A stretch of DNA of 64,000 bases from an uncultured Myxococcales bacterium (GTDB lineage: Bacteria > Myxococcota_A > Polyangia > Polyangiales > Polyangiaceae), in contig CALMUT010000014.1 in the NCBI GenBank assembly GCA_937872925.1, positions 1 through 64,000 of the forward strand. Direction: 5' to 3'. The notes below the pieces were generated by a model, which was given only the letters and a program-made list of their open reading frames with translations, did no database searches and was not told the DNA's origin. The position numbers and the translations under genes were made by a program. Below, piece by piece: positions 1 to 64,000 of the stretch (its first letter is position 1; every line of letters begins with the position of its first letter).

Positions 1-123
1 GGGTTGGTGCTTCGGCGGGGTCCGCGGCACGCAGAGCGGGACTAGCGACGTTTTCTTGCCCCAGCCCCGCGTGTTCGGCCATGCCTGTGGGGGCGCCGCC
101 CCGTGGTGGCGCGGGAGGCAAGC

Positions 124-771
124 ATGACGAGTTCCGAACAGACTTCCGATCCCGGTGCAGGCCGACCCCTCGGGGTGATTGTGCGACGCGGAGACAGCGA
201 CCACCTCGAGCTGTGTCCACCGCCGTCGTCGCGCATCCCCAGCGCCCACGCGAACACCATCATCGGCCTCGGCGAAGACTTTATCGACGAGCTGCGCCGC
301 ACCAGGCCCTGGATCAAACCTCCGTTGCCCAGCGAGGCGGCCCCGGAAGAATTCAGCGACGAAGACGCCGGCTCACCGCTGCCCCCGCTGACGAACGCCG
401 CGGGCAGCTGCGCGGCGACCCCGCCAGCGTCGGTCCCGGTCACCACGCCGACACCATCCGTCACGCCCCCGCCCCTGACCGCCACCGTCAAGTGCGAGAA
501 GCCCAAGCCCGCTGCTCCGGCTCCCGCACCGACGTCAGCCTCCCCCCCACCGACTCGCCAGCCGACGGCCATCACGCTGGTTTCCTCCGAAGTCGTGGAT
601 CTCGGTCTGGCGCCGCCGGGGTTCGGCGCTGACTTCGCGGATGGCGGCACCTTCGGCGCGCAGCTTCGCCTTCACGTGCGGAACATCGCCCGAGAGGTCG
701 GGCAGCTGACCATTGACGCCATGGACGCCGTCGAGCGCTGGTTGCGCGGCACGCCAACGCCGTCGCCTTGA
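124..771 (+). CDS. Pro/Ala-rich hypothetical protein
   Basis: Unknown protein of 215 residues. The start at 124 is chosen because GGGAGG (113-118) lies 5 bases upstream; an in-frame GTG at 103 would place that motif inside the gene. The N-terminal third is ordinary acidic/hydrophobic sequence, residues of roughly 90-150 are a Pro/Ala/Thr-rich disordered linker, and the C-terminal 60 residues look like an amphipathic helical region ending in RWLRG and a Pro tail. There is no signal peptide and no membrane segment. I do not recognise a family. The left window edge precludes seeing its upstream partner. Confidence 0.6.
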   Translation: MTSSEQTSDPGAGRPLGVIVRRGDSDHLELCPPPSSRIPSAHANTIIGLGEDFIDELRRTRPWIKPPLPSEAAPEEFSDEDAGSPLPPLTNAAGSCAATPPASVPVTTPTPSVTPPPLTATVKCEKPKPAAPAPAPTSASPPPTRQPTAITLVSSEVVDLGLAPPGFGADFADGGTFGAQLRLHVRNIAREVGQLTIDAMDAVERWLRGTPTPSP

Positions 772-976
772 ACCCCTACGCGAGCTCCCTTTGACGAGCG
801 TTTGCCAATCGATCTGCGCTCTCGCCGCCAGGCGCACATGCACGATGCGCTCCCGAGAGTGAAATCCGAAAAAGACCCAGCGCAAGCCTCGCTCCCCAAT
901 TCCGGGGATGTTTCTCGTAAATTTGGGCGCGTAGTCTCCCCGTACGGTTCGCTGTCGGCGGACGCAGGGAGAAAAG

Positions 977-1579
977 ATGTTCCGAATCGCTTGTCTTGTC
1001 TTTGGAGTGCCACTCCTTCTCGGCTGCAGTGACGCCGGTGATCCGGTCGCCGCCGGGACGGCTGACAGCGGAGGCAGCGTCGACTCCGGCGGTGGCACCG
1101 ACTCCGGCGGTGGCACCGACTCCGGCACTGGCACCGACTCCGGCACTGGCACCGACGCTGGCGGGGTGTGCGGTCCATACCCCACACCCGCCACGATCAA
1201 AGGGCGCTCGGAGGAGTTTTGCGTCGCCGCCGGCAGCTGTGAACTCAAGATCGGCAACTGCAGCACCGGGACGATTTCCGCGAAGGACGACTTCCTGTTC
1301 TCCCTCAAAGCCGAGAAGAACATGGCGAATGTCCTCGTAGTCCACTTCGCGATCTCGAACGCAAGCGACTACGTCGTCTCTTCGACGCAGGGCGACCTGC
1401 GCCACCAAGCTGGCGCGCTCAACTGGGTTGCGTGTGATGGGCAGCCCACGACCTGCGATTGGGTCCGCAGCATCCCCGTGGATACCGAGACCACCATCGT
1501 GACGAACCGCCACCGCATCACTTTCACGTTCTCCAGTGCCGACGACGCCTTCACAGTGACCGATTTCACGGCGCTGTGA
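977..1579 (+). CDS. Lipoprotein with short tandem repeat spacer
   Basis: Predicted outer-membrane or periplasmic lipoprotein of 200 residues. A short hydrophobic signal ends in the lipobox LLLGC, followed by a spacer made of six-residue repeats rich in Asp, Ser, Gly and Thr (DSGGGT and DSGTGT types). The C-terminal part (about residue 60 on) has four or more Cys and beta-like hydrophobic alternation, suggesting a small disulphide-stabilised domain. AGGGAG (966-971) is 5 bases before the ATG. It converges on the LuxR-type gene to the right. Function is not recognisable. Confidence 0.75.
   Translation: MFRIACLVFGVPLLLGCSDAGDPVAAGTADSGGSVDSGGGTDSGGGTDSGTGTDSGTGTDAGGVCGPYPTPATIKGRSEEFCVAAGSCELKIGNCSTGTISAKDDFLFSLKAEKNMANVLVVHFAISNASDYVVSSTQGDLRHQAGALNWVACDGQPTTCDWVRSIPVDTETTIVTNRHRITFTFSSADDAFTVTDFTAL
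1082..1153 (+). repeat. Four 18-bp tandem repeats inside lipoprotein gene
   Basis: Four in-frame 18-bp units at 1082, 1100, 1118 and 1136 encode the six-residue spacer repeats. The first two and last two units form two subtypes (GGCGGT and GGCACT variants), as expected from stepwise unit duplication. The period is a multiple of three, so copy-number change would alter spacer length without breaking the gene. Confidence 0.85.
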
Positions 1580-1710
1580 GTGCGGGGGTTTGCGCTCGAC
1601 CAACTTCGAAGCGGCGAGTCGACGTACTTGGGCTATCGGGGCCAAACCCAATCTCCGCTCGCGCCGCTCCTTTCACCATCGTTGCCGGAAGTGCCAGCTG
1701 CTGGTGATCT

Positions 1711-2703
1711 TCAGTCGATCAAGTGCGCGAGTTCGCTGCGCTTCCGCACGCCCAGCCGCTCCATGACGATTCGCATGTGCTGGCGTACCGTCTCCTGCCC
1801 GATCCCGATCTCGGCGGCGATCTCGCGGAGCGTGGCCCCACGCACTAGGAGCCGAGCGACGAGGCGCTGCCGCGTCGAAAGCAGCTCCTCGGCCGGCGTC
1901 CGCGGCTTCGGGTCGAGCTTGGCGACGCGCGCCGAATAGAAAAGCAGGAGCGCCCGGCGCTCCTCGCCGAGGGCCGGGGGAACGTGGGCAACCTCGACGT
2001 CGATCTGGCCGAGGAGCCGATGGCGGCGGGTGGCGGCGGATGAGTCGCGGACAGCACGCACCAAAGCGCGCTCGAAGCGGCGCCAGCCGCGGCTCGCCAG
2101 GCGTCCGCACTGCGCCTCGATGGCGGCACGGGCGCGCGAACTCCAGTGGACCTTGCCAGAGGGGAACGCGACCTCGACAGTCCCCAGCAGCGGACACGCT
2201 TCCCGGTCTTGGCGATGCAATGCGTTCAGCGCCGATTGCGTGCGCAACGCGCCAGCGAAAAGCGGGGTGAGTCGCGCCAACTGCAATTGCTCGTGCTCGC
2301 CGAATTGGCCCCCATCGCTGTAAAGCGCGCAAGGCAGCTGCTCACCCAGTGGGCCGCTAAACCGCGCGATCGCGACGTCATGATAGCCGAGGTCGAGGAA
2401 AGCCTTTTGCGTCTCCGTTCGAACCGTGGGTTCGTGCGAAGCGTAGTACCACGTGCCTTCGGGGGAGGCTTCGAGGTACGCGACACCTGGGTCGTCGTCG
2501 CCGACTTCCGGATAGATCTCCATCCACTGTGCGAGATCTCCCCCCACGAGCGGGGCGCCGCCCCAGGTGAAGCCCCGCGTGAAACCCGCGGCGACGAGGT
2601 TGAAGGTGGAGCGAGTCAGCGCCACCATCTCCTCCGCGTCCCCTTCGTCGACGAGACCGCGCGTCAACAGGGCACGAAGCGTCTCGAAGTCCGCTCTTCC
2701 CAT
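1711..2703 (-). CDS. LuxR-type helix-turn-helix transcriptional regulator
   Basis: 330-residue transcription factor. The last 60 residues form a GerE/LuxR DNA-binding domain: LSTRQRLVARLLVRGATLREIA, then IGIGQETVRQHM and a terminal recognition segment with RLGVRKRSEL. The N-terminal 260 residues lack a receiver Asp or an obvious autoinducer-binding signature and resemble the GAF-like sensory halves of orphan myxobacterial LuxR proteins. It is divergent from the lipoprotein at 2919, with 215 bp between the starts, so that lipoprotein is a possible target (inference). The ligand is unknown. Confidence 0.85.
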   Translation of the reverse strand: MGRADFETLRALLTRGLVDEGDAEEMVALTRSTFNLVAAGFTRGFTWGGAPLVGGDLAQWMEIYPEVGDDDPGVAYLEASPEGTWYYASHEPTVRTETQKAFLDLGYHDVAIARFSGPLGEQLPCALYSDGGQFGEHEQLQLARLTPLFAGALRTQSALNALHRQDREACPLLGTVEVAFPSGKVHWSSRARAAIEAQCGRLASRGWRRFERALVRAVRDSSAATRRHRLLGQIDVEVAHVPPALGEERRALLLFYSARVAKLDPKPRTPAEELLSTRQRLVARLLVRGATLREIAAEIGIGQETVRQHMRIVMERLGVRKRSELAHLID

Positions 2704-2918
2704 GTGGCCAGGCTATCACACGAGGCGAGGCGCCGCGGGTCGCGGGTGAGCAAACCATCCCCACTTCGTGGGATGGAAGGACCGAGTGGTTGCTCGCTAT
2801 CATCGTCGTGTAGGAAATCCTCCCGCCAATTCCGTTGGTTTCAAGGATTGCCGTATCGCCGTCGGCTTCGGAACAAGTCGCCGAATTGGCCCGTGCTTGC
2901 CTCGCAGTGGAGAACGCA

Positions 2919-4709
2919 ATGTCTCGTCGATATTTGATCACCGGGTTACTGGCGGTGACTGCGACTCTGGTTCTCGCGGGCGGATGCGGCTCAGACGACT
3001 CGGCGGGCAAAAAGACCGAACCCCAAGGAACCAGCGTCACGATCGTTGCCACCCAAGGCGGCGTGGTCGAGACTCCGGACAAGCGATTGCTCTTGGTGAT
3101 CCCACCCGGAGCGCTGGCTGAGGACACGAAGATCGTGGTCACGCCACTCGCGCAGGCCGACCTCCACCCGACGTGGACCAACGTCTCCGACAAGGTGATC
3201 GCGCCCTACAAGCTGGAACCCGACGGACTGGAATTCACCAAGCCCGCGGGCATCGTGTTCACTCTGGACGAGTCCGAGTTGGCCGTAGGCACAGCGGAGT
3301 CGCCGGCAATCGCGGGCATTTACAGCACGACCAGCGCAGGGAGCGGCGAGCTGCTCAGCGCGGGCATCGTGGGGCTGGGTGCACCGGCGGGCAAGAAGCA
3401 GGTCATCGGTTCCTTGATCCATTTCTCCCAGGCCGCAGTGATCGACCTGGGCATGGGAAGCATGTCCGGCGACTGCAAGCTGTGTGAACTGGGGGGGCCG
3501 TACAACGGCGTGGTCTCCGTTGATACCTTCGGGTCCTCGGCGCCACCGAAACCGTCGAGCGACGCACTCACGACCACCGGTCCCGTCACGGCCTCTTGGA
3601 ACGGTGCCTGGGGCCTGGGAAGCCGCAACTTCCAGTACAGCTGCGCCGAACCGGGCACAGGCTCCATTTCCGCCAAGATGGCCTGGCAATGGACCCCGAA
3701 GCAGACCATCGCTGATCTGGCCGACATCTTCGGCCCCACGCCGGAGCTGGAGGTCCTGGTCGCCGAGCAAGCTGTCAGCGCCGACGTCGAATGCCGCGCG
3801 AGTTGCTCCAAGGCGAACTTCGATCAGTGTGAAAGCGATGCGGACTGTGGCCCGGCAGAGCGGTGCCACGCCGCGTGCATGTGCGTATGCGACACCAAGA
3901 AGGGAGCCGAGTGCGTCAGCAACTCGGACTGCCCCGGCTCCGTGTGCGTGACCAGTCAGTGCAAGTGCGGTGCGCCGTCGTGCGCGTTTCCACCCACCAC
4001 CGTAGGCGAGATCGCCAACATGCTGGACGTGGATCTGGACACAGCCGCCTGCCTGGTCATCCAAGCCACCAACATCGTGCATTCCTCCGCCGCCGTTGCC
4101 GGCAAGAACGTGGCTTTCGACCACACCACGGTGCGCTTCTTTTGGTACGCGTTTTGGTCCGCGGCCCTCACCCACGTGAACAAGGCCTTCAACAACTCGA
4201 CGTTCCACTGCGGGGACGGCCCCAACGGCTACACACTCTGCCCCTCCCCGGCGGATCCAGTTCCCGAAGGCGAAATGCTCGTGCTGGTCAACCAGCTCTA
4301 CGAACCGATCGTCCTGGGCGACACGAAAAACTTCTACCAGTACGCCTTCGTGTTCGACGCCGACGATGACCCGACCAACAACTACCAACCCGCAGCGGGC
4401 TTCCCCAACGACTTCTTCAAGGACACGGACCGCTGGTACGAGGCCAACTACGATCCAACCAACGGTTGGTCGCTCAAGGTGAGCGATGCGACCGGAGGCA
4501 CGCCGAAACCAGCGACGACACACGCGCGCATCATCATCCGCAACGACACGCTGACCTTGGTGGTGCCCAAGAGCGAACTCGCTGCGGCCAAGCCCAAGTT
4601 TCGGGTCACGGCCTTTCGACACACCGGTGACTTCGGGATCAATCCGCCACACGACTGGGACGGGAGCGTGTGGCCCGCCGTCGCCGACGGCCTGCAAACG
4701 CCGCTGTAG
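2919..4709 (+). CDS. Multidomain Cys-rich lipoprotein
   Basis: 596-residue secreted lipoprotein. The ATG at 2919 is preferred over an upstream in-frame start because GGAG (2909-2912) precedes it and it begins a clean lipoprotein signal ending LVLAGGC. Residues 30-150 contain a ZU5-like beta region (GGVVETPD, then IPPGALAEDT). Residues about 290-350 form a Cys-rich module with C-x-SDADC and NSDCPGSVC spacing like EB/EGF-type modules. The C-terminal 120 residues have beta-sandwich character and resemble the end of the lipoprotein at 5382. Probably surface exposed; no catalytic motif is seen. Confidence 0.8.
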   Translation: MSRRYLITGLLAVTATLVLAGGCGSDDSAGKKTEPQGTSVTIVATQGGVVETPDKRLLLVIPPGALAEDTKIVVTPLAQADLHPTWTNVSDKVIAPYKLEPDGLEFTKPAGIVFTLDESELAVGTAESPAIAGIYSTTSAGSGELLSAGIVGLGAPAGKKQVIGSLIHFSQAAVIDLGMGSMSGDCKLCELGGPYNGVVSVDTFGSSAPPKPSSDALTTTGPVTASWNGAWGLGSRNFQYSCAEPGTGSISAKMAWQWTPKQTIADLADIFGPTPELEVLVAEQAVSADVECRASCSKANFDQCESDADCGPAERCHAACMCVCDTKKGAECVSNSDCPGSVCVTSQCKCGAPSCAFPPTTVGEIANMLDVDLDTAACLVIQATNIVHSSAAVAGKNVAFDHTTVRFFWYAFWSAALTHVNKAFNNSTFHCGDGPNGYTLCPSPADPVPEGEMLVLVNQLYEPIVLGDTKNFYQYAFVFDADDDPTNNYQPAAGFPNDFFKDTDRWYEANYDPTNGWSLKVSDATGGTPKPATTHARIIIRNDTLTLVVPKSELAAAKPKFRVTAFRHTGDFGINPPHDWDGSVWPAVADGLQTPL

Positions 4710-4800
4710 GGCACAAGACGGCGGTGCAGGCGTTTCGACTTCCCATCCGTTCGCGGCACAGCCGCCCGAACGTTTCTACTCAGGACCCACGCGAGGAAAC

Positions 4801-5385
4801 ATGAAAGCACTGATCTTGGTTGGACTAATGCTGTGTGTTGGCTGTGGCAGCGACAGCGACGACGGCAGCGGCGGCTCCGGGGGAGCAGGCGGCGTCGCGG
4901 CCTCAGGAGGCACTGGCGCGACAGGGGGCAGCGCGGCAACCGGCGGCACGTCGGCAACCGGCGGCACGTCGGGCAGCGGGGGCACCGCGGGCACAGGCAC
5001 CGGCGGTAGCGCTGGAACGGCGGGCTCCGCCGGCGCGGGCGAACCCTGCGACTTCCAGAACCCGGAAGTCGTCACCCTTGGCACGGCCGTCACTCGCGAA
5101 CTGCCATCAGCCAACTGTGCTTCCAAGCTGCATTTCTATCGTTTCACTCCCGCCACTGCTGGCGTGTACACCATCACCAAGAGCGGCGCCGGCAACCTCG
5201 GGTTCTGCGAAACGGCGGCTGGCGGCTGCATCTGCGGCGTGAACATCAACTGCTGCGCCAGCTGCAGCCTGACCTTCGACTTGCCGAGCGGCGCGCCGTT
5301 GCCCGCTGGATCGAACAACGAGATCTACATCGACCCCGTAGGCGCATCGGGCACGTACACCTTCACTGTGACGGGCCCCAATTGA
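4801..5385 (+). CDS. Gly-rich spacer lipoprotein
   Basis: 194-residue lipoprotein. GAGG (4793-4796) precedes the ATG by 4 bases and the protein starts with a compact signal ending in CVGCGSD. About 60 residues of Gly/Ser/Ala/Thr spacer (repeats such as ATGGTS) lead to a C-terminal domain of about 110 residues with clustered Cys (CICGVNINCCASC) and aromatic/beta alternation, resembling bacterial pre-peptidase or carbohydrate-binding beta-sandwich tails. Its stop overlaps the TTG start of the next gene, so the two are very likely one transcript and translationally coupled. Confidence 0.75.
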   Translation: MKALILVGLMLCVGCGSDSDDGSGGSGGAGGVAASGGTGATGGSAATGGTSATGGTSGSGGTAGTGTGGSAGTAGSAGAGEPCDFQNPEVVTLGTAVTRELPSANCASKLHFYRFTPATAGVYTITKSGAGNLGFCETAAGGCICGVNINCCASCSLTFDLPSGAPLPAGSNNEIYIDPVGASGTYTFTVTGPN

Positions 5386-6449
5386 AACGGCTGCCCGTGC
5401 AGCCTGGGAACGCTTCCTCGTGGGCACGCGTGCTTGCGATCTTGTGCCTGACCATGGCCGCCGGCTGCAGTCCGAGTTCCACTACGAAAGACACCGATGG
5501 AGTTGCCGAGTTAGATGCATTCCCCTTGCTCAGCGTGGCAGCGGTAGGCGAAAATGTGTACGTGGGTCTGCGTCTGCGCTGGTCGGGTGCAAGGGAAGGA
5601 AAGGTGGATGTCCAAGCCACGGCGAACGCCGACGTGGTTGCCGACCTAACTGGCGAATTCTCGCTCAACGGAAGCAGTGGCAATACCGAAGACTCCGTGC
5701 TCTTTCGCTGTAGCCGGGAAGGTACTGCCGAGGTGATTGCGACCTTGGATTTCGACGGAGGATTGGCAGCCGACTCCGTGCTCATCGTGTGCGTTGCCCC
5801 GAAGCCCGATCCTCCGAAAGACCACTTCTACAGTATCTCATCATTGCCGGCGACCTTCCTCGCGCCCTACATTGACATGCTTGGGTTTGCGACGAAGCGC
5901 GTGACGCTCACAGCAGAACAAGCCTCGCAGCTCTCCACGCTGGCTGAAGAGCCGCTGCCGCCGGACGCTCCCGTCGTGCTCCAGGCTGCCAATGCCGAGC
6001 CGCTGGTCGAAGAGGAAGTGGCAGTAGTGCACACCGGGTTTGCCGCGGCGATCCCGCGAATGGATAGCGGGCATTCCCTGACTTTCGGCGTGGTGTGGGA
6101 GTCCGACGGTGCTGCCGCCAATGATTGGAAGGTCCAGGGCAACTATGACTTCGACCAGTACCAGGGCGCCGACCTTTGGTACGAGACGCGGTGGGACCAC
6201 ATGATGTCGACCTGGAGTGTTCGCGCAACCCAAGTCGCCGACGATCAGAGCACTTCCGAAGTGCCCACCCGAGCGCGCTCGTTCCTGTACGAAAGCAGAA
6301 TCGTGTGGGTCATCCCACGCACGGAGATCCCCTCGGCAAACCCCAAATACCGCGTGACCTCCTACGGGGGTGACGGCACGTTCAGTCCGGCCGACAGTGG
6401 CGCCGACGTCAACGGGGCCGACCCCACCCAGGCCATGCTGACGTACTAG
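5382..6449 (+). CDS. Lipoprotein sharing a C-terminal domain with the 2919 product
   Basis: 355-residue lipoprotein, TTG start in a TTGA overlap with the preceding stop. The signal ends in CLTMAAGC. The middle is a beta-rich region; the last 120 residues match the corresponding part of the 2919 lipoprotein in order of elements: a WYE box, a Trp-containing strand, a T-x-AR box, a hydrophobic strand running into VIPRTEI, then PKYRVT and a D/G loop. The pattern suggests two paralogous adhesin- or receptor-like domains in one cluster. Function unknown. Confidence 0.75.
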   Translation: MKRLPVQPGNASSWARVLAILCLTMAAGCSPSSTTKDTDGVAELDAFPLLSVAAVGENVYVGLRLRWSGAREGKVDVQATANADVVADLTGEFSLNGSSGNTEDSVLFRCSREGTAEVIATLDFDGGLAADSVLIVCVAPKPDPPKDHFYSISSLPATFLAPYIDMLGFATKRVTLTAEQASQLSTLAEEPLPPDAPVVLQAANAEPLVEEEVAVVHTGFAAAIPRMDSGHSLTFGVVWESDGAAANDWKVQGNYDFDQYQGADLWYETRWDHMMSTWSVRATQVADDQSTSEVPTRARSFLYESRIVWVIPRTEIPSANPKYRVTSYGGDGTFSPADSGADVNGADPTQAMLTY

Positions 6450-6452
6450 GGC

Positions 6453-6541
6453 GCGCGCAGCCTCGACTCGGCTCGCGCGCAGCCCGGGCTCGGCTCGTCA
6501 CACTCCGCAGCTTGCGGCGCGCGCAGACCCGGCTCGACTCG
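6453..6541 (+). repeat. Three degenerate 22-bp spaced GCGCGCAG repeats
   Basis: GCGCGCAG followed by a CGGCTCG-like stretch occurs at 6453, 6475 and 6519, that is with spacings of 22 and 44 bp. It sits directly after the stop of the 5382 gene, in the 206-bp gap before the nuclease-like gene. No terminator-like stem was evident. Confidence 0.55.
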
Positions 6542-6655
6542 TCGCAGGCCGAAGCGCGTGGCTCGCACCCGCTGTACCGGCGCCCCAAAGCCTGTACGAT
6601 GGGCCAAAGTGCGTGCAACCCCCAAAAAAACCAGCTGGCGCTTAGAGGCTGCAGC

Positions 6656-7135
6656 GTGACCGGCAACGAATACAAACGCTTGATCGCGCGCTACTTGCTC
6701 GCCGCATACGCGAAGCGCGGCATTCACTTGTATGAAGAAGTGCCCATCGGTACTTCGATCATTGGCAAGCAGCGCCGGGTCGACTTGTTGCTACTCGAGC
6801 CCAGCTCCGGCGCCGCATTGGTGATCGAGTGCAAGAGTCAGGACTCCAGCGGCACGGCGGACGAAAAGATCCCCTACGCCCTCGATGATCTGCGGGCGCT
6901 GCGCATGCCGGGCGTGATTGCCTATGCTGGCGGCGGGTTCTCCGAGGGTGTGCTGCACCTGCTGCAGAGCACGGAGCTTGCCGCATACTGCTTGCCGGAC
7001 GACACCCTGAAGCCGATGCCGCGCAAAAGCGGCGAGTCCATCGACAGCGGCACCTGGCAGCTCGACCACGTGCTGGCCCTCACCTTCAAGTGGTGGGACG
7101 TCTTGCTCAGCGGCCGCACACCCATGGTGCTTTGA
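6656..7135 (+). CDS. PD-(D/E)XK nuclease-superfamily protein
   Basis: 159-residue protein. The GTG at 6656 has GAGG 7 bases upstream and begins the segment TGNEYKRLIARYLL, where the fold should start; an in-frame ATG at 6599 would add a low-quality extension. The central pattern GKQRRVDLLLL followed by ALVIECKSQD is a typical PD-(D/E)XK core, with Asp in the first strand and E-x-K in the next, so metal-dependent nuclease activity is plausible. No restriction or defence partner is adjacent, so target and role are unknown; this may be a housekeeping relative rather than a restriction enzyme. Confidence 0.75.
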   Translation: MTGNEYKRLIARYLLAAYAKRGIHLYEEVPIGTSIIGKQRRVDLLLLEPSSGAALVIECKSQDSSGTADEKIPYALDDLRALRMPGVIAYAGGGFSEGVLHLLQSTELAAYCLPDDTLKPMPRKSGESIDSGTWQLDHVLALTFKWWDVLLSGRTPMVL

Positions 7136-7201
7136 TGCGCCCGCGCAAAAGCGGTGCTGCGCTCTGGCGCGACTGACCCAGGCGCACTACGCGTATACCG
7201 G

Positions 7202-8248
7202 ATGTCGCGCCGCACCCTACACCTGCTTGCTGCCGTCACTGCGCTCCTGGCGCTGGGTGCTGGCGGATGGGCGTGGCGTACGCACAATGCCGACCCCAGC
7301 GATCCGCCGCCGACCCTTGGCGTCAGCTCGGCCATCAAGTTCAAGAAGCCGCGTAGCCAGCAGCGTGTCGGGGGACTCGACGTCACTTTCATCGTCGCAT
7401 CCGACACGCATCTCGGCTTCGACTCGGACGAACACACGCTAAGCGGCGCGCTGCACGATCCCGTGAAGCATCCCCGCGGCGTCGAACTCGTCAATCTGCA
7501 GTCCATTCGCGCCATGAACGCGATGCCGGGACGCACCTCCCCGTTCGGCGACACCATCGCGCGGCCCCGCGGCGTGCTCATCTCCGGCGATCTCACCGAG
7601 CGCGGCATTCCCTGGCAGTGGCGCCACTTCGTCTTGTTCTACGGACTGAACGGCGGCGACGGCCTGCTCGACTACCCCGTATTCGAAGGCCACGGCAACC
7701 ACGACAAGGCCGAAAGCTGGTACGTGCTCGACCGCATCCGGGAGCGCCACGGCGACCACTTCTATTCCTTCGACTGGGACGACTTGCACCTGGTCTGCCT
7801 GGGCGAAGCCCCGGACGAACGCGCCATCCGCTTCTTGACCCAGGATCTCGCTGCCGTCGGTCGACAGCGCCCCATCGTCATCTACTTCCACTTTCCATTT
7901 CGCGGCCCCTACTCCGACAATTGGTTCAATCGAGATGGCCACCCGGAACGACTGCTCGACGCCGTCGCAAACTACAACGTGATCGCCTTCTTCCACGGCC
8001 ACTATCACGCGTCCGGCCGCTACCGGCACTTGGGCCACGACGTGTACAACGTCGGCGCCGCCAAACACGATCGCCACAGCTTTGCTGTCGTACGCGTCAC
8101 CGACACCTACCTGCGCGTGGCGTCCTTTCACCACGGGCTGGAACGCTTTCAGTGGTGGCATGAGAAGCCCATCAACGGCGCGCCCGGCCAGCCCCGCGGG
8201 GACGGCATCCACGAAAACAAAGGCGTGCTGCTCGAGGGCGATCACTGA
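7202..8248 (+). CDS. Membrane-anchored or secreted metallophosphoesterase
   Basis: 348-residue calcineurin-like phosphoesterase. An N-terminal hydrophobic segment (residues 5-26, after MSRR) gives a signal or anchor, so the enzyme acts outside the cytoplasm. The dimetal motifs appear in order: SDTHLG (D-x-H), GDLTERG (GD), GHGNHDK (GNHD) and FFHGHYH (GHxH). The fragment LVCLGEAPDERA has the character of lipid or cyclic-nucleotide phosphodiesterase relatives. The substrate cannot be told. The start at 7202 is preferred over 7154 because it opens the signal sequence. Confidence 0.85.
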   Translation: MSRRTLHLLAAVTALLALGAGGWAWRTHNADPSDPPPTLGVSSAIKFKKPRSQQRVGGLDVTFIVASDTHLGFDSDEHTLSGALHDPVKHPRGVELVNLQSIRAMNAMPGRTSPFGDTIARPRGVLISGDLTERGIPWQWRHFVLFYGLNGGDGLLDYPVFEGHGNHDKAESWYVLDRIRERHGDHFYSFDWDDLHLVCLGEAPDERAIRFLTQDLAAVGRQRPIVIYFHFPFRGPYSDNWFNRDGHPERLLDAVANYNVIAFFHGHYHASGRYRHLGHDVYNVGAAKHDRHSFAVVRVTDTYLRVASFHHGLERFQWWHEKPINGAPGQPRGDGIHENKGVLLEGDH

Positions 8249-8513
8249 CGCGCGGGCCGCGTCGAGCGCCCAGCAGGCCTGATGGGCGCCGTTGACTCAC
8301 TTGATTTGGCGCAAGTTCGCAATTGCATCCCGTCATGCCCGTCGCCAACGGATAAGCCGCGGAAATGTTTGTCGATTCGGAGCCAAGTCGCGTCGGGCCG
8401 GCCGCAGGTGCATAGGCCGCTACGCGCCTACTCCCGCGTATTTGTTGTCTTTTCTTGGCCAGGCGCGTGACCCACGCCCATTTTCGTGGCAGCTCTCGTC
8501 CCCGGAGGAAGCC
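8249..8513. other. Upstream region of desaturase gene, no gene seen
   Basis: No supported gene in this 265-bp stretch. An in-frame extension of the desaturase upstream exists but is Arg-rich and lacks a ribosome site, so it is treated as leader or promoter region. No clear promoter boxes were found. Confidence 0.5.
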
Positions 8514-9485
8514 ATGGGCTTGCGATTCGCTGCTGATTACCGTTCGTTACTTTGGGTCGCTATGGCGGCTGGGCTCGTTGGGCTGCAGCTGGCTCGGCCC
8601 GAGCTCGCCCCGTACCTGTTTTGGGTTTCCGCTTACTTCGCACTCGCGTGCGGCGTGATGGCGCACAACCACAACCACTGCCCCACCTTCAAGGGCAAGC
8701 AGGCCAACGAGACCTTCGGCATCATCCTGTCGATCTTCTACGGCTATCCCACCTTCGCGTGGATCCCCACCCACAACTTGAACCACCACAAGTTCGTGAA
8801 CAAGGCGGGCGACGCCACCATCACCTGGCGCTACTCCAAGAAGCACAGCTTCTGGGTTGCGCTGATCTATCCCTTCGTTTCTGGCTACTACCAGTCCGCG
8901 CCCACCAAAGAGTTCATCGACAAGGCGCGCGAAAAGAACCCCAAGCTCTACCGACGCATCCTGATCCAGTACTTCACGTGGATCGGCGCGCACGCGGCGC
9001 TGCTGTCCACCTCCATTTGGATGCACGGCCTCAAGCTCGGCTTCCAGACGTGGGCGCTATGCTGCTTGATCCCGGCACTGTTCGCGCTGTGGACGATCAT
9101 GCTGTTCAACTACGAGCAGCACGTGAACGCCGACCCGTGGTCCGAGCACAACCACTCCCGTAGCTTCAGCAGCCCGACGCTGAACTTCCTGCTCTTCAAC
9201 AACGGCTACCATGCCGCGCACCACGAGTACCCCGGCGTGCATTGGACGAAGCTCAAGGAACTGCACTTCGAGATGGAGCCCCAGATCGACTCACGCCTCG
9301 TCGAAAAGAGCGTTTGGTGGTACTGGTTCCGCCAGTACGCCCTGGCCTGGTGGATCCCCAGCCTCAGCACGGTGCAGGTCGGCCGCGCGCCCTTCAATCC
9401 CCCTGAGGGCTCCAGCCTCGATCTCAAATCCGGCAACGTCGACGCCGAAGAGATGGGCACCAACGCCGCGATGGTTCGGCAGTAA
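8514..9485 (+). CDS. Membrane fatty acid desaturase / hydroxylase family
   Basis: 323-residue integral membrane di-iron enzyme that would introduce a double bond or hydroxyl into an acyl or carotenoid chain. GGAGG (8504-8508) is 5 bases before the ATG. Histidine boxes are visible as HNHNH (near residue 50), HNLNHHKF (near 85) and HAAHHEYPGVHW (near 235), the usual three-box arrangement; hydrophobic pairs lie before the first and between the second and third. The exact substrate is not recognisable, and no acyl carrier or ferredoxin gene is adjacent. Transcribed alone by appearance. Confidence 0.85.
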   Translation: MGLRFAADYRSLLWVAMAAGLVGLQLARPELAPYLFWVSAYFALACGVMAHNHNHCPTFKGKQANETFGIILSIFYGYPTFAWIPTHNLNHHKFVNKAGDATITWRYSKKHSFWVALIYPFVSGYYQSAPTKEFIDKAREKNPKLYRRILIQYFTWIGAHAALLSTSIWMHGLKLGFQTWALCCLIPALFALWTIMLFNYEQHVNADPWSEHNHSRSFSSPTLNFLLFNNGYHAAHHEYPGVHWTKLKELHFEMEPQIDSRLVEKSVWWYWFRQYALAWWIPSLSTVQVGRAPFNPPEGSSLDLKSGNVDAEEMGTNAAMVRQ

Positions 9486-9780
9486 GCCGCCCACTACTGA
9501 TTTGGTTTTTGGGTCGCGTGCCCTGGGGCGCCCTGGGCCCCGCTTCTCGCAGTGGGCCACCGGGTGCGCAGGTGCGTCGTGGCGGCGTGACCCTCTTCTG
9601 CTGCACTGCTGCGCGCTGCACTGTTGCCATCGATCTGAAGAGGAGCGCGAGCGCAGGGGGCAGGGGGAATTGGAGTGTGGGCTGAGCCGTGAGCGGTGGG
9701 CGGGAGTGATGAGGGGAGAGCTTGGAGGGGGAGGGGATCTTTCGCTTGGGTGATTTGATTCTGTCTGCGTGCTCGGCCGC

Positions 9781-9831
9781 GTCAAGGCCGGGGCTGGCTT
9801 CGCCGGTGGCTGCTGCGCAGCCAGCCTTGAC
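9781..9831. repeat. Inverted repeat with 8-bp arms
   Basis: GTCAAGGC (9781-9788) and GCCTTGAC (9824-9831) are perfect arms; the interior (GGCTGGC and GCCAGCC) extends the pairing after a short bulge, giving a hairpin of about 50 nt. Confidence 0.6.
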
Positions 9832-9883
9832 CCAGCCTCCGCTCGCAGACGTGGTGTGTGTGTGTTAAGCCGCTGATCAATCG

Positions 9884-9924
9884 TTTCAACCAGGTCATCG
9901 GCAGCCTCGTCCGACTGGTTGAAA
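9884..9924. repeat. Inverted repeat TTTCAACCAG / CTGGTTGAAA
   Basis: Two perfect 10-bp arms at 9884-9893 and 9915-9924 are separated by 21 bases. The arms are less GC-rich than the surroundings, which makes a chance origin less likely and is compatible with a protein-binding site or hairpin. Confidence 0.65.
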
Positions 9925-9937
9925 GAGCCGCGTAGCG

Positions 9938-10002
9938 CGGGCAACGCGCGCCAAAGCCGTCACGGGTGTGGCGGCTTTGGCTGTCACAGACCGCGTTGCC
10001 CG
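9938..10002. repeat. Nested double inverted repeat
   Basis: Outer arms CGGGCAACGCG (9938-9948) and CGCGTTGCCCG (9992-10002) are perfect over 11 bp. Inside them lies a second perfect pair, GCCAAAGCCG (9950-9959) and CGGCTTTGGC (9972-9981). Together they form one long, almost continuous cruciform or stem with a 12-base apical loop and an asymmetric internal loop of 1 and 10 bases. No U-run follows, so it is not an ordinary terminator. Confidence 0.75.
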
Positions 10003-10479
10003 TGGCCGCTCAAGTCACGCACGCAATGAGCGCGTCGAGGTGTGTCTTGCATTGTGGCCATCCGGCTTGGCCGGCGGAATCGCTACCACGCAGCCAAGGT
10101 CCGACAGGCAGGGACCACGGCGCCGCGAACGCTTGGCCTTCCCTCGAAACAGCGCCGCGACGGTCGCTCCGGCTGACGTGCGCTGGTTCGGGAGGGAACG
10201 GCCCCCTACCCCGCTCGTCCCCCTTTTCGCTGCATGAACGCCGCACCGAAGTCTGCTTCGGCAGCGAGCGTGTTGTGGGGGCGACAGCGCAGCGACAGGT
10301 TGGCTACGCTGGGCGGGCCACCCTTTGCGAAAGCGGTTTCGTGTTGCAGCTCCAGTCCGCTGCGCTCGCGGCAGCGCTGACCGCGATCATCGACGAATGC
10401 GCAGCGATGTGCGTCTCGTTGCCACACCGCGCGTCGTACGTGCGCCGGCACATAGCGGCCTTTCTGTGCGGCCTCTCCG

Positions 10480-10495
10480 CGCTGGCGCGCTGGCG
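10480..10495. repeat. 8-bp tandem duplication CGCTGGCG x2
   Basis: CGCTGGCG occurs back to back at 10480-10487 and 10488-10495. Eight is not a multiple of three, and removal of one copy restores the reading frame from the N-terminal half into the HNH domain, so this is the likely frameshift mutation or a slippage-prone switch. Confidence 0.85.
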
Positions 10496-10528
10496 CGGCA
10501 CTTCTGTCGCGGCGCTATCGGATCCGCG

Positions 10529-10700
10529 CCGGCGCGGCACATCCGCCGCGACTTCCTGCGCCGCCCCGCGCTGGCGCTGCACTTGTGTTGCGACAACGTT
10601 GGCTCCGCGCCGGCGCAGCTCTTCCGCCGGGACTTTCCGCGCTGCCCCGCTCCGGCGCGGCACATCCGCCGCGACTTCCTGCGCCGCCCCGCGCTGGCGC
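10529..10700. repeat. Long direct repeat in linker of HNH-family gene
   Basis: A 49-bp sequence is perfectly repeated at 10529-10577 and 10652-10700, an offset of 123 bp (41 codons). Partial related copies lie between and beside. They encode the recurrent linker element PRQRGAAQEVAADVPRR on the minus strand. Being a multiple of three, this expansion keeps frame. Confidence 0.85.
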
Positions 10701-11573
10701 GGACTCCTCGCTGCGGCGTGATCTGATCCGCGCTGACGCGGATCGGTATCGGGCTGCGTCCTGGGCTTTTCTGTCTCCGCACACTTGCGCTTCTCCAGCT
10801 CTCGGACGAGCAGGCGCATCGCGCGGAGGTCCCCAGCTGGGCTGGAGGGCCCCCCGGCCCCCCGCGGGAGGTGCCCCCGCCCTCTTTCCGGTTGCGCCCT
10901 GTGGTCTCCCCCCGCCGTGAACTGAACGCCATAGCGCTGCGGCGTGGAGAGCACGCTCGCTGCTGCCGGCGCGTGGCCAGCGGCGCTCCGCTCGAGCGCG
11001 GCGAGCGGCGTTTTCGTGAGCGCTTCGTCAGCGGGCAGCCAGTCGCTGGGGCGATCCCCCGCGCGGAGGTGGCGCACGGGCGCAAGCGCTTCCATCGCCT
11101 CGAGCCAGGTCGGGTTTTCCATGGATCCGCCCGAAGATCCCAGGGGCTCCACGCGCGCCGGAAAGTCGGGGAGCGGGTCGAGGCGGCGCACCAGCTTCGC
11201 GATCTCGCGCTTGGAGCGGTGTTTCGCCAGCGACAGCACTTCTTTCAAATTCTCGTCGGTCAGGTGAGGCCCAAGCAGCAACAGCCCGGTCATATGCAGC
11301 TCGCCGGCCGCGATGCGCTCGAGCAGGATTGGAAAACGCCGCACTTGCTTGGCTGCGGCGGCGCGCCGCTGCGCCATGTCCTCGCTCATGCGCAGCTCGT
11401 AGACACAATACGTGTACAGACTCGAGCACGCGCGCTCACGATACAGACCACGTGCTTCCACCTCCGCGAGGTGTGACAAAAGCGCCGCCTGAATCAGGTT
11501 GGAGCGCCCGACCATCGATCGTGTGCTGGCCAGTAGCTCGCCGTCGGAGAGGTGCTCGAGGCTGAAACCGATC

Positions 11574-11621
11574 GCGTGGTCGGGCGCGTGGTCGGGCGCG
11601 TGGTCGGGCGCGTGGCCGCGC
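11574..11621. repeat. 12-bp tandem repeats encoding HAPD
   Basis: GCGTGGTCGGGC is repeated at 11574, 11586 and 11598, with a fourth degenerate unit at 11610. On the minus strand the units encode His-Ala-Pro-Asp repeats near the N-terminus of the HNH-family protein. Confidence 0.85.
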
Positions 11622-11713
11622 GCGTATGCCGCATTTTCTCTCTCGACGCCGGGATAGCGAACGGCGCCACCAGCCACCGCAGCCCTGACCGAACCAGGAA
11701 TTCGTATGCTCAT

Positions 11714-12033
11714 GTCGCCACACTACACCCTGCTTTTTGTACCTTCTGACTTCGAGCAGGTTGCGACTTCGCACATGCGAACGCTTTTGCTTTCATCATT
11801 TTCGTGAAAGCGCGGCAGCCGCTCGGCTGGGGTCAGTGCGGGGCCATCGCGTACCGAGCGACGCATACGCGCGCGCCGTATGCCAAATCAGTGTCTATCT
11901 AAATCGACACACGTGATGCGTTTTCTTGCTCGGTCTCACGGGGACATCGCGAGGGCGTGCAGCGCAGCGCTGCGAGCCGACGCGAAAACCGAGCCCGCTT
12001 GAACGACGTCAACTATTCTTGCTGCAGAAGTAA
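11714..12033. other. 320-bp gap, no gene seen
   Basis: Region between the HNH-family start and the next gene. It includes a short less GC-rich patch around 11880-11920 that may hold a promoter, but no clear -35/-10 pair was assigned. There is an in-frame stop at 12031, just before the next gene. Confidence 0.5.
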
Positions 12034-12417
12034 TTGTCGTCCATCACCCGCTCGCTGATCTACGGGTCCGGCGAGTACGCCAGCGCCACACGAACCAACG
12101 TTGCCGCGGAGGGAAACTACACGGTCTACTCGGCCGGCCTCTCTCACAGCTATAGCGCGCTGAACAAGCGCAAGGTTGGCGGCTATGTTGCGGCCGTGCT
12201 CACCGCACACGATCGCTCCCAGTCTGTCCAGGCCTGCCCCCCGGGGCACGAGTGGGCGAAGATCGAATGCGTGGAAAAGGGCGAAATCGAGTCCCAGCGC
12301 GCCAAGTGCCAGGGCCAACGTAGTTCCGTGATGGAGCTGATCGACGTGAAGGAAGTGGACCAGGCGGTGAAGAAGAACGCCTGCAGTTGGCTGACGGAGC
12401 ACGGGCAGCCCCACTAA
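12034..12417 (+). CDS. Hypothetical protein, possibly 5'-truncated
   Basis: 127 residues with strong GC3 bias and natural composition (IYGSGEYASATRTN, then four Cys including ACPPGHEWAKIECVEKGE and CQGQRSS). The only upstream start is TTG at 12034, right after an in-frame TAA at 12031 and without a good ribosome site. No signal peptide is encoded, although the Cys spacing looks like a secreted domain. The gene may therefore be the 3' part of a longer gene whose front was lost. No family recognised. Confidence 0.5.
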   Translation: MSSITRSLIYGSGEYASATRTNVAAEGNYTVYSAGLSHSYSALNKRKVGGYVAAVLTAHDRSQSVQACPPGHEWAKIECVEKGEIESQRAKCQGQRSSVMELIDVKEVDQAVKKNACSWLTEHGQPH

Positions 12418-12526
12418 ACACCCGCAGTGAAGTTTGGCGTGCGGCTCGAGCGCCCCTGCCGCTGCGCAGCCGGCGGAGCATGCACGCAGGATGGCGAGTG
12501 GTTTCGGAGTATGCTGACGAAGAGCG

Positions 12527-12880
12527 ATGCCGCCGGACGCGCCGACCACAACGCTTTTCCGCCCCACGGGCCCGGAAGAGTTGCGTCTTGTCGAAGCATC
12601 GGGCTGGCGCCGCTGGCCACCGCGCCTGGCGGACCAACCCATCTTTTATCCTGTGACCAACGAAGCCTACGCCGCAGAGATCGCTTCCAAGTGGAACGCG
12701 CGCGACGGCAAGCCGGGATTTGTCACGCGCTTCGAAGTGCGCACGGTGTTCATGGATCGCTACCCGATCCAAACCGTCGGCAGCCGCACGCATACCGAAT
12801 GGTGGGTCCCGGCCGAAGAGCTCGAAGCACTCAACGACAACATCGTGGGGCTGATCGAAGTCGTGCGCACGTTTCCGTGA
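12527..12880 (+). CDS. ADP-ribosylation/crystallin J1-like small protein
   Basis: 117 residues. The layout LFRPTGPEELRLVEASGWRR, then QPIFYPVTNEAYA, KPGFVTRFEV and TEWWVPAEELEALN is that of a widespread small family usually labelled ADP-ribosylation/crystallin J1. The spacing of an N-terminal Arg, a central aromatic/Thr strand and a late Glu is reminiscent of ADP-ribosyltransferase folds; that is inference, and activity is unproven. A macro-domain gene lies 0.8 kb downstream. No signal peptide, so cytoplasmic. Confidence 0.75.
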   Translation: MPPDAPTTTLFRPTGPEELRLVEASGWRRWPPRLADQPIFYPVTNEAYAAEIASKWNARDGKPGFVTRFEVRTVFMDRYPIQTVGSRTHTEWWVPAEELEALNDNIVGLIEVVRTFP

Positions 12881-13009
12881 GCGAGGCGCCTGGGAGCCCC
12901 GCTGGCACCTCGTCCGCGGCCCTACGACGCGCCGAGCGATCTGATACGCTGCGTTGGCGGGGGCGCGCCTAGTCACACGGACCAAAACTCCCGCGCATTT
13001 CAACGCACC

Positions 13010-13414
13010 ATGCGCACCGTCTTTTACTACCTTGCCCTGGCGTGTTTGTTCACGCACGAGCTCGACGCCGTCGCGCATTCCGAGTGGCGCTTGCTGTTCG
13101 TGCTGCAACGGCTGCCCGACGCGACGGCCCTGCCTTGGTTCGTTGTGCTGCTCGTGCCGCTGTTCTTCGGCATTCTCTACCTCAGCCAGCACCGCCGCAC
13201 TTCCCTGCGCAAGGCCACGCGCTTGGTCGTCGCGACATTCTGTGTCGTGCATGCCGCGCTGCACCTGGCACTGGCCAGCAACCCCAAAAACGAATTCCAC
13301 GGATCGCTGTCCCACGCGCTGTTCCTGAGCGCAGCCGCGTTCGGAGCCGCGTTCCTGATCGGCGAACTCTTGCGGCATCGCAGCACCTCGCGGTCCGACG
13401 CAGCTGGCGGATAG
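13010..13414 (+). CDS. Small four-helix membrane protein (DUF6713-like)
   Basis: 134 residues with about four hydrophobic helices (residues 4-18, 43-60, 72-88 and 103-120). The N-terminal segment FYYLALACLFTHELDAVAHSEWR, with the THELDAV box in the first helix, is characteristic of a small uncharacterised membrane family that I match from memory to DUF6713. The tail is short and charged. It is in the same direction as the flanking genes but separated from them by over 100 bp. Confidence 0.7.
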   Translation: MRTVFYYLALACLFTHELDAVAHSEWRLLFVLQRLPDATALPWFVVLLVPLFFGILYLSQHRRTSLRKATRLVVATFCVVHAALHLALASNPKNEFHGSLSHALFLSAAAFGAAFLIGELLRHRSTSRSDAAGG

Positions 13415-13456
13415 CGACCTGGCTGCTGCCGGGCGACGCGCGGCTGCGTAGCACGC

Positions 13457-13569
13457 GCCGGCTGGTGCGCGCAGCGCGGGGTGGCATGTGCCGGCTGGTG
13501 CGCGCAGCTCGGGGTGGCATGCGCCGGCTGGTGCGCGCAGCGCGGGGTGGCATGTGCCGGCTGGTGCGC
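13457..13569. repeat. 33-bp minisatellite, 3.4 copies
   Basis: Units begin at 13457, 13490, 13523 and 13556 with GCCGGCTGGTGCGC; three are full 33-bp copies with single-base differences and the fourth stops after 14 bp. It lies between the small membrane protein and the macro-domain gene. There are no stops in several frames, which generates spurious long reading frames on both strands. No CRISPR-like repeat/spacer alternation. Confidence 0.85.
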
Positions 13570-13694
13570 CGCGCGGCAGCGCAGCATGCACGGGAGGACG
13601 TTCACGATGCGTCACGGTCCCGGGCGTGGCACTATGATTTGAGCATGAGCCCGCGGTCCCCACTCCTGATTGGACCTCCAGCTACGCATTCGCC

Positions 13695-14150
13695 ATGAAA
13701 ACAGTGCGCGGGGATCTGCTGCAGCTGGCGCTTGCCGGAGAGTTCGACGTGATCGTTCATGGCTGCAATTGCCAGTGCACCATGGGCGCTGGGATCGCCA
13801 AAGCGATCCGGGCCACTTTCCCTGAAGCATTCGAGGCAGACCTTGCGACGGAAAAGGGAAGCGCGGCCAAGCTGGGGACGATTTCCTGGGCAGAGGTGGA
13901 ACGCGGCGGGCAACGCTTGGTCGTCGTCAATGCATACACGCAGTTCCACTATCGCGGGCGGGGCCCGCACGTCGACTACGCTGCCGTGGCCTCGAGCATG
14001 CGCGCGGTGAAAGAGCGCTTCTCGGGCAAGCGTATCGGCTACCCTCGGATCGGCGCTGGGCTGGGGGGCGGCGACTGGGAACGAATCGTCCGGATCATCG
14101 ACACCGAACTGCGCGAAGAGGATCACACGCTAGTGGAGTTTGCCAAGTAG
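13695..14150 (+). CDS. Macro-domain protein (ADP-ribose binding/hydrolase)
   Basis: 151-residue stand-alone macro domain. It begins MKTVRGDLLQ, has the ligand loop VIVHGCNCQCTMGAGIAKAI (residues 19-38) and ends with the phosphate-binding turn RIGAGLGGGDWERI. Known relatives bind or hydrolyse ADP-ribose derivatives, for example ADP-ribose-1''-phosphate phosphatases; the Asn/Gly loop is intact so binding is likely. Cytoplasmic. A possible functional link to the ADP-ribosylation-like gene 0.8 kb upstream is inference from distance only. Confidence 0.9.
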   Translation: MKTVRGDLLQLALAGEFDVIVHGCNCQCTMGAGIAKAIRATFPEAFEADLATEKGSAAKLGTISWAEVERGGQRLVVVNAYTQFHYRGRGPHVDYAAVASSMRAVKERFSGKRIGYPRIGAGLGGGDWERIVRIIDTELREEDHTLVEFAK

Positions 14151-14301
14151 GCCGATCCCGCCTCCGACCACGAGGTGCGCGACGCCCCCCGGGCACTTCG
14201 TCGGCGCGATGTGTTGACGCGCCAGCTGCTGCATGGTCTGGCAGCGTCACGGGCCCGGGGCACGTGACGATCGCTGGTCCCCCGGCTACACTGCCGATCC
14301 C

Positions 14302-14883
14302 ATGGGGATCGCGGCAGGCACGTCCTTTCGGGGCAAGCTGGGCATCGCCGTGCGCAAGGCGCTGGCAGACTTCGACGCTGACGCAGTGGAGCGCGCAAAG
14401 CGACGGATGACACCGACCGCACGCGCGCTGGTGACTCAGAGATTCTTGGCCAGCGATTGGTACGGCGTGGACGGCATCAAAAGAGGGATCCAAGTCCTGG
14501 CCGGCGAACTTGGCTGGGACCAGGAGCACATGGCGCGCGCCTTGGGCCGCAGCGTGGGCTTCACAGGCGCGGGCACGGTCGGACGCGCCATGGTTTCCGT
14601 GTTTGGAACTCCGCAGCGCTTCGAAAAGTACCTACCCACCATGTGGCGCCAGCTCTACGACTCCGGCACCATGCACGCGCAATACGACCCCGTCGACGCC
14701 GAGCTCAGCGTCCGGGTCTATGGCTGGAAGGGGCACTCCCCCCTGCACTGCTTTGCGCCGTTGGGAGCGGTGGAGGCACTGGCAACCCACATGCGCCGGC
14801 CACAGCTTCTGTCTGCGAAGCGAATCGAATGTGTGGGCAATGGCGAGAAACGCTGCCGCTACGTACTTACCTTCGAGCGTTGA
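14302..14883 (+). CDS. DUF2378/V4R-like sensory domain protein
   Basis: 193 residues from the ATG at 14302; an in-frame GTG/ATG upstream gives an unconvincing extension. It is soluble and mainly helical at the N-terminus (LVTQRFLASDWYGVDGIKRGIQ), with a C-terminal IECVGNGEKRCRYVLTFE in which two Cys and Gly turns resemble the ends of V4R or DUF2378-type myxobacterial domains. Such domains bind small ligands or act in signalling. No output domain is attached. The assignment is tentative. Confidence 0.5.
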   Translation: MGIAAGTSFRGKLGIAVRKALADFDADAVERAKRRMTPTARALVTQRFLASDWYGVDGIKRGIQVLAGELGWDQEHMARALGRSVGFTGAGTVGRAMVSVFGTPQRFEKYLPTMWRQLYDSGTMHAQYDPVDAELSVRVYGWKGHSPLHCFAPLGAVEALATHMRRPQLLSAKRIECVGNGEKRCRYVLTFER

Positions 14884-14913
14884 CGTTTGGACCGCGCGGT
14901 CACGACTGCGTGG

Positions 14914-15041
14914 CCGCGTTCTCGAATCCCGGCGTCCACCGGCCGCCGCGTCCGCGTTTCGAACCACGGCGTCCAGCGGTTGCGTGACCGTCGCCGTGGC
15001 CGCGTTTCGAACCACGGCGTCCAGCGGTTGCGCGACCCTGC
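14914..15041. repeat. 48-bp direct repeats before nucleotidyltransferase module
   Basis: CCGCGTTTCGAACCACGG starts two copies at 14952 and 15000, 48 bp apart, matching for about 35 bp; a more degenerate copy begins at 14914. The array fills the intergenic space between the sensory-domain gene and the next promoter. Confidence 0.75.
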
Positions 15042-15096
15042 CACCCTCACGTCCGCACAGGTTGGTGCGATCTGGCACGACCTCCGACGCGGTGTA

Positions 15097-15102
15097 TATA
15101 CT
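15097..15102 (+). promoter_or_regulatory. Candidate -10 element TATACT
   Basis: TATACT is one base off the sigma-70 consensus and lies only 7 bp before the ATG at 15109, so transcription would start at or next to the start codon (leaderless mRNA). The -35 region is weak (TGGCAC, 15073-15078). It is notable because the surroundings are extremely GC-rich. Confidence 0.5.
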
Positions 15103-15108
15103 TCAGAG

Positions 15109-15333
15109 ATGAACCCGCTGCTCCGACTCAAACGGCTCACCACGCGGGATGCGGCAGAGCAGGAATTGCGCGCTGCTCAGGCCGGGCGCTACACCGTTGC
15201 AGAGCGCCTCGAGCAGGCGCTCGAGCTAAGCGATCTGGCCCGCGAGCTCGCAAGCTCTGTCGGCGCAGCGTGGGTCACGGCACCACCGTTCGATCTCGGC
15301 GAAAAGGCGCGTCGTCATCCGATAGGGCGCTGA
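15109..15333 (+). CDS. Small partner protein of nucleotidyltransferase
   Basis: 74 residues, charged and helical (RLKRLTTRDAAEQELRAAQAGRYTVAERLEQALELSDLARE). Its TGA overlaps the ATG of the nucleotidyltransferase by one base (TGATG), so the two are translationally coupled. The size, charge and position are those of an antitoxin or accessory chain in two-gene nucleotidyltransferase modules; I do not know its family. The start is set by the overlapping -10 box and absence of a ribosome site. Confidence 0.65.
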   Translation: MNPLLRLKRLTTRDAAEQELRAAQAGRYTVAERLEQALELSDLARELASSVGAAWVTAPPFDLGEKARRHPIGR

Positions 15334-15890
15334 TGCAGGCAGGGCTGCGTGACGCACTGCACGACGTTGTCGACGTCCTCGAAGGGCTCGGCATGCGCCA
15401 TGCACTCGTCGGTGGACTGGCAGTCAGCGCCTGGGCACTCCCTCGAGCGACACGCGACGCGGATCTTTGGGTTGACCTCGAAGGCAAGACCGACGAGTTG
15501 GAGCAGGCGCTCGTTGCCGCTCGATTCGAGGTCCCGGCAATGGCAGAGGAACTGGAGAAGTTCGGAGTATTCCGCGCCCAGCACCAGGTCACGGGCGTCT
15601 TCGTCGACCTGTTCAACGCGGTAGGCCCTCTCGGAGAGGCCATCCTCGATCGGAGAACGTCGGCGGTCGTGGCCGGGCACACGACGTGGCTCGCAAGCGC
15701 GGAGGACGTCGCCGTCCTGAAGGCGTTTTCGGATCGCCCGCGTGATTTCGACGATTTGGTCGAACTCTTGCGCATCCCATCATTGGACGTCGAGTATGTC
15801 TCGCGCTGGGCAGCGAAGCTCGATGCGAGTATCGAGACCACCGAAGTCAGCGAGCGCGTCAAGCTGGCGCTGCGTGCGTCCAAACGCTGA
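15333..15890 (+). CDS. Nucleotidyltransferase, AbiEii/DUF6036-like
   Basis: 185 residues of the polymerase-beta-type nucleotidyltransferase fold. The substrate loop LVGGLAVSAWALPRATRDADLWVDL contains GG and the catalytic D-A-D pair; the middle has GVFVDLFNAV (third Asp region) and the C-terminus AEDVAVLKAFSDRPRDFDDLVELLR, the typical helix bundle after such domains. Relatives act as toxins or abortive-infection proteins by modifying RNA, or as antitoxins. Coupled to the 74-residue gene upstream. Confidence 0.85.
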   Translation: MQAGLRDALHDVVDVLEGLGMRHALVGGLAVSAWALPRATRDADLWVDLEGKTDELEQALVAARFEVPAMAEELEKFGVFRAQHQVTGVFVDLFNAVGPLGEAILDRRTSAVVAGHTTWLASAEDVAVLKAFSDRPRDFDDLVELLRIPSLDVEYVSRWAAKLDASIETTEVSERVKLALRASKR

Positions 15891-15922
15891 CCCGAACCTA
15901 GCGCGACCTGACCAGCGGTGCT

Positions 15923-16144
15923 TCAGTGCTGCGCCATACAGCGCAAGCAGGGAGGCGCCTGCCCGGACTTGCACGGCGCTTCGCCACACACACCCAGCAC
16001 GCCGGGCTGCAGCTGGCACTGCTGGAACTGCTTGCTGCACACCGCGCCGCTCTTGTCCGCGGGCGGCTTGATCGGTTCCGGGCATCCGGAAAGACCGAAG
16101 ATCACGAATGGGGCGAGCCACAGCCTCGATTGCGCAAACGTCAG
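15923..16144 (-). CDS. Small Cys-rich lipoprotein, unusual start
   Basis: About 73 residues. The segment RLWLAPFVIFGLSGCPEPIK is a good lipoprotein signal with lipobox LSGC, and the mature part carries six Cys (VCSKQFQQCQ, GVLGVCGEAPCKSG, PPCLRC) with strong GC3 bias. No ATG, GTG or TTG fits before the signal; CTG at 16144 is the best candidate, otherwise the start lies further upstream, overlapping the thioesterase gene. It is antiparallel to both neighbours. Function unknown. Confidence 0.55.
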   Translation of the reverse strand: MTFAQSRLWLAPFVIFGLSGCPEPIKPPADKSGAVCSKQFQQCQLQPGVLGVCGEAPCKSGQAPPCLRCMAQH

Positions 16145-16210
16145 GCATCCAGGTAGCCTCGTTGGCCGGCAGAACGCAACTTGGCGGCGTCTGCTAGCCT
16201 GGGCAGCACG

Positions 16211-16645
16211 ATGCCGAATCTGCACGAGCTGCCGCATGACGAAATCGAGCGCATCTTCAACGCGGCGCCGTTCATCGCGCATTTGGGCATCCGCCTGGTT
16301 CGAGTCAGCGCTGGGTATTGTGAAACGGAACTCGTGCTAGCGCCGCAGCACTTGCAGCAGGACGGCTTTGTGCATGCAGGCGTCCAGGCCACTTTGGCGG
16401 ACCACACCGCAGGTGGGGCCGCCGGCACCCTGGTGAGCGCGGGTCAGATTGTGCTCACGGCGGAGTTCAAGATCAACTTGCTCCGCGCTGCAAAAGGCGA
16501 GCGCTTGATCTGTCGCGCCACGGTTCTCAAACCGGGCACGCAACTGGTCGTCGTCGAGTCCGAGGTCGAATGCGTCGCAGAAGGCGCGACCAAGCTCGTC
16601 TCCAAGACGACAGCAACCGTGGCGATCGTGCAACGGCGGAGCTGA
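16211..16645 (+). CDS. PaaI-family hotdog thioesterase
   Basis: 144 residues with a hotdog fold. The signature HLQQDGFVHAGVQATLADHTAGGAA (residues 45-69), with a Gly-Phe-Val-His-Ala core and Asp in the following helix, marks PaaI/YbgC-like acyl-CoA thioesterases; FKINLLRAAKGERLIC and a late VVVESEV strand complete the fold. It hydrolyses a cytoplasmic acyl- or aryl-CoA, identity unknown. No metabolic operon surrounds it. Confidence 0.88.
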   Translation: MPNLHELPHDEIERIFNAAPFIAHLGIRLVRVSAGYCETELVLAPQHLQQDGFVHAGVQATLADHTAGGAAGTLVSAGQIVLTAEFKINLLRAAKGERLICRATVLKPGTQLVVVESEVECVAEGATKLVSKTTATVAIVQRRS

Positions 16646-16674
16646 GGCCCGGCGAACGTGCGCGCGGACGGCGC

Positions 16675-18453
16675 CTACGCTGCGTGGGCGCCGGTGGCCA
16701 TGCCCGTCTGCACGCGCCAGAGCGCGGCATAGCGGCCGCCCGCCCGTTCGAGTTCGTCGTGGGTGCCGGACTCGACGACTGTGCCGCTGTCGATGACCCA
16801 AATGCGGTCGGCATTGCGCACCGTCGACAAACGGTGCGCAATGACAACCACCGTGCGGTCTTTGGCAACCGCCTCCAAAGAGCGCTGGATGGCGGCCTCC
16901 GTTTCGTTGTCCACCGCAGACGTCGCCTCGTCGAGCACCAGCAGCGGCGGATCCCGCAGGATGGCGCGCGCGATGGACAGCCGCTGTCGCTGCCCACCGG
17001 AGAGCTTTTGCCCGCGCTCGCCCACGACGGTGTCGTAGCCGTCCGGCAAGTCCATGATGAAGCCATCCGCTTCGGCCAAGCGCGCCGCCCGTCGGATCGC
17101 CTCGAAGTCTGCACCCTCTTTGCCGTAGGCGATGTTTTCCCGCACCGTGCCTTGGAACAGGAACACGTCCTGCCCCACGTAACCGATCGCGCCGCGCAGC
17201 GCGTCAAAGCTCAGCTCGCGGATGTCGATGCCGTCGAGGGCCACGCTACCCCCGCCCACATCGTACAGACGCAACAGTAGCTTGACGACCGTGGACTTAC
17301 CCGCGCCCGTGGCTCCGACGATGGCGTGGGTCTCTCCCGCTCCGACCTTTAGGTTCAAGGACGAGATGACGTCATTGGAGCCATCGTACGCGAAGCGCAC
17401 TGCGTCGAAGACCACTTCCCCCGGTGTGCCTGCCGGCAACGTGCGCGTGCCCGGCACGATCCTCGGACGCTGCGCAAGCATGTCGAAGATGCGCCGAGTC
17501 GACGCCATGGCACGCTGATACAAGTCCAGGGTTTCTCCGAGGCGGGTCAGTGGCCACAGCAGTCGCTGGGTCATATACACCAGCACCGAGAACAGCCCCA
17601 CTTCGAGCTCGCCCGCAAGCGTCGCTTTGCCGCCGAGCAGCAGCGTCATGGTGAAGCCCGCCAAGATGGCCAGGCGAATCAGCGGCACGAACGCGGACGA
17701 GAAGCGGATCGCGTCGCGGTTTGCAACGCGATAGGCCTGGGACACTTCTGCCAGACGCTCCGCCTCCCGCGCCTCCGCGGAGAACGCGCGGATCGTAACG
17801 ATGCCCGAAAGGTTATTCGAAAGCAGCGCGGCGACGTTGCCAGCGGCGTCACGCACTCTGGTGTAATAGGGCGACAGTCGCCGCTGGTAGCGGATGGAAC
17901 CCCAGATGATCAGGGGGATCGGCAGGAACGCCACGAAGCCGAGCAAAGGCGCCGCGGCAAAAAACACGGCACCCACGAAGACCACGTTGACCGCCGTGCG
18001 GATCACGTCCCCCGCGCCCACGTCTAGAAAACGCTCGAGCTGATTGACGTCGTCGTTCAAGATCGTCAGCAAGCCGCCGGTGGAGCGGTCTTCGAACCAG
18101 CTCAGCTCCAAGGACTGCACATGCCGATAGGCGTCCAAGCGTGCTTCGTGCTCAATGGTCTGGGCCAAGTTGCGCCAGATGATCTTGGAGATGTACTCGG
18201 TCAAGGACTCCAGCACCCAAACCACAAAGTTGATCGCGGCGAGGATCACGAACTGAGTGAAGCGATCCTCCACACCGAAGAACTGCCCCACGAGAGAGTC
18301 CTGCGCGCGCACCACGACGTCCACCGCCGCGCCGATGATCAGCTCCGGCAAGACGTCAAAAAGCTTGTTGAGAACCGTGAATACCGACGCAGCCACAACA
18401 CGACCGCGGTGTGGTTTTGCGTAGCGCCAGAGCTGGCGCAGAGGAGAGGCCAT
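16675..18453 (-). CDS. ABC exporter, fused membrane and ATPase domains
   Basis: 592-residue half-transporter of the MsbA/LmrA type (a longer in-frame extension to 18558 looks spurious). Residues 20-310 hold six membrane helices; residues 335-580 form the ATPase with Walker A GATGAGKST, the Q-loop, signature LSGGQRQRLSIARAIL, Walker B LLVLDEATSAVD and the His switch IAHRLST. It probably exports a lipid, peptide or drug as a homodimer. It is divergent from the MYXO-CTERM gene at 18567, with about 110 bp shared promoter space. Confidence 0.9.
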   Translation of the reverse strand: MASPLRQLWRYAKPHRGRVVAASVFTVLNKLFDVLPELIIGAAVDVVVRAQDSLVGQFFGVEDRFTQFVILAAINFVVWVLESLTEYISKIIWRNLAQTIEHEARLDAYRHVQSLELSWFEDRSTGGLLTILNDDVNQLERFLDVGAGDVIRTAVNVVFVGAVFFAAAPLLGFVAFLPIPLIIWGSIRYQRRLSPYYTRVRDAAGNVAALLSNNLSGIVTIRAFSAEAREAERLAEVSQAYRVANRDAIRFSSAFVPLIRLAILAGFTMTLLLGGKATLAGELEVGLFSVLVYMTQRLLWPLTRLGETLDLYQRAMASTRRIFDMLAQRPRIVPGTRTLPAGTPGEVVFDAVRFAYDGSNDVISSLNLKVGAGETHAIVGATGAGKSTVVKLLLRLYDVGGGSVALDGIDIRELSFDALRGAIGYVGQDVFLFQGTVRENIAYGKEGADFEAIRRAARLAEADGFIMDLPDGYDTVVGERGQKLSGGQRQRLSIARAILRDPPLLVLDEATSAVDNETEAAIQRSLEAVAKDRTVVVIAHRLSTVRNADRIWVIDSGTVVESGTHDELERAGGRYAALWRVQTGMATGAHAA

Positions 18454-18566
18454 GAGCCCGTAGTGCACCCGCAGGCGCGCCGGGTCCAGGGTCCAGCGAG
18501 ATTCTGTGCCGGTCCGCCGCGTGTCTTGCTTGCAGCCGCTGCGCAACCGAGACACCATCCCGACCC

Positions 18567-18860
18567 ATGAACAAGACCCTCCGATTTTGGTCAGCCGCTT
18601 TCGCTTCCCTCTGCATCTCCACCGCGGCGTGGGCCGACGTGGCTCCTCCCCAAGACAGCGGGACAGGGGGCACGGCGGGAACTGCAGGCACCGCAGGCAC
18701 GGCGGGCAGTGGCACCGCAGGCACCGGCACCGGTGGAACCAAATCGAGCAGCTCGGACGACAGCGGATGTAGCGTCAGCGGACACAGCGGCGGCAATTCG
18801 GCGCCGGCACTGCTGCTGACACTCGCTGGGTTCGCGCTGATGCGTCGCCGCCGTCATTGA
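18567..18860 (+). CDS. Small MYXO-CTERM-like surface protein
   Basis: 97 residues: a signal peptide (LRFWSAAFASLCISTAAWA), a Gly/Thr/Ala repeat spacer of about 40 residues, one Cys in DSGCSVSGHSGG, a hydrophobic segment and the terminal RRRRH. That tail is the MYXO-CTERM-like arrangement thought to direct cleavage and surface attachment. With so little else, it may be a wall- or matrix-exposed decoy or structural peptide. Function unknown. Confidence 0.7.
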   Translation: MNKTLRFWSAAFASLCISTAAWADVAPPQDSGTGGTAGTAGTAGTAGSGTAGTGTGGTKSSSSDDSGCSVSGHSGGNSAPALLLTLAGFALMRRRRH

Positions 18861-18953
18861 GCAACGTGAGCACGGAAACGCGACGGTGCGAGGGTTGGCG
18901 CTGGGTTCTTCGCCGCACCCCTAGCCACGCGCGGGCCCGATGAACACGACCCC

Positions 18954-20063
18954 ATGCCACGCCTAGTCCTGGTCGGAGGCGGGCACAGCCACGCGCTGGT
19001 GCTCGATGCGCTGGCGCGCGAGTCGCTTCCAGGGCTCGAGGTGCATCTCGTCGTGGACCGTCCTAGCGCCGTGTACTCGGGCATGGTGCCGGGGTTGATT
19101 GCCGAGCAGTACCGCCGCGACGATGTCGAGATCGACGTCGAGCGCCTCGCGCGCCGCGCGGGGGTGCAGCTGCACCTCCAACCCATGGTGGGCATCGACG
19201 CCCGCGCGCGCGCCATCGCGCTGCCTCGTGATAGGTCGCTCACTTACGACGTGGCATCCCTCAACATCGGTTCAGCCGTCGCTGGCCTCGAGCTTGAGGG
19301 CGTACGGCGCCACACGCTCCCCACCCGGCCCATGCCCGAACTCATGGCGGGCATCGAAGCCGCCACTGACCGCGCGCAGAAATTAGAGCGCGCATTCCAC
19401 AGCGTGGTCGTTGGGGGCGGCGCTGGCGGCGTCGAGCTCGCCTTTTGTCTCGACGCCCGTCTCGCCGCCGACAGCGCCGTACACACCACACTGGTGACCG
19501 ACGCCAAGCGCTTGCTGCCCGGTTTCGGCACCGCCTTCGCGCGGCAGATCGACGCCGAGGCCAAACGACGCGAAATCCATATCGTCACCGAGCGTCGCGC
19601 GCAGCGCGTGGACGCGCGTGCCGTGTACTTCGACGACGGCAGCGAGCTCGAACACGATCTTGTGGTGTGGGCGACCGGCGCAGTAGGTCCCCCCGCATTT
19701 GCCAACACGACGCTGCCCCTGGACCCGAAAGGCTTTGTGTACGTCGACGAATGCCTCCGCGTCGACGGCTACGACTCGCTCTTCGCGGTCGGCGATTGCG
19801 CCACCTTGCGCGCCTACCCCAGGACGCCCAAGGCCGGCGTGTACGCTGTACGCCAAGCTCCGGTCTTGTTGCACAACCTCCGCGCCTGGCAAGCAAAGCG
19901 CAAACTGCAAACCTACCGCCCGCAAGGCGACTTCCTGCGCCTGCTCAATCTCGGCGACGGCCGCGCCGTCGGCGGCAAGTGGACCTACGCAACCGCTGGC
20001 CGCTCAATGATGCGCCTCAAAGACCGCATCGATCGACGCTTCATAGCGCGTTTTCGCGGGTGA
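18954..20063 (+). CDS. Pyridine nucleotide-disulphide oxidoreductase, Nterm_to_SelD type
   Basis: 369-residue FAD/NAD(P)H enzyme. VGGGHSHALVL opens an FAD Rossmann motif with the His characteristic of the family that sits N-terminal to selenide,water dikinase. VVVGGGAGGVELAF is the NAD(P)H Rossmann motif, and FAVGDCATL is the distal FAD-binding Asp box. Here it stands alone; no selD domain follows in this window. It resembles type II NADH dehydrogenases, so quinone or unknown acceptor reduction at the membrane surface is possible. Confidence 0.85.
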   Translation: MPRLVLVGGGHSHALVLDALARESLPGLEVHLVVDRPSAVYSGMVPGLIAEQYRRDDVEIDVERLARRAGVQLHLQPMVGIDARARAIALPRDRSLTYDVASLNIGSAVAGLELEGVRRHTLPTRPMPELMAGIEAATDRAQKLERAFHSVVVGGGAGGVELAFCLDARLAADSAVHTTLVTDAKRLLPGFGTAFARQIDAEAKRREIHIVTERRAQRVDARAVYFDDGSELEHDLVVWATGAVGPPAFANTTLPLDPKGFVYVDECLRVDGYDSLFAVGDCATLRAYPRTPKAGVYAVRQAPVLLHNLRAWQAKRKLQTYRPQGDFLRLLNLGDGRAVGGKWTYATAGRSMMRLKDRIDRRFIARFRG

Positions 20064-20116
20064 ATCAGCGGCGTGCGGCCGAGCGTCTCGCCAAGTGCGC
20101 GCGCGGGCCAAGGACG

Positions 20117-20376
20117 TCAGCGCTGTCGCTTCAGGCGCAGCACCGCGCGTTGGCCGAGGCCACTGCTGCCCTCCAGTTCGTCGTGCTGCCAGCGGAAGTC
20201 GAACGGAACGCTTCCGCTGGAATTCGCAACGCATTCCTTCGCGTTACAGACACACACCTGCCCGTGCGTGCACAAGTGCAGCTTGCCACGCGCTGCGCGG
20301 GTTCTGGTGCCGGCTTCTGGCAGGCCGAAAACGCAGCGCCGAATGCCAACGTCCAGACAGACCGCGTGCCATACAT
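20117..20376 (-). pseudogene. Possible frameshifted small Cys-rich lipoprotein
   Basis: From 20376 one frame encodes a lipoprotein-like start, MYGTRSVWTLAFGAAFSACQKP; after about 25 codons the better codon usage and a Cys-rich sequence (LCTHGQVCVCNAKECVANSSG) continue in the next frame to a stop at 20117. The switch falls around 20285-20315. Either it is a decayed small lipoprotein gene, or one of the two frames is accidental. No repeat or homopolymer obviously explains the shift. Confidence 0.4.
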
Positions 20377-20527
20377 CGTCATTCCCTCCACCCAGAATCA
20401 TCCACGTAACCGCGCGGACGCACAACCGTTTCCGCAAGTTGTGCAGAATCTGCTCAATCGAGATGACGCTTTGCGAATGACGCGGCTCTGGCCTTCGTAT
20501 AGGCTGCGAGTAGTCGGGGAGTGAGAC

Positions 20528-20713
20528 GTGTCGCGCGCGAATCCGAAACCCAGGTCCTCGTGGTTCGCCCTCGCCGCGACGGCCTGCATCACGCACACGT
20601 TGGGCTGTTCGGCGCTGTTCACAACCGCCCCACCGGGAGCCACGGATCCACCAGTCCCCCTAGACCAACCGGTTCCGTGTTCGGGTTCCGTGGCGCCTCC
20701 GCTCGTCGGCTGA
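20528..20713 (+). CDS. Small lipoprotein, probably truncated
   Basis: 61 residues. GTG start with GGGGAG (20516-20521) 6 bases before it. The signal SSWFALAATACITHTLGC fits a lipobox, then a short Pro-rich tail with one Cys (VPCSGSVAPPLVG). The shape is like the front of a longer conserved myxobacterial lipoprotein family, so this may be a truncated copy. It is followed by the 20.8-21.2 kb repeat field. Confidence 0.5.
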   Translation: MSRANPKPRSSWFALAATACITHTLGCSALFTTAPPGATDPPVPLDQPVPCSGSVAPPLVG

Positions 20714-20833
20714 AACAAAACGCACCGTTCTAGCTGCCGCCCGCGACGGACCCGAACGGCAACGGCGGTCGCTAAGCCTCCTACCGGGCGGCGGACGCGC
20801 GCTTGCGACGACGGCGCAGCTACTTGAACTGGT

Positions 20834-21102
20834 TTTTGGCGCATGCAAATCGATTTCCGCAGACCAACACATGCAATTTCCGGAGCCCCGCCACCGCGGT
20901 TGGTTTTCGGGCCCAGATCGAATCGGGCCCGTGATTGGCATCCAAAATTAGTTTGTATACTTATCGCTTTCCGCAGACCAACACCCCCGACCACCGTCGG
21001 TTGGCTTTCGGACCCAGATCGGATCAGACCCTTGGTTGGCATCCAAAATTAGTTTGTATACTTATCGCTTTCCGCAGACCAACACCCCCGACCACCGTCG
21101 GT
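20834..21102. repeat. AT-richer direct repeats of about 100 bp
   Basis: A 67-bp sequence is perfectly repeated at 20935-21001 and 21036-21102 (period 101). An older copy starting near 20834 shares the core TTTCCGCAGACCAACAC (20854-20870, 20968-20984 and 21069-21085) and a region near GGGCCCAGATCGAATC. The units contain TTTGTATACTTATCG, the most AT-rich stretch in this gap, which could act as promoter or binding site. Nothing coding is seen. Confidence 0.85.
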
Positions 21103-21212
21103 CGCTCCTCCTGCCGCCACCGTCGGTCGCTCCTCCTGCCGCCACCGTCGGTCGCTCCTCCTGCCACCGTCGGTCGCTCCCCCTGCCGCATCCGTCGGTC
21201 GGTCCTTCTCGG
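21096..21212. repeat. 22-25 bp tandem array
   Basis: CGTCGGTCGCTCCTCCTGCC-type units start at 21096, 21121, 21146 and 21168, then a degenerate one at 21193. Unit lengths are 25, 25, 22 and 25 bp. The array is head-to-tail without unique spacers, so it is not CRISPR. It fills the gap up to the 3' end of the ferritin-like gene. Confidence 0.85.
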
Positions 21213-21236
21213 AACCCGTGAGCTGCGGGCCCCGCG

Positions 21237-22682
21237 TCAACACACGGTCGCCACACGCTCCCCGGCAGACGCCTTGGGCGTGGGTGGGACAGCCGTCAGT
21301 GCTGCCACTGAGGGCCGCACAACGCGCTCCAGAACGTCGAGGCGCAGAGCGGCGCGCTCGGCGCCCTCCACAATGCCCAGGGCAAGCGCGCGCGGCGCGG
21401 GCGGTGCGGAGTGCTCGTCGACACCGGGCCGCATTTCGAGCAGCGCGCGCGCGAACTGATCGCGCACGAAGGGCGCGAGCTGTGGCGACTCTTTCAGCAT
21501 CCACGCCACGAAGCGCCAGGCCAGCTCGGCGTGACGACTCTCATCGGCAGCAATGCCAGCCAGCACACGCGAAAGCGTGGGGTCCGCTGCGTGCGCAGCA
21601 GCGTGTTCGGCTTCGACGGCGGCGAGGGTTTCGCCAATGCAGCCCTCGCGGATCACATCCGCAAGCACTTGTTTTCGGTCCATGGGCAACAGGGCACCGG
21701 AAAGATCTAGAACGCCGGGGCCCACCGCCTTTCCGGCGAAGGCGCTCGCCAGGGAAAACGCGATCTCCGCGTGGCGGGTTTCATCCACCTGCGCGTCGCC
21801 CGACTGCTGCACCAATGCCGCGGGTGCGCCCAGCCCCAAGAGCTGCAGGGTGAAGCGCGCGAAGGCCGCGATGCTCGCGTGCTCCATCAAGCCGACGGCC
21901 GTCCAGTGAGCGCCAAGCGCGTCTCGCTCACTGGGTGAGAGCCCTTCTAACCGCGGCAGACATGCTGCGAGATATCCGTCGTGCGCTTGTGCTTCCGCCA
22001 GGCGCGCAGCGCCTTCGACCAAGAACGGGGGCCCCAGGCCCGCGGAGCGGGCCGGTGTGCAGACCAGGTTGCCTGCGGTCCCCTTGCCGCAGTACATGCC
22101 TCCGCCGCATTCCGTGTTGCCACCGCACTCGTCTTTCGCCGTTTGGCAGACCAGTCCCGAAGGTTTGCAGTCGCCAATCGGCGAGATGCAATCGAAGCCG
22201 GTCCCGCAATCCGCGGAGGTGTCGCACTCTGCCGCCACGCACTTGCCCACTGGATCACCGCAGAGGCAGCGCTGGCCGGCAGCACATTCGGAATCCATGG
22301 TGCAGCCGTAGGCACAGGAGCAAGTCGAAGGCGCTCCGCCGCCACCGGGCCAGAAGTTGCAGTAGCCGTTGGGCTGGTCGGTGCAGTCAGCGCCGCTGCT
22401 GCAGTCCATTTGGGAAGCGGTGCACGTTGCGGTGGCAGGCGGCGCTGTCGGGCAAGTCATCGCCTCGCGCCGGCGCACGATGCCTCCGGCGCAGGTATCG
22501 ACCCCCGTGTCCTTGCCGTCGACCATGAGCGGCTTTGGATCCTGACAAGGAAAAGCGTTGGCGCTGCCGGCGCTGCCGCCGGCTCCCCCGTCATCACTGC
22601 TGCCCCCGCAGGCGGGTCCCACGACCCCAAGCACCGCGAAAATCCAGCCCAACCGTGCATCTACACTTCGAAATCGTCGCAT
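21237..22682 (-). CDS. Lipoprotein with Cys-rich modules and ferritin-like domain
   Basis: 481 residues. A signal ends in VVGPACGG, followed by a short Gly spacer and about 160 residues with some twenty Cys in EB/EGF-like spacing (CSSGADCTDQPNGYC, SCAYGCTMDSECAAGQRC, GGGMYCGKG). Residues 235-430 are a four-helix ferritin-like domain: EHASIAAFARF, then DETRHAEIAF, CIGETLAAVEAEH and DESRHAELAWRF, giving two E-x-x-H pairs for a di-iron site. This combination is repeatedly seen in myxobacteria; it may oxidise iron or an organic substrate at the cell surface. Confidence 0.85.
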   Translation of the reverse strand: MRRFRSVDARLGWIFAVLGVVGPACGGSSDDGGAGGSAGSANAFPCQDPKPLMVDGKDTGVDTCAGGIVRRREAMTCPTAPPATATCTASQMDCSSGADCTDQPNGYCNFWPGGGGAPSTCSCAYGCTMDSECAAGQRCLCGDPVGKCVAAECDTSADCGTGFDCISPIGDCKPSGLVCQTAKDECGGNTECGGGMYCGKGTAGNLVCTPARSAGLGPPFLVEGAARLAEAQAHDGYLAACLPRLEGLSPSERDALGAHWTAVGLMEHASIAAFARFTLQLLGLGAPAALVQQSGDAQVDETRHAEIAFSLASAFAGKAVGPGVLDLSGALLPMDRKQVLADVIREGCIGETLAAVEAEHAAAHAADPTLSRVLAGIAADESRHAELAWRFVAWMLKESPQLAPFVRDQFARALLEMRPGVDEHSAPPAPRALALGIVEGAERAALRLDVLERVVRPSVAALTAVPPTPKASAGERVATVC

Positions 22683-22862
22683 TCGAGAATCCTCGTGACA
22701 CAGCCTGGCACATTGCCAACTGCTGCCCTATGAGGAGCAAGAATAGCGCCAAACGCCGCTGCCACGTAGTAGGACGTTTCGCCCAGCGTGGCGCTGGGAG
22801 AGATTAGCGACCCTGGGTCGCGCCAGCGCCCCGACCCCAAACCCAATTCCAAGAGGAAGACA

Positions 22863-23366
22863 ATGACTGCGAAAATCGGAGACCGCGCACCTGACGCCAC
22901 TTTGTACGAATCCACCGAGTTCGGTGACGCCTGCCCCGTCTCGCCCAGCGGCGTTTCCGTGGCGGACGCCACGAAAGGCAAGCGCATCGTGGTCTTCGGG
23001 CTGCCCGGCGCCTACACGCCGACCTGTTCCGCGAAGCACGTGCCGGGCTACGTCGAACAACTGCCAGCGCTGACGGCCAAGGGTATCGACGAGGTCTGGT
23101 GTGTGTCCGTCAACGACGGCTACGTGATGGCCGCGTGGGGCAAGGAGCAAGGCGCGATCGGCAAGATCCGCATGCTCGGGGACGGCAGCGCGGAGTGGAC
23201 CAAGAAGCTGGGCCTCGAAGTCGACCTTGGGCCGCACGGCATGGGAGTGCGCATGAAGCGCTTCTCGATGCTGCTCAACGACGGTGTCATCGAGCAGCTC
23301 AACATCGAAGGCCCGGGCAAGTTCGAAGTCAGCGACGCCGGCACGATGCTGAAGCAGCTCGGCTGA
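22863..23366 (+). CDS. Peroxiredoxin, Prx5/hybrid type
   Basis: 167-residue thiol peroxidase that reduces hydrogen peroxide or alkyl hydroperoxides. The active loop PGAYTPTCSAKH places the peroxidatic Cys at residue 55, and VWCVSVND supplies the second-strand elements of Prx5-type enzymes. GAGGA (22853-22857) is 5 bases before the ATG. There is no C-terminal glutaredoxin domain, so the reductant is external. It is divergent from the ferritin-like lipoprotein (180 bp), which may indicate shared oxidative or iron control (inference). Confidence 0.92.
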   Translation: MTAKIGDRAPDATLYESTEFGDACPVSPSGVSVADATKGKRIVVFGLPGAYTPTCSAKHVPGYVEQLPALTAKGIDEVWCVSVNDGYVMAAWGKEQGAIGKIRMLGDGSAEWTKKLGLEVDLGPHGMGVRMKRFSMLLNDGVIEQLNIEGPGKFEVSDAGTMLKQLG

Positions 23367-23421
23367 GGGGTCTGCCGACTCCGGCGAGCACTCCAGCCTG
23401 AAAACTAGATCCCAAACGATT

Positions 23422-23447
23422 CACGAGGCGCGAGCCTGCGCCTCGTG
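23422..23447. terminator. Bidirectional terminator hairpin between convergent genes
   Basis: CACGAGGCGC (23422-23431) pairs perfectly with GCGCCTCGTG (23438-23447) around a 6-base loop. Outer arms ATCCCA (23409-23414) and TGGGAT (23453-23458) extend the structure. It lies between the peroxiredoxin and the minus-strand lipoprotein, whose stops face each other. Confidence 0.85.
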
Positions 23448-23468
23448 AGCCCTGGGATTTCTGTGGGA

Positions 23469-24368
23469 TTACTCCTGCGCTTCGGCGGGTGTGTCGCCCA
23501 AGAGGACCTTGCGCGGCCCTTCCAAGATCATGTCGGCGATGAGCTCGCGCTGCTCAGGAGTGAACACCTGGAGCACCGTGTCCGTCCGCTCGCCCGCTTT
23601 GGCAACCTTGGCGTGCAGGATGGCCAGCTTCTTCATGCGGAACTGATTGAGCTCTTTGCGGAAGTCGTCACCCTCGAAGGCGTCGACGAGCTTGTGCAGC
23701 TCCTCGCGACTCGGGCGCAGCTCCTGCTTTTCGCCAAGCAGCTCTTTCTTCATCGCCTTGAGCTTGTCGATCTGGAAGGTGGAGAGCATGAGCCGACCCG
23801 CAGCCCGCTTGAAGTTGTCAGGTTTGCGCCGCTCCTGCTCCGGCTTCACGCCAAACTTTTCGTCGATGTGCGCGCGCAACACCACGGCAACCGCGGCACG
23901 CTGATCAGCGTCCAGGATACCGTGCACTTCTTCCAGGGCGTCGGAACTCTTCTGCGTGCGCTCTTCGATAGCTTCGACGGCTTCGGCGACGGTTTTGTCG
24001 AAGTCGTCGCTGTCCGCGGTTCCCGCTCGTACGACCGCCACCGCGGACTTGCGCATCTTCTCGCCAAAGGCTCGCCGGCCCGCGCGGTCCTCGGTCAGCT
24101 CCGTCTCGATCACGGCCAGTCGCTGCGCTTGCTCCGCGCTCAGATTGGCTTTGGCGCGCGCCGCGTCGATGATCACGCTGACAGAGCTGCGGTGGTGCCG
24201 CGCCCGCGGGCTTTTCAGCTCCTGCGCGGCCGGTTGCTGTGCCGTGCCCTCTTCTTCCGGGGGGCTCTTGTCCACGGTGCTAGCGCAGGCCGCGGCGCCC
24301 ACCAGAGTCAGGGTCCCCACGCCTGCAATAAGACGCTGCATACGGGTGCGATTCGCTTGGCTCTTCAT
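23469..24368 (-). CDS. LTXXQ/Spy-like periplasmic lipoprotein
   Basis: 299 residues. The signal ends in LVGAAAC (lipobox). The mature part is almost wholly helical and charged, with repeated LTxxQ-like motifs: LSAEQAQRLAVI, LDADQRAAVAVVL and FTPEQRELIADMI. Spy/CpxP family members are periplasmic stress chaperones or sensors; these are usually half this length, so this copy may hold a duplicated unit. It probably binds unfolded protein or metal (family knowledge). Confidence 0.75.
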   Translation of the reverse strand: MKSQANRTRMQRLIAGVGTLTLVGAAACASTVDKSPPEEEGTAQQPAAQELKSPRARHHRSSVSVIIDAARAKANLSAEQAQRLAVIETELTEDRAGRRAFGEKMRKSAVAVVRAGTADSDDFDKTVAEAVEAIEERTQKSSDALEEVHGILDADQRAAVAVVLRAHIDEKFGVKPEQERRKPDNFKRAAGRLMLSTFQIDKLKAMKKELLGEKQELRPSREELHKLVDAFEGDDFRKELNQFRMKKLAILHAKVAKAGERTDTVLQVFTPEQRELIADMILEGPRKVLLGDTPAEAQE

Positions 24369-24466
24369 GGTATCCAGTCTAGGTCTAAGCGCGCCGAGCG
24401 CCAGACCATGCCCCGCAGAATCACACTACTTAACACTCTAGACGGCGAAAACGCCGCAGATCTGGG

Positions 24467-25354
24467 ATGAAACGCGCCCAAAGCATCCGGCTGGTCGCCA
24501 GCTTCGACTTGCTCGAGTCCCTGCGCTCGCGCAAGGCCATCGTGCTGCTCGCCATGTACATGCTGGGCGCCATTGGCGCATCGGGGATCTTCATTCGCTT
24601 GCTCTCTGCGATCCGAGAGCGTCTGGAAGAGCAAGTCGGCCAAGCCGTCGACATGAAGCAGATGATGGAGAGCCCCGGCATGGCGCGGGTCGTCGGCGCG
24701 CTTGCTGGAGATGAAGCCGTCGCGGGCGCCATCGTCACCATCCCGCCCTTGGCGCTGTTCTACGGCTGGCTCGCGATGAATTTCGTGCCGCTCTTGGTGC
24801 TGTTCACGTCTGCGGACGCCATCTCCGGGGACGTTAGCAGCGGCGCCGTGCGCTTCTCGCTGTTTCGCACAGACCGCGTGAGCTGGGCAGTGGGCAAGCT
24901 GATCGGACAGACCAGCTTGATGGCAGTGGGCGTATTGGTCGGTGCTGTCGCCTGTTTTCTCACCGGCTTGATCTGGCTCGACGGCATGCCCGTTGGCGAC
25001 ACGGCGCTGTGGCTCTTGCGCATCTCGGGCCGCACCATCGTCTACAGCTTTTCGTACTTGGGCATGGTGATGTGTGCGTCCCAGCTCACGCGAACGAATG
25101 TGCGCGCAGGTGGGCTGGCGCTGATGTTCATGTTCTTCTGCTCGGTCGCGGGCAGCGTGGTGCAGGCCGAGTTCATTGTGGAACAAGCACCGACGTTCTT
25201 CCTGGCCATCTCCAAGCTGTTCCCCGGCGGGCACCACCTGTTCTTGTGGCATCCGGGTCTGTTCGAGAGCAGTACGGCCATGCTCGGCCTCGTCAGCATT
25301 GGTCTTGGCTTTTTCGCGCTGGGCTTCTGGCGCTTTTCGACGAGGGACGCATGA
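24467..25354 (+). CDS. ABC-2 type transporter permease
   Basis: 295-residue integral membrane protein with about six helices and the ABC-2 pattern, including a large periplasmic loop after the first helix (about residues 40-95) and the segment VSSGAVRFSLFRTDRVSWAVGKL in the cytoplasmic coupling region. It overlaps the ATPase gene by ATGA, so both subunits are coupled. Exports a lipid, polysaccharide or antibiotic-like compound in analogous systems; the substrate here cannot be told. Confidence 0.9.
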   Translation: MKRAQSIRLVASFDLLESLRSRKAIVLLAMYMLGAIGASGIFIRLLSAIRERLEEQVGQAVDMKQMMESPGMARVVGALAGDEAVAGAIVTIPPLALFYGWLAMNFVPLLVLFTSADAISGDVSSGAVRFSLFRTDRVSWAVGKLIGQTSLMAVGVLVGAVACFLTGLIWLDGMPVGDTALWLLRISGRTIVYSFSYLGMVMCASQLTRTNVRAGGLALMFMFFCSVAGSVVQAEFIVEQAPTFFLAISKLFPGGHHLFLWHPGLFESSTAMLGLVSIGLGFFALGFWRFSTRDA

Positions 25355-26328
25355 GCGACGCCCTCGTCATCCGCGGTTTGACCAAGACCTACGGCCGCAC
25401 GGTTGCCCTCGACGGCCTCGATCTGCGCGTGCCCAAAGGCGTGATCTGCGGCTTCATCGGTCCCAACGGCGCCGGTAAGACCACCACCTTCGGCATCACC
25501 GGCGGCCTGATCCGCGCAGACCATGGCGAGGTCGACATCCTGGGCAAAGGCGCGCTCTCACCGCAAGCGCATCCCGGCTTGCTCACCATGTTGCCCCAAG
25601 ACTGCGAGCTGTCGCCCCATGTCTCGCTGCGGCAGCTGCTGACCTACTACGCACGCCTGCAGGGGCTCTCCGCGCACAAGGCGGCAAAGGACGTCGACGC
25701 GCGCCTCGACGAGGTTGCGCTTACGGATCGCGCCGAAGCGCGCATCAAGACACTGTCGCACGGCATGCGCCGCCGTGTTGCCATCGCCCAGGCCCTGCTC
25801 GGATCGCCATCTCTCGTGCTACTCGACGAGCCGACCAGCGGCCTCGACCCGGAGCTGGTCGTGCGCATGCGCGAAGTCTTCGCGTCGCACCGCGGCAAGC
25901 GCACTCTGGTCGTCAGCTCCCACAACCTGCTCGAGCTCGAGGCGCTCTGCGACCACGTGATCTTCATCCAGCGCGGCCGCTGCACCCGTGAAGGCAGCAT
26001 GGCCGAAGTCACCGAGCAGGGCTTGGTGATGCGTTACACCGTAGAAAACGCCGTTGATCTGAGCGCACTGGAGCAGGCACAGCCCGAACTGGAGATCAGC
26101 TGGTCTGCGAAGACGCTTGTCGCGCGCGGCTCCGGTAGCTGGACGGCCGCCAACCTGAACGCCACCATCGTGCCCTACCTGCTGCATATGAACGCCGGCC
26201 TGCTGGAGATCCGCCGCGGCAAGTCCTTGGAAGACGCCTACATGGCCGGTAAAGCCCAGGACGACGCCGACGCCGAGGCCGAAGCGCGCGAAAGCTACGA
26301 CGACGAAGACGACGAGCGCGACGATTGA
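25351..26328 (+). CDS. ABC transporter ATP-binding protein
   Basis: 325 residues. Nucleotide-binding domain with Walker A GPNGAGKTT (about residues 36-44), signature LSHGMRRRVAIAQALL (the Gln of LSGGQ replaced), Walker B LVLLDEPTSGLDP and the His region VSSHNLLELEAL. The last 30 residues are a strongly acidic tail (DDADAEAEARESYDDEDDERDD), unusual for the family. Partner of the upstream permease. Confidence 0.93.
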   Translation: MSDALVIRGLTKTYGRTVALDGLDLRVPKGVICGFIGPNGAGKTTTFGITGGLIRADHGEVDILGKGALSPQAHPGLLTMLPQDCELSPHVSLRQLLTYYARLQGLSAHKAAKDVDARLDEVALTDRAEARIKTLSHGMRRRVAIAQALLGSPSLVLLDEPTSGLDPELVVRMREVFASHRGKRTLVVSSHNLLELEALCDHVIFIQRGRCTREGSMAEVTEQGLVMRYTVENAVDLSALEQAQPELEISWSAKTLVARGSGSWTAANLNATIVPYLLHMNAGLLEIRRGKSLEDAYMAGKAQDDADAEAEARESYDDEDDERDD

Positions 26329-26334
26329 GCGAAC

Positions 26335-27276
26335 CTAACCTTTGAGCTTTCCGCGCAGCGTCTTGCGGTCGATTCCCAAGATCTTCGCAGCCTGGGTCTT
26401 GTTTCCCCCGACACTGTCGAGCACCGAACGGATGTGCGCCAGTTCGACCTGGCGCAAGCCACTGGAAGGGGTTTTCGACATGGGCGGGCGTAGCCGCATG
26501 TGTTGGGGCAAGTCCACGATGCGCACGTCGCTACCCTCGACCATAACCGTCAGGCGCTGCACCAGGTTCTGCAGCTCGCGCACGTTGCCCGGCCAGTCGT
26601 AGGTGCGCAAAGCAGCTAGCACGGCGCGGTTGAACTTCAGCGGTGTCCGGTTCTGATCGGCAGCGAAACGCTCCGCAAAATGGCGAATCAACAGCTCGAT
26701 GTCATTTCCACGGACACGCAGCGGCGGCACGTGGACCACCACGACGCTGACGCGATAGTACAGGTCCTCGCGAAAGGTGCCCGCATCCACCATGGCGCGG
26801 AGGTCCCGGCTCGTCGCTGCCAAGATGCGCACATCGACGCCACGCGGCTTCGTGGCGCCGAGCATGTACACGCGGCGATCTTGCACGACGCGCAGCAGCT
26901 TCACCTGCAGCTTCGGCGAGAGCTCGCTGATTTCGTCGAGCAACAGCGTGCCGCCATCGCTGGCTTGGAAGAAGCCCACGTGGTCGGCGCTCGCCCCGGT
27001 GAACGCGCCGCGGGCATGGCCAAAGAGCTCGCTCTCGAAGAGCTCCGAAGGCACCGCACCGCAGTTGACCGGGACGAAGGGACCCTCCCGCCGCGCGCTT
27101 TGACGGTGAATTGCCGCCGCGACCAGCTCTTTGCCGACGCCGCTTTCTCCGAGAATGAGCGCACCTGCATTGCTCGCTGCGACCTTGCTGATGGTGGAAA
27201 ACACCGTCCGCATGGCTGGCGACTCGCCCACCATGCCGACTGGCACCCGGGGCCCGGTGCCCCCCGCCTGCGTCAC
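26335..27276 (-). CDS. Sigma-54 activator lacking a sensory domain (PspF-like)
   Basis: 313-residue AAA+ enhancer-binding protein. Only about 16 residues precede the AAA+ core, so it has no receiver or GAF domain, as in PspF. Visible: Walker A GESGVGKE (43-50), the GAFTGA loop that contacts sigma-54 (90-95), Walker [11 protein letters not shown] (108-117), arginine-finger region, and a C-terminal Fis-type HTH ([20 protein letters not shown]). It should activate sigma-54 promoters unless held back by a partner. Two GG-N10-GC promoters lie across the gap to its right. GTG start at 27276, after a purine-rich stretch. Confidence 0.9.
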
Positions 27277-27435
27277 TCCTCGCCCTCCCTGAACCGCACC
27301 ACGCCCTCACGACTTGCCGCCGTCCGACATCCGCACGGCGCGCCCCGCTCCGATCTTCAGCGTATCACCTCAGCTATTCTGCGCCCGGGGAGTTTTGTAC
27401 CGGTCAGAACCTGGGCCGGGGCAACAAGTCCGGGG

Positions 27436-27454
27436 GGATCTCCCGTTGAGATCC
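27436..27454. promoter_or_regulatory. 19-bp dyad, candidate activator-binding site
   Basis: GGATCTC (27436-27442) and GAGATCC (27448-27454) are perfect inverted arms around CCGTT. It is about 175-195 bp upstream of the -24/-12 element at 27629, the usual distance for sites bound by sigma-54 activators. It lies between that promoter and the activator gene. Assignment to this activator is inference. Confidence 0.5.
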
Positions 27455-27628
27455 GTCAAGTCAATCCAGGTGTCGTCCAGGTGCGCGGGTTTCTCAGACA
27501 CAACCGGAGCGCATGCTCCCACCGGGGCGCAATTCCCCACCTGCCCTGGGGTCCCTAGCCCGCAGCGCGCTAGCGCTCGACACCACAAACGCCGCTTCAG
27601 CGCCAATCCCGCGAGCGTCAGCACTCAC

Positions 27629-27644
27629 TGGCACATCCTGTGCT
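27629..27644 (+). promoter_or_regulatory. Candidate sigma-54 (-24/-12) promoter
   Basis: TGGCACATCCTGTGCT has GG at 27630-27631 and GC at 27642-27643 with the required 10-base separation, and matches TGGCAC-N5-TTGCW except for one base in the -12 box. A start near 27655 would give a 26-nt leader to the small gene at 27681. Confidence 0.6.
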
Positions 27645-27680
27645 CTTGATTGACATGCACACAACCGAAGGGGGTGCATC

Positions 27681-27797
27681 ATGGAACCATGGCTGCTCTT
27701 TCTGATTGGGGTCGTCGCCACGACAATCCCAGCCATCGGGATCTCGCTACTGCTCGCCTACGCAGATCACAAACGCGACCTAGACCAACACGTCTAG
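27681..27797 (+). CDS. 38-residue single-pass membrane peptide
   Basis: Very short reading frame with one hydrophobic helix (PWLLFLIGVVATTIPAIGIS, residues 3-22, continuing LLLAYA) and a charged tail ending DHKRDLDQHV. A G-rich ribosome-binding run, GGGGG (27670-27674), precedes the ATG by 6 bases. The sigma-54-type promoter at 27629 points into it. Size and layout are like small stress or transporter-associated membrane peptides; it bears no strong resemblance to PspB. Function unknown. Confidence 0.55.
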   Translation: MEPWLLFLIGVVATTIPAIGISLLLAYADHKRDLDQHV

Positions 27798-28041
27798 CCT
27801 GCCGCACGGTTGATCACAGAAAGCACCCGCTTTTGCGCTAGCGGCCCACGCCAGGATCACTGAGCCATCGATAGCCAGGGGGTGTGCCGCCGGCGCGGAG
27901 CAGGTCCGGCGCGGAGCGCGTTTGCCGTAGGCTACCACCGTGAACCTGCCTTCATGGTGCTGGCGGAACACGGGTGTGCGTTCCGTCACACTTCGGCGTA
28001 GCGGACCTGGAGTATGCTGCCTGGGCACGCAGCGAATCACG

Positions 28042-28058
28042 TTGGCACGCGGTTCGCA
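28042..28058 (+). promoter_or_regulatory. Candidate sigma-54 promoter of esterase operon
   Basis: TTGGCACGCGGTTCGCA matches TGGCACG-N4-TTGCA with one mismatch; GG is at 28044-28045 and GC at 28056-28057, 10 bases apart. Predicted start near 28070, with AAGGAG in the leader, 46 bases upstream of the ATG at 28104 from the element's end. Confidence 0.65.
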
Positions 28059-28103
28059 CTTGCAACCGATGACCCGTAGCGCCGAAGGAGAAGACGAACG
28101 CAC

Positions 28104-28973
28104 ATGCTGAAGCGCCTATCGCGAGCACTGCCCGTGGCCCTTGCCCTGATGGGGTGCTCCGCGCCCTCGGAGATCTTGGACGTCTCCTACGACGACCGCT
28201 TCGGGGAGCGCACAACCATGGACATCTACCTGCCTGCCGGCGAGCCGACCCAGAGCCCCGCCATCGTGATGATCCACGGTGGCGCATGGCGCTTTGGTAG
28301 CAAGGACGCGTACCGGGACGCCGCCGTGCGCATGGCGCGCTCGGGATGGGTGGCGGTGACGATCAACTACCGTTTGGGCTCCGCCGGTATGTACCCACGA
28401 GCGGTTCAGGACTGCGTCTGCGCCATTTCCTTCTTGCGCCGCAACGCCGACGACTACGGCATCGATCCGAATCGCGTTGCGGTGACGGGCTACTCGGCGG
28501 GTGGGCATCTGGCTTCCTTAGTTGGATTGGCCGCAGACCTGCCAGAGCACGTGCCGGACTGCGCGTCGGGAGGCACAACCTTGCCAAACGCGATCATCAG
28601 CGCCGCGGGCGCTCAAGATCTGCACGGCAAGGACCGCGCATGGGTGCGCGACTTCCTAGGGGGCAGCGAAAACCAGGTGCCGCAGCGTTACAACAAGGCC
28701 TCGCCGATCTTCCACGTGGCGCCGAACAAACCGCCGCTACTGATGACGACGGGTGGCGCCGACTGGTTCGCGGATTTCGGCGACCTGAACAAGATGCGGG
28801 ACGACATGCTGGACAGCGGCAACGACGCGCAGCTGCTACTCATCAACGGCGGCGGTCACTTGATCAATCCCGATGAAAACGTAGGCGCTGTCGACCTTGA
28901 AGTCGCAGATATGACGCCCGAAGGCTGGACGGCCATGAGCGACTTTCTTGACCGCACGCTGGGGTGGCCTTGA
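28104..28973 (+). CDS. Lipoprotein alpha/beta-hydrolase (esterase)
   Basis: 289 residues. Lipoprotein signal ending LALMGC, then an alpha/beta-hydrolase of the BD-FAE/carboxylesterase type: oxyanion box MIHGGAWRFGS, nucleophile elbow GYSAGGH (Ser), Asp in GGADWFADF and His in NGGGHLI. So it is an exported ester- or lipid-hydrolysing enzyme held on a membrane. Its end overlaps the next gene, and a sigma-54-type promoter lies just upstream. Confidence 0.9.
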   Translation: MLKRLSRALPVALALMGCSAPSEILDVSYDDRFGERTTMDIYLPAGEPTQSPAIVMIHGGAWRFGSKDAYRDAAVRMARSGWVAVTINYRLGSAGMYPRAVQDCVCAISFLRRNADDYGIDPNRVAVTGYSAGGHLASLVGLAADLPEHVPDCASGGTTLPNAIISAAGAQDLHGKDRAWVRDFLGGSENQVPQRYNKASPIFHVAPNKPPLLMTTGGADWFADFGDLNKMRDDMLDSGNDAQLLLINGGGHLINPDENVGAVDLEVADMTPEGWTAMSDFLDRTLGWP

Positions 28974-29548
28974 GACACCTGTGCGCAGTGCTCGTATTCT
29001 GCGGCGCCGGCCTGTTCGCTTCGAATGGCCACCCAGCGGAAAAGCCCGAGCCAAAGCTCGAACCGGGGCCGCGCAATGCGCTCTCCGTGCACCCGTTTTC
29101 GATTTCGTCCCACGGCTTGGCAGTTCAATACGAGAACTACCTGTTCCCGCGTCACTGGAGCTTGGCGACGGGCCTCGGCTTTCGTTCGTCTAGCCGCGGA
29201 GACTATTCGTCCTGGGTCACCTCGGTCGGCTTCGAGCCACGCTATTGGCTATGGGGCACGGATCGCTCGACCACTTTAGGCGCCGACGCCATGGTGGGTC
29301 CTTTTGCGTCTGTGCGTCTAGACGTTAGCTGGATGTCCATGACCGACACACGCAACGATCGCTGGGCGGGAGGCAACGTCGGGGTGTCCGCAGTCGCGGG
29401 CATCGGGTGGCGGTTTGCAGTCGGGCAGGTGGAACTGTCACCGAGCTTCGGCCTCGGCACCCGTTCGGACTTCGATCCGCGCGGTCGCCTCGCGCCCTGG
29501 ACGCGCGCGGTAGTGCGTTTCGATTGGACCGTCGGCTACATGTTCTGA
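28964..29548 (+). CDS. Small outer-membrane beta-barrel protein
   Basis: 194 residues. A signal (HLCAVLVFCGAGLFA) is followed by amphipathic strands with alternating aromatic residues, for example WSLATGLGFRS and SSWVTSVGFEPRYWLWG, and the chain ends in Phe (VGYMF), as outer-membrane barrels do. The start is GTG 28964 or TTG 28970; both overlap the end of the hydrolase gene, so translation is coupled. Probably an 8-stranded barrel co-produced with the esterase. Confidence 0.7.
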   Translation: MALRHLCAVLVFCGAGLFASNGHPAEKPEPKLEPGPRNALSVHPFSISSHGLAVQYENYLFPRHWSLATGLGFRSSSRGDYSSWVTSVGFEPRYWLWGTDRSTTLGADAMVGPFASVRLDVSWMSMTDTRNDRWAGGNVGVSAVAGIGWRFAVGQVELSPSFGLGTRSDFDPRGRLAPWTRAVVRFDWTVGYMF

Positions 29549-29615
29549 AGCTTCGACGCTTATCCGTCAAAACCGGCATTTCAACCGAGCCAGAACCCGG
29601 AGCTGGAGCCGCACC

Positions 29616-31388
29616 TCAGGCCTTGCGGCGACGACGTCGGCTCAGGATAAGTCCTGCGCCCACTGCGAGCCACCACGCAGCGCCGCGTTCCGGCTGCTGA
29701 CCCGGCGTGCGACAGCCACAACCGCCGTCGTCCCCGGCGCTCGCGCTGCCACCGCCCGCGGCGGCACTTCCACCCCCTGCAGCAGCAGCGCCACCTGCGG
29801 CTGCGTTGCCAGCTGTACCGGCGCTTCCGCCGTTGGCACCCACGCCGCCGCTCGCGCTAGCTCCGGCGCCGGCGCTTCCGGCGCTGGCTGCTGCGCCCGC
29901 GCTGCCCGCGGCTCCTGCACTGCCCGCAGCTCCCGCTTGTCCGCCGACGCCGCCAGCGCCGCCCGTGCCACCTTCAGCGACGTCCGTTACCGCCACGAAT
30001 ATGCTCTGAGTATCACACGCATTCAGCGGGTCGCAGACCTGCACCGTGAGCTCGTAGATGTTATCGCCATTGCTATCTGCCGGCGCTTCGAAATCCGGCG
30101 GCGCGTTAAAGACGAGCACGCCGGTAGACGGGTTGATGCTGAACAACGCCGCGTCCAAGCCGCCGGAGATGGAGTACACCAGGGTTTGGCCAGTGTTCGG
30201 ATCCGTCGCCGTCACCGTCGTGACGGCCGTCGTGTTCTCGGGAACGCTAATGTACGCCTTGTCTTCGGCGCCGTTGCTGGTGATCTCAGGGGGAAGGTTG
30301 CTCGAGCCCGTTTGGTTCGGCAGGTTGAAGCCAAGGGTGCAGCCACCGGCCGCAAGCGTGGATAGAGCCGGCGTGTCCACATTTGGCGTATCCACAACGA
30401 GGAACGCAGTCTTGGCATTGCCGGTGTAGTAGATCTTGTTGTCGATCCCGAGCTTGGCGCCGCCCCAGCCCGTCTCGCTGTTCAGTGAGATGATGTTCTT
30501 GTCTGAGAGGCGCACGCGCTTGGGTGTCCCACTCCAACCTTCGCTACCGTCGGTGTAGTACAGGCGCGTAGAGTCCGGAGACCAGGCGACGGAGTAGCCG
30601 ACGGCTCCGGCAACCTGCGTCTGCACATTGCTCACCGCGCCCGTGGCCTGATTGAAGTCTGCGGTTGCAATCAAACCTTGCACGCCACTCGTGCCTGAAA
30701 TCCCAATCGCCAGACGCGTGACTTTGGGGGAGTGCACGATGCTGCCGCGCGCGGCCGTGCCCGTCAGCCCAGTGCTCGAAAGCACCGGCGTCGCAGAAAC
30801 TCCCGTCGCTGTGACTTGATAGGCGCGGACCGTTGCGCGGGTGTCCAGGGTCAGCACCCAGAAGTCGGAACCGTTGGCGTGGGGAAAGAAGCCCAGTGCC
30901 TCGCCGCTGTTCCATGTGCCCAGGCTGGTCGATGCGGAAATCGTCCCCGCGCCGCCACCCGCCAGGTCGACCAGGTGGTACGCGATAGTGCCATTGGCGG
31001 CGATCACGGCGTTGTTCGTGAACACGTAGAACTGATCCGCAGTGCCGCCCGGCTTCGGCACCATCAGCGCCGGCTCTGTGGTGGTGGCGTTGGCCGCCAG
31101 CGTCCCGGAGATCAACGCGTGCGTGGCGCCGTTGTAGAGGTTCAGCCCGTCCGTGTACAGCTTGAGCGCGCCGGCCGGAGTGGTCCACACCGCGCCGCCT
31201 TCGAAGCCGGAGCGCGCGCCGACCACTCCTTTGCAGGTCACCGTCGGCGGCGCCGTTGCGAAGTCGAGCAGTAGCTGGTTGTTAGCGTTGCCCGCATACC
31301 AAACCTGCTCATGCAATTGAGCGGATGCCGACGCTCCAACCGAGAGCAGTGCCGCCGTACTCAATACCCCAATCCAACGAAAACGCAT
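29616..31388 (-). CDS. Secreted beta-propeller/cadherin MYXO-CTERM protein
   Basis: 590 residues. Signal peptide (LSTAALLSVGASASA), then about 320 residues of repeated beta-propeller-like strands (SPDSTRLYYTDG, GIDNKIYYTGN), a cadherin-like region with ENTTAVTTVTATDPN and PPDFEAPADSNGDNIYELTVQ, a Gly/Ala/Ser linker of about 100 residues, and a C-terminal GDDGGCGC, hydrophobic segment and RRRRRKA: a MYXO-CTERM-like anchor. It is probably surface-exposed for adhesion or recognition. Confidence 0.85.
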   Translation of the reverse strand: MRFRWIGVLSTAALLSVGASASAQLHEQVWYAGNANNQLLLDFATAPPTVTCKGVVGARSGFEGGAVWTTPAGALKLYTDGLNLYNGATHALISGTLAANATTTEPALMVPKPGGTADQFYVFTNNAVIAANGTIAYHLVDLAGGGAGTISASTSLGTWNSGEALGFFPHANGSDFWVLTLDTRATVRAYQVTATGVSATPVLSSTGLTGTAARGSIVHSPKVTRLAIGISGTSGVQGLIATADFNQATGAVSNVQTQVAGAVGYSVAWSPDSTRLYYTDGSEGWSGTPKRVRLSDKNIISLNSETGWGGAKLGIDNKIYYTGNAKTAFLVVDTPNVDTPALSTLAAGGCTLGFNLPNQTGSSNLPPEITSNGAEDKAYISVPENTTAVTTVTATDPNTGQTLVYSISGGLDAALFSINPSTGVLVFNAPPDFEAPADSNGDNIYELTVQVCDPLNACDTQSIFVAVTDVAEGGTGGAGGVGGQAGAAGSAGAAGSAGAAASAGSAGAGASASGGVGANGGSAGTAGNAAAGGAAAAGGGSAAAGGGSASAGDDGGCGCRTPGQQPERGAAWWLAVGAGLILSRRRRRKA

Positions 31389-31511
31389 CTTCCTACCCTA
31401 ACAGCTTCCGCTCGGCGATGCAGGAGACGGCGCAGCTGGGCCAAACCCAGCTTACTAGTACTTGTCGGTCACTTGGGGGTCCGTGACACGCGCCTTCGGC
31501 GAGCATGAGCT

Positions 31512-33290
31512 TCACGACGAACGTCGGCGGAGCCCGATCAGACCCAGCGCCAACGCCGACAGCCCCAAGGGCAGGGATCCGCCACGCCCAGGCACACTGC
31601 AGCCGCATCCACCGCCCGCAGGTTCGGTTTGGTCGAGGGCGCTGCCGCCGGTCCCGTTGCCCGCGTTGCCCCCGTTGCCCGCGTTGCCGGACCCGCCGAT
31701 GCCGCTTGCTGCACCCGCACCCGCAGTGCCGCCGGCTCCCGGCGGTGGCCAGCCCTGCGACTGGTTCCACGCGGCGAGCAGCGAATCGATCTTGGCGCTA
31801 TTGTCGACCAACACGATCTTACCGGCACCCGGCATGTACTCCTCGATGCTCTCGACCCATGGCATCTGGCTGTCCCACGGGGGCCACTGGCCGCCGTCCA
31901 AGGCAACCTGACGGCTGTCCGGCAAGATCATGCCGGAAGATCCGTTGCAGGTAGTGAGACGAGTTGCGACCTGAAAGGCTTGCACCGGGGGCAAGCCGGG
32001 GCGCGGGTGAAACATGGGATCTTCCGTCATCTCTAGGGGCGAGATGGTGGTGAACATGCGCGTCAAATACGGCCACTTCTGCAGCAGTCCTTGGGCGTGT
32101 TTGCCAGGGTCTTCGATGCGCGACTTGAAGTCGGCGGCGAACTTCGTGGCGTCCCACGCGCTCTGGTCGATCAGCCCGACGTTGCAAGATAGACACGAAT
32201 AGAACTTCGCCGCAGACATGCTGGCGGGCACCGGCAAGTACTCGTCGAGCAAAGGCTGCAGCAACGGGTGGTTGAAGACGCAGATATTTTCGTTGAAGCA
32301 CTGCGCCAAGTTCTGATTGGTCAGTTCGTCGATGACTTTTTCCGGAGCCAAACCCGTGAACGCCGCAGAGTTCCAACTCGAGCTGTACACCGTAGAAGGC
32401 GGCACCACGGCGCTCGACCCGGCGTACTCAGTGACGAACGCTCGGCCGTTGGCCACAGCGCTGTCGGCGCCTCGGCTGACGCTTTGCATGTAGTTCGACG
32501 CGAAGCTGTTCCAGTCGATGCGCACGGGATTGAGGGTGATGTGTTTGTAGTTGGTGGGCACGACGCGGTCGTCACCGAGGAAAAATGTGCGCACTCCCAT
32601 GTCTTCGGTAGCAGCAACAGCCGTCAGCTTGAGGGGAACGCAGGGCTCGGTACCCGCATACTTGAAGACCAGTGGGTGGATCTCGTCGACGCTCGCGCCC
32701 GCGGTCATCTTGATGGCCACAAAGACGTAGTTCTGGTTGACGTAGTCTTTGAGGATGTCTGTCGCGGACGGAATGCTCTGGTAGTTGTTAGTGCTCAGCC
32801 AATCACTAACTTCTTGCGCGGTGCCGCCTTGCAGCACCGTGACCACGAATGCACCCACCGTTTCCTTGAAAACCACGGTCGGTCCGCCGCCGGCGCCTGC
32901 TGCGCCGCTGGCACCGCCGAACCCACCGGTGGCAGAACCACCGGATCCACCGTTGCCACATAGCGACTGAGTGTTGAAGGAGTAGGTCGGCGCAGTGCCC
33001 TGCAGCATGCGCTGGAACAGAAGCTGAGAGCCGACCGACACTGTCGGCACCTTGGGCATGGGCACCACCCAGGCAAAGCGCTCCGCAACCCCCTGATACT
33101 GGATCTGTACATGCGCTTCGACGTTCTGGCCGTCCATCACGAACAAGATGTTCTCCCCAGATTGGTCCACCGGCATGGCGGTAGGACCCGTGTCGCAGAA
33201 GGTGCCTCCGCAGGCACTGGCCGATTCAGTCATCGCGCCCAGTAGCAGCACGGACGCACTCGCGATGGCTAAACTGTGCAGCGTTTTCAT
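31512..33290 (-). CDS. DUF2330 family MYXO-CTERM protein
   Basis: 592 residues. Signal peptide, then CGGTFCDTGPTAMPVDQSGENILFV, the hallmark opening of DUF2330 proteins, which are exported and of unknown function. The central region carries further Cys pairs (FNENICVFNHPLL, SCLSCNVG) and the C-terminus has a Gly/Ala linker, GGGCGCSVPGRGG, a hydrophobic helix and RRRSS. The same general design as the gene at 29616, immediately downstream in the same direction with 123 bp between. Confidence 0.85.
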   Translation of the reverse strand: MKTLHSLAIASASVLLLGAMTESASACGGTFCDTGPTAMPVDQSGENILFVMDGQNVEAHVQIQYQGVAERFAWVVPMPKVPTVSVGSQLLFQRMLQGTAPTYSFNTQSLCGNGGSGGSATGGFGGASGAAGAGGGPTVVFKETVGAFVVTVLQGGTAQEVSDWLSTNNYQSIPSATDILKDYVNQNYVFVAIKMTAGASVDEIHPLVFKYAGTEPCVPLKLTAVAATEDMGVRTFFLGDDRVVPTNYKHITLNPVRIDWNSFASNYMQSVSRGADSAVANGRAFVTEYAGSSAVVPPSTVYSSSWNSAAFTGLAPEKVIDELTNQNLAQCFNENICVFNHPLLQPLLDEYLPVPASMSAAKFYSCLSCNVGLIDQSAWDATKFAADFKSRIEDPGKHAQGLLQKWPYLTRMFTTISPLEMTEDPMFHPRPGLPPVQAFQVATRLTTCNGSSGMILPDSRQVALDGGQWPPWDSQMPWVESIEEYMPGAGKIVLVDNSAKIDSLLAAWNQSQGWPPPGAGGTAGAGAASGIGGSGNAGNGGNAGNGTGGSALDQTEPAGGGCGCSVPGRGGSLPLGLSALALGLIGLRRRSS

Positions 33291-33353
33291 GTCGTTTCAC
33301 TCCCCACACCCGGCTCCAGTCCGAGCAACTTGAACGAATAAGGTTGGCCGACG

Positions 33354-35078
33354 TCAGAACGGAGCGCCGCCGGCGCCCGCAAAGGCACCGAAACCACCGC
33401 CGCCGGCGGACCCCGCGAAGCCTCCGGAACCACCGCCCACGCCACCGGTGCCGAAGCCGCAATCTTCCTCACACCAACCCCATTCCTCGGGCGTGCAAAT
33501 GAAGTCACCACAATAAGACGGAGGCGGTGGCGGCGGATAGCCGCAGTCTTGCGGGCAGTTGTAGACTTCCCCGGGACCGCAGATCTTGTCGCCACAGTAA
33601 CCGCCCCAGCCGCAGTCTTGCGGGCAGTTGTACTGGTTTTCACCAGGGCCACATACGTAGTCGCCGCAGTAACCGCCCCAGCCGCAGTCTTGCGGGCAGT
33701 TGTACTGGTTTTCACCAGGGCCACATACGTAGTCGCCGCAGTAACCGCCCCAGCCGCAGTCTTGCGGGCAGTTGTATTGGTTTTCACCCAAGCCACAAAC
33801 GTAGTCGCCGCAGTACCCGTTTTGGTAGCAGTCCTGCGGGCAGTTCTTCTGATTCTCTCCCGGGCCACATACGTAGTCACCGCAGTAACCGCCCCAACCG
33901 CAATCTTGCGGACAGTTGTATTGGTTCTCCCCAGGGCCGCATTGGTAGTCGCCGCAATAGCCGACATAGCCGCAGTCTTGCGGGCAATTGTACGGCGTCT
34001 CGCTATTCGGATCGCAGTAGGTGTCGCCGCAGTACCCGCCGTAACCGCAGTCGATGGGGCAGTTCTTTTCGTTCTCACCCGCGCCGCAGATGTAGTCGCC
34101 GCAGTAGCCGGCTTTGTAGCAGTCCGTGGGACAGTTCTTTTCGGTTTCTCCCGGACCACAGATCTTGTCGCCGCAATAGCCAGGCTTGCCGCAGTCGATC
34201 GGGCAGTTGTTCGCCGTCTCTCCCGGGCCGCAGATCTTGTCACCGCAGTACCCCGGCTTGCCGCAGTCCTGTGGACAGTTGTATTGGTTCTCCGTCGCCT
34301 TGTTGCAGTAGCCATCGCCGCAGTAGGTCTGAGTGGCGCAATCGTACGGGCAGTTCTTCTCGTTTTCGCCGGGCCCACAGACCTTGTCGCCGCAGTAGCC
34401 CGACGTCCCGCAATCCATGGGACAGTTCTTCTCGTTTTCGCCGGGTCCGCAGATCTTGTCGCCGCAGTAACCAGGATTGCCGCAATCAATGGGGCAGTTC
34501 TTTTCGTTCTCACCCGGTTCGCACAGGCCGTTGCCGCAGTAAAAAGGCGGACCGCAGTCTTGCGGACAGATGTACGGATCTTCGCCAGGTCCACACTGGC
34601 CATCGCCGCAGTATCCCGGCTGCCCGCAGTCTGACGGGCAGGAGTTTGCGTTCTCGCCTTCGCCGCACAACCCGTCGCCGCAGAAGCCGCAGTCGGACTG
34701 GCACGACCAGGGATCTTCGTCCGGTCCACAGTAGCCATCGCCGCAGTAGCCCTTGCCGCAATCCTGCGGGCACGACTCCATGCTTTCACCTGGATCGCAC
34801 ACGGCGTTGCCACAGCTGCCACCGCAGTCCTTGGGACACGTGGTCTCTTCGCCGGGATCGCATACCGCGTTGCCGCAGTCGTTGCGGCAGTCCGCGGGAC
34901 AGCTCACGGGGTCTTCGCTGGCATCGCAAACTCCATCGCCGCAGGCCACTCCGCCGTCCGCCCCGCTAGAACCGCCGTAGCCCTCACCGGGATCGATCCG
35001 ACTGCCGCAGCCGCTCGAGGCCGTCAGCAGACCCATCCCGCCCAAAAACACCGCCGCCCGAAGCCAGTTCTTGATCAT
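33354..35078 (-). CDS. Lipoprotein of 21 Cys-rich repeats
   Basis: 574 residues. Start at 35078 preceded by GGGGG; lipoprotein signal ending LTASSGCGS. Then about 21 consecutive repeats of roughly 24 residues with the pattern C-G-D/N-x3-C-x-P-G-E-x4-C-P-x-D-C-G and a linking Tyr (for example YCGDYVCGPGENQYNCPQDC), four Cys each, and finally a Gly/Ala/Phe tail. Adjacent repeats near the C-terminus are near identical at the DNA level (72 bp), indicating recent expansion. Probably a stiff disulphide- or metal-bearing surface rod. Long open frames on other strands here are by-products. Confidence 0.85.
   Translation of the reverse strand: MIKNWLRAAVFLGGMGLLTASSGCGSRIDPGEGYGGSSGADGGVACGDGVCDASEDPVSCPADCRNDCGNAVCDPGEETTCPKDCGGSCGNAVCDPGESMESCPQDCGKGYCGDGYCGPDEDPWSCQSDCGFCGDGLCGEGENANSCPSDCGQPGYCGDGQCGPGEDPYICPQDCGPPFYCGNGLCEPGENEKNCPIDCGNPGYCGDKICGPGENEKNCPMDCGTSGYCGDKVCGPGENEKNCPYDCATQTYCGDGYCNKATENQYNCPQDCGKPGYCGDKICGPGETANNCPIDCGKPGYCGDKICGPGETEKNCPTDCYKAGYCGDYICGAGENEKNCPIDCGYGGYCGDTYCDPNSETPYNCPQDCGYVGYCGDYQCGPGENQYNCPQDCGWGGYCGDYVCGPGENQKNCPQDCYQNGYCGDYVCGLGENQYNCPQDCGWGGYCGDYVCGPGENQYNCPQDCGWGGYCGDYVCGPGENQYNCPQDCGWGGYCGDKICGPGEVYNCPQDCGYPPPPPPSYCGDFICTPEEWGWCEEDCGFGTGGVGGGSGGFAGSAGGGGFGAFAGAGGAPF
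33560..34980 (-). repeat. 72-bp coding tandem repeats
   Basis: DNA basis of the 21 Cys-rich repeats; the units around 33600-33790 are almost identical (the block starting CCGCAGTCTTGCGGGCAGTT recurs at 72-bp steps), while those beyond 34600 are diverged. The gradient shows that the array grew at its C-terminal side. Confidence 0.85.
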
Positions 35079-35531
35079 CGCCCCCAGCAGGGTAGCAAGG
35101 CGCGGGCCACACCTTCTAATTCGTGGATCCCTGGGATGCCCAGAGATCCTATGCAAATTGCGGGCTGTGCCACGCCAACTCTTGGCACACAGCGGCAATT
35201 GTGTCGCTTTCGGTACGGCGCGACGGGTCCCAGGGCTCCACCGCACCTCGCGCACTCGCAGGACACAAATACGCAACACGTTTTCAGTATTCGGTGCGTT
35301 CCGTGCGCGCCCAAACGCAGCACGACAGGTGCGTGAATGTGCGCGGATGGGCCTGCATCCCATACGACCACTAGCGAATACTCAGGCAATAAAGTTCAGG
35401 CGGATTTCGCGGAGAACGGCCGAAACACCCTCGGTTCAGCGCGCAATCGTCGGGACAGGTTTGAACACGCGGCGTCCCTCGCCGCGGATACGGGCGCGGA
35501 GATCCTCGGCGCCGAAGGGGACAGTTCCATC
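35079..35531. other. 450-bp divergent intergenic region
   Basis: Lies between the divergently read Cys-repeat lipoprotein and the next lipoprotein, so both promoters should be here. Less GC-rich patches exist around 35145-35165 and 35270-35300. I could not assign a -35/-10 pair with confidence and saw no further gene. Confidence 0.5.
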
Positions 35532-36230
35532 ATGAAACTCATGTTGATCGCCGTGTTGGCGTTGGGTGCGGCTAGCTGCGCGACACCCGTCAATGATTTG
35601 GGAAACGGCGTTGGCGGTAGTAGCGGTGCCGGCGCGAGCTCCGGCTGTTCACAATTTCCGGACTGTAGCTCCTGCGGCAGTTGCGTCGCCGGCTGCATGT
35701 GCTCCGGCTCAACCTACGGAGAATGCGCAAACGTTTGCGGGATCAGTTCAAGCGGCGGCTCAAGCGGCAACGGTGGCAACGCGGGCTCCGGCGGCTTCGG
35801 CAACAGCAGCGGCTTTGGCGGCTTCGGCAACAGCAGCGGCCGCGGCGGTTTCGGCTCGGGCGGTTTTGGTTCAGCGAGTGCCGGCGGCAGCGGCGGATCC
35901 GGTACGGGAGGCTTTGGTTCGACCAGCGCAGGCGGCTCCGGCGGCTTCGGAGGCGGCACGACCTGCTCGGTCACCGTGGGCGATCCGATCTGCGACGCTT
36001 GTGTACACGCGCAGTGCTGCACGGAGGCGGAGGCCTGCGTGAACAACCCGGACTGCACAGGACTGATGGCGTGCTTGGGGCTATCCACAGCGTGCCAAAG
36101 CGCGACCACCATGACACAACTACTCGCCTGTGCGGACACAGCATGTCCCGCGCAGATCGCAGGCAAAGCTTCCTTCAGCGCCTATGTGACCTGCATGTCG
36201 ACCCAGTGCGCAGGCTCTTGTGGGATCTAA
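35532..36230 (+). CDS. Gly/Phe-spacer lipoprotein with Cys-rich ends
   Basis: 232 residues. Lipoprotein signal VLALGAASC, a small N-terminal Cys cluster (DCSSCGSCVAGCMCSG), about 90 residues of spacer made of GGFG/SS-type repeats, and a C-terminal helical Cys domain (CDACVHAQCCTEAEACVNNPDCTGLMACL and so on) that resembles the product of 44168-44629. Purine-rich GAAGGGGA (35513-35520) lies upstream. Possibly a surface adhesin family. Confidence 0.75.
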   Translation: MKLMLIAVLALGAASCATPVNDLGNGVGGSSGAGASSGCSQFPDCSSCGSCVAGCMCSGSTYGECANVCGISSSGGSSGNGGNAGSGGFGNSSGFGGFGNSSGRGGFGSGGFGSASAGGSGGSGTGGFGSTSAGGSGGFGGGTTCSVTVGDPICDACVHAQCCTEAEACVNNPDCTGLMACLGLSTACQSATTMTQLLACADTACPAQIAGKASFSAYVTCMSTQCAGSCGI

Positions 36231-36422
36231 GGCTTGGGGCGGTTTGCCGAGTCGCGGCCCTTGACTGACGGCCTGGAATACAGCGTTTCGTATCTGCGAT
36301 TTCCGGATTCACCTCGGTTGGTTTTGGGTCGCGCCCCTGGCCGGCGCTGGGCCCCTAATCTCTCCCTAGGCCCCCCAGCCCGTCGGCTGCCCCTTGACGA
36401 AGCCCGATTTCTTGGTTATTTG

Positions 36423-36436
36423 GTTGGTTAACCAAC
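36423..36436. promoter_or_regulatory. 14-bp perfect palindrome before tetR-type gene
   Basis: GTTGGTTAACCAAC (36423-36436) ends 9 bases before the ATG at 36446. Just upstream are TTGACG (36394-36399) and TTATTT (36416-36421), a reasonable -35/-10 pair with 16 bp spacing. The palindrome would therefore overlap the start of transcription, as autoregulatory TetR operators do. Confidence 0.65.
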
Positions 36437-36445
36437 TTAGAAACC

Positions 36446-37078
36446 ATGGCCCGACCCAGCAATACCGAGGAGCGACGCGCCCAAATCACGGGTGGATTGG
36501 CAAAAGTGATGGCCAAGCGTGGTTTCGACGGTGCGTCGGTCGCCGCGGTCGCCAAGGCGGCACGTCTGAGCCCCGGGTTGGTGCACTACCACTTCAAGAA
36601 CAAGCAGCAGATCTTGCTGGCGCTGCTGAACGATCTTGTGGCGCAGCACGCAGCGGGTCTCGATGCACGCTTGCAGGTCGCACAAGGTGACCCCATCGAC
36701 GAACTGGTCGCTTTCATCGACTTTCACCTGGGCGTCGGCGCGGACGCCGATCCCCAAGCGCTAGCGTGCTGGATCCTGCTCAGTGGCGAGGCCCTGCGCA
36801 ATCAGGCCGTGCGCGTCGAGTTCGAGCAGGCACTACAATCCATCATCGCACGGTTGCGGGAGATCCTGCGGCGCGGCGCGGCCTCCGGCACATTCACTAC
36901 GTCCTCCGTCGATGCGGCCGCCAGTGCCCTCGTTGCGACAATTCAAGGCTACTTCGTGCTCGCTGCAACTGCGCGCTCGGCGATCCCGAGCGGTTCCGCC
37001 GCGGCATGCGCCAAACAGATGGCAGAGGGGTTACTGCGTCCGGAACGCTCGCTGCACGCAACGGAGCCCGTATCATGA
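36446..37078 (+). CDS. TetR-family transcriptional repressor
   Basis: 210 residues. N-terminal HTH (RRAQITGGLAKVMAKRGFDGASVAAVAKAARLSPGLVHYHFKNKQQIL) is typical of TetR, of the BetI/AcrR-like group; the C-terminal 130 residues form the ligand-binding helices. It is directly followed by, and overlaps through an 11-codon frame, the permease gene it probably controls. The palindrome at 36423 is the likely operator. Ligand unknown. Confidence 0.9.
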   Translation: MARPSNTEERRAQITGGLAKVMAKRGFDGASVAAVAKAARLSPGLVHYHFKNKQQILLALLNDLVAQHAAGLDARLQVAQGDPIDELVAFIDFHLGVGADADPQALACWILLSGEALRNQAVRVEFEQALQSIIARLREILRRGAASGTFTTSSVDAAASALVATIQGYFVLAATARSAIPSGSAAACAKQMAEGLLRPERSLHATEPVS

Positions 37079-37110
37079 GCTTGCCACTCACGATGGAGCT
37101 CGCGTCGTGA
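37075..37110 (+). CDS. 11-codon linking frame between tetR and permease
   Basis: ATG at 37075 overlaps the tetR-type stop (ATGA), encodes MSLPLTMELAS, and ends with TGA overlapping the GTG of the permease (GTGA). It could be a translated leader that couples the two large genes, or chance. GGAG (37094-37097) inside it serves the permease start. Confidence 0.3.
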   Translation: MSLPLTMELAS

Positions 37111-38351
37111 ACTCGCCGCTCGGCAGCGCCGCGGCGAAGCTGGGTCTGCTCGGCGCACTGTACTTCTCCCAAGGCTTGCCCTTCGGTTTCTTCACCCAAG
37201 CGCTGCCCGTCATGCTGCGTCAGCAAGGTCTTTCCTTGGGTACCATCGGTCTCACTTCGCTGTTAGCGATCCCCTGGGCGCTGAAGTTCCTGTGGGCGCC
37301 GCTGGTGGATCGCTTCGGCAGCGCACGCTTCGGCATGCGCAAGAGTTGGATCGTGCCGCTGCAGTGCGCGTCGGCGCTCATCCTGCTGATTCTCGGAATT
37401 TCTGCGGAAAATACGCCACTGCGTGTGCTGCTCCTGGCCGTCTTCTCGCTCAATCTGGTAGCCGCGACTCAAGACATTGCGACGGACGGTTTGGCCGTCG
37501 ACATGCTGCGCCCGCACGAGCGCGGCTTCGCAAACGGTCTTCAGGTCGCGGGCTACCGCGTCGGCATGATCGTCGGCGGAGGCGCGTTGCTTATCCTGCA
37601 TGATCGCCTAGGATCCAGAGGCACCTTCTGCATCATGGCAGCGTTGACTCTCCTAGCCACGCTACCCATCTTGTTTGCCCGAGAACAAACCCGCGCGGCG
37701 CCGCCCGCCCCCGCCGCTGGCGGTCCCGTGCACTTTCTACGACGCCCCGGCGCTGCGCGGCTGCTTGCCTTGATTGTGGCGTACAAGGCTGGGGATGCTT
37801 TCGCCGGAGGCATGTTGCGCCCGTTCTTGGTCGATGCAGGGCTGAGCCTCGAAGACATCGGCTGGCTGCTCGGCACAGTTGGTTTCTTGGCGGGACTGCT
37901 CGGGGCACTCTGCGGGGGCGCTTTGATCAACCGTCTAGGGCGCAAGCCGTCTCTGATCGCCTTTGGTCTGCTGCAGGCGCTCACCGTCGCCAGTTACGCG
38001 TATCTGGCTTTGGGCACTCCGGGCCGCCCCGCGCTCTACACACTATGCGCCGCAGAGCACTTTGCCGGCGGCATGGCAACCGCCGCATTGTTCACCTGCA
38101 TGATGGACTGGTCGTCGGAAGATGCGAGCGCAACTGACTACACGGTGCAGGCCAGCGCCGTCGTGATCGCGACCGGAGCCGCCGCAGCGCTGGCCGGATT
38201 CAGTGCGCAAGCCCTGGGATATCCGGTCCACTTCAGCCTCGGGGGGGTGCTCGCCCTGGGCGCGTTGTGGCTCGTGCACCGCTATTTTCCGACCGCGGGC
38301 GGCGTAGCGAAGCTTCGCGATTCCCGCGGCAAGGCGGCCCTGTGCGCGTAG
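37107..38351 (+). CDS. AmpG/PAT-type MFS permease
   Basis: 414 residues with about 12 membrane helices. GTG start, GGAG 9 bases upstream. The fragments YFSQGLPFGFFTQALPV, IPWALKFLWAPLVDR and QDIATDGLAVDMLRPHERGFANGLQVAGYR are typical of AmpG, the importer of anhydromuropeptides, and of acetyl-CoA transporter relatives. In Gram-negatives AmpG recycles murein and tunes beta-lactamase induction; here the TetR neighbour suggests regulated uptake. Overlaps coaD by 10 bp. Confidence 0.8.
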   Translation: MNSPLGSAAAKLGLLGALYFSQGLPFGFFTQALPVMLRQQGLSLGTIGLTSLLAIPWALKFLWAPLVDRFGSARFGMRKSWIVPLQCASALILLILGISAENTPLRVLLLAVFSLNLVAATQDIATDGLAVDMLRPHERGFANGLQVAGYRVGMIVGGGALLILHDRLGSRGTFCIMAALTLLATLPILFAREQTRAAPPAPAAGGPVHFLRRPGAARLLALIVAYKAGDAFAGGMLRPFLVDAGLSLEDIGWLLGTVGFLAGLLGALCGGALINRLGRKPSLIAFGLLQALTVASYAYLALGTPGRPALYTLCAAEHFAGGMATAALFTCMMDWSSEDASATDYTVQASAVVIATGAAAALAGFSAQALGYPVHFSLGGVLALGALWLVHRYFPTAGGVAKLRDSRGKAALCA

Positions 38352-38857
38352 CAGTCTACGCCGGGAGCTTCGATCCCGTCACGCGAGGCCACCTGTCCGT
38401 GATCGCGCGGGGCGCGGCGCTCTTCGACCGTTTGATCGTGCTCGTCGCCGTCAACCCCGACAAGCACACTTTGTTTTCGTTGCGCGAACGCGTGCAGCTA
38501 TGTGCAGCAGTCACGTCGCCCTGGCCCAACGTGGGCAGCGAAGGCACCGAGGGCTACGTCGTCGACTTCGCGCGCGCGTCCGGAGCGGGCTACCTGGTGC
38601 GCGGGGTACGCAGCTGCACCGACGTCGAGGGCGAAATCGCCCTCGCGCAACTCAACCGCGACCTGGCGCCCGAGCTCGAAACGGTGTTCGTGCCTGCCCA
38701 CCGCGAGCTGTCCGAGGTGAGCTCTAGCCGGCTCAAGGAACTCGCGACCCAGGGCGCCGACATCAGTGCATACTGCTCGCCGGAGGTTGCGGAAGCGTTG
38801 CAGCGACGGGTAGCGCGCGCAGACGGCGAGTCACAATCGGAGCGTGAACATGTCTAG
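38342..38857 (+). CDS. coaD: Phosphopantetheine adenylyltransferase
   Basis: 171 residues. Catalyses the fourth step of coenzyme A synthesis: ATP plus 4'-phosphopantetheine to dephospho-CoA. The nucleotidyl-transfer motif GSFDPVTRGH (residues 8-17; T/H-x-G-H), YLVRGVRSCTDVEGE and SSSRLKEL match bacterial CoaD. GTG start at 38342 overlapping the permease; it also overlaps the next gene, so expression is coupled. Slightly longer than the usual 160 residues. Confidence 0.95.
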   Translation: MRVAVYAGSFDPVTRGHLSVIARGAALFDRLIVLVAVNPDKHTLFSLRERVQLCAAVTSPWPNVGSEGTEGYVVDFARASGAGYLVRGVRSCTDVEGEIALAQLNRDLAPELETVFVPAHRELSEVSSSRLKELATQGADISAYCSPEVAEALQRRVARADGESQSEREHV

Positions 38858-39596
38858 TTTCGAAGTCCTGGTGCTGGGTGTCGGGGATTCCTTTTCCGAG
38901 CGGCACCATTCGACCTCGGTGCTGATGTGCTGCGACGGCTTTTGGATCGGCATCGACTGTCCTGATATGTACCGCGGCGCATTGCGGAGCGCTGCCGAGC
39001 GCTCAGGTCGCGCTCTGACGCTGTCAGAGATCGACCACGTCTTGATCACCCACGTGCATGGTGACCACATGAACGGGCTGGAGGGCGCGGCATACTTCAA
39101 GCATTTCGCGGAAAAGAAGCGCCTTGGGCTGATCACCTCGGCAGAGCTGCGTGCGACTATTTGGGACGAGCGCCTTGCCGCTAGCATGGGCACGCTCTGG
39201 ACCGGCAGTGAGTTCCGGCGTGTCGGCTTCGACGACTACTTCGAACACACCGCCCTCAGCTGGCACGAAGCCATCCAAGTGGGCCCATTTCGAATCCGAG
39301 CCCGGCGCACGGTGCACCACGTGCCCACCAGCGCACTGTTCATCGAGGCGGGCGGTCGCAGCCTCGGCTACTCCAGCGACACCGCCTACGATCCTGAACT
39401 GATCGCGTTCCTGCAGCCCGCGGACTTGATCATCCACGAGACCAACTTCGGGCCAGCGCACACGCCCTACGCCGACCTTGCGGCGCTTCCAGAGGAGCTA
39501 CGCGCCAAGATGCGGCTGATCCACTATCCCGACAGCTTCGACATCGAAGCCAGCAACATCACCGTGCTTCGCGAGGGCGACGTACTGGTGCCCTAG
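38850..39596 (+). CDS. MBL-fold metallohydrolase
   Basis: 248 residues. The zinc motif THVHGDH is at residues 67-73, with later metal ligands in VHHVPT, YSSDTA and ETNF; the shape is of the ribonuclease Z/PhnP-like subgroup. The substrate is unknown. ATG at 38850 has GGAG 8 bases ahead and overlaps the coaD stop. The stop TAG lies in a CTAG shared with the opposite gene. Confidence 0.85.
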   Translation: MSSFEVLVLGVGDSFSERHHSTSVLMCCDGFWIGIDCPDMYRGALRSAAERSGRALTLSEIDHVLITHVHGDHMNGLEGAAYFKHFAEKKRLGLITSAELRATIWDERLAASMGTLWTGSEFRRVGFDDYFEHTALSWHEAIQVGPFRIRARRTVHHVPTSALFIEAGGRSLGYSSDTAYDPELIAFLQPADLIIHETNFGPAHTPYADLAALPEELRAKMRLIHYPDSFDIEASNITVLREGDVLVP

Positions 39597-40090
39597 TCGC
39601 CTTCTGCCATTTCAGCGATCTCGTAGAACGCGTTCTGATCGCCGTACTCGCGGTCGAGTGTCGCCGCCTGGTTTTCAAGAAACTCTTCCAAGGTGCCGAG
39701 GGGCTCGACAGTGCGGTCCGCAAACTGCACGCCCACCAGGCTTGTCTGCTTGTCGCCAGCTTCCCAGACGGCAAACAGCATGGTGCTCTCGGCGTTCGAC
39801 CCGACACAGAGCAGGCGGTCGTCGGTGAAGAACTTGTCGATCTTTCCCTTCGCCACTTCCACTTTCGCGTCTTCGTCGAATTCGCCGTAGTCCCGGTGAA
39901 AGAACCAAGCGACATCATCGTCTTCGCCATGGAGTTCGAGATCGTCACCGTTGAAATGCGCCATCGCCCCCGCCAGCGCTTTGAGGTCTTTGGGCATGTC
40001 ACTACGAACGCGGGCCAGCATGGCCGGCTCGCCCTCATCCGCCCCCTCGCGCTCGATATAGGCCACCAACGCGCCCAGATATTTTTCCAT
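39593..40090 (-). CDS. Acidic cytoplasmic protein of unknown function
   Basis: 165 residues, rich in Asp and Glu. Start at 40090 preceded by GGGGGG; a longer frame to 40348 is spurious. The sequence has a helical N-terminal half (MEKYLGALVAYIERE, ARVRSDMPKDLKALAGAM) and a C-terminal beta region with VWEAGDKQTSLVGVQFADRT, then EEFLENQAATLDREYG. It weakly recalls SMI1/KNR4-like proteins but the core motifs are not evident. Its stop shares CTAG with the MBL gene. Confidence 0.6.
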   Translation of the reverse strand: MEKYLGALVAYIEREGADEGEPAMLARVRSDMPKDLKALAGAMAHFNGDDLELHGEDDDVAWFFHRDYGEFDEDAKVEVAKGKIDKFFTDDRLLCVGSNAESTMLFAVWEAGDKQTSLVGVQFADRTVEPLGTLEEFLENQAATLDREYGDQNAFYEIAEMAEGD

Positions 40091-40176
40091 GCCCCCCTGT
40101 AGCTGATCTAGCGAACGAACGCGATGCTGCCTCGGAGTCGGACTTGGAGTTGGACTTGACCGAAGGCCAGCGCCGG

Positions 40177-40740
40177 TCAGTAGGGTTTCTGGTTGTTGAA
40201 GTTTCCCGGGGGATCGTAGCTGCAGACCCAGAGTTCCCAGGACCCACCGCCGAAGGGCGAGTTCTGCGTGCAGGTCTTCTTGGCACAGCCAAGGCGCGCA
40301 CTCTTGGCCCAGACGACCTGGGTGTAGTGGCCGCAGACTTTGCTGCACGAGTTGCTCGCGTAGTCATAGTCCGCGACTTCCGAAACCCAAGAGCTGACCA
40401 CCTGGCCCGGCGTGGAAGCGTTCGTGCTGGCGTACAGGTTCTCGCCGTATTGGTTGTTCGAGTGGGCCCAGACGCATTTGTCAGCGACCCCCTGGGCAAC
40501 TTGGGCGAGGGCGCCGGACCAGGCCAGCGGCGGGATGGCAGCTGCCGCGGCGGGGTTGACGCCCGCACGCGCTGCATTGTGCGCCGCGGTCATGCCGCTC
40601 ATGGCGGCGGGCTCCGTGTCTCCACCATTGCCACCACCAGCGTTGCCCCCGCTTCCGCCGCCATCGTCGTCGGAGCTGCAACCCGCCAGACCCGAACATG
40701 CCAACGTGATCGCGAAGCAACAGACGCGCAGAATTCTCAT
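40177..40740 (-). CDS. CAP/SCP-domain lipoprotein
   Basis: 187 residues. Signal ending SGLAGCSSD, an acidic/Gly spacer, then a CAP (SCP/PR-1) domain: AAHNAARAGVN, LAWSGALAQVAQGVADKC, WAHSNNQYGENLYAS, GHYTQVVWAKSARLGCAKKTC and WVCSYDPPGNF, with the His and Glu of the CAP cavity and several disulphide Cys. Bacterial CAP proteins are secreted, of mostly unknown role. Divergent from the gene at 40890. Confidence 0.92.
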   Translation of the reverse strand: MRILRVCCFAITLACSGLAGCSSDDDGGGSGGNAGGGNGGDTEPAAMSGMTAAHNAARAGVNPAAAAAIPPLAWSGALAQVAQGVADKCVWAHSNNQYGENLYASTNASTPGQVVSSWVSEVADYDYASNSCSKVCGHYTQVVWAKSARLGCAKKTCTQNSPFGGGSWELWVCSYDPPGNFNNQKPY

Positions 40741-40889
40741 ACAGGCCAGGATACCACGGCCGCGACGGCCATCCGCTGCGGCGCGGGCAGTGCGGCGGGG
40801 CGACCAAGCCCTGGGGCTGGTGCTGCGTTGGGCGGAAGATCTGCGCTTTTTCGTGACGCCGCTGGCGTTCTGTTTCAGGCTTTGCCCCG

Positions 40890-41810
40890 ATGATTCTTTC
40901 TCGTTTGCTCGCGGCGCCACTCTCATTGGCTGCGCTACTCGCATTGGGGTGCTCTGGCACCGGTGGTGCTGGCGGGACTCCCTTGGACGGCGGCGGCAAC
41001 GCAGGCTTTGACGCCGGGACCGGCGCAACGGGCGCCACCGGCGCGACGGGCGGCGGCGGCACCGGCGGGGGCGGCGTGGTGGAAGCGGGCACGGGCGGCT
41101 CCACACCCGCCGGGCCGGCGGAGGTCTTCGGCCATGGGCCGGATGATCTGTACCGCTTAGACCCAGACACCAAGGCAGTCACGACAATCGGCCCCTTTCA
41201 GGGGTGCTCGACCGTCTGGGACATCGCCCTCGACAAAGACTCGAATATGTTCGCGACGACGGAGTTGGCGCTCTACCGCGTCGATACGAAGACGGCGAAC
41301 TGCCAGCTGGTGGCGTCCGGCGGCCCCTACCCCAACTCGCTATCCTTCGTGCCTGTGGGCACCCTGGACCCGACCCAGGAGACCCTGGTTGGCTACGAGG
41401 ACACCGACTACGTGCGTGTCGACACCACGACGGGGTCGATTCAAGTCGTGAAGTCCGGCGCTCTGATCGGCGGCATGATCTCGAGCGGCGACGTGGTCTC
41501 CGTGATTGGCGGCGGCACGTACCTGACGGTCAAGGGCGGGCAGTGCAGCAATTTTGACTGCATCGTGGAAATCGATCCGAAAACAGGCACCGTGCTCAAG
41601 AATTTGGGCAGCGTGCTGCACAAGTCCGTGTTCGGACTTGGCTTTTGGGCAGGCAAGGCCTACGGATTCACGAGCTTCGGCGAGTTGTTCGAAATCAGCT
41701 TCGTGGGCAGCTCGGCATCGACCACTCCCATCAACATCCCCAACGCGCCCACAGATCTCAAGTTCTGGGGCGCCGGCAGTACGACGAGCGCGCCGCCGGT
41801 CCCGCGCTAG
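40890..41810 (+). CDS. Lipoprotein with beta-propeller-like domain
   Basis: 306 residues. Signal ending LLALGCSG, a Gly/Thr/Ala spacer, and a 220-residue domain with repeated strand-turn units (DDLYRLDPDTKAVTTIG, MFATTELALYRVDTKTANC, YVRVDTTTGSIQVV, VEIDPKTGTVLKNLG) as in beta-propellers or PQQ-like repeats. It probably binds a partner or ligand on the surface. Shares a 149-bp divergent promoter gap with the CAP gene. Confidence 0.75.
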   Translation: MILSRLLAAPLSLAALLALGCSGTGGAGGTPLDGGGNAGFDAGTGATGATGATGGGGTGGGGVVEAGTGGSTPAGPAEVFGHGPDDLYRLDPDTKAVTTIGPFQGCSTVWDIALDKDSNMFATTELALYRVDTKTANCQLVASGGPYPNSLSFVPVGTLDPTQETLVGYEDTDYVRVDTTTGSIQVVKSGALIGGMISSGDVVSVIGGGTYLTVKGGQCSNFDCIVEIDPKTGTVLKNLGSVLHKSVFGLGFWAGKAYGFTSFGELFEISFVGSSASTTPINIPNAPTDLKFWGAGSTTSAPPVPR

Positions 41811-41895
41811 CGCGCCGCTCACCCGCCGCCGCCTTTGGCGGCACGCGGATCCTCCGTTTACGCCTGGCGGACGCCTCTGCTAGGTTTTGCGTCCA

Positions 41896-42453
41896 ATGCG
41901 TTTCGGGCCGTTGTTTCTGTGCTGCGTGAGCCTTGGCTGCGTGGGCTGCGAAGACAAGAAGAAGCCTGTGCCCGTCGAAGCACCGGCAACGACCAGCGCG
42001 AAACCCGAAACACCCGAGAGCACAGCGGAGCAGCCCACGGTGGAAGCGTTGCCGCCGGGTGTGACGGCGTATCCAGACGCGGACGCACCGCCCGCGGAGC
42101 GTGAACCGCGCACAGGCCTGTGCACGTTCTACGAAACGGGTTACGATGGACAGGATTCCCGCAGCACCGAGAAGCTCATTATCAAGGTCAAGGAAGACCG
42201 CATCGTCGGCGCCAAATATTCCTACCGAGGCTCCTATGCTTTGGACGGTGAACGGGAAGACTTGAGCATGCCGTTGATTGAGAAGCAGTGGCTGTCCGTC
42301 GAGATGAAGATGACGTCCGGCACGAAGACCTTCGAGTTCAAGATCAAAGACGACGTGATGGACGTGAAGGGCACAGCTGCCAAAGACGGTCAGGGCGACT
42401 GCGCGTGGGAGGATCTGGACCGAAAAGACAAGCGCCGCATGCGCCGCAAATAG
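41896..42453 (+). CDS. Small lipoprotein with lysine-rich tail
   Basis: 185 residues. Start at 41896; TTG 41887 is an alternative. The signal MRFGPLFLCCVSLGCVGC is followed by Lys/Pro/Ala/Thr linker and a beta-rich domain with several acidic strands and the Cys pair in GLCTFYETG and GDCAWED, then RRMRRK. No family recognised. Confidence 0.65.
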   Translation: MRFGPLFLCCVSLGCVGCEDKKKPVPVEAPATTSAKPETPESTAEQPTVEALPPGVTAYPDADAPPAEREPRTGLCTFYETGYDGQDSRSTEKLIIKVKEDRIVGAKYSYRGSYALDGEREDLSMPLIEKQWLSVEMKMTSGTKTFEFKIKDDVMDVKGTAAKDGQGDCAWEDLDRKDKRRMRRK

Positions 42454-42651
42454 GTGCGCGTCCAAGCCCGAACCACAGCCTTCGGAGCTTGGACGCACTC
42501 GCGCCGGAGCACCCGCGCATTCGTTGCGGCACTTGCGCTGAGGCAGAGCAGGAGAGCTTCCTGGCTGGCTCTTGTTCAGGCTCGGCGAGGTGGCGCGAGC
42601 GCTGGGATGGACGCAATCGATGCAGTCGATTTGCTCGATGCGGTGGGCGAC

Positions 42652-42897
42652 TTAGCTTCGCGGCTCCGCGGTCGTGTCCACCACGGTCTCTTTGGACTCC
42701 GGGACCTCGATGCGCGAGACACGCTCCGCAAGAGCGCCGAGTGCCGTCGCAGTGAGGTCCAGCGTACGGGCACTGGTTTCCACAGATGCGCGGGCAACAT
42801 TGAGGCCGTAGCGCGCCCAGGCGCTGCCCACGCGAGTCAGCGCGATGGCAAATTGTTCATATTCGTTGCGATCAGGGGTTTCGGCTTGTGTGTTCAT
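42652..42897 (-). CDS. Small helical protein, phasin-like
   Basis: 81 residues from an ATG with GGAG upstream: acidic head, then a continuous amphipathic helix (EQFAIALTRVGSAWARYGLNVARASVETSARTL) and a charged tail. Size and composition resemble small phasins or carboxysome/granule-associated helical proteins, but no definite family. It follows the ribbon-helix-helix gene by 27 bp on the same strand, probably one operon. Confidence 0.6.
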   Translation of the reverse strand: MNTQAETPDRNEYEQFAIALTRVGSAWARYGLNVARASVETSARTLDLTATALGALAERVSRIEVPESKETVVDTTAEPRS

Positions 42898-42924
42898 GGC
42901 ATTCTCCATTTTCTTGGGTCGCAC

Positions 42925-43419
42925 TCAGCGACCAGGCATACAGGGGGCACAGACGAATCGCGGTGTGCCGGGGACTGCTGTGACAACGAGGCCCGCGTCG
43001 TCCCCCTTCTTGATGTCGGCGCCGCACTCGGCGCATTCGCTCGGCTTCGCCATCACCACGGGCTGGTAGGCAATGGCCTCAACCGTGGGCGCCGGCTTCA
43101 CCTTCGTGCGCAGGCGATCGCGTTCGTCATGTACGGTGCGGGCCGCGCGTGAAAGGCGGTCTTCGACCTTCTCCGAGGCGCGGTCAGCGATCGTCACCGC
43201 GTCTTCCAAGATGGTGCGCACCAGGTTCGATACGGGCACGCGCAGGGCGCGGGCAGCGCTTTTGAGCTCGGCTTCCAGCACCGCGGGGATGCGGGTGTGC
43301 AGAACGCGTTCCTTCTTGGGAGCGTCGTCGGCGTCCTTCTGAGCGTCATCCGTCTCGGAAGGGTCGGGCGCGGGCTCGGAGGCGGGATCGTCTTTGGTCT
43401 GTGTCACGACGTGATACAT
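42925..43419 (-). CDS. Ribbon-helix-helix-like regulator with zinc ribbon
   Basis: 164 residues. Central segment VLHTRIPAVLEAELKSAARALRVPVSNLVRTILEDAV has the strand-helix-helix layout of ribbon-helix-helix DNA-binding proteins. The C-terminus contains CAECGADIKKGDDAGLVV and FVCAPCMPG, a four-Cys zinc ribbon. The combination suggests a metal- or partner-responsive autoregulator. A duplicated dyad overlaps its start codon, and the small helical gene follows. Confidence 0.75.
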   Translation of the reverse strand: MYHVVTQTKDDPASEPAPDPSETDDAQKDADDAPKKERVLHTRIPAVLEAELKSAARALRVPVSNLVRTILEDAVTIADRASEKVEDRLSRAARTVHDERDRLRTKVKPAPTVEAIAYQPVVMAKPSECAECGADIKKGDDAGLVVTAVPGTPRFVCAPCMPGR

Positions 43420-43440
43420 GTGTCACGTCGTGATACATGT
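43402..43440. promoter_or_regulatory. Duplicated dyad overlapping regulator start
   Basis: TGTCACGACGTGATACATG (43402-43420) is followed directly by TGTCACGTCGTGATACATGT (43421-43440). Each holds TCACG/CGTGA arms (43404-43414 and 43423-43433), spaced 19 bp, about two helical turns. One overlaps the ATG of the regulator. This is the expected form of a ribbon-helix-helix autoregulatory operator. Confidence 0.7.
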
Positions 43441-43464
43441 CAAACATCCAAGCGTATTCTTCAA

Positions 43465-43470
43465 ATTATA
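43465..43470 (-). promoter_or_regulatory. Consensus -10 TATAAT upstream of regulator
   Basis: TATAAT on the minus strand (plus-strand ATTATA), in a rare AT-rich patch, 46 bases from the ATG of the ribbon-helix-helix gene. The dyads would lie in the early transcribed region. No good -35 was seen. Confidence 0.5.
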
Positions 43471-43583
43471 CGATGTTTTCGCACCACACGCATTAGTCGT
43501 GTGACTAGACCTTACTCGACGCCGTCCCCGTTCTTGGCCCGAGCCCCGCCACACTCGTTACGATTTCAAATGAGGAAACCACC

Positions 43584-44021
43584 ATGAACGCCATGCTCGA
43601 AACGCCGCAAGTCCGCGATATTCGTCGTACCGCCCGGATCCAATGCCAAGTCGTGCGCCTACGGGACTTCAGTCTCGTGGCGGACCGCATTCTGGACATC
43701 TCGGAACACGGAATGCTCGTCGGCCCGGCGGATCCCGTGTTGACCGGCGAGGAGGTCATGATCTCGTTTCAGGCGCCGGGTCTGTTGGACTACATCGACA
43801 TGGAAGCCGTCGTCGCTCGCATCGTGCACGGCCGGCGACCGGGCGAAACCCGGCGCGAGCTTGGCCTCGAGATCAGCTACGCGGATCGCTTCACTCGGCG
43901 CCTGCTCTCGGCATTCTCCCGGCGCATGCCGCCCGTGCCACCGCGATTCCGACCGGGAATGTGGCGCGGCAAGCGACGCGGCCCCGCGTTTTCTGCGCTG
44001 GCGCCCCTGCTAGTTGCGTAG
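43584..44021 (+). CDS. PilZ-domain protein
   Basis: 145 residues. The sequence RRTARIQCQVVRLRDFSLVADRILDISEHGMLVG (residues 14-47) is a PilZ signature: an RR-x2-R motif and D-x-S-x2-G, the residues that contact cyclic di-GMP. GAGG (43572-43575) is 8 bases before the ATG. It thus likely binds c-di-GMP and passes the signal to motility or envelope machinery; an Arg-rich tail follows. An EAL-domain c-di-GMP hydrolase candidate lies at 62814. Confidence 0.85.
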   Translation: MNAMLETPQVRDIRRTARIQCQVVRLRDFSLVADRILDISEHGMLVGPADPVLTGEEVMISFQAPGLLDYIDMEAVVARIVHGRRPGETRRELGLEISYADRFTRRLLSAFSRRMPPVPPRFRPGMWRGKRRGPAFSALAPLLVA

Positions 44022-44167
44022 CGCGCCGCGAACCGCGCGATGCCCCTGTGGATAGCTTGGGGCTAGCCTGGGCGCATGCTGCCGGCCGGAAACGTGCATA
44101 ACCGGCCCGCCCAAGAGGGACGCGGATCAGTTATCCACATGCGGTCAAAGCGAGCGCGGGGCTCCGC

Positions 44168-44629
44168 TCAGAACCCGCACTCGACCTTGCACTTCGACTG
44201 CAAACACTGCGCGATGGCCGTGAAGAGCTGCGCGCCCGTGGGGTTGGTGGAAAGGCAGTTCTGAAGGCAAGTCTGGTCCTGGCCGCAGCCCTGGGCACAG
44301 GTGATCAAGGCGTTGCACTCCGTGCTTGCGCTGCACGCTGCGTTTTCTGCAGAGCACTGCGCGGTACCGCAGGTCTGGCAATCTGCGCCGATAGAGCCTC
44401 CGGTGCCAGTCCCCGCGCCGGTGCCGCCTGTCGCAGCCGTACCACCCGCACCGCCGCTGGCACCCACGCCGCCCGTCGCGGCTCCGCCTTGACCGCCCGC
44501 GGCGCCGAACGCGCCAAAGCCGCCAGTATTGCCGCCGGCCGTACCACCGGTGCCACTGCCTTTGTCGTCGTCGCTTCCGCAAGACAAGACCAACAAGGAT
44601 GCAGCAATGATTACGGGTACAGAACGCAT
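44168..44629 (-). CDS. Gly-spacer lipoprotein with Cys-rich C-terminus
   Basis: 153 residues. Signal IIAASLLVLSC, Gly/Ala/Thr spacer, then a helical Cys domain CQTCGTAQCSAENAACSASTECNALITCAQGCGQD. The order of Cys matches the C-terminal domain of 35532-36230, so the two are paralogues. No enzyme motif; probably surface-located. Confidence 0.75.
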   Translation of the reverse strand: MRSVPVIIAASLLVLSCGSDDDKGSGTGGTAGGNTGGFGAFGAAGGQGGAATGGVGASGGAGGTAATGGTGAGTGTGGSIGADCQTCGTAQCSAENAACSASTECNALITCAQGCGQDQTCLQNCLSTNPTGAQLFTAIAQCLQSKCKVECGF

Positions 44630-44701
44630 GGTGGACTCCTCTCGATACGAGCGACGGGAAGCTAGCAGCGCCTCAGGCTCTGTTCAACCGCGAGTTTTGA
44701 C

Positions 44702-46975
44702 TCAGTGCGCCACGCCGGCGGGGATCTCTGCGCTGATCAGCCGCGGATCCAGGCGCACGAGAGGCTCAAGGCCGTCGCTGCCCGAATAGTTGAAAGACAA
44801 GCTCAACGTGCCGGCGGGCAGCACACCGGCACGCAGCAGATTGCCCGACTGCACACCGATGGCGTCGTCAACTTCCTTACGCGTGACTCTGCGCTTCGCA
44901 TCTGCGCGCGCTGCGCAGCCGGCGCCTTTGCAGGTCTCCGCGAGCTGAAGTGCGGCCAACTCTCGCTTCCACATGGTGTGAAACAACCGCACGCTGGCTG
45001 GGGCCCCGCTCAGCTCGGGTAGTTCGAGCATTTCATCAAGGCGCTCCGCATATTCCTTGCGCTCTGCGCCAGTGCTCGCGCGCCCGCGCAGCGCCAGCAG
45101 GTAGGTCTTACACACAAGCAGTAGATCAGCCTCGGTCGAGCCCGGTGGCTGAGGTGGTGTGCTCAATAACACTTGAGACAACATCTCCGCAGCGTCGGCT
45201 CCTTTGCCCAAACGCGACAGCGCGCCCGCGCGATCGAGGGCGGCACGGAGGCGGAGCTCGTTGGGCACCCCGGGTTCGATCAGATTGCGGGTGACGCGTT
45301 CTAACACCTGCTGATCACTGGACTGGCCTGAAAGTGCTGCCGAGGCCTCGGCGACCAAGAGCACCAAGCGGGCCCGCTCCAACGCCTGCACGTCGGCTTC
45401 CGGCATCAAACCAGCGACGTTGTTGATGGCATCCTTCGCGAGATCGGGTTGTTTGCGCCCAACGGCGTACCAGACCCGAAGCACTTCCCGTGCGAGGCGA
45501 TTGCGGCGGTCGATTTCGTCGGGCAGCTTGTCCACCAACGCAAGCACATCGCGCTCTTGAGCCAAGGACGCCGCCACCGCAAGCAATGCAGCCTGCGCCA
45601 GGCGTTCTTTGGGTTGCTCTTGGATCAGCGTCTCCGCGCGTTCGATCAGCTGCCGCTGCAGCTTGGAGTCTAGGGCCGTCCGCGCCCCGGGTTTCTTGTT
45701 CACCGACGCTTCGAACGCGCTGGAAAGCACGTCTACGAACAGCACTACGCCGCGAAAACGTGGTGACACTTTGGCCGCTTCTTTGCTGCCCGCGGATAGC
45801 ACAGCAAGACGCTCACGAAAGCCTTGGGCCAATTCGGTCGGTTCCCCCGGCTCTTGAGAGATGGTCGCAAACGTCCACGGGATCACGTGGGCGAGCCCCA
45901 GATACGTTTCCACGCCAACTTCGCTGCGCCCGCCGCCGCTCTTCCACGCGCTCTCAAGCAACGCGATTGCCTTCTTGGGGCGCGCGTCCTGGCTCCACGC
46001 CGCCGCGCACATCAGCTCATTGCCGATCCCCTCAGGGATCCCGGGACACACGCTGGCTTCAACTTCGGCGGTGGCCAACGCCGCAGCGAGATCTAGATCC
46101 TTCTCGGCAGCCGCGCGCTGGGGCGCGATCAGCTTCTTGGCTTCGGCGTGTCTGCCGAGAAATGAAAGGGCGCGCGCGGCTTTGGCCAGCTCGTCGGGAG
46201 CCGGCGGCGTCTTCTTCACGCTGCGCGCCAACTGGGCGTATTCGATGCTACGCCGGACAGCTGCCGCTCGCTCTTCGATCTCGCCGCCGGTGCCCGCCCG
46301 CGCCAACGCGGCTTCGGCGCCGTCGATGTCGAGTTCCCACGCGGCAGCGGAGGCCAGGTACAGGAAATGGTCCGGCTTGGGATCCACCTCGGTAAGTAAT
46401 GCCCGTGCGAGCCGGCGCAGGTCGTTGCGCCCAAGCGTGCGCGCTGTCTGATCGATCGCCAAGATGAGGGCGCGGTCCACCGCTGCGGCGCCGCCGAGGT
46501 CCACCGCGCGCGCGCGCAAGAACTGACGCGCGGCGCGGCGGCTCACTTCCGACACGGACGCGATCATGTCCGGCTCCGGACGGCGCGACGGTCGCAGTGC
46601 CAGCACTTCGTCGGCCCCTGCCCGAGAGGAGCCAAGGGCTGCCAATGCCGCAGGGGAGCTGCCCCCCGCAAGCAAGTGGAGCAGCGGGCGAGCTTGCGCT
46701 CCCGCTTCTCCCGCGAGTTGTTTGCGCTGTTCTGCGCTGAGACTCGCGATGAGTTGGTTGGCCGTCTTGCGCAGCGCCGGCGCGAGGCCGCCGACCACAT
46801 CGGGCGTGTTTTCGAGCTCCAGGAGCGCGCGCGCCAGACGCTCGCGCGTCGTTGTCGCTGGCTTCGCCGTGCCAGCGTCGGCGTTGGTCGAAGACTCAGG
46901 TGCCGCAGCGGGAAGCGAGGCGGGACCGCAGCTGGTGAGTCCCCAATAGAGAGCAAAAACGGTGCGGCGGAACAT
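44702..46975 (-). CDS. Large helical-repeat lipoprotein
   Basis: 757 residues. Start at 46975 has GAGGA ahead; signal MFRRTVFALYWGLTSCGPAS. The rest is almost all amphipathic helices with Ala/Leu/Glu periodicity, resembling TPR or HEAT-like solenoids (for example AARALSFLGRHAEAKKLIAP, LGKGADAAEMLSQVL). It is probably a periplasmic scaffolding or envelope assembly protein. Divergent from the gene at 47055 by 79 bp. Confidence 0.7.
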   Translation of the reverse strand: MFRRTVFALYWGLTSCGPASLPAAAPESSTNADAGTAKPATTTRERLARALLELENTPDVVGGLAPALRKTANQLIASLSAEQRKQLAGEAGAQARPLLHLLAGGSSPAALAALGSSRAGADEVLALRPSRRPEPDMIASVSEVSRRAARQFLRARAVDLGGAAAVDRALILAIDQTARTLGRNDLRRLARALLTEVDPKPDHFLYLASAAAWELDIDGAEAALARAGTGGEIEERAAAVRRSIEYAQLARSVKKTPPAPDELAKAARALSFLGRHAEAKKLIAPQRAAAEKDLDLAAALATAEVEASVCPGIPEGIGNELMCAAAWSQDARPKKAIALLESAWKSGGGRSEVGVETYLGLAHVIPWTFATISQEPGEPTELAQGFRERLAVLSAGSKEAAKVSPRFRGVVLFVDVLSSAFEASVNKKPGARTALDSKLQRQLIERAETLIQEQPKERLAQAALLAVAASLAQERDVLALVDKLPDEIDRRNRLAREVLRVWYAVGRKQPDLAKDAINNVAGLMPEADVQALERARLVLLVAEASAALSGQSSDQQVLERVTRNLIEPGVPNELRLRAALDRAGALSRLGKGADAAEMLSQVLLSTPPQPPGSTEADLLLVCKTYLLALRGRASTGAERKEYAERLDEMLELPELSGAPASVRLFHTMWKRELAALQLAETCKGAGCAARADAKRRVTRKEVDDAIGVQSGNLLRAGVLPAGTLSLSFNYSGSDGLEPLVRLDPRLISAEIPAGVAH

Positions 46976-47054
46976 GGGTCCTCGTAGCGCTCTTTGTTGC
47001 GGGCGTGTAGTCGCGAGTTTGCGAAACACCCCGCGATGCCACTACTCTCCGCGC

Positions 47055-48062
47055 ATGGCTCGACCTGCCGCGATTCCCGCTGTTCTGTCTGTCCTGTTGC
47101 TCGCGTGTGGCCCGAAACCCCCAGCGTCTAGCGCGTCCGAAACGCCCACCCCGGGCGCCGAGTCCGAGGTCCCGAGTCCTCCGGCGCCGGGCGAGAATCC
47201 AGCTGGCGCAGCCCCTGGGGAGCAACCTGTGGTCGCCGTGCCGGCTGGCAAATACCGCGTGTCGCTATCTCGCCCGGAGGTAGTCGGCGAGCGCGCGCAG
47301 ATGACACGCACCGTTTCAGATCTGACGTCTCAGCGCATTGTCGAAGGCGGCAAAGTCGTGAAGAACGAGACCATGCGCCAACACGTCGAATTCGAGGCCG
47401 TGAAGGAAACCCTCGCCATCACGCCGGCTGGGCATCCTCGGCGCACGCGCTACACCGTGCAGCGCTTCGAAGCACGCATGGGAAAGAGCATGAAGCCGAT
47501 CTTTGCAAGCGGCACCGTGCTCACGGCGCAGCGCGGCAGCGAGGCGGAGCAGTCCGTGACGTCGAGCACCGGTCCGCTGAGCAAGGAGCAGCTTGCCGCG
47601 GTCAAGCTAGTGATTTCGCTACGCGAGCGGCGCGCCGGGGACCAAGAAATCTTCGGGACGGCAGAGCCGCGGGGCATTGGCGACAGTTGGCCCATCAACA
47701 GCGAGCGCGGCAAGCAGTCCATGGAAGAGGAAGGCATCGCAAAGCTGCGCAGCCTGACTGGCAACACCACCTTGGTCGCCGAGCGTGAGGTCGACTCTGT
47801 GCCCTGCTTGGAGATCATGGGCCGGATGGAAGCGGACATCGAGAACCTACCCGGACTGCCCAAGGACACCAAGGTGGTGCGTGGCAAGCTGCGGGCACGC
47901 GTCTCCGGGATGTTCCCCATCGACCCCAAGCTTCTGGCCCCGCTCAAGACGACCAGCATGAGCTTCGAGGTGGTGACCCGCACGACGACAGCGAAGGGCA
48001 GCGTCGAGATGCATCTCAGCACGCAACGCGAAGGCGAAGCGCGCCTGCGCGCGCTGAAATAG
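47055..48062 (+). CDS. Lipoprotein of unknown function
   Basis: 335 residues. Signal IPAVLSVLLLACGPKP; Pro/Ala/Ser linker to about residue 60, then a beta-rich region with long conserved-looking strands (YRVSLSRPEVVGERAQMTRTV, SRPE and RYTVQRFEARM) and an ending of alternating strands. It resembles the many single-domain envelope lipoproteins next to helical-repeat proteins. No family assigned. Confidence 0.7.
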   Translation: MARPAAIPAVLSVLLLACGPKPPASSASETPTPGAESEVPSPPAPGENPAGAAPGEQPVVAVPAGKYRVSLSRPEVVGERAQMTRTVSDLTSQRIVEGGKVVKNETMRQHVEFEAVKETLAITPAGHPRRTRYTVQRFEARMGKSMKPIFASGTVLTAQRGSEAEQSVTSSTGPLSKEQLAAVKLVISLRERRAGDQEIFGTAEPRGIGDSWPINSERGKQSMEEEGIAKLRSLTGNTTLVAEREVDSVPCLEIMGRMEADIENLPGLPKDTKVVRGKLRARVSGMFPIDPKLLAPLKTTSMSFEVVTRTTTAKGSVEMHLSTQREGEARLRALK

Positions 48063-48133
48063 TCACGTTTTCACGAAACGCCCCGTAGAATCGACCGCGT
48101 GGGGCGCGCGGAGTATGGTGCGCGCGCCAGGCG

Positions 48134-49513
48134 ATGAAGTCCGAAAACATCCTGCTACTGGGGCTGGGCGGCATGGGCGAATACCTCGCGCGACGCCTGT
48201 CCCACGAAGGCCACCACGTCACGGTCATCGAGTCGAACCGGGATACGCTGAACAAGGCCGACGCTTCTCTCGACGCGCGGTTCATCCTGGGCGACGCAAC
48301 CAGCTTCGACTGCTGGCTCGAAGCGGATGCCGCGAAGATGGACTACCTGATCGCGGTAACCGATGACGACGCCGTCAACATCGTCGCTTCGATGATCGCC
48401 GAGAAGCTCGGGATCCGTCAAAAGATCGCGCGCAGCCGAGCCATCGAAGTCTGGCGCGACGACGCCATTTTGACCGCTACGGAGCTGGACATTGATCTCG
48501 TAATCCGACCCGAGGAGCTCACAGCGCAAGAGATCGTGCGGCTGTTGAAGATGCGCGCTGGCAACTTGCTCGTGGACGTCGGTGACGGGGAGCTACAGGT
48601 TGTGGCCACCACCATCGAGGACGATTCCCCTCTAGCGGGATTGCAAGTCAAAGAACTGGGCAATCAAAAGGACTTCACCTTTCGCATCGGGTGCGTCACT
48701 CGCGATATCGAAACGATCGTACCTGATGGAGATTTCAAGCTGCTGGCCGACGACCGCGTCTATCTCCTGGCCGGCACCCTGGACGTGCCGAGCGCACTGG
48801 AACTATTCCACGTCAAACAGGAGCAACGTCATAACGTGCTGATCGTCGGCGGCGGGCTGATCGGTTCCCGGGTCGCCGAATTGCTGCAATCCACTTACGC
48901 AGTCACCCTGCTCGAAAAGAGCGAAGTCCGCGCGGAAGAACTCTCCCATCGTCTGAAGAAGGTGCAGTGTTTCCATGGGAATGGCTCGGATCGCGAGGCA
49001 CTGTTGCACGCGGGCCTCCTCTATATGGACACCATCGTTGCCGCGACCGGCGACAACGAAGCGAACATCATGACCAGCGTGCTGGCAAAGCACGAAATCC
49101 GCACGCACGCCGACGCCAGAGACAACGACGTCAAGACCATTGCTGTAGTGAAACGCGAAGAGTACCTGGCGCTGGCCTCAAGCATGGGCACGGACATCGC
49201 GGTGAACAAGAAGGTACTCGCCGCCAACGCCGTGCTGCGTCACATCCGCCGCGGACACGTGCTGTCCGTCGCACATCTGCATGGCTGCGACGCCGAAGTC
49301 GTCGAGCTACTGGCTGACCCAGGTTCGCCGATCACGAAGCGGCCGCTCTACGCCATGGACGAGCTACGAGGCCGCATCACCATCGGCGCTGTGGCTCGCA
49401 AGAAGGGCTGGGAAGTCGCCGTAGGTGGCACTCAGATCGCGCCGGGCGATCGCGTGGTGTGCGTGTGTCTTGAAGACCAACTCGGCGAGTTGCAGCGACT
49501 GTTTCTGTCATGA
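48134..49513 (+). CDS. trkA: Trk potassium uptake protein TrkA
   Basis: 459-residue cytoplasmic gating subunit of the Trk K+ channel. Two Rossmann RCK domains are visible: LLLGLGGMGEYLA (near residue 8) and VLIVGGGLIGSRVAE (near 235), each with a NAD(H)-binding glycine loop, each followed by a TrkA-C-like domain. Overlaps trkH by ATGA, so expression is coupled. Binds NADH/ATP to control the channel (family knowledge). Confidence 0.95.
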   Translation: MKSENILLLGLGGMGEYLARRLSHEGHHVTVIESNRDTLNKADASLDARFILGDATSFDCWLEADAAKMDYLIAVTDDDAVNIVASMIAEKLGIRQKIARSRAIEVWRDDAILTATELDIDLVIRPEELTAQEIVRLLKMRAGNLLVDVGDGELQVVATTIEDDSPLAGLQVKELGNQKDFTFRIGCVTRDIETIVPDGDFKLLADDRVYLLAGTLDVPSALELFHVKQEQRHNVLIVGGGLIGSRVAELLQSTYAVTLLEKSEVRAEELSHRLKKVQCFHGNGSDREALLHAGLLYMDTIVAATGDNEANIMTSVLAKHEIRTHADARDNDVKTIAVVKREEYLALASSMGTDIAVNKKVLAANAVLRHIRRGHVLSVAHLHGCDAEVVELLADPGSPITKRPLYAMDELRGRITIGAVARKKGWEVAVGGTQIAPGDRVVCVCLEDQLGELQRLFLS

Positions 49514-50988
49514 ACACGCGGGTGTTTCGCCGCAAGGTCGGCCCGATTGCCTACGTATTTGGCACCCTGCTACTGATCACGGCGCTTGGCATGCTGATGC
49601 CCATCGTGTGTTCGTTGCTGTACGGGCACGAAGGCGACCTGCTGCCACTACTCTATGCGGCCGGCATCACCGCCGCCGTGGGAGCACCGCTGCGTTACCT
49701 CTTCCGCGCGGATCTCGACCTGGGTCCGCGGCAGGCGTTTTTCATCGCCACCTTTGGCTGGGTGGTGATCTCTGCCGTATCCGCCCTGCCCTTCGTCTTC
49801 CACGGATCCATTCCTTCTTTCACCGACGCCTTCTTCGAAATGATGTCGGGCTACACCACCACCGGATCCACGATCCTCACCGACATCGAGGTGGTTCCTC
49901 ACGGGCTGCTGCTCTGGAGAAGCGAAACCCATTTCATCGGCGGCATGGGCTTCGTCACGCTGGCGGTGCTGGTGCTGCCGCACGGAATGGGCGGGCTGCG
50001 GTTATTCCGTGCAGAGTCCAGCCCGGGGCAGGTGATCACACGCGAAAAATTCACAGCGCGCAATCGCGACGCCATGGCGTATTTGTGGCTCATCTATTTG
50101 ACTCTCAACTTCGCGCAGGTGGGTCTGTACTGCGCGGGCGGCATGTCCCTCTTCGATTCGCTGTGCCATGCCTTCGGCACGGTCTCGACCTCGGGGTACT
50201 CGCCCTACAACCTGAGCATGGGCCACTATAACAGCGCCTACTTCGACTGGGTGACGGTGGTCTTCATGTTCCTGGGCGGCATGACCTTCGTGCTGTTCTA
50301 TCGCGTCACGCGCGGCGACTTTCGCGCCGTGCGCATCAACACCGAGTTCCGCTGGTATTTGGGTTTCGTCGCGTTCTTCTGCGGCGCGGTGACAATGATC
50401 CTCTGGAACGCCGGCACCTACGGATTCGTCGATTCTTTGCGCTACGCGACCTTTCAAGTCGTTTCCATTCTGACAACGACAGGTTACACCACGGCCGACT
50501 ACGAGCTTTGGCCTGGGTCCGCGCAGATGTTTCTGTATGCCGTGTGTTTCGTCGGTGCTTGCGCGGGCTCCACGACCAGCGGCATCAAGGTCGTGCACTA
50601 CGTCTTGATCTGGAAGTTCATGGTCGCGGCCATTCGCAAGATCTTTTTCCAGCCGCTAGCACTGGTGTCCGTGCGACTGAACGGCCAACGCATCGACAAC
50701 ATGATCGTGTACTTGGCCCTCTGCTATTTCATTGCGAACATCTTCTTGGTGCTCGTCGGCGGCATGTTCATGTCCGTCGTCGAGGGCATGGACGTGACAA
50801 CCGCCATGAGTTCCGTGATCGCGACATTGATGAACATCGGCCCTGGTTTCGGCGACGTCGGACCGTCCAAGAACTTCGCACACATATCCGGCGTCGGGAA
50901 ATGGTTCCTCTCGTTTCTGATGCTGGTAGGGCGGCTCGAAATGTTCTCCGCGCTAGTGCTCTTCTATCCATCTTTCTGGCGCAACTGA
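49510..50988 (+). CDS. trkH: Trk potassium transporter TrkH
   Basis: 492-residue membrane subunit with four M1-P-M2 repeats. Pore loops are visible as TTTGSTILTDIE, GTVSTSGYSPYN, SILTTTGYTTADY and IATLMNIGPGFG, each carrying the Gly that lines the selectivity filter. Forms the K+ uptake pore with TrkA. Confidence 0.95.
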   Translation: MNTRVFRRKVGPIAYVFGTLLLITALGMLMPIVCSLLYGHEGDLLPLLYAAGITAAVGAPLRYLFRADLDLGPRQAFFIATFGWVVISAVSALPFVFHGSIPSFTDAFFEMMSGYTTTGSTILTDIEVVPHGLLLWRSETHFIGGMGFVTLAVLVLPHGMGGLRLFRAESSPGQVITREKFTARNRDAMAYLWLIYLTLNFAQVGLYCAGGMSLFDSLCHAFGTVSTSGYSPYNLSMGHYNSAYFDWVTVVFMFLGGMTFVLFYRVTRGDFRAVRINTEFRWYLGFVAFFCGAVTMILWNAGTYGFVDSLRYATFQVVSILTTTGYTTADYELWPGSAQMFLYAVCFVGACAGSTTSGIKVVHYVLIWKFMVAAIRKIFFQPLALVSVRLNGQRIDNMIVYLALCYFIANIFLVLVGGMFMSVVEGMDVTTAMSSVIATLMNIGPGFGDVGPSKNFAHISGVGKWFLSFLMLVGRLEMFSALVLFYPSFWRN

Positions 50989-51007
50989 GTATGCTGGTGC
51001 GCAGGGG

Positions 51008-51838
51008 ATGAGCGACTACCGAGACGACCGGGCTGCGCTGCGGGAACGTGTGCGCAGCCTCGAGACCGAGCTTGAGATTGCACAGAGCGAACAGGAGCGC
51101 TTGCGAAAGCGCGAACAGGAGGCACAAGAACTGCTCCAAGAAAATGCTCGCCTCATGAAAGAGTGCGAAGCGTTGAAGCTTGAGGCCAAGGTGTCGCCGC
51201 TTGCTCGCCAGCGGCCGCTTTTCATAGCAGGCGTCGTTGTTTCAATCTTGATCGCCGGCGTCGTCGTGGCTGCCCTTGCAGATACGGCGGAACGGCCGAA
51301 ACGCACCACCTTGGCCCGTCTTCCCCCTGTGCCACCCGAAGCGGGGCCCAAGCCGGTCCCGACGCGCACCACGCCCATTGCCGCCGTGCGCTCTAAAAGC
51401 TGTCGCTGCGCTGCGGAAGGTGACCTGCCGACGCGCATTCTGACCCTGACGCCAGGCGGTGAGATGTCCTTCGGAGAAAACCGCACGCACTTTGCCAAGT
51501 TTGGTTTCGATGTAGAGGGCGAAGTGATGTCTGTTTCCATGGACGTCGGACGCGAAACGGTTCCGCCATCCCGCGTCGAGGGCGGAATGCTGCACATGCT
51601 CATGGCCTGCATCGACGACCGCGTGGTGTTCGCCCAGGGCCAACGCATCACCGCGTGGGCTTGGGAAACAGGACGCGTATTGTGGAACACCACGCTCCCG
51701 GAGCCCGTGGGCAACTCCGAGAACGGTGCGCTCGCTGCAGAGTGTACGCCCATGGAGATCAAGCAGGGCTACCTGCAGCTCCCCACGCCGGGCGGCGTCG
51801 TGCCCGTCGCTTTGGCTGACGGCGCGCGTATGAAGTAG
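51008..51838 (+). CDS. Coiled-coil, single-pass membrane protein
   Basis: 276 residues. N-terminal coiled coil (residues 8-58, ETELEIAQSEQERLRKREQEAQ), one transmembrane helix (about 70-90, LFIAGVVVSILIAGVVVAAL), and a periplasmic domain with two Cys (SKSCRCAAEG) and a beta-rich end. It follows trkH by 19 bp and may be co-transcribed, with possible link to envelope sensing. Family unknown. Confidence 0.7.
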   Translation: MSDYRDDRAALRERVRSLETELEIAQSEQERLRKREQEAQELLQENARLMKECEALKLEAKVSPLARQRPLFIAGVVVSILIAGVVVAALADTAERPKRTTLARLPPVPPEAGPKPVPTRTTPIAAVRSKSCRCAAEGDLPTRILTLTPGGEMSFGENRTHFAKFGFDVEGEVMSVSMDVGRETVPPSRVEGGMLHMLMACIDDRVVFAQGQRITAWAWETGRVLWNTTLPEPVGNSENGALAAECTPMEIKQGYLQLPTPGGVVPVALADGARMK

Positions 51839-51842
51839 CCGG

Positions 51843-51850
51843 TTTTTTTT
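51843..51850 (+). terminator. Candidate terminator with U-run
   Basis: An 8-base T run (51843-51850) follows the stop of the coiled-coil gene, preceded by GGCT...AGCC pairing around the stop. The stem is weak. Next gene is convergent. Confidence 0.45.
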
Positions 51851-51892
51851 CGCTGCCGCCAACTACCGTAACGCCAACGACAGCCCACTAGA

Positions 51893-53536
51893 CTAGGTCG
51901 GCGGGGCGGGGCAGCTAGGTTGGGCTAGATGGTCGTAGCTGCCTAGGTTGAAATGCAGAATGTCCCGGAAGCGGTCGAGGCGGAAGATGGGGCCGCGGAT
52001 GACCCGGGAGAGATGGTCGTAGAACTGGTGCAAGCACGGATCCGCGATCTGGTTTTCGCCGCTGCGCACGGTTTCTAGGTAACCCGCAGGAATGTCGCGG
52101 CGGAAGTGGCCGATGCGCCAGTTTTCGTCTCCGTGGAACGGCAGACGGGCCAGCAGCGGCTCCGTGAGAGCGTACTTGTCGATGATATGCACGTCCGGGC
52201 CGGCAGCGTAGCCGGTCATGCCGACGGCACCTTCCACCGCGACGCGGTCGGTGCTGCTGCGAAGCTTCACGCCCCGTTTGAAGTAGTCGTGTTCCTTGTA
52301 GCGTTGCGATCGCAGGTTCAAGGCAAGGCCAGTGGTCTCCACGTAGCAATCGCGTTCATCCACAATCCCCGTCTTGGGCACGCGGCACTCGGGCTTGTGG
52401 CTTTGCATGGGCAAGCGCGGGGACAGCAGCGCGACGATGCCGAAGACACCGGCGATGACGCCCTGATCACGGGTCTTGAGCTTTGCCAGCACGACGCCAC
52501 ACACCACGACCACGCTCAATAGAAACGGCGCACTCAAGAAGCGTCCGGCCATGAAGTCGCCACCCACGCGCACCACGTAGGCCAGGTAGAGCACGATGCC
52601 CAACGCCAAGGGCAACGCGCGCCGCCGGTCCGCCACCAGGGCAGCAACGGGCGCAAGCAGGATCATGAGCATGGTCACGGGATCCCGCTGCCCCGCATCG
52701 AACAAGAAGGTCAGCCCCTGCCCTGCCAATTCCAACGCCGGTCTCGAAGTATTCAGTTTTGCGTAGGCGGTGTTGGGGAACGGAAAGCCGTAGTAAACGA
52801 CAGAAAATACCAGCCAGGCCCAGAGCGGAGCCCACAGCAGCGCGGCGTCACGCAGTGTGTCGCGCAGCGGGCGACGCAACGAGCCGTACACCAGCACCGG
52901 TAAAACGAGCAGTGCATGGTCGAAGCGGGTCAAGATCACCAGGCCGCCCAGGGCCCAGAGCAGCCGGGGGCGCTGTCCCTGAATAGCGATGAGCGCAAAC
53001 GCGATGAGCAACAAATGCGACAGCGGATTTTCCAGTCCGCTGGTGGAGTAGTGCACGTACGCCGTGGAGACGGTGAGCGCGGCGACGGCGAAGGCGCGGG
53101 CAGGAAGTGGCGCGCGCATCTTCAGCGCGAGCAACAGCACCCCGCCCAGGGAACAGGCCAGCGACAGCAGCACGCCCACTCCGTAGGCGTTGCGAAGCAC
53201 GGAGTAGCCCAAGGCGAACAGTAGCGTCCACAGTGGGCTCGTGAATCCCTGCACCCGTTCCCCCGGGTTCGCGACCAGCCCACTGCCGAGAACGGCGTTG
53301 GCTCCGGCGCGAAACGCAACAAACGCATCGTCGCAGAGCCAAGTATTTTGCACGACGACCAACAGGTACACCAGGAGCGTAGCGGACAAGATCACGCGAC
53401 TTGCGACGCGACCGTCGGCGAGGGACTCGGTGTCGTCGGCAGCAGGTGCGTCACGCGCGGCGCCGGATCCGGAACTCTCGGCGGGCTGCAAAGTGCGCGC
53501 GGCCGGGTCGCTGGGGATGACATCGCTTGTGGCCAT
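51893..53536 (-). CDS. GT-C type membrane glycosyltransferase
   Basis: 547 residues with about 10 membrane helices. The first loop has CDDAFVAFRAGANAVLGSGLVANPGERVQGFTSPLW, a D-D pair and the GERV-GxTSPLW box typical of AftB-like and other polyprenyl-sugar-dependent transferases. A 150-residue extracytoplasmic tail follows. It probably adds a sugar to an envelope polysaccharide or lipid. The first 40 residues are a flexible Ser/Ala-rich extension. Confidence 0.75.
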   Translation of the reverse strand: MATSDVIPSDPAARTLQPAESSGSGAARDAPAADDTESLADGRVASRVILSATLLVYLLVVVQNTWLCDDAFVAFRAGANAVLGSGLVANPGERVQGFTSPLWTLLFALGYSVLRNAYGVGVLLSLACSLGGVLLLALKMRAPLPARAFAVAALTVSTAYVHYSTSGLENPLSHLLLIAFALIAIQGQRPRLLWALGGLVILTRFDHALLVLPVLVYGSLRRPLRDTLRDAALLWAPLWAWLVFSVVYYGFPFPNTAYAKLNTSRPALELAGQGLTFLFDAGQRDPVTMLMILLAPVAALVADRRRALPLALGIVLYLAYVVRVGGDFMAGRFLSAPFLLSVVVVCGVVLAKLKTRDQGVIAGVFGIVALLSPRLPMQSHKPECRVPKTGIVDERDCYVETTGLALNLRSQRYKEHDYFKRGVKLRSSTDRVAVEGAVGMTGYAAGPDVHIIDKYALTEPLLARLPFHGDENWRIGHFRRDIPAGYLETVRSGENQIADPCLHQFYDHLSRVIRGPIFRLDRFRDILHFNLGSYDHLAQPSCPAPPT

Positions 53537-53746
53537 CTTGGAGACCGGGCGGTGTGCAGGAAGCGTGCCCGGCGTCTAGAGCTGGCGTTTGTGCGCCGCT
53601 GGCACAGCTTGGCGCAGCGGAACCGGATTGATCTCGGTCACGAGTCCTGCCTCCGGCGAAGGCGAACCGGGATCGCAGCGACCGCGCAAACCGCCTGCTT
53701 GGGCAGTGGTCTGCGGGCGCCTGCTCCCGGGCGTTCTCCGCGTCGG

Positions 53747-55231
53747 CTACGTTCCGCAGAACGTGGCGGTGACGACTTCGTGCTCCGCGGGCGCGTGCTC
53801 CAGGTCCGCGTGCTGCGCTTGTTCGTCGAAAGGGCTCGCAAGCACATCGACTAGGCGATGAAACGGCGCGTACTCGTCAGCGCGAGCGGCAGCGATGGCC
53901 TGTTCAACCCGATGGTTGCGCGGAACGAAGATGGGATTTTCGGCGCGCATGTTGGTGACACGCTCAGCATCGCTGCCGCCTTCGGCGTCGAGGCAGCGAC
54001 GCCAGCGGGACAGCCACTCGTCCGCGAGGGCGGGTCGGGCGAAGAGCGCTTTCAGTTCGGCCTCACTTTCGCCGGACGCCACCTGAGTCAGGTGGCGAAA
54101 GAAGAGCGTGAAGTCGACTTGACCCTCGGTGAGTGCGGCAAACGTCGCGCCAAGGAAGTCGTCGTCATCGACGCTTCCTTGGCGCCCGAGCTTTGCATTG
54201 AAACGACGGGTGAACTGCTCGTGAAAGCGTGCTTCGAACTGGTCCAAGGCGGCCCGAGCCCACGCAATGCCCGCGGCTTCATCTGCGCCCAAAAGCGGGA
54301 GCAGCGCCTCGGCGAGGCGCGATAGATTCCAAGCGGCAATGGTTGGCTGATTGCCCCAAGCGGACCGACCGCCGCGATCGATGGAGCAGAACCGCCTCAT
54401 CGAATGAAACACATCCATGAAGGCGCAAGGCCCATAGTCGATAGTCTCGCCCACCACTTGCATGTTGTCGGTGTTCATGACGCCGTGGATGAAACCCAGC
54501 GCCATCCAATGCGCCACGAGATCCGCCTGACGCTTCGCAATTTCGCTGAACAGCGCACGATAGGGCGCGTCCTCTTGGGCGGCGTCGGGGTAGTGCCGCT
54601 CGAGCACATAGTCGGCGAGTCGCTGCACGTCGCTGGCGTTGCCGCGCTGTGCCAAGTACTGAAACGTACCGACGCGCACGTGGCTCTGAGCCACACGGGT
54701 AAGCACGGCGCCAGGCTCCATTTGGTCGCGCTGGACTGGTTCGTTCGTCGTCACCGCCGCAAGCGCGCGCGTGGTCGGCACGCCCCGGGCCGCCATGGCT
54801 TCGCTCACCACATACTCGCGCAGCACCGCGCCGAGCACGGCCTTGCCATCGCCGCCGCGGGAGAATCGAGTGCGGCCCGACCCTTTCAAGTGCAGATCGT
54901 AACGCCGCTCGTCCCGACCGATCACCTCCCCGATCAAGGCCGCGCGGCCGTCGCCCAGCTGAGGCACCCAGCCTCCAAACTGGTGGCCGGCGTAGGCCAT
55001 GGCAATTGGCTCTGCGCCGGGGGGCATGCGCGAGCCCGAGAGCATCGCCAATCCGTCCGGCGACTCAAGCCATGCGCGGTCCAAGCCCAGGAAATCGCAC
55101 AGCGCCGCGTTGAGCCGTACCAACTCCGGCTTCGGAGCGGACGATGGGACCGCGTGGGCGTGAAACACCTCGGGCAGGCGCGCGTAGGAATTGTCGAACA
55201 GGGGAGACGGCACGGCCTCGTTGTGTAGCAC
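53747..55231 (-). CDS. selO: Protein adenylyltransferase SelO
   Basis: 494-residue pseudokinase-fold enzyme that transfers AMP from ATP to hydroxyl side chains of target proteins. The nucleotide site motifs are seen: DLHLKGSGRTRFSRGGDGKAV, then FIHGVMNTDNMQVVGETIDYGPCAFMD. The C-terminus ends VTATFCGT, Cys where some homologues have selenocysteine. Start GTG 55231 or GTG 55213. It is downstream of the AgmX-like gene and separated from it by a terminator. Confidence 0.93.
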   Translation of the reverse strand: MLHNEAVPSPLFDNSYARLPEVFHAHAVPSSAPKPELVRLNAALCDFLGLDRAWLESPDGLAMLSGSRMPPGAEPIAMAYAGHQFGGWVPQLGDGRAALIGEVIGRDERRYDLHLKGSGRTRFSRGGDGKAVLGAVLREYVVSEAMAARGVPTTRALAAVTTNEPVQRDQMEPGAVLTRVAQSHVRVGTFQYLAQRGNASDVQRLADYVLERHYPDAAQEDAPYRALFSEIAKRQADLVAHWMALGFIHGVMNTDNMQVVGETIDYGPCAFMDVFHSMRRFCSIDRGGRSAWGNQPTIAAWNLSRLAEALLPLLGADEAAGIAWARAALDQFEARFHEQFTRRFNAKLGRQGSVDDDDFLGATFAALTEGQVDFTLFFRHLTQVASGESEAELKALFARPALADEWLSRWRRCLDAEGGSDAERVTNMRAENPIFVPRNHRVEQAIAAARADEYAPFHRLVDVLASPFDEQAQHADLEHAPAEHEVVTATFCGT

Positions 55232-55249
55232 GACCTGCGCAATAAGAAT

Positions 55250-55277
55250 GCGGCCGCCCCCGGGTGGGAGCGGCCGC
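55250..55277 (-). terminator. Intrinsic terminator of AgmX-like gene
   Basis: GCGGCCGC at 55250-55257 pairs with GCGGCCGC at 55270-55277 across a 12-base loop (CCC/GGG extend it). On the minus strand the stem is followed by ATTCTTATT, a T-rich tail. It sits about 24 bases after the stop of the AgmX-like gene. Confidence 0.8.
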
Positions 55278-55300
55278 TGCTGAGCGCGATGGGCTCTGGC

Positions 55301-56812
55301 TCAGCCGGGAGAGAACTGGATGGGGTAGTTGACGGTGACGATGCCGTCTTTGGGTGAGGGGAAGGACAGGCCGTAGTAGGCGCTGACCACGCATCCCACG
55401 ACGCTGCTGTCGGGCAGGTCGCTGCCGGCGTTGGTGGCGTGAGTCACGGCGCCGTCCCGACTGATGACGAAGCGAACTGCGACGCGGCCCGTCAGGTTCG
55501 GGTTGCTGCGCAGGCCACCCTCGTAGCACATGCGGAAGCGACCGTAGTTCTGACGCACGATGCGTTGGATGATGTCCGCGGGCAGGGAGCCGCTGCTGAC
55601 GGTCGTCGTGCCGGGACGCATGGTGGGCACGGTGGGTTTGTGCTGGCCGCCGGGGCGACCTAGGGAATTACCAAAGCCGCGCTCGAGTCCGCCGCATACC
55701 GCGGAACCGCAGGTACCAATGGCGCCCAGGCCGATGCTCTCGCCGCGGAAGCCGCCACCGGTGCCGATGCCGCTGAGTCCGAGTCCACCCGAGCCGCCGC
55801 TTTCGCCCAGGTCGTCGCCCCACATGTTGCCGTCGGCGCTCATGGCGTCGTTGCCCAGAGCGGAGTCGCGGCCCCAGGGCACGGTCGGGCCGGTGCTACC
55901 GTTTTGCTGACTGAGCAGGCCGATCATGCCGAAGCTACGCGCTTCTTGCAGCGCTTTGTCGCGAGCCATGTGCACGTCCGTGTTGTCTTTGGGACCTTCA
56001 ACGCCAGCGCGGCGGTTTTTCATCGGCGCGCCGACTTTGCCCATCTTGCCGGATTCGCCGGCCGCGGCTTCTGCATGGTCGCTCGATCCGGGCAGCGCGT
56101 CATCCTCTGTAGCAGGATTGTCGAGCTGCTCGCGCTCACGCTCAGATGCGGAGGCGAGGTATTGCTGGATCATGTAGATGCGATCCTGAGAAGCGCTGTC
56201 GTCTTCGGTCAGGCCCAGGGGCGGCACGAAGAAGGCCATGGCGCCCATGACCGCGCCGCAGATCAGCGCGGAGACACCGAAGCTCACTGCCACGTTGCTA
56301 TCGGTGGTGCCGAATAGGCGACGGCTTGTGCGTTTGCCCGCGGCTACTGCGCTCAAGCGGATCGAGAGGGCTCCGATTTCCAGCGTGCAGCGCGTGCGAC
56401 CGACAATGGGTAGCTCCGTGGCCGTGGCAGCCTCGGCGTCCGCGCCGGGCAGTGTCAGTTTGGCGCCAACGGGCACCTGTAGAGTCGGGACGCCTCCGCG
56501 CACCGCGATGAGTGTGTGATGCCCCGCAGGCAGTAGGCCGTCGGGCACGACGAAGTCTGCGCCTTGGCCACCAAGGGTGAAACCCTTGTCGGCTTCGAGG
56601 TGGCGGACGGCGAGCACCGTGCTGCCCCACATGATGGTGACTTCCACCGCACTGACGCCCTCGCGTTCGCATTCCGAGGACAGGACCGCGGGGCCAGACT
56701 GCACCATGGCGAAAGTGGTCTCGTCGTCGTTGGTCGCGGAAGCCGCGGGGCGGAAGGGGTTCTGAGACGGCGGGACGGCGAAAACGGACGGATCGAGACG
56801 GTGCTGTGCCAT
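55301..56812 (-). CDS. AgmX/PglI C-terminal domain protein
   Basis: 503 residues. N-terminal 170 residues are beta-rich, FHA-like (ADKGFTLGGQGADFVVPDGLL), then one transmembrane helix (about 177-200, VAVSFGVSALICGAVMGAMAFFV), a long Gly/Ser/Asp linker, and the C-terminal AgmX_PglI domain (IIQRIVRQNYGRFRMCYEGGLR, then GRVAVRFVISRDGAVTHATN and a terminal strand VNYPIQF). The domain is linked to adventurous gliding motility and TonB-like energy coupling in myxobacteria. Confidence 0.9.
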   Translation of the reverse strand: MAQHRLDPSVFAVPPSQNPFRPAASATNDDETTFAMVQSGPAVLSSECEREGVSAVEVTIMWGSTVLAVRHLEADKGFTLGGQGADFVVPDGLLPAGHHTLIAVRGGVPTLQVPVGAKLTLPGADAEAATATELPIVGRTRCTLEIGALSIRLSAVAAGKRTSRRLFGTTDSNVAVSFGVSALICGAVMGAMAFFVPPLGLTEDDSASQDRIYMIQQYLASASEREREQLDNPATEDDALPGSSDHAEAAAGESGKMGKVGAPMKNRRAGVEGPKDNTDVHMARDKALQEARSFGMIGLLSQQNGSTGPTVPWGRDSALGNDAMSADGNMWGDDLGESGGSGGLGLSGIGTGGGFRGESIGLGAIGTCGSAVCGGLERGFGNSLGRPGGQHKPTVPTMRPGTTTVSSGSLPADIIQRIVRQNYGRFRMCYEGGLRSNPNLTGRVAVRFVISRDGAVTHATNAGSDLPDSSVVGCVVSAYYGLSFPSPKDGIVTVNYPIQFSPG

Positions 56813-56913
56813 AGGACTACTCCAAAGGGTGAGAGATCGAATCGGTCGCCACGCGCTGGTTTCTTGGGCAAAGCGCCCGTCGCTGTGTCTTGCCGATACG
56901 AACTATCCGACAC

Positions 56914-57020
56914 GCCGAAAGCCCTCGAGGTTCCAAAATAGTTCGAGAGTCCTTGCGCGCACCCACAGTGTGGGGAAGTCTTCACCCCCCTGAAGCCGGG
57001 TACTTTTCCGGGCTTTCGGC
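56914..57020. promoter_or_regulatory. Long-range inverted repeat in protease leader region
   Basis: GCCGAAAGCCC (56914-56924) and GGGCTTTCGGC (57010-57020) are perfect 11-bp arms about 85 bases apart; the second ends 5 bases before the AGGAGG at 57026. Between them lies CCCACAGTGTGGG (56962-56974), a perfect short dyad, and GAAGTCTTC. If transcribed, the leader could fold next to the ribosome site. It is also the divergent gap to the AgmX-like gene. Confidence 0.5.
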
Positions 57021-57035
57021 CCTCCAGGAGGCAGC

Positions 57036-59270
57036 TTGCGCACTCGAGTACTGGTCGCGTTTTTGTTGGGCGGTGGCAGTTTTGCAGCCGCAACGTCGGC
57101 GCAGGCCGCGCCCACTGCGGCGACTTCGGCCGCACACGGCATTGTGGGCAGCACAGCCCGGCCCGACGTGGGCAGCGCGCACATGGCGGCGGTGCACTCC
57201 GCTCGCGGGCGCCACGTCTTTCGCTTCGGCCAAACCTACGCCGGCTTTCCGGTGTGGCAGCGCGGCGCGACTGTGACCACGACGGATAGCGGCGCCGTCG
57301 TGACGAGCCGTACGCGGTACGCGCGCCACTTCGGCCCGCACAAAAACCCGATCAGCAGGGCAAGCGCCGCGCTGATCGCGTCTAGCGTCGCCGCGCCATT
57401 CCAAGCCAAAGACGCCACCACGCTGTGGTTCCCGATGCAGCAATCGGCGCGCCTAGTGCATGCATTCTACCGTGGGGCGATCCGAGGCATGCCGCTGGCG
57501 CCCCTCGTGCTCGTGGACGCTACGTCAGGCAAGGTGCTGCTGCGGCTAAACATGGCGCGCTTTGACCGCCTGGCCACCGTGTACGAAAACAATCCCAGCG
57601 TGAGCCCGGTGCCGACGCAAGTCACGCTGGAAGCCTTAGCGCCCGGTGCGACCCAATTGGAGACGCCCTTCTTCTCTGTTCAGAACTGCATCGACAAGGG
57701 AGAGCTTTCTAAGGGGCAGTTCAACATTCGCAAGTGCAGCTTTGAACAAACCGCCGTCGCGGACGCACAAGGGGACTTTCCCTATGCGTTTACTACTCAC
57801 GACGATTTGGAGGATCCGCACGCTGAGGTCGCGATGTTCCACCATTTGACCAAGGCGCACGCCTACTTTCAGAGTCTCGGACTCGGTGAGCTGAAAAGCG
57901 TTCCGGTGACGGCGATCGTCAACGTGCGCATGCCCGCCGGATACTCCGAAGGCGACTTCAAGAAGATGCAGGATCCGAAGCTGCCGCTGGAGCCCCTGAG
58001 CAACGCTTTCTACACGCCCTCGGCTCCTTTCGGACCAAGCGTCGGTCCCAAAGGCGCGAGTTTGTGGTTCGGGCAGGGGCTGACCACGGATTTCTCCTTG
58101 GACGGCGACGTGGTTGCCCATGAACTGGGGCATGGGGTCGTGGACGCCACCATCGACTTCGTTGGCTACTTCCAAATGGACAAGTATGGCGTGTGGCCTG
58201 CGTCGGGATCCATGAACGAAGGCATCTCTGACTACTTCTCGAGCGCCATCGCCGGAGATCCCCAGGTGGGCGAGTACGCCGCGCAGAGCTTCGTCGGTGA
58301 AGGCGCGGCGAACATTCGCGATCTGAACAACGCGCACACCTGTCCGAGTTCCATCGCTGGAGAGGTGCACGTGGACAGCACCTTCTTCTCGGGCGCGCTT
58401 TGGAGCGTGCGCGCCAGCCTGCCCGCAGCCGACCAAACCACCTTCGACCAGGTGGTTTTCGACGCCATGGTCGCCGCGCCATCGGGCGACATCGACTACA
58501 AGGGCTTCGGGCAACTCGTGATGGCGCAGCTGGAGCTGTCATCCCTGGGCAGCGCTGTCGCAAAAAACCTCGAAGCGGAGCTGACGACTCGCGGCATCCT
58601 GCCCGAGTGCGTGCGTCTTCTGGAGGTTGGAAAGAACAGCGTCAACGGCCCGTCATCGAAGTTCGGGGGAGCCTTCGTCGCGCCAGGGTTCGACTTCGTG
58701 CCCGTTCCCGATGGCGCGAGCTATGTGCCGGGCGTGATGCAGTTCCATCGAGAGCTACCCGTTGGTACCGAGCGGCTGCGCGTCTCTTGGGCGCACCGGG
58801 ACTCGCGCAACGATTTCGGTGGGGAGCCCTACGACCCGGCGATCTTGGTGCGCTTCGACTCCACGCCCATCGAATTCAGCTACGGCTCCGACATCCAAAG
58901 CAATGCCGAGCTGGTCGACGTCACTCGCAGCGGCGAGTACTTCAGCGTGGAACTGCCTGTGGCCGATTCGGCCAAGGACGTGACGGTCATGATCGTGAAC
59001 CGTGGCGATACGGACGGTCTGTATTCGGACTTCACGCTTCAAGCGACAGCTCCGAAGCCGCCACCGCTGCCGGGGAGCGGGGGCACGGGCGGTGGGCTCC
59101 CGACGCTGCCCAGTGGCGGGAGTTCGGCCGCACCGGAGCTGAGCCCCGCGGGCGGCTGTGCCGTGCAGTCGCAGAACGGCGAACCAAGGGGCTGGTTTTT
59201 CGGGGGCGTCTTGCTATCACTGCTTGGGCTGCGACGGCGACGACGGGCCCCTGCGTGCCGGGGATCCTGA
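57036..59270 (+). CDS. Secreted gluzincin metalloprotease with MYXO-CTERM
   Basis: 744 residues. TTG start with AGGAGG 4 bases upstream. Signal peptide, an FTP-like propeptide (residues about 50-190), then the peptidase with VVAHELGHGVVDA (HExxH at 362-366) and NEGISDYFS (third ligand Glu near 395), typical of M4/M36 enzymes. A beta-sandwich C-terminal part, a Gly/Pro linker, and GGCAVQ, hydrophobic helix and RRRRR follow: a MYXO-CTERM-like tail. Likely a surface-bound predatory or nutrient protease. Confidence 0.9.
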   Translation: MRTRVLVAFLLGGGSFAAATSAQAAPTAATSAAHGIVGSTARPDVGSAHMAAVHSARGRHVFRFGQTYAGFPVWQRGATVTTTDSGAVVTSRTRYARHFGPHKNPISRASAALIASSVAAPFQAKDATTLWFPMQQSARLVHAFYRGAIRGMPLAPLVLVDATSGKVLLRLNMARFDRLATVYENNPSVSPVPTQVTLEALAPGATQLETPFFSVQNCIDKGELSKGQFNIRKCSFEQTAVADAQGDFPYAFTTHDDLEDPHAEVAMFHHLTKAHAYFQSLGLGELKSVPVTAIVNVRMPAGYSEGDFKKMQDPKLPLEPLSNAFYTPSAPFGPSVGPKGASLWFGQGLTTDFSLDGDVVAHELGHGVVDATIDFVGYFQMDKYGVWPASGSMNEGISDYFSSAIAGDPQVGEYAAQSFVGEGAANIRDLNNAHTCPSSIAGEVHVDSTFFSGALWSVRASLPAADQTTFDQVVFDAMVAAPSGDIDYKGFGQLVMAQLELSSLGSAVAKNLEAELTTRGILPECVRLLEVGKNSVNGPSSKFGGAFVAPGFDFVPVPDGASYVPGVMQFHRELPVGTERLRVSWAHRDSRNDFGGEPYDPAILVRFDSTPIEFSYGSDIQSNAELVDVTRSGEYFSVELPVADSAKDVTVMIVNRGDTDGLYSDFTLQATAPKPPPLPGSGGTGGGLPTLPSGGSSAAPELSPAGGCAVQSQNGEPRGWFFGGVLLSLLGLRRRRRAPACRGS

Positions 59271-59278
59271 GCTCCCGC

Positions 59279-59893
59279 CTAACGCGCGAGGCCCGGCTCC
59301 GTCACGTTGGGATTCGTCAGGGACGTCAGCACGTGGTCGCGCCACTTGCCGTTGATGAACAGATAGTCCCGAGCCTGGCCTTCGATCACGAACCCAAGGC
59401 GCTCAAGTGCGCGCGCGGAGCGCTGATTGTCGGGTACGTAGGCGGCCTCGATACGATGCATGGCGAGGCGCGAGAATACAAACGCGATGGCGGCGCTGAG
59501 CGCTTCAGTCATCAGACCATTGCCCTCGTGCGCCTGATCGATCCCGTAGCCCAGGTGACAGGCTTGGGACGGCCCGCGGCGAAACTCGGTAAACGCCACG
59601 CTGCCGATGATGTTTTCCGCATCCGCGGGACTCACGAGCAGGCGCAGGGAGCGATCCTCCACATACTCGGCCCGATTGGCGGCTAGCCGGAGCCTCCAGA
59701 ACTCCTCGGTGTAGTACCCCGGCGGCGTGGGCGGTGACCAGGGCGACAAGTGGTCGCGGTTTTCCCAGTAGTACTTCAATACCGCTTTCGCCAAAGAGGG
59801 AGCTGGGAGGTACAATCGCAAGCGTGCGGAGTGGATCGAGACCACAGACGGGCTCGAATCACAGAGCGCAGGATCGCTCGGCGGAGCGGACAT
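59279..59893 (-). CDS. RimJ/RimL-type GNAT acetyltransferase
   Basis: 204 residues; start at 59893, a longer frame to 60088 being spurious. Contains RLRLYLPAPSLAKAVLKYYWENRDHLSPW, LGYGIDQAHEGNGLMTEAL (the acetyl-CoA loop with the Gly-rich turn) and NQRSARALERLGFVIEG, the GNAT N-end-acetyltransferase pattern. Acetylates a protein N-terminus or an amine. Divergent from tldD by about 37 bp. Confidence 0.9.
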   Translation of the reverse strand: MSAPPSDPALCDSSPSVVSIHSARLRLYLPAPSLAKAVLKYYWENRDHLSPWSPPTPPGYYTEEFWRLRLAANRAEYVEDRSLRLLVSPADAENIIGSVAFTEFRRGPSQACHLGYGIDQAHEGNGLMTEALSAAIAFVFSRLAMHRIEAAYVPDNQRSARALERLGFVIEGQARDYLFINGKWRDHVLTSLTNPNVTEPGLAR

Positions 59894-59930
59894 TGGACTC
59901 AAGACTGCCACAAGACGTCCGGCAGAGGAT

Positions 59931-61409
59931 ATGCTGCGGATAATGACGGCTGGCGAGGCTCTGCAGGGTGTGATGCGGGGCGTTCTCGACGACGCCAAGG
60001 GACGCCACAAGGTGGATTTTGCCGAGACGCGCTGGGTGGATAGCGAGGTGGAGCGTCTTCGCATCCGTGATGGCGCCGCGGAATTCATGGGGTGTCATCG
60101 CGAAATCGGCGTGGGCATCCGCGTGCTGTGCGCTGGGTCCTGGGGCTTCGCCTGCACGAGCCGGCTAGATGAGGAGGCGCTATCGCACGCGATCGAAGAG
60201 GCGATCGCCATCGCGAAAGCGAGTGCGCGGGTGATGCGTGCACCGGCACGCTTCCCTGCCAGGCCCGGCGAGCGGGGCAGGTATCAGACCCGGCTGCGCG
60301 AAGACCCCTTCAGCGTTTCCCTTGAGCGGAAGTTCGCCGATCTGGAAAGCGCGGAGAGTGTCTTGCGCGGCGACGGCGGGCTGGTGCGATCCACAGAAGC
60401 TTGGATGACTTGGACGCGCATCTCCAAGCTGCTGCTGACGACTGAGGGCACAGACGTGAGTCAGCAATTCACCTACGGCGACGTTGGCATGCTGCTGATC
60501 GCAGTCGATAGCAACGGCCGCTCGCAGCGCCGCTCCTTTCCCTCCGTGCCGGGCGCTTCCGGGTTTCAAGGTGGATACGAACGGGTCGCGGAGCTCCAGC
60601 TTGCGCGCAATGCTCTGGAGATCCGCTCACAAGCACTTGAACTTCTGTCTGCACCCGCTTGTCCCGCCGGAACACGCGACATCATTCTTGCGTCGGATCA
60701 GCTCGCGCTTCAGATCCACGAATCCTGCGGCCACCCGACGGAGCTCGACCGCGCACTGGGACAGGAGATCACCTTGGCGGGCGGTTCCTTTCTGCGCCCC
60801 GAACAACTCGGAAAACTAAAATACGGCTCTGACATCGTCACCCTCAGCGCAGACTCGACGGCCGAGGGCGGGATGGGCAGCTTCGGTTGGGATGACGAAG
60901 GACTGAGCGCACGTTCGTCGCCACTCGTGTTGGACGGCGTGTTCGTGGACTACTTGTCTTCCCGAGAGACTGCGGCACAAATCGGCAAAGAGCCCACCGC
61001 CACAGTGCGCGCAGAAAGCTGGAACCGACTGCCCATGATTCGCATGGTGAACGTGTCTTTGGCGCCACGCTCCGGACGGCTCGAAGACCTGGTGGCCGAT
61101 ACCAAAGACGGCATCTTGTTTCAGTCGAACCAAAGCTGGAGCATCGATGACTTCCGCTTGAACTTTCAGTTCTCCACGGAGATTGCCTGGGAAATCAAGG
61201 GCGGCAAGCGCACCCGGCTCCTGCGCGACGCGCGGTACACCGGAATGACACCGGAATTCTGGAACGGATGCGACGCCATCTGTGGGCCAGAAGACGCGCG
61301 GCTCTGGGGCTTCTCCAACTGCGGCAAGGGCGACCCGGTGCAGATCATGCACGTCGGGCACGGCGCGCCGCCAGCCCGTTTTCGCGCCGTCGAGGTCGGG
61401 CACTCGTGA
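59931..61409 (+). CDS. tldD: TldD-family metalloprotease
   Basis: 492 residues. The zinc motif HESCGH (in ALQIHESCGHPTELDRAL) is the HExxxH of TldD, with the expected distal DGVFVDYLSS region. TldD pairs with TldE (PmbA) as a heterodimer that trims unfolded peptides, for example microcin or antitoxin precursors. The start ATG 59931 directly follows GAGGA; ATG 59943 is possible. Overlaps the next gene by GTGA. Confidence 0.92.
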   Translation: MLRIMTAGEALQGVMRGVLDDAKGRHKVDFAETRWVDSEVERLRIRDGAAEFMGCHREIGVGIRVLCAGSWGFACTSRLDEEALSHAIEEAIAIAKASARVMRAPARFPARPGERGRYQTRLREDPFSVSLERKFADLESAESVLRGDGGLVRSTEAWMTWTRISKLLLTTEGTDVSQQFTYGDVGMLLIAVDSNGRSQRRSFPSVPGASGFQGGYERVAELQLARNALEIRSQALELLSAPACPAGTRDIILASDQLALQIHESCGHPTELDRALGQEITLAGGSFLRPEQLGKLKYGSDIVTLSADSTAEGGMGSFGWDDEGLSARSSPLVLDGVFVDYLSSRETAAQIGKEPTATVRAESWNRLPMIRMVNVSLAPRSGRLEDLVADTKDGILFQSNQSWSIDDFRLNFQFSTEIAWEIKGGKRTRLLRDARYTGMTPEFWNGCDAICGPEDARLWGFSNCGKGDPVQIMHVGHGAPPARFRAVEVGHS

Positions 61410-62770
61410 AGGCCGCGGAGCTGGCGGATTTGCTGCAAGCAGCGCTCTCTCGTGCGGGGGAAGCCGAGGCCGACGCGATGGCCGTTCACCAAGATCGCGG
61501 CTTCGCTCGCTTTGCGGCGGGGGATCTCTCCCCCCACATGTCCCCTTCCGAGCCGCCAGGGCACGTACCCGGGGCGCGGGGCCAGCGCGTTGCAGAAGTC
61601 AGCGTGGGGCTCTGTGAAGAACCGGCCGTCGTCGCGGCGATCCGTCGCGCCGCCAGCCTCGCCGACAGCATGCCGGAGGACGATGGCTTCCCAGGGTTTG
61701 CGACCGGGGACGCGGCCTGCCCAGAGCGCAGCCAGGCGCTCACCCAGGCGTCGCCGGAAGCGCGCGTGAACAGCATTTCCGGTCCGATTGAGCGAATTCA
61801 CGCTCGCGGACTGTTTGCAACGGGAGCGCTGGAGACGCGCATCGCATCCCATGCCGTCGTCAATACGCACGGTCTGCGCCGCACTCATGACTCAAGCTTC
61901 GCCAACTATCGCATCTGGGCCCTTGAAGCTGCTGGTGCGCGGGGCGCATCGGGTTTTGCGCAAAGCGTGGGCGTGGATCTCGAGGCCCTCGACATTAGGG
62001 CCGCGACAGACCGCGCGATTGCCGACGCGGAGCGCTCCAAGACCCCGGTTGCACTCGAGGCCCGCGCCTACGACGTGGTCTTGGCGCCCGATGCGGTTGC
62101 CGAGCTCTTCGAGTGGATGGCATTCATTGCGTTTGGCGCGGAGAGCTTGCATCAAGGTACCAGCCCGCTTGCGGGGCGTATGGGCGAAGCCATCAGCGGC
62201 CCTGCGCTGAGCGTTTGTGACGATCCTCATGGCTCGCTGTCATTCGCCACGCCCTTTGACCGGGAAGGCACACCTCGGGCACGTGTCGAACTGATCACGG
62301 ACGGGGTTGCTCGGGGCGTCGTCACGGATAGGCGCTGGGCGAAGCGCGTTGGCGCAGCCTCGACGGGACATGCGCCGTGGCCTTCTTTGCTCGACAGCGG
62401 CGCGCCCCAGCCATCGGCGCTCGTGCTATCCGCCGGAACTGAAGCGAGCGTGGATCAGCTGCTGAGCCACGTGCGCCGCGGGCTGTACGTCCGTCGCCTC
62501 CACTACGTGAACGGCCTGCTTGAGCCGCGCCGCGCCGTCATGACGGGTCTGTCCCGGGACGGAACGTTCTTAGTAGAAAACGGCAGAGTGCAAAGCGCAG
62601 CGCACCCCTTGCGATTTACCGATAGCGTCTTGGAAGCGTTTGCGCGCGGCGCGCTGAAGACCACGTCCCAGGAGATCGTACCGCCGCGCTGGTCCGACGG
62701 CGCCACCGTCGCGACGCCGGCCGTGCTCTTGCCAGGCCTGGTTTTCACGGGAACCAGCCGGGCGCCCTGA
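61406..62770 (+). CDS. TldE/PmbA-family protease subunit
   Basis: 454 residues. GTG start within the tldD stop (GTGA). The sequence lacks the HExxxH of TldD and has the PmbA-like fold and C-terminal boxes (RRLHYVNGLLEPRRAVMTGLSRDGTFLVENG), as the partner that completes the cavity. It resembles a divergent TldE. Coupled translation argues for a working heterodimer. The natural substrate is unknown; no precursor peptide gene was recognised nearby. Confidence 0.85.
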   Translation: MKAAELADLLQAALSRAGEAEADAMAVHQDRGFARFAAGDLSPHMSPSEPPGHVPGARGQRVAEVSVGLCEEPAVVAAIRRAASLADSMPEDDGFPGFATGDAACPERSQALTQASPEARVNSISGPIERIHARGLFATGALETRIASHAVVNTHGLRRTHDSSFANYRIWALEAAGARGASGFAQSVGVDLEALDIRAATDRAIADAERSKTPVALEARAYDVVLAPDAVAELFEWMAFIAFGAESLHQGTSPLAGRMGEAISGPALSVCDDPHGSLSFATPFDREGTPRARVELITDGVARGVVTDRRWAKRVGAASTGHAPWPSLLDSGAPQPSALVLSAGTEASVDQLLSHVRRGLYVRRLHYVNGLLEPRRAVMTGLSRDGTFLVENGRVQSAAHPLRFTDSVLEAFARGALKTTSQEIVPPRWSDGATVATPAVLLPGLVFTGTSRAP

Positions 62771-62813
62771 GACCGGATTGGAAGCGTGGTAGGCTGCCTA
62801 GTTCCAGCACATC

Positions 62814-63596
62814 ATGGCAAGAGATCGCGCACGTTGGACGTTCTCGGCGGACCAGCTTCAGTCCGTGACCGAGGAGATCCCGCGCGAAGAAGCACGCAGC
62901 ACACGCCTGATCACTTCCGCCGACATCGACGTTGTGTTCCAGCCCATCGTGTCCATGCAGACCGGCAAGCAATGGGCGACCGAAGCCTTGGTCCGCTGCA
63001 AGTGGCCGGAATACAAGAGTCCCCTCGCCTTGTTCGAAGCGGCCGAGCGGGAGCGTGCCTGCGGACGTCTCGGACGCCCAATCCGCGAAGTGGCGGTGTC
63101 CCGCGCGGCCGGGAGCCGGCTGTTCATGAACATCCACCCCGAAGAACTCAGCTCCCGCTGGCTGGTGCGGCCAGATGACCCCCTGACCTTTCATGAGGGC
63201 GAGCTGTACTTGGAGATCACCGAGAGCGCGGCTTTCGAGTACTTCGACTTGTGCCGGAGCGTGCTGCGTGAAGTGTGCCGGCGTACGTCAGCGCACTTGG
63301 TCGTGGATGACCTAGGCGCCGGGCATTCCAATCTGCGACGCGTGCTGGATCTGGAGCCAGCGGTCGTGAAGCTGGACCGCGAACTGATCCGAGAACTCGA
63401 CAAGAGCCGACGCCAATTTGTGCTCGTAAAGGCCGTCGTCGAACTTTGCAAGGATTTGGGCGCGCAGGTTGTATGCGAAGGCATTGAGACCGTGGACGAG
63501 CTCAAAGCCGTGCGGGATACCGGCGCGGACTACGCCCAGGGCTACCTGGTGGCGCGTCCGGGCTACCCCCCGCCAAGCATCAATTGGCCTATTTAA
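62814..63596 (+). CDS. EAL-domain c-di-GMP phosphodiesterase candidate
   Basis: 260 residues; residues 38-250 form an EAL domain. All usual catalytic residues can be seen: E57 in EALVR, N107 in MNIHPEE, E134 in LEITES, D165-D166 in DDLGAGHSNL, K186 in KLDREL, E222 in EGIET and Q242 in QGYLVARP. So it is probably an active enzyme that cleaves cyclic di-GMP, cytoplasmic, with no sensor or GGDEF domain attached. A PilZ receiver is encoded at 43584. Confidence 0.92.
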   Translation: MARDRARWTFSADQLQSVTEEIPREEARSTRLITSADIDVVFQPIVSMQTGKQWATEALVRCKWPEYKSPLALFEAAERERACGRLGRPIREVAVSRAAGSRLFMNIHPEELSSRWLVRPDDPLTFHEGELYLEITESAAFEYFDLCRSVLREVCRRTSAHLVVDDLGAGHSNLRRVLDLEPAVVKLDRELIRELDKSRRQFVLVKAVVELCKDLGAQVVCEGIETVDELKAVRDTGADYAQGYLVARPGYPPPSINWPI

Positions 63597-63668
63597 CCGC
63601 TAGATCCGACGTCCAGCACGCGGATGTTTCTTGACGATGTGGAGCCAGGACGAAAGGATCCCTAAGGA

Positions 63669-64000
63669 ATGAGTTCGCGGAGCAACGACTTGGCCGCACG
63701 GGCGCGAGGACGCCTGGGCCGAGTGCTGCGCGGCAAATGGACTTTGGATGAGCTCCTAGGGCTGGGCGGCATGGCGGCGGTCTACGCCGCCACGCATCGC
63801 AACGGCAACCGCGTCGCGATCAAGATCCTCGAACCAGAGGCGGCAACGATCAAGGACGTGCGCTCTCGCTTCCTACGTGAAGGCTATCTGGCCAACCAGG
63901 TCGAGCACGTGGGCGCGGTGTCGATCCAAGACGACGATGTTGACGAAGACGGCACGCCATTTTTGGTGATGGAGCTGCTGGAGGGACAGACCCTCGACAC
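63669..64000 (+). CDS. Serine/threonine protein kinase, N-terminal part
   Basis: Partial gene, cut by the right edge after about 110 codons. The N-lobe of a Hanks-type kinase is visible: GLGGMAAVYAATHR (Gly loop), VAIKIL (catalytic Lys), RFLREGYLANQVEH (helix C) and PFLVMELLEGQTLDT (hinge). An AAGGA stretch lies upstream. Such kinases are numerous in myxobacteria and regulate development. Confidence 0.9.
   Translation, partial: MSSRSNDLAARARGRLGRVLRGKWTLDELLGLGGMAAVYAATHRNGNRVAIKILEPEAATIKDVRSRFLREGYLANQVEHVGAVSIQDDDVDEDGTPFLVMELLEGQTLD

Follow-up and report, generated by a model that had tools for sequence, protein, structure and literature searches.

A widespread four-cysteine repeat builds a candidate disulfide-locked surface stalk in a myxobacterial lipoprotein

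What does a bacterium make when it exports a protein that consists mostly of one small cysteine-rich repeat? This question is raised by a gene in the 64,000-nucleotide stretch of DNA analysed here (hereafter the window), whose host is a soil bacterium of the myxobacterial group. The gene occupies 33354..35078 of the minus strand, from an ATG at 35078 to a stop codon at 33356-33354 that is included in these coordinates, and encodes 574 amino acids. The original prediction, made from the letters of the sequence, described it as a lipoprotein rod of 21 four-Cys repeats; the observation was confirmed, with exact coordinates and 21 four-Cys units, and the interpretation was supported in part, as set out below. 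An open reading frame on the opposite strand (33527-34969) was discarded as an artefact of the GC-rich repeat, because the lipobox, the homology and the dN/dS signal all lie on the minus strand. A promoter scan gave nothing above chance.

The protein begins with a signal peptide and lipobox (..LLTASSG-C24; 35007..35078, minus strand, as are all parts of the gene), an arrangement read from the sequence only and found likewise in relatives, and Cys24 is predicted to be lipidated. The lipobox has the less usual Ser at -3, and residue +2 is Gly, not Asp; a +2 residue other than Asp fits outer-membrane sorting of lipoproteins. A C-[GS]-[RSA] start is common to the relatives (22 of 31 proteins in a crude scan, one false match having been removed by eye), and together with the lipobox it supports the predicted lipoprotein nature of the product, which is probably an outer-membrane lipoprotein exposed at the surface. 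A Gly/Ser-rich spacer (34944..35006) leads from the lipid anchor to unit 1 and is followed by an N-terminal block of units 1-5 (34611..34943), delimited by sequence and by unit matches to a same-genus relative, and by a variable block of units 6-19 (33597..34610), in which units 15-19 are near-identical as protein. The stretch 33459..33596 encodes units 20-21; it includes a Pro-rich linker (PPPPPP), the last unit contains a Trp, and two relatives (L032 and L033) have ends similar to this region. The protein closes with a Gly-rich C-terminal tail (33357..33458) without a recognised domain or sorting signal.

Each of the 21 units has the form C1-x4-C2-x7..9-C4-x3-C5 with all four Cys present; the last two Cys are numbered C4 and C5 to leave room for an additional C3 that relatives carry between C2 and C4. 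Units account for 84 of the 85 Cys of the protein, the remaining one being Cys24. The C-x4-C and C-x3-C spacings are kept in 21/21 units, and the C2-C4 gap measures 8 residues in 16 units, 7 in three (units 2, 20 and 21) and 9 in two (units 10 and 14). Five residues make up 15 of the 20 linkers, the others having 2, 3, 3, 4 and 10, and aromatic residues (Y, W) recur in them. The C-x3-C spacing was therefore constant as predicted, but the C-x5-C spacing, also said to be constant, turned out to be the linker between units, which holds in 15/20 only. In 2000 shuffles of the same protein the unit pattern was matched 0.75 times on average and five times at most, against the 21 matches observed. The description of the units as acidic was borne out by 84 D+E vs 21 K+R.

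To define what is conserved we compared 420 units from 31 proteins (loci L001-L033 minus two duplicates). In 419 units position 3 carries D or N, under a search pattern that restricted it to six residues; an E in the C2-C4 loop (420/420) and a D directly before C5 (416/420) were left free by the pattern. The window gene shows the resulting CG[DN]-C-E-C-x2-DC arrangement, that is C1-G-[DN]-x2-C2, a loop with E, and C4-x2-D-C5, in tandem. These three near-invariant carboxylate or amide positions would fit metal binding. According to their Cys content the 31 proteins fall into three classes: four-Cys units (10 proteins, including that of the window), units with an additional C3 three residues before C4 and C6 three residues after C5 (19 proteins), and units with an alternative pair, one Cys about four residues after C2 and another two before C1 (2 proteins). 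With our first definition C3 occurred without C6 in 3 units and a linker Cys without C3 in 65, nearly all of the latter belonging to the third class, whose linker Cys this definition also caught. A stricter definition, applied to three sets of loci outside the window, found 211 units with C3 and C6, 328 with neither, 1 with C3 alone (hence 1/212 C3-bearing units without C6) and 46 with a Cys at the C6 position alone, most of which we infer to be units with two-residue linkers, where the C1 of the next unit falls at that place. In the first count the third-class pair is complete in 64 units, with one Cys only in 2 and 1. Seven proteins (L057, L058, L060, L081, L086, L091 and L093, of which L058 and L060 are near copies) mix paired and unpaired units, and L081 also holds 3 + 1 half pairs. 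A third Cys pair is gained or lost jointly, at either of two alternative positions, and the joint gain and loss of C3 and C6 is as expected from a C3-C6 disulfide. This pattern indicates nothing direct on pairing among the four core Cys.

We then determined how far the repeat extends. The window genome contains one other match, a protein with six-Cys units (L002). The whole protein as a query matched in 36 of 59 relatives (E 0.001), and a profile built from 39 four-unit fragments matched in 108 of the 282 genomes sampled from the phylum (E 1e-6), some with more than 15 places; these counts are lower bounds, with at most 18 candidates scored per genome. The profile sampling was of the phylum, and an exact-peptide scan of cellular genome contigs with peptides of the window protein returned 2 loci. 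Five patterns run on viral-collection contigs gave 0, 14, 4, 3 and 7 stretches on partly shared contigs, and many contigs of that collection with the repeat may be host DNA. A protein annotated 'hp' of Altiarchaeum virus BK059157.1 (L064, 2671-3843) combines units of six and of four Cys with a hydrophobic segment at its C-terminus. In the plasmid collection neither the window protein nor one six-Cys relative was matched. From these searches the repeat appears to be widespread in the phylum and beyond, and no oddity of the window genome. Of note, six-Cys lipoproteins of Polyangiales (L002 1369-2295, L013-L021, L023, L024, L026 and L029-L031) share, as judged by eye, a C-terminal domain that is rich in Cys and follows the repeats, for which the three scanned (L002, L013 and L020) gave no Pfam match.

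The window protein was matched by no Pfam or NCBIfam family at E up to 1, and seven short fragments searched at E up to 10 gave sub-cut-off matches only, the best being RET_CRD (E 0.017, 15.8 bits vs a cut-off of 26). A PDB sequence search matched neither the protein nor the repeat profile, and among the papers listed in a literature search none dealt with the four-Cys unit. The claim that this architecture is undescribed stands as far as these catalogues and this search go, but the repeat itself is widespread and the idea of a Cys-rich stalk has already been put forward for TraA, the outer-membrane exchange receptor of Myxococcus. The TraA repeat model, TIGR04201 (Myxo_Cys_RPT), shares with the window protein tandem Cys-rich repeats on an exported myxobacterial protein, but it has 22 positions with three invariant Cys, and TraA differs further by its MYXO-CTERM end and PA14 head. 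At a cut-off of 25 bits this model passes on its own at five other places in the window genome, and it gave no match at the repeat gene (C14:33354-35078) at E up to 1. The repeat of TIGR02232 (myxo_disulf_rpt) begins with a CG[DN]G-like motif and resembles the window repeat in being acidic, Cys-rich and tandem in the same genome, but its model spans 38 positions; at its cut-off of 20.8 bits it matched 35 other places in the genome and left the window gene unmatched, and among the relatives it reached only 6.5 bits, in a single one (L057). One lipoprotein-like open reading frame (L052, 11930-13531, minus strand) carries, by eye, CGDGVQDTGEECDDGN-type repeats followed by four-Cys units, which hints that the two repeats are related or interchangeable. 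Lin12/Notch repeats (PF00066) and disintegrin-like domains are small, disulfide-rich, Ca2+-binding modules with conserved acidic residues and resemble the unit in this respect. However, models of the repeat gave no fold match, and at E up to 1 PF00066 matched nowhere in the window genome. Among the relatives none was found to be metal-binding. For TraA the Cys-rich repeats were proposed as a rigid stalk on the myxobacterial surface (PMC3325183), and a paper on Peribacteria notes Cys-rich proteins whose similarity to Myxococcus Cys-rich repeats is very weak (PMC4736985).

The place of the repeat in other proteins bears on its role. In four proteins (L078, L079, L080 and L092, the second by eye) a lipobox is followed by 7-8 units and then by a large domain. 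Weak matches to VolA/Pla-1 phospholipases (TIGR03502) were found in L077, L078, L080 and L092 (E 7e-8 to 0.002, far under the family cut-off) in a scan that excluded L079, and a Pfam scan of these proteins gave no match; the window protein has no such domain, and VolA itself is a surface lipoprotein (PMC5500766). In L027 a lipobox and five units precede a region that is enzyme-like by eye and has only a weak DUF3500 match, and in L056 a lipobox and four units precede other sequence. As arrays sit between a lipobox and another domain, the module often appears in a spacer position beside an anchor. The array of three trypsin-domain proteins (L086, L091 and L093) lies between the protease and a hydrophobic C-terminal segment that ends in basic residues, which in one of them is accompanied by a sub-threshold MYXO-CTERM match; these proteins also carry an N-terminal lipobox-like site besides the hydrophobic tail, so that a stalk reading is ambiguous for them. 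No head domain was recognised in the window protein or in its relatives with long arrays (16-26 units in the four-Cys class, 31 and 35 in the third), and the rod itself therefore seems to be the product.

We next examined how the array grew. A repeat-number comparison, proposed originally for strains, was run among relatives, where the number of four-Cys units varies from 16 in a close relative of the same genus (G001) to 24-26 in G311, G148, G008 and G057. When 19-residue units were compared between the window protein and that of G001, leaving out window units 2, 10, 14, 20 and 21 and two units of G001, window units 1, 3 and 4 were reciprocal best matches of G001 units 1, 4 and 5, and window units 15-19 and G001 units 7-14 were closest to units of their own protein. 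Reciprocal matches at the start and within-protein matches at the end suggest that the N-terminal order is old and that the C-terminal block was copied and homogenised separately within each lineage. Near-identical units do gather on one side, as predicted, namely towards the C-terminus (15-19). Over whole units, DNA identity is complete between 18 and 19, 93% between 17 and 18, 74% between 16 and 17 and 69% between 15 and 16, and the differences among units 15-19 are mostly synonymous. The dN/dS values, rough since synonymous sites are near saturation, are about 0.06 within units 15-19 and 0.10 within the set of units 7-9 and 11-13, while N-terminal units that correspond across two species give 0.12. 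The predicted recent expansion is thus limited to units 17-19; for units 15-16 recent copying was ruled out by synonymous divergence, and their likeness mostly reflects purifying selection.

Structure prediction was carried out with AlphaFold on a 4-unit query (39 alignment rows) and on a 3-unit query aligned with a more diverse set of 53 rows (53 of 65 fragments, 12 single-unit fragments being dropped). The two models had mean pLDDT of 59.9 and 64.5 and pTM of 0.32 and 0.35, and showed at this low confidence a short helix in each unit that ended at D-C5. No solved fold was matched in fold searches with them, and at pLDDT 60-65 the models were set aside as fold evidence. The poor models, the lack of a fold match and the lack of a metal-binding relative tell against a stabilised stalk; the proposed rod is plausible from the architecture. 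On the whole we favour, with some reserve, a reading of the window protein as a disulfide-locked, probably Ca2+-stabilised outer-membrane stalk. The core of about 19 residues would form a small knot with two disulfides among the four Cys; the D/N two residues after C1, the loop E and the D before C5 would stabilise this knot and probably hold Ca2+; and the linkers, mostly of five residues, would string these knots together as an acidic rod, extended and resistant to proteases. Elsewhere the module would hold another domain away from the membrane anchor. The window protein would be "headless", and its rod, possibly together with the Trp-containing last unit, would act as a surface spacer, coat or contact element. 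What the sequences show directly is the repeat, its conservation, the purifying selection, the joint gain and loss of the extra Cys and the domain arrangements; disulfides, Ca2+, extended shape, exposure and role are inferred.

The main rival is that the units bind a glycan or protein and that their copies provide avidity, the protein being an adhesin or matrix-binding array and not mainly a spacer. Secreted, protease- or enzyme-like proteins (by eye; L050, L057 and L061) carry one to three units at or near the C-terminus without an evident anchor, a place typical of binding modules, and there the units suggest a binding module more readily than a stalk. The Y and W of the linkers point the same way, but the aromatic-bearing linkers vary among relatives and no binding-module family matches the units, and we regard a binding array as unlikely, if worth keeping in mind. 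Two further readings are much less probable. The 85 Cys in 574 residues might suggest storage or scavenging of soft metals such as Cu or Zn by thiols; however, the protein is exported, has no His and only 4 Met, its Cys come in complete sets with extra Cys almost only in pairs, as disulfides would be, and its neighbours encode DUF2330 and cadherin-like MYXO-CTERM proteins, not metal-resistance genes, so that this function is highly improbable. We would give equally little weight to a protease-inhibitor-like array released from the cell, for which the sole pointer is a match of the relative L050 to the TIL inhibitor family at E 3.8, no better than chance, and against which stand the predicted lipid anchor, the strong purifying selection on the tested units and the lack of a significant family match.

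Extending the stalk reading from the window protein to the repeat at large, we tentatively consider it possible, though somewhat doubtful as a whole, that bacteria and at least one archaeal virus share in this unit a widespread disulfide module, stabilised by metal and so far without a model, in which two core disulfides are constant and a third is either absent or in one of two placements. Long 'headless' arrays of it would give Polyangiales cells surface rods of adjustable length that might respond to Ca2+. More than a third of the genomes sampled from the phylum contain the repeat, which is found on proteases and lipase-like proteins among others, yet it has no Pfam, NCBIfam or PDB entry as far as searched here; with a family model, many surface proteins now called "hypothetical" could be annotated. 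The module lends itself to studying how disulfide-locked stalks are built in bacteria and how their length is tuned, and since natural variants exist with two, three or differently placed disulfides, the disulfide map can be tested directly.

The repeat gene lies 63 bases upstream of a DUF2330 gene (31512-33290, minus strand; MYXO-CTERM-like C-terminus just under the cut-off), which is followed on the same strand by a gene for a cadherin-domain protein with a MYXO-CTERM-like C-terminus (29616-31388). A function based on an operon with DUF2330 was dropped, because DUF2330 homologues are on other contigs than the repeat gene in G148, G311, G014 and G001, and none was found in G033 at E 1e-10. 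Upstream and divergent is a gene for a Gly/Ser-rich, Cys-rich predicted lipoprotein (35532-36230, plus strand), for which a family scan of 35496-36230 gave no match. In relatives the repeat gene follows a NapG/NapH-like polyferredoxin gene (G008 and G036) or lies near a ferredoxin gene with ORFs between (G014), and in G008, G033, G148 and G311 it is followed, directly or past an M66-peptidase-like lipoprotein gene, by a TPR/FHA gene and further on by an ECF sigma-factor-like gene. The window genome (C36, L069) and G001 (C9, L070) have the ferredoxin, M66-like and FHA genes in close proximity, but the repeat gene is missing there and sits elsewhere among other neighbours. Since relatives keep the repeat gene at the ferredoxin/FHA/sigma-factor locus, the DUF2330 neighbour looks recent and the window neighbourhood does not appear to be ancestral. 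The locus itself, in L069 (2169-8522), L070 (21-7848) and L071 (4054-9907), comprises the NapG/NapH-like polyferredoxin, the M66-like lipoprotein (not in L071) and the TPR/FHA protein, whose RomY_Nterm match was tested in L071 only, and a sigma-factor gene is found nearby in L070 and L071.
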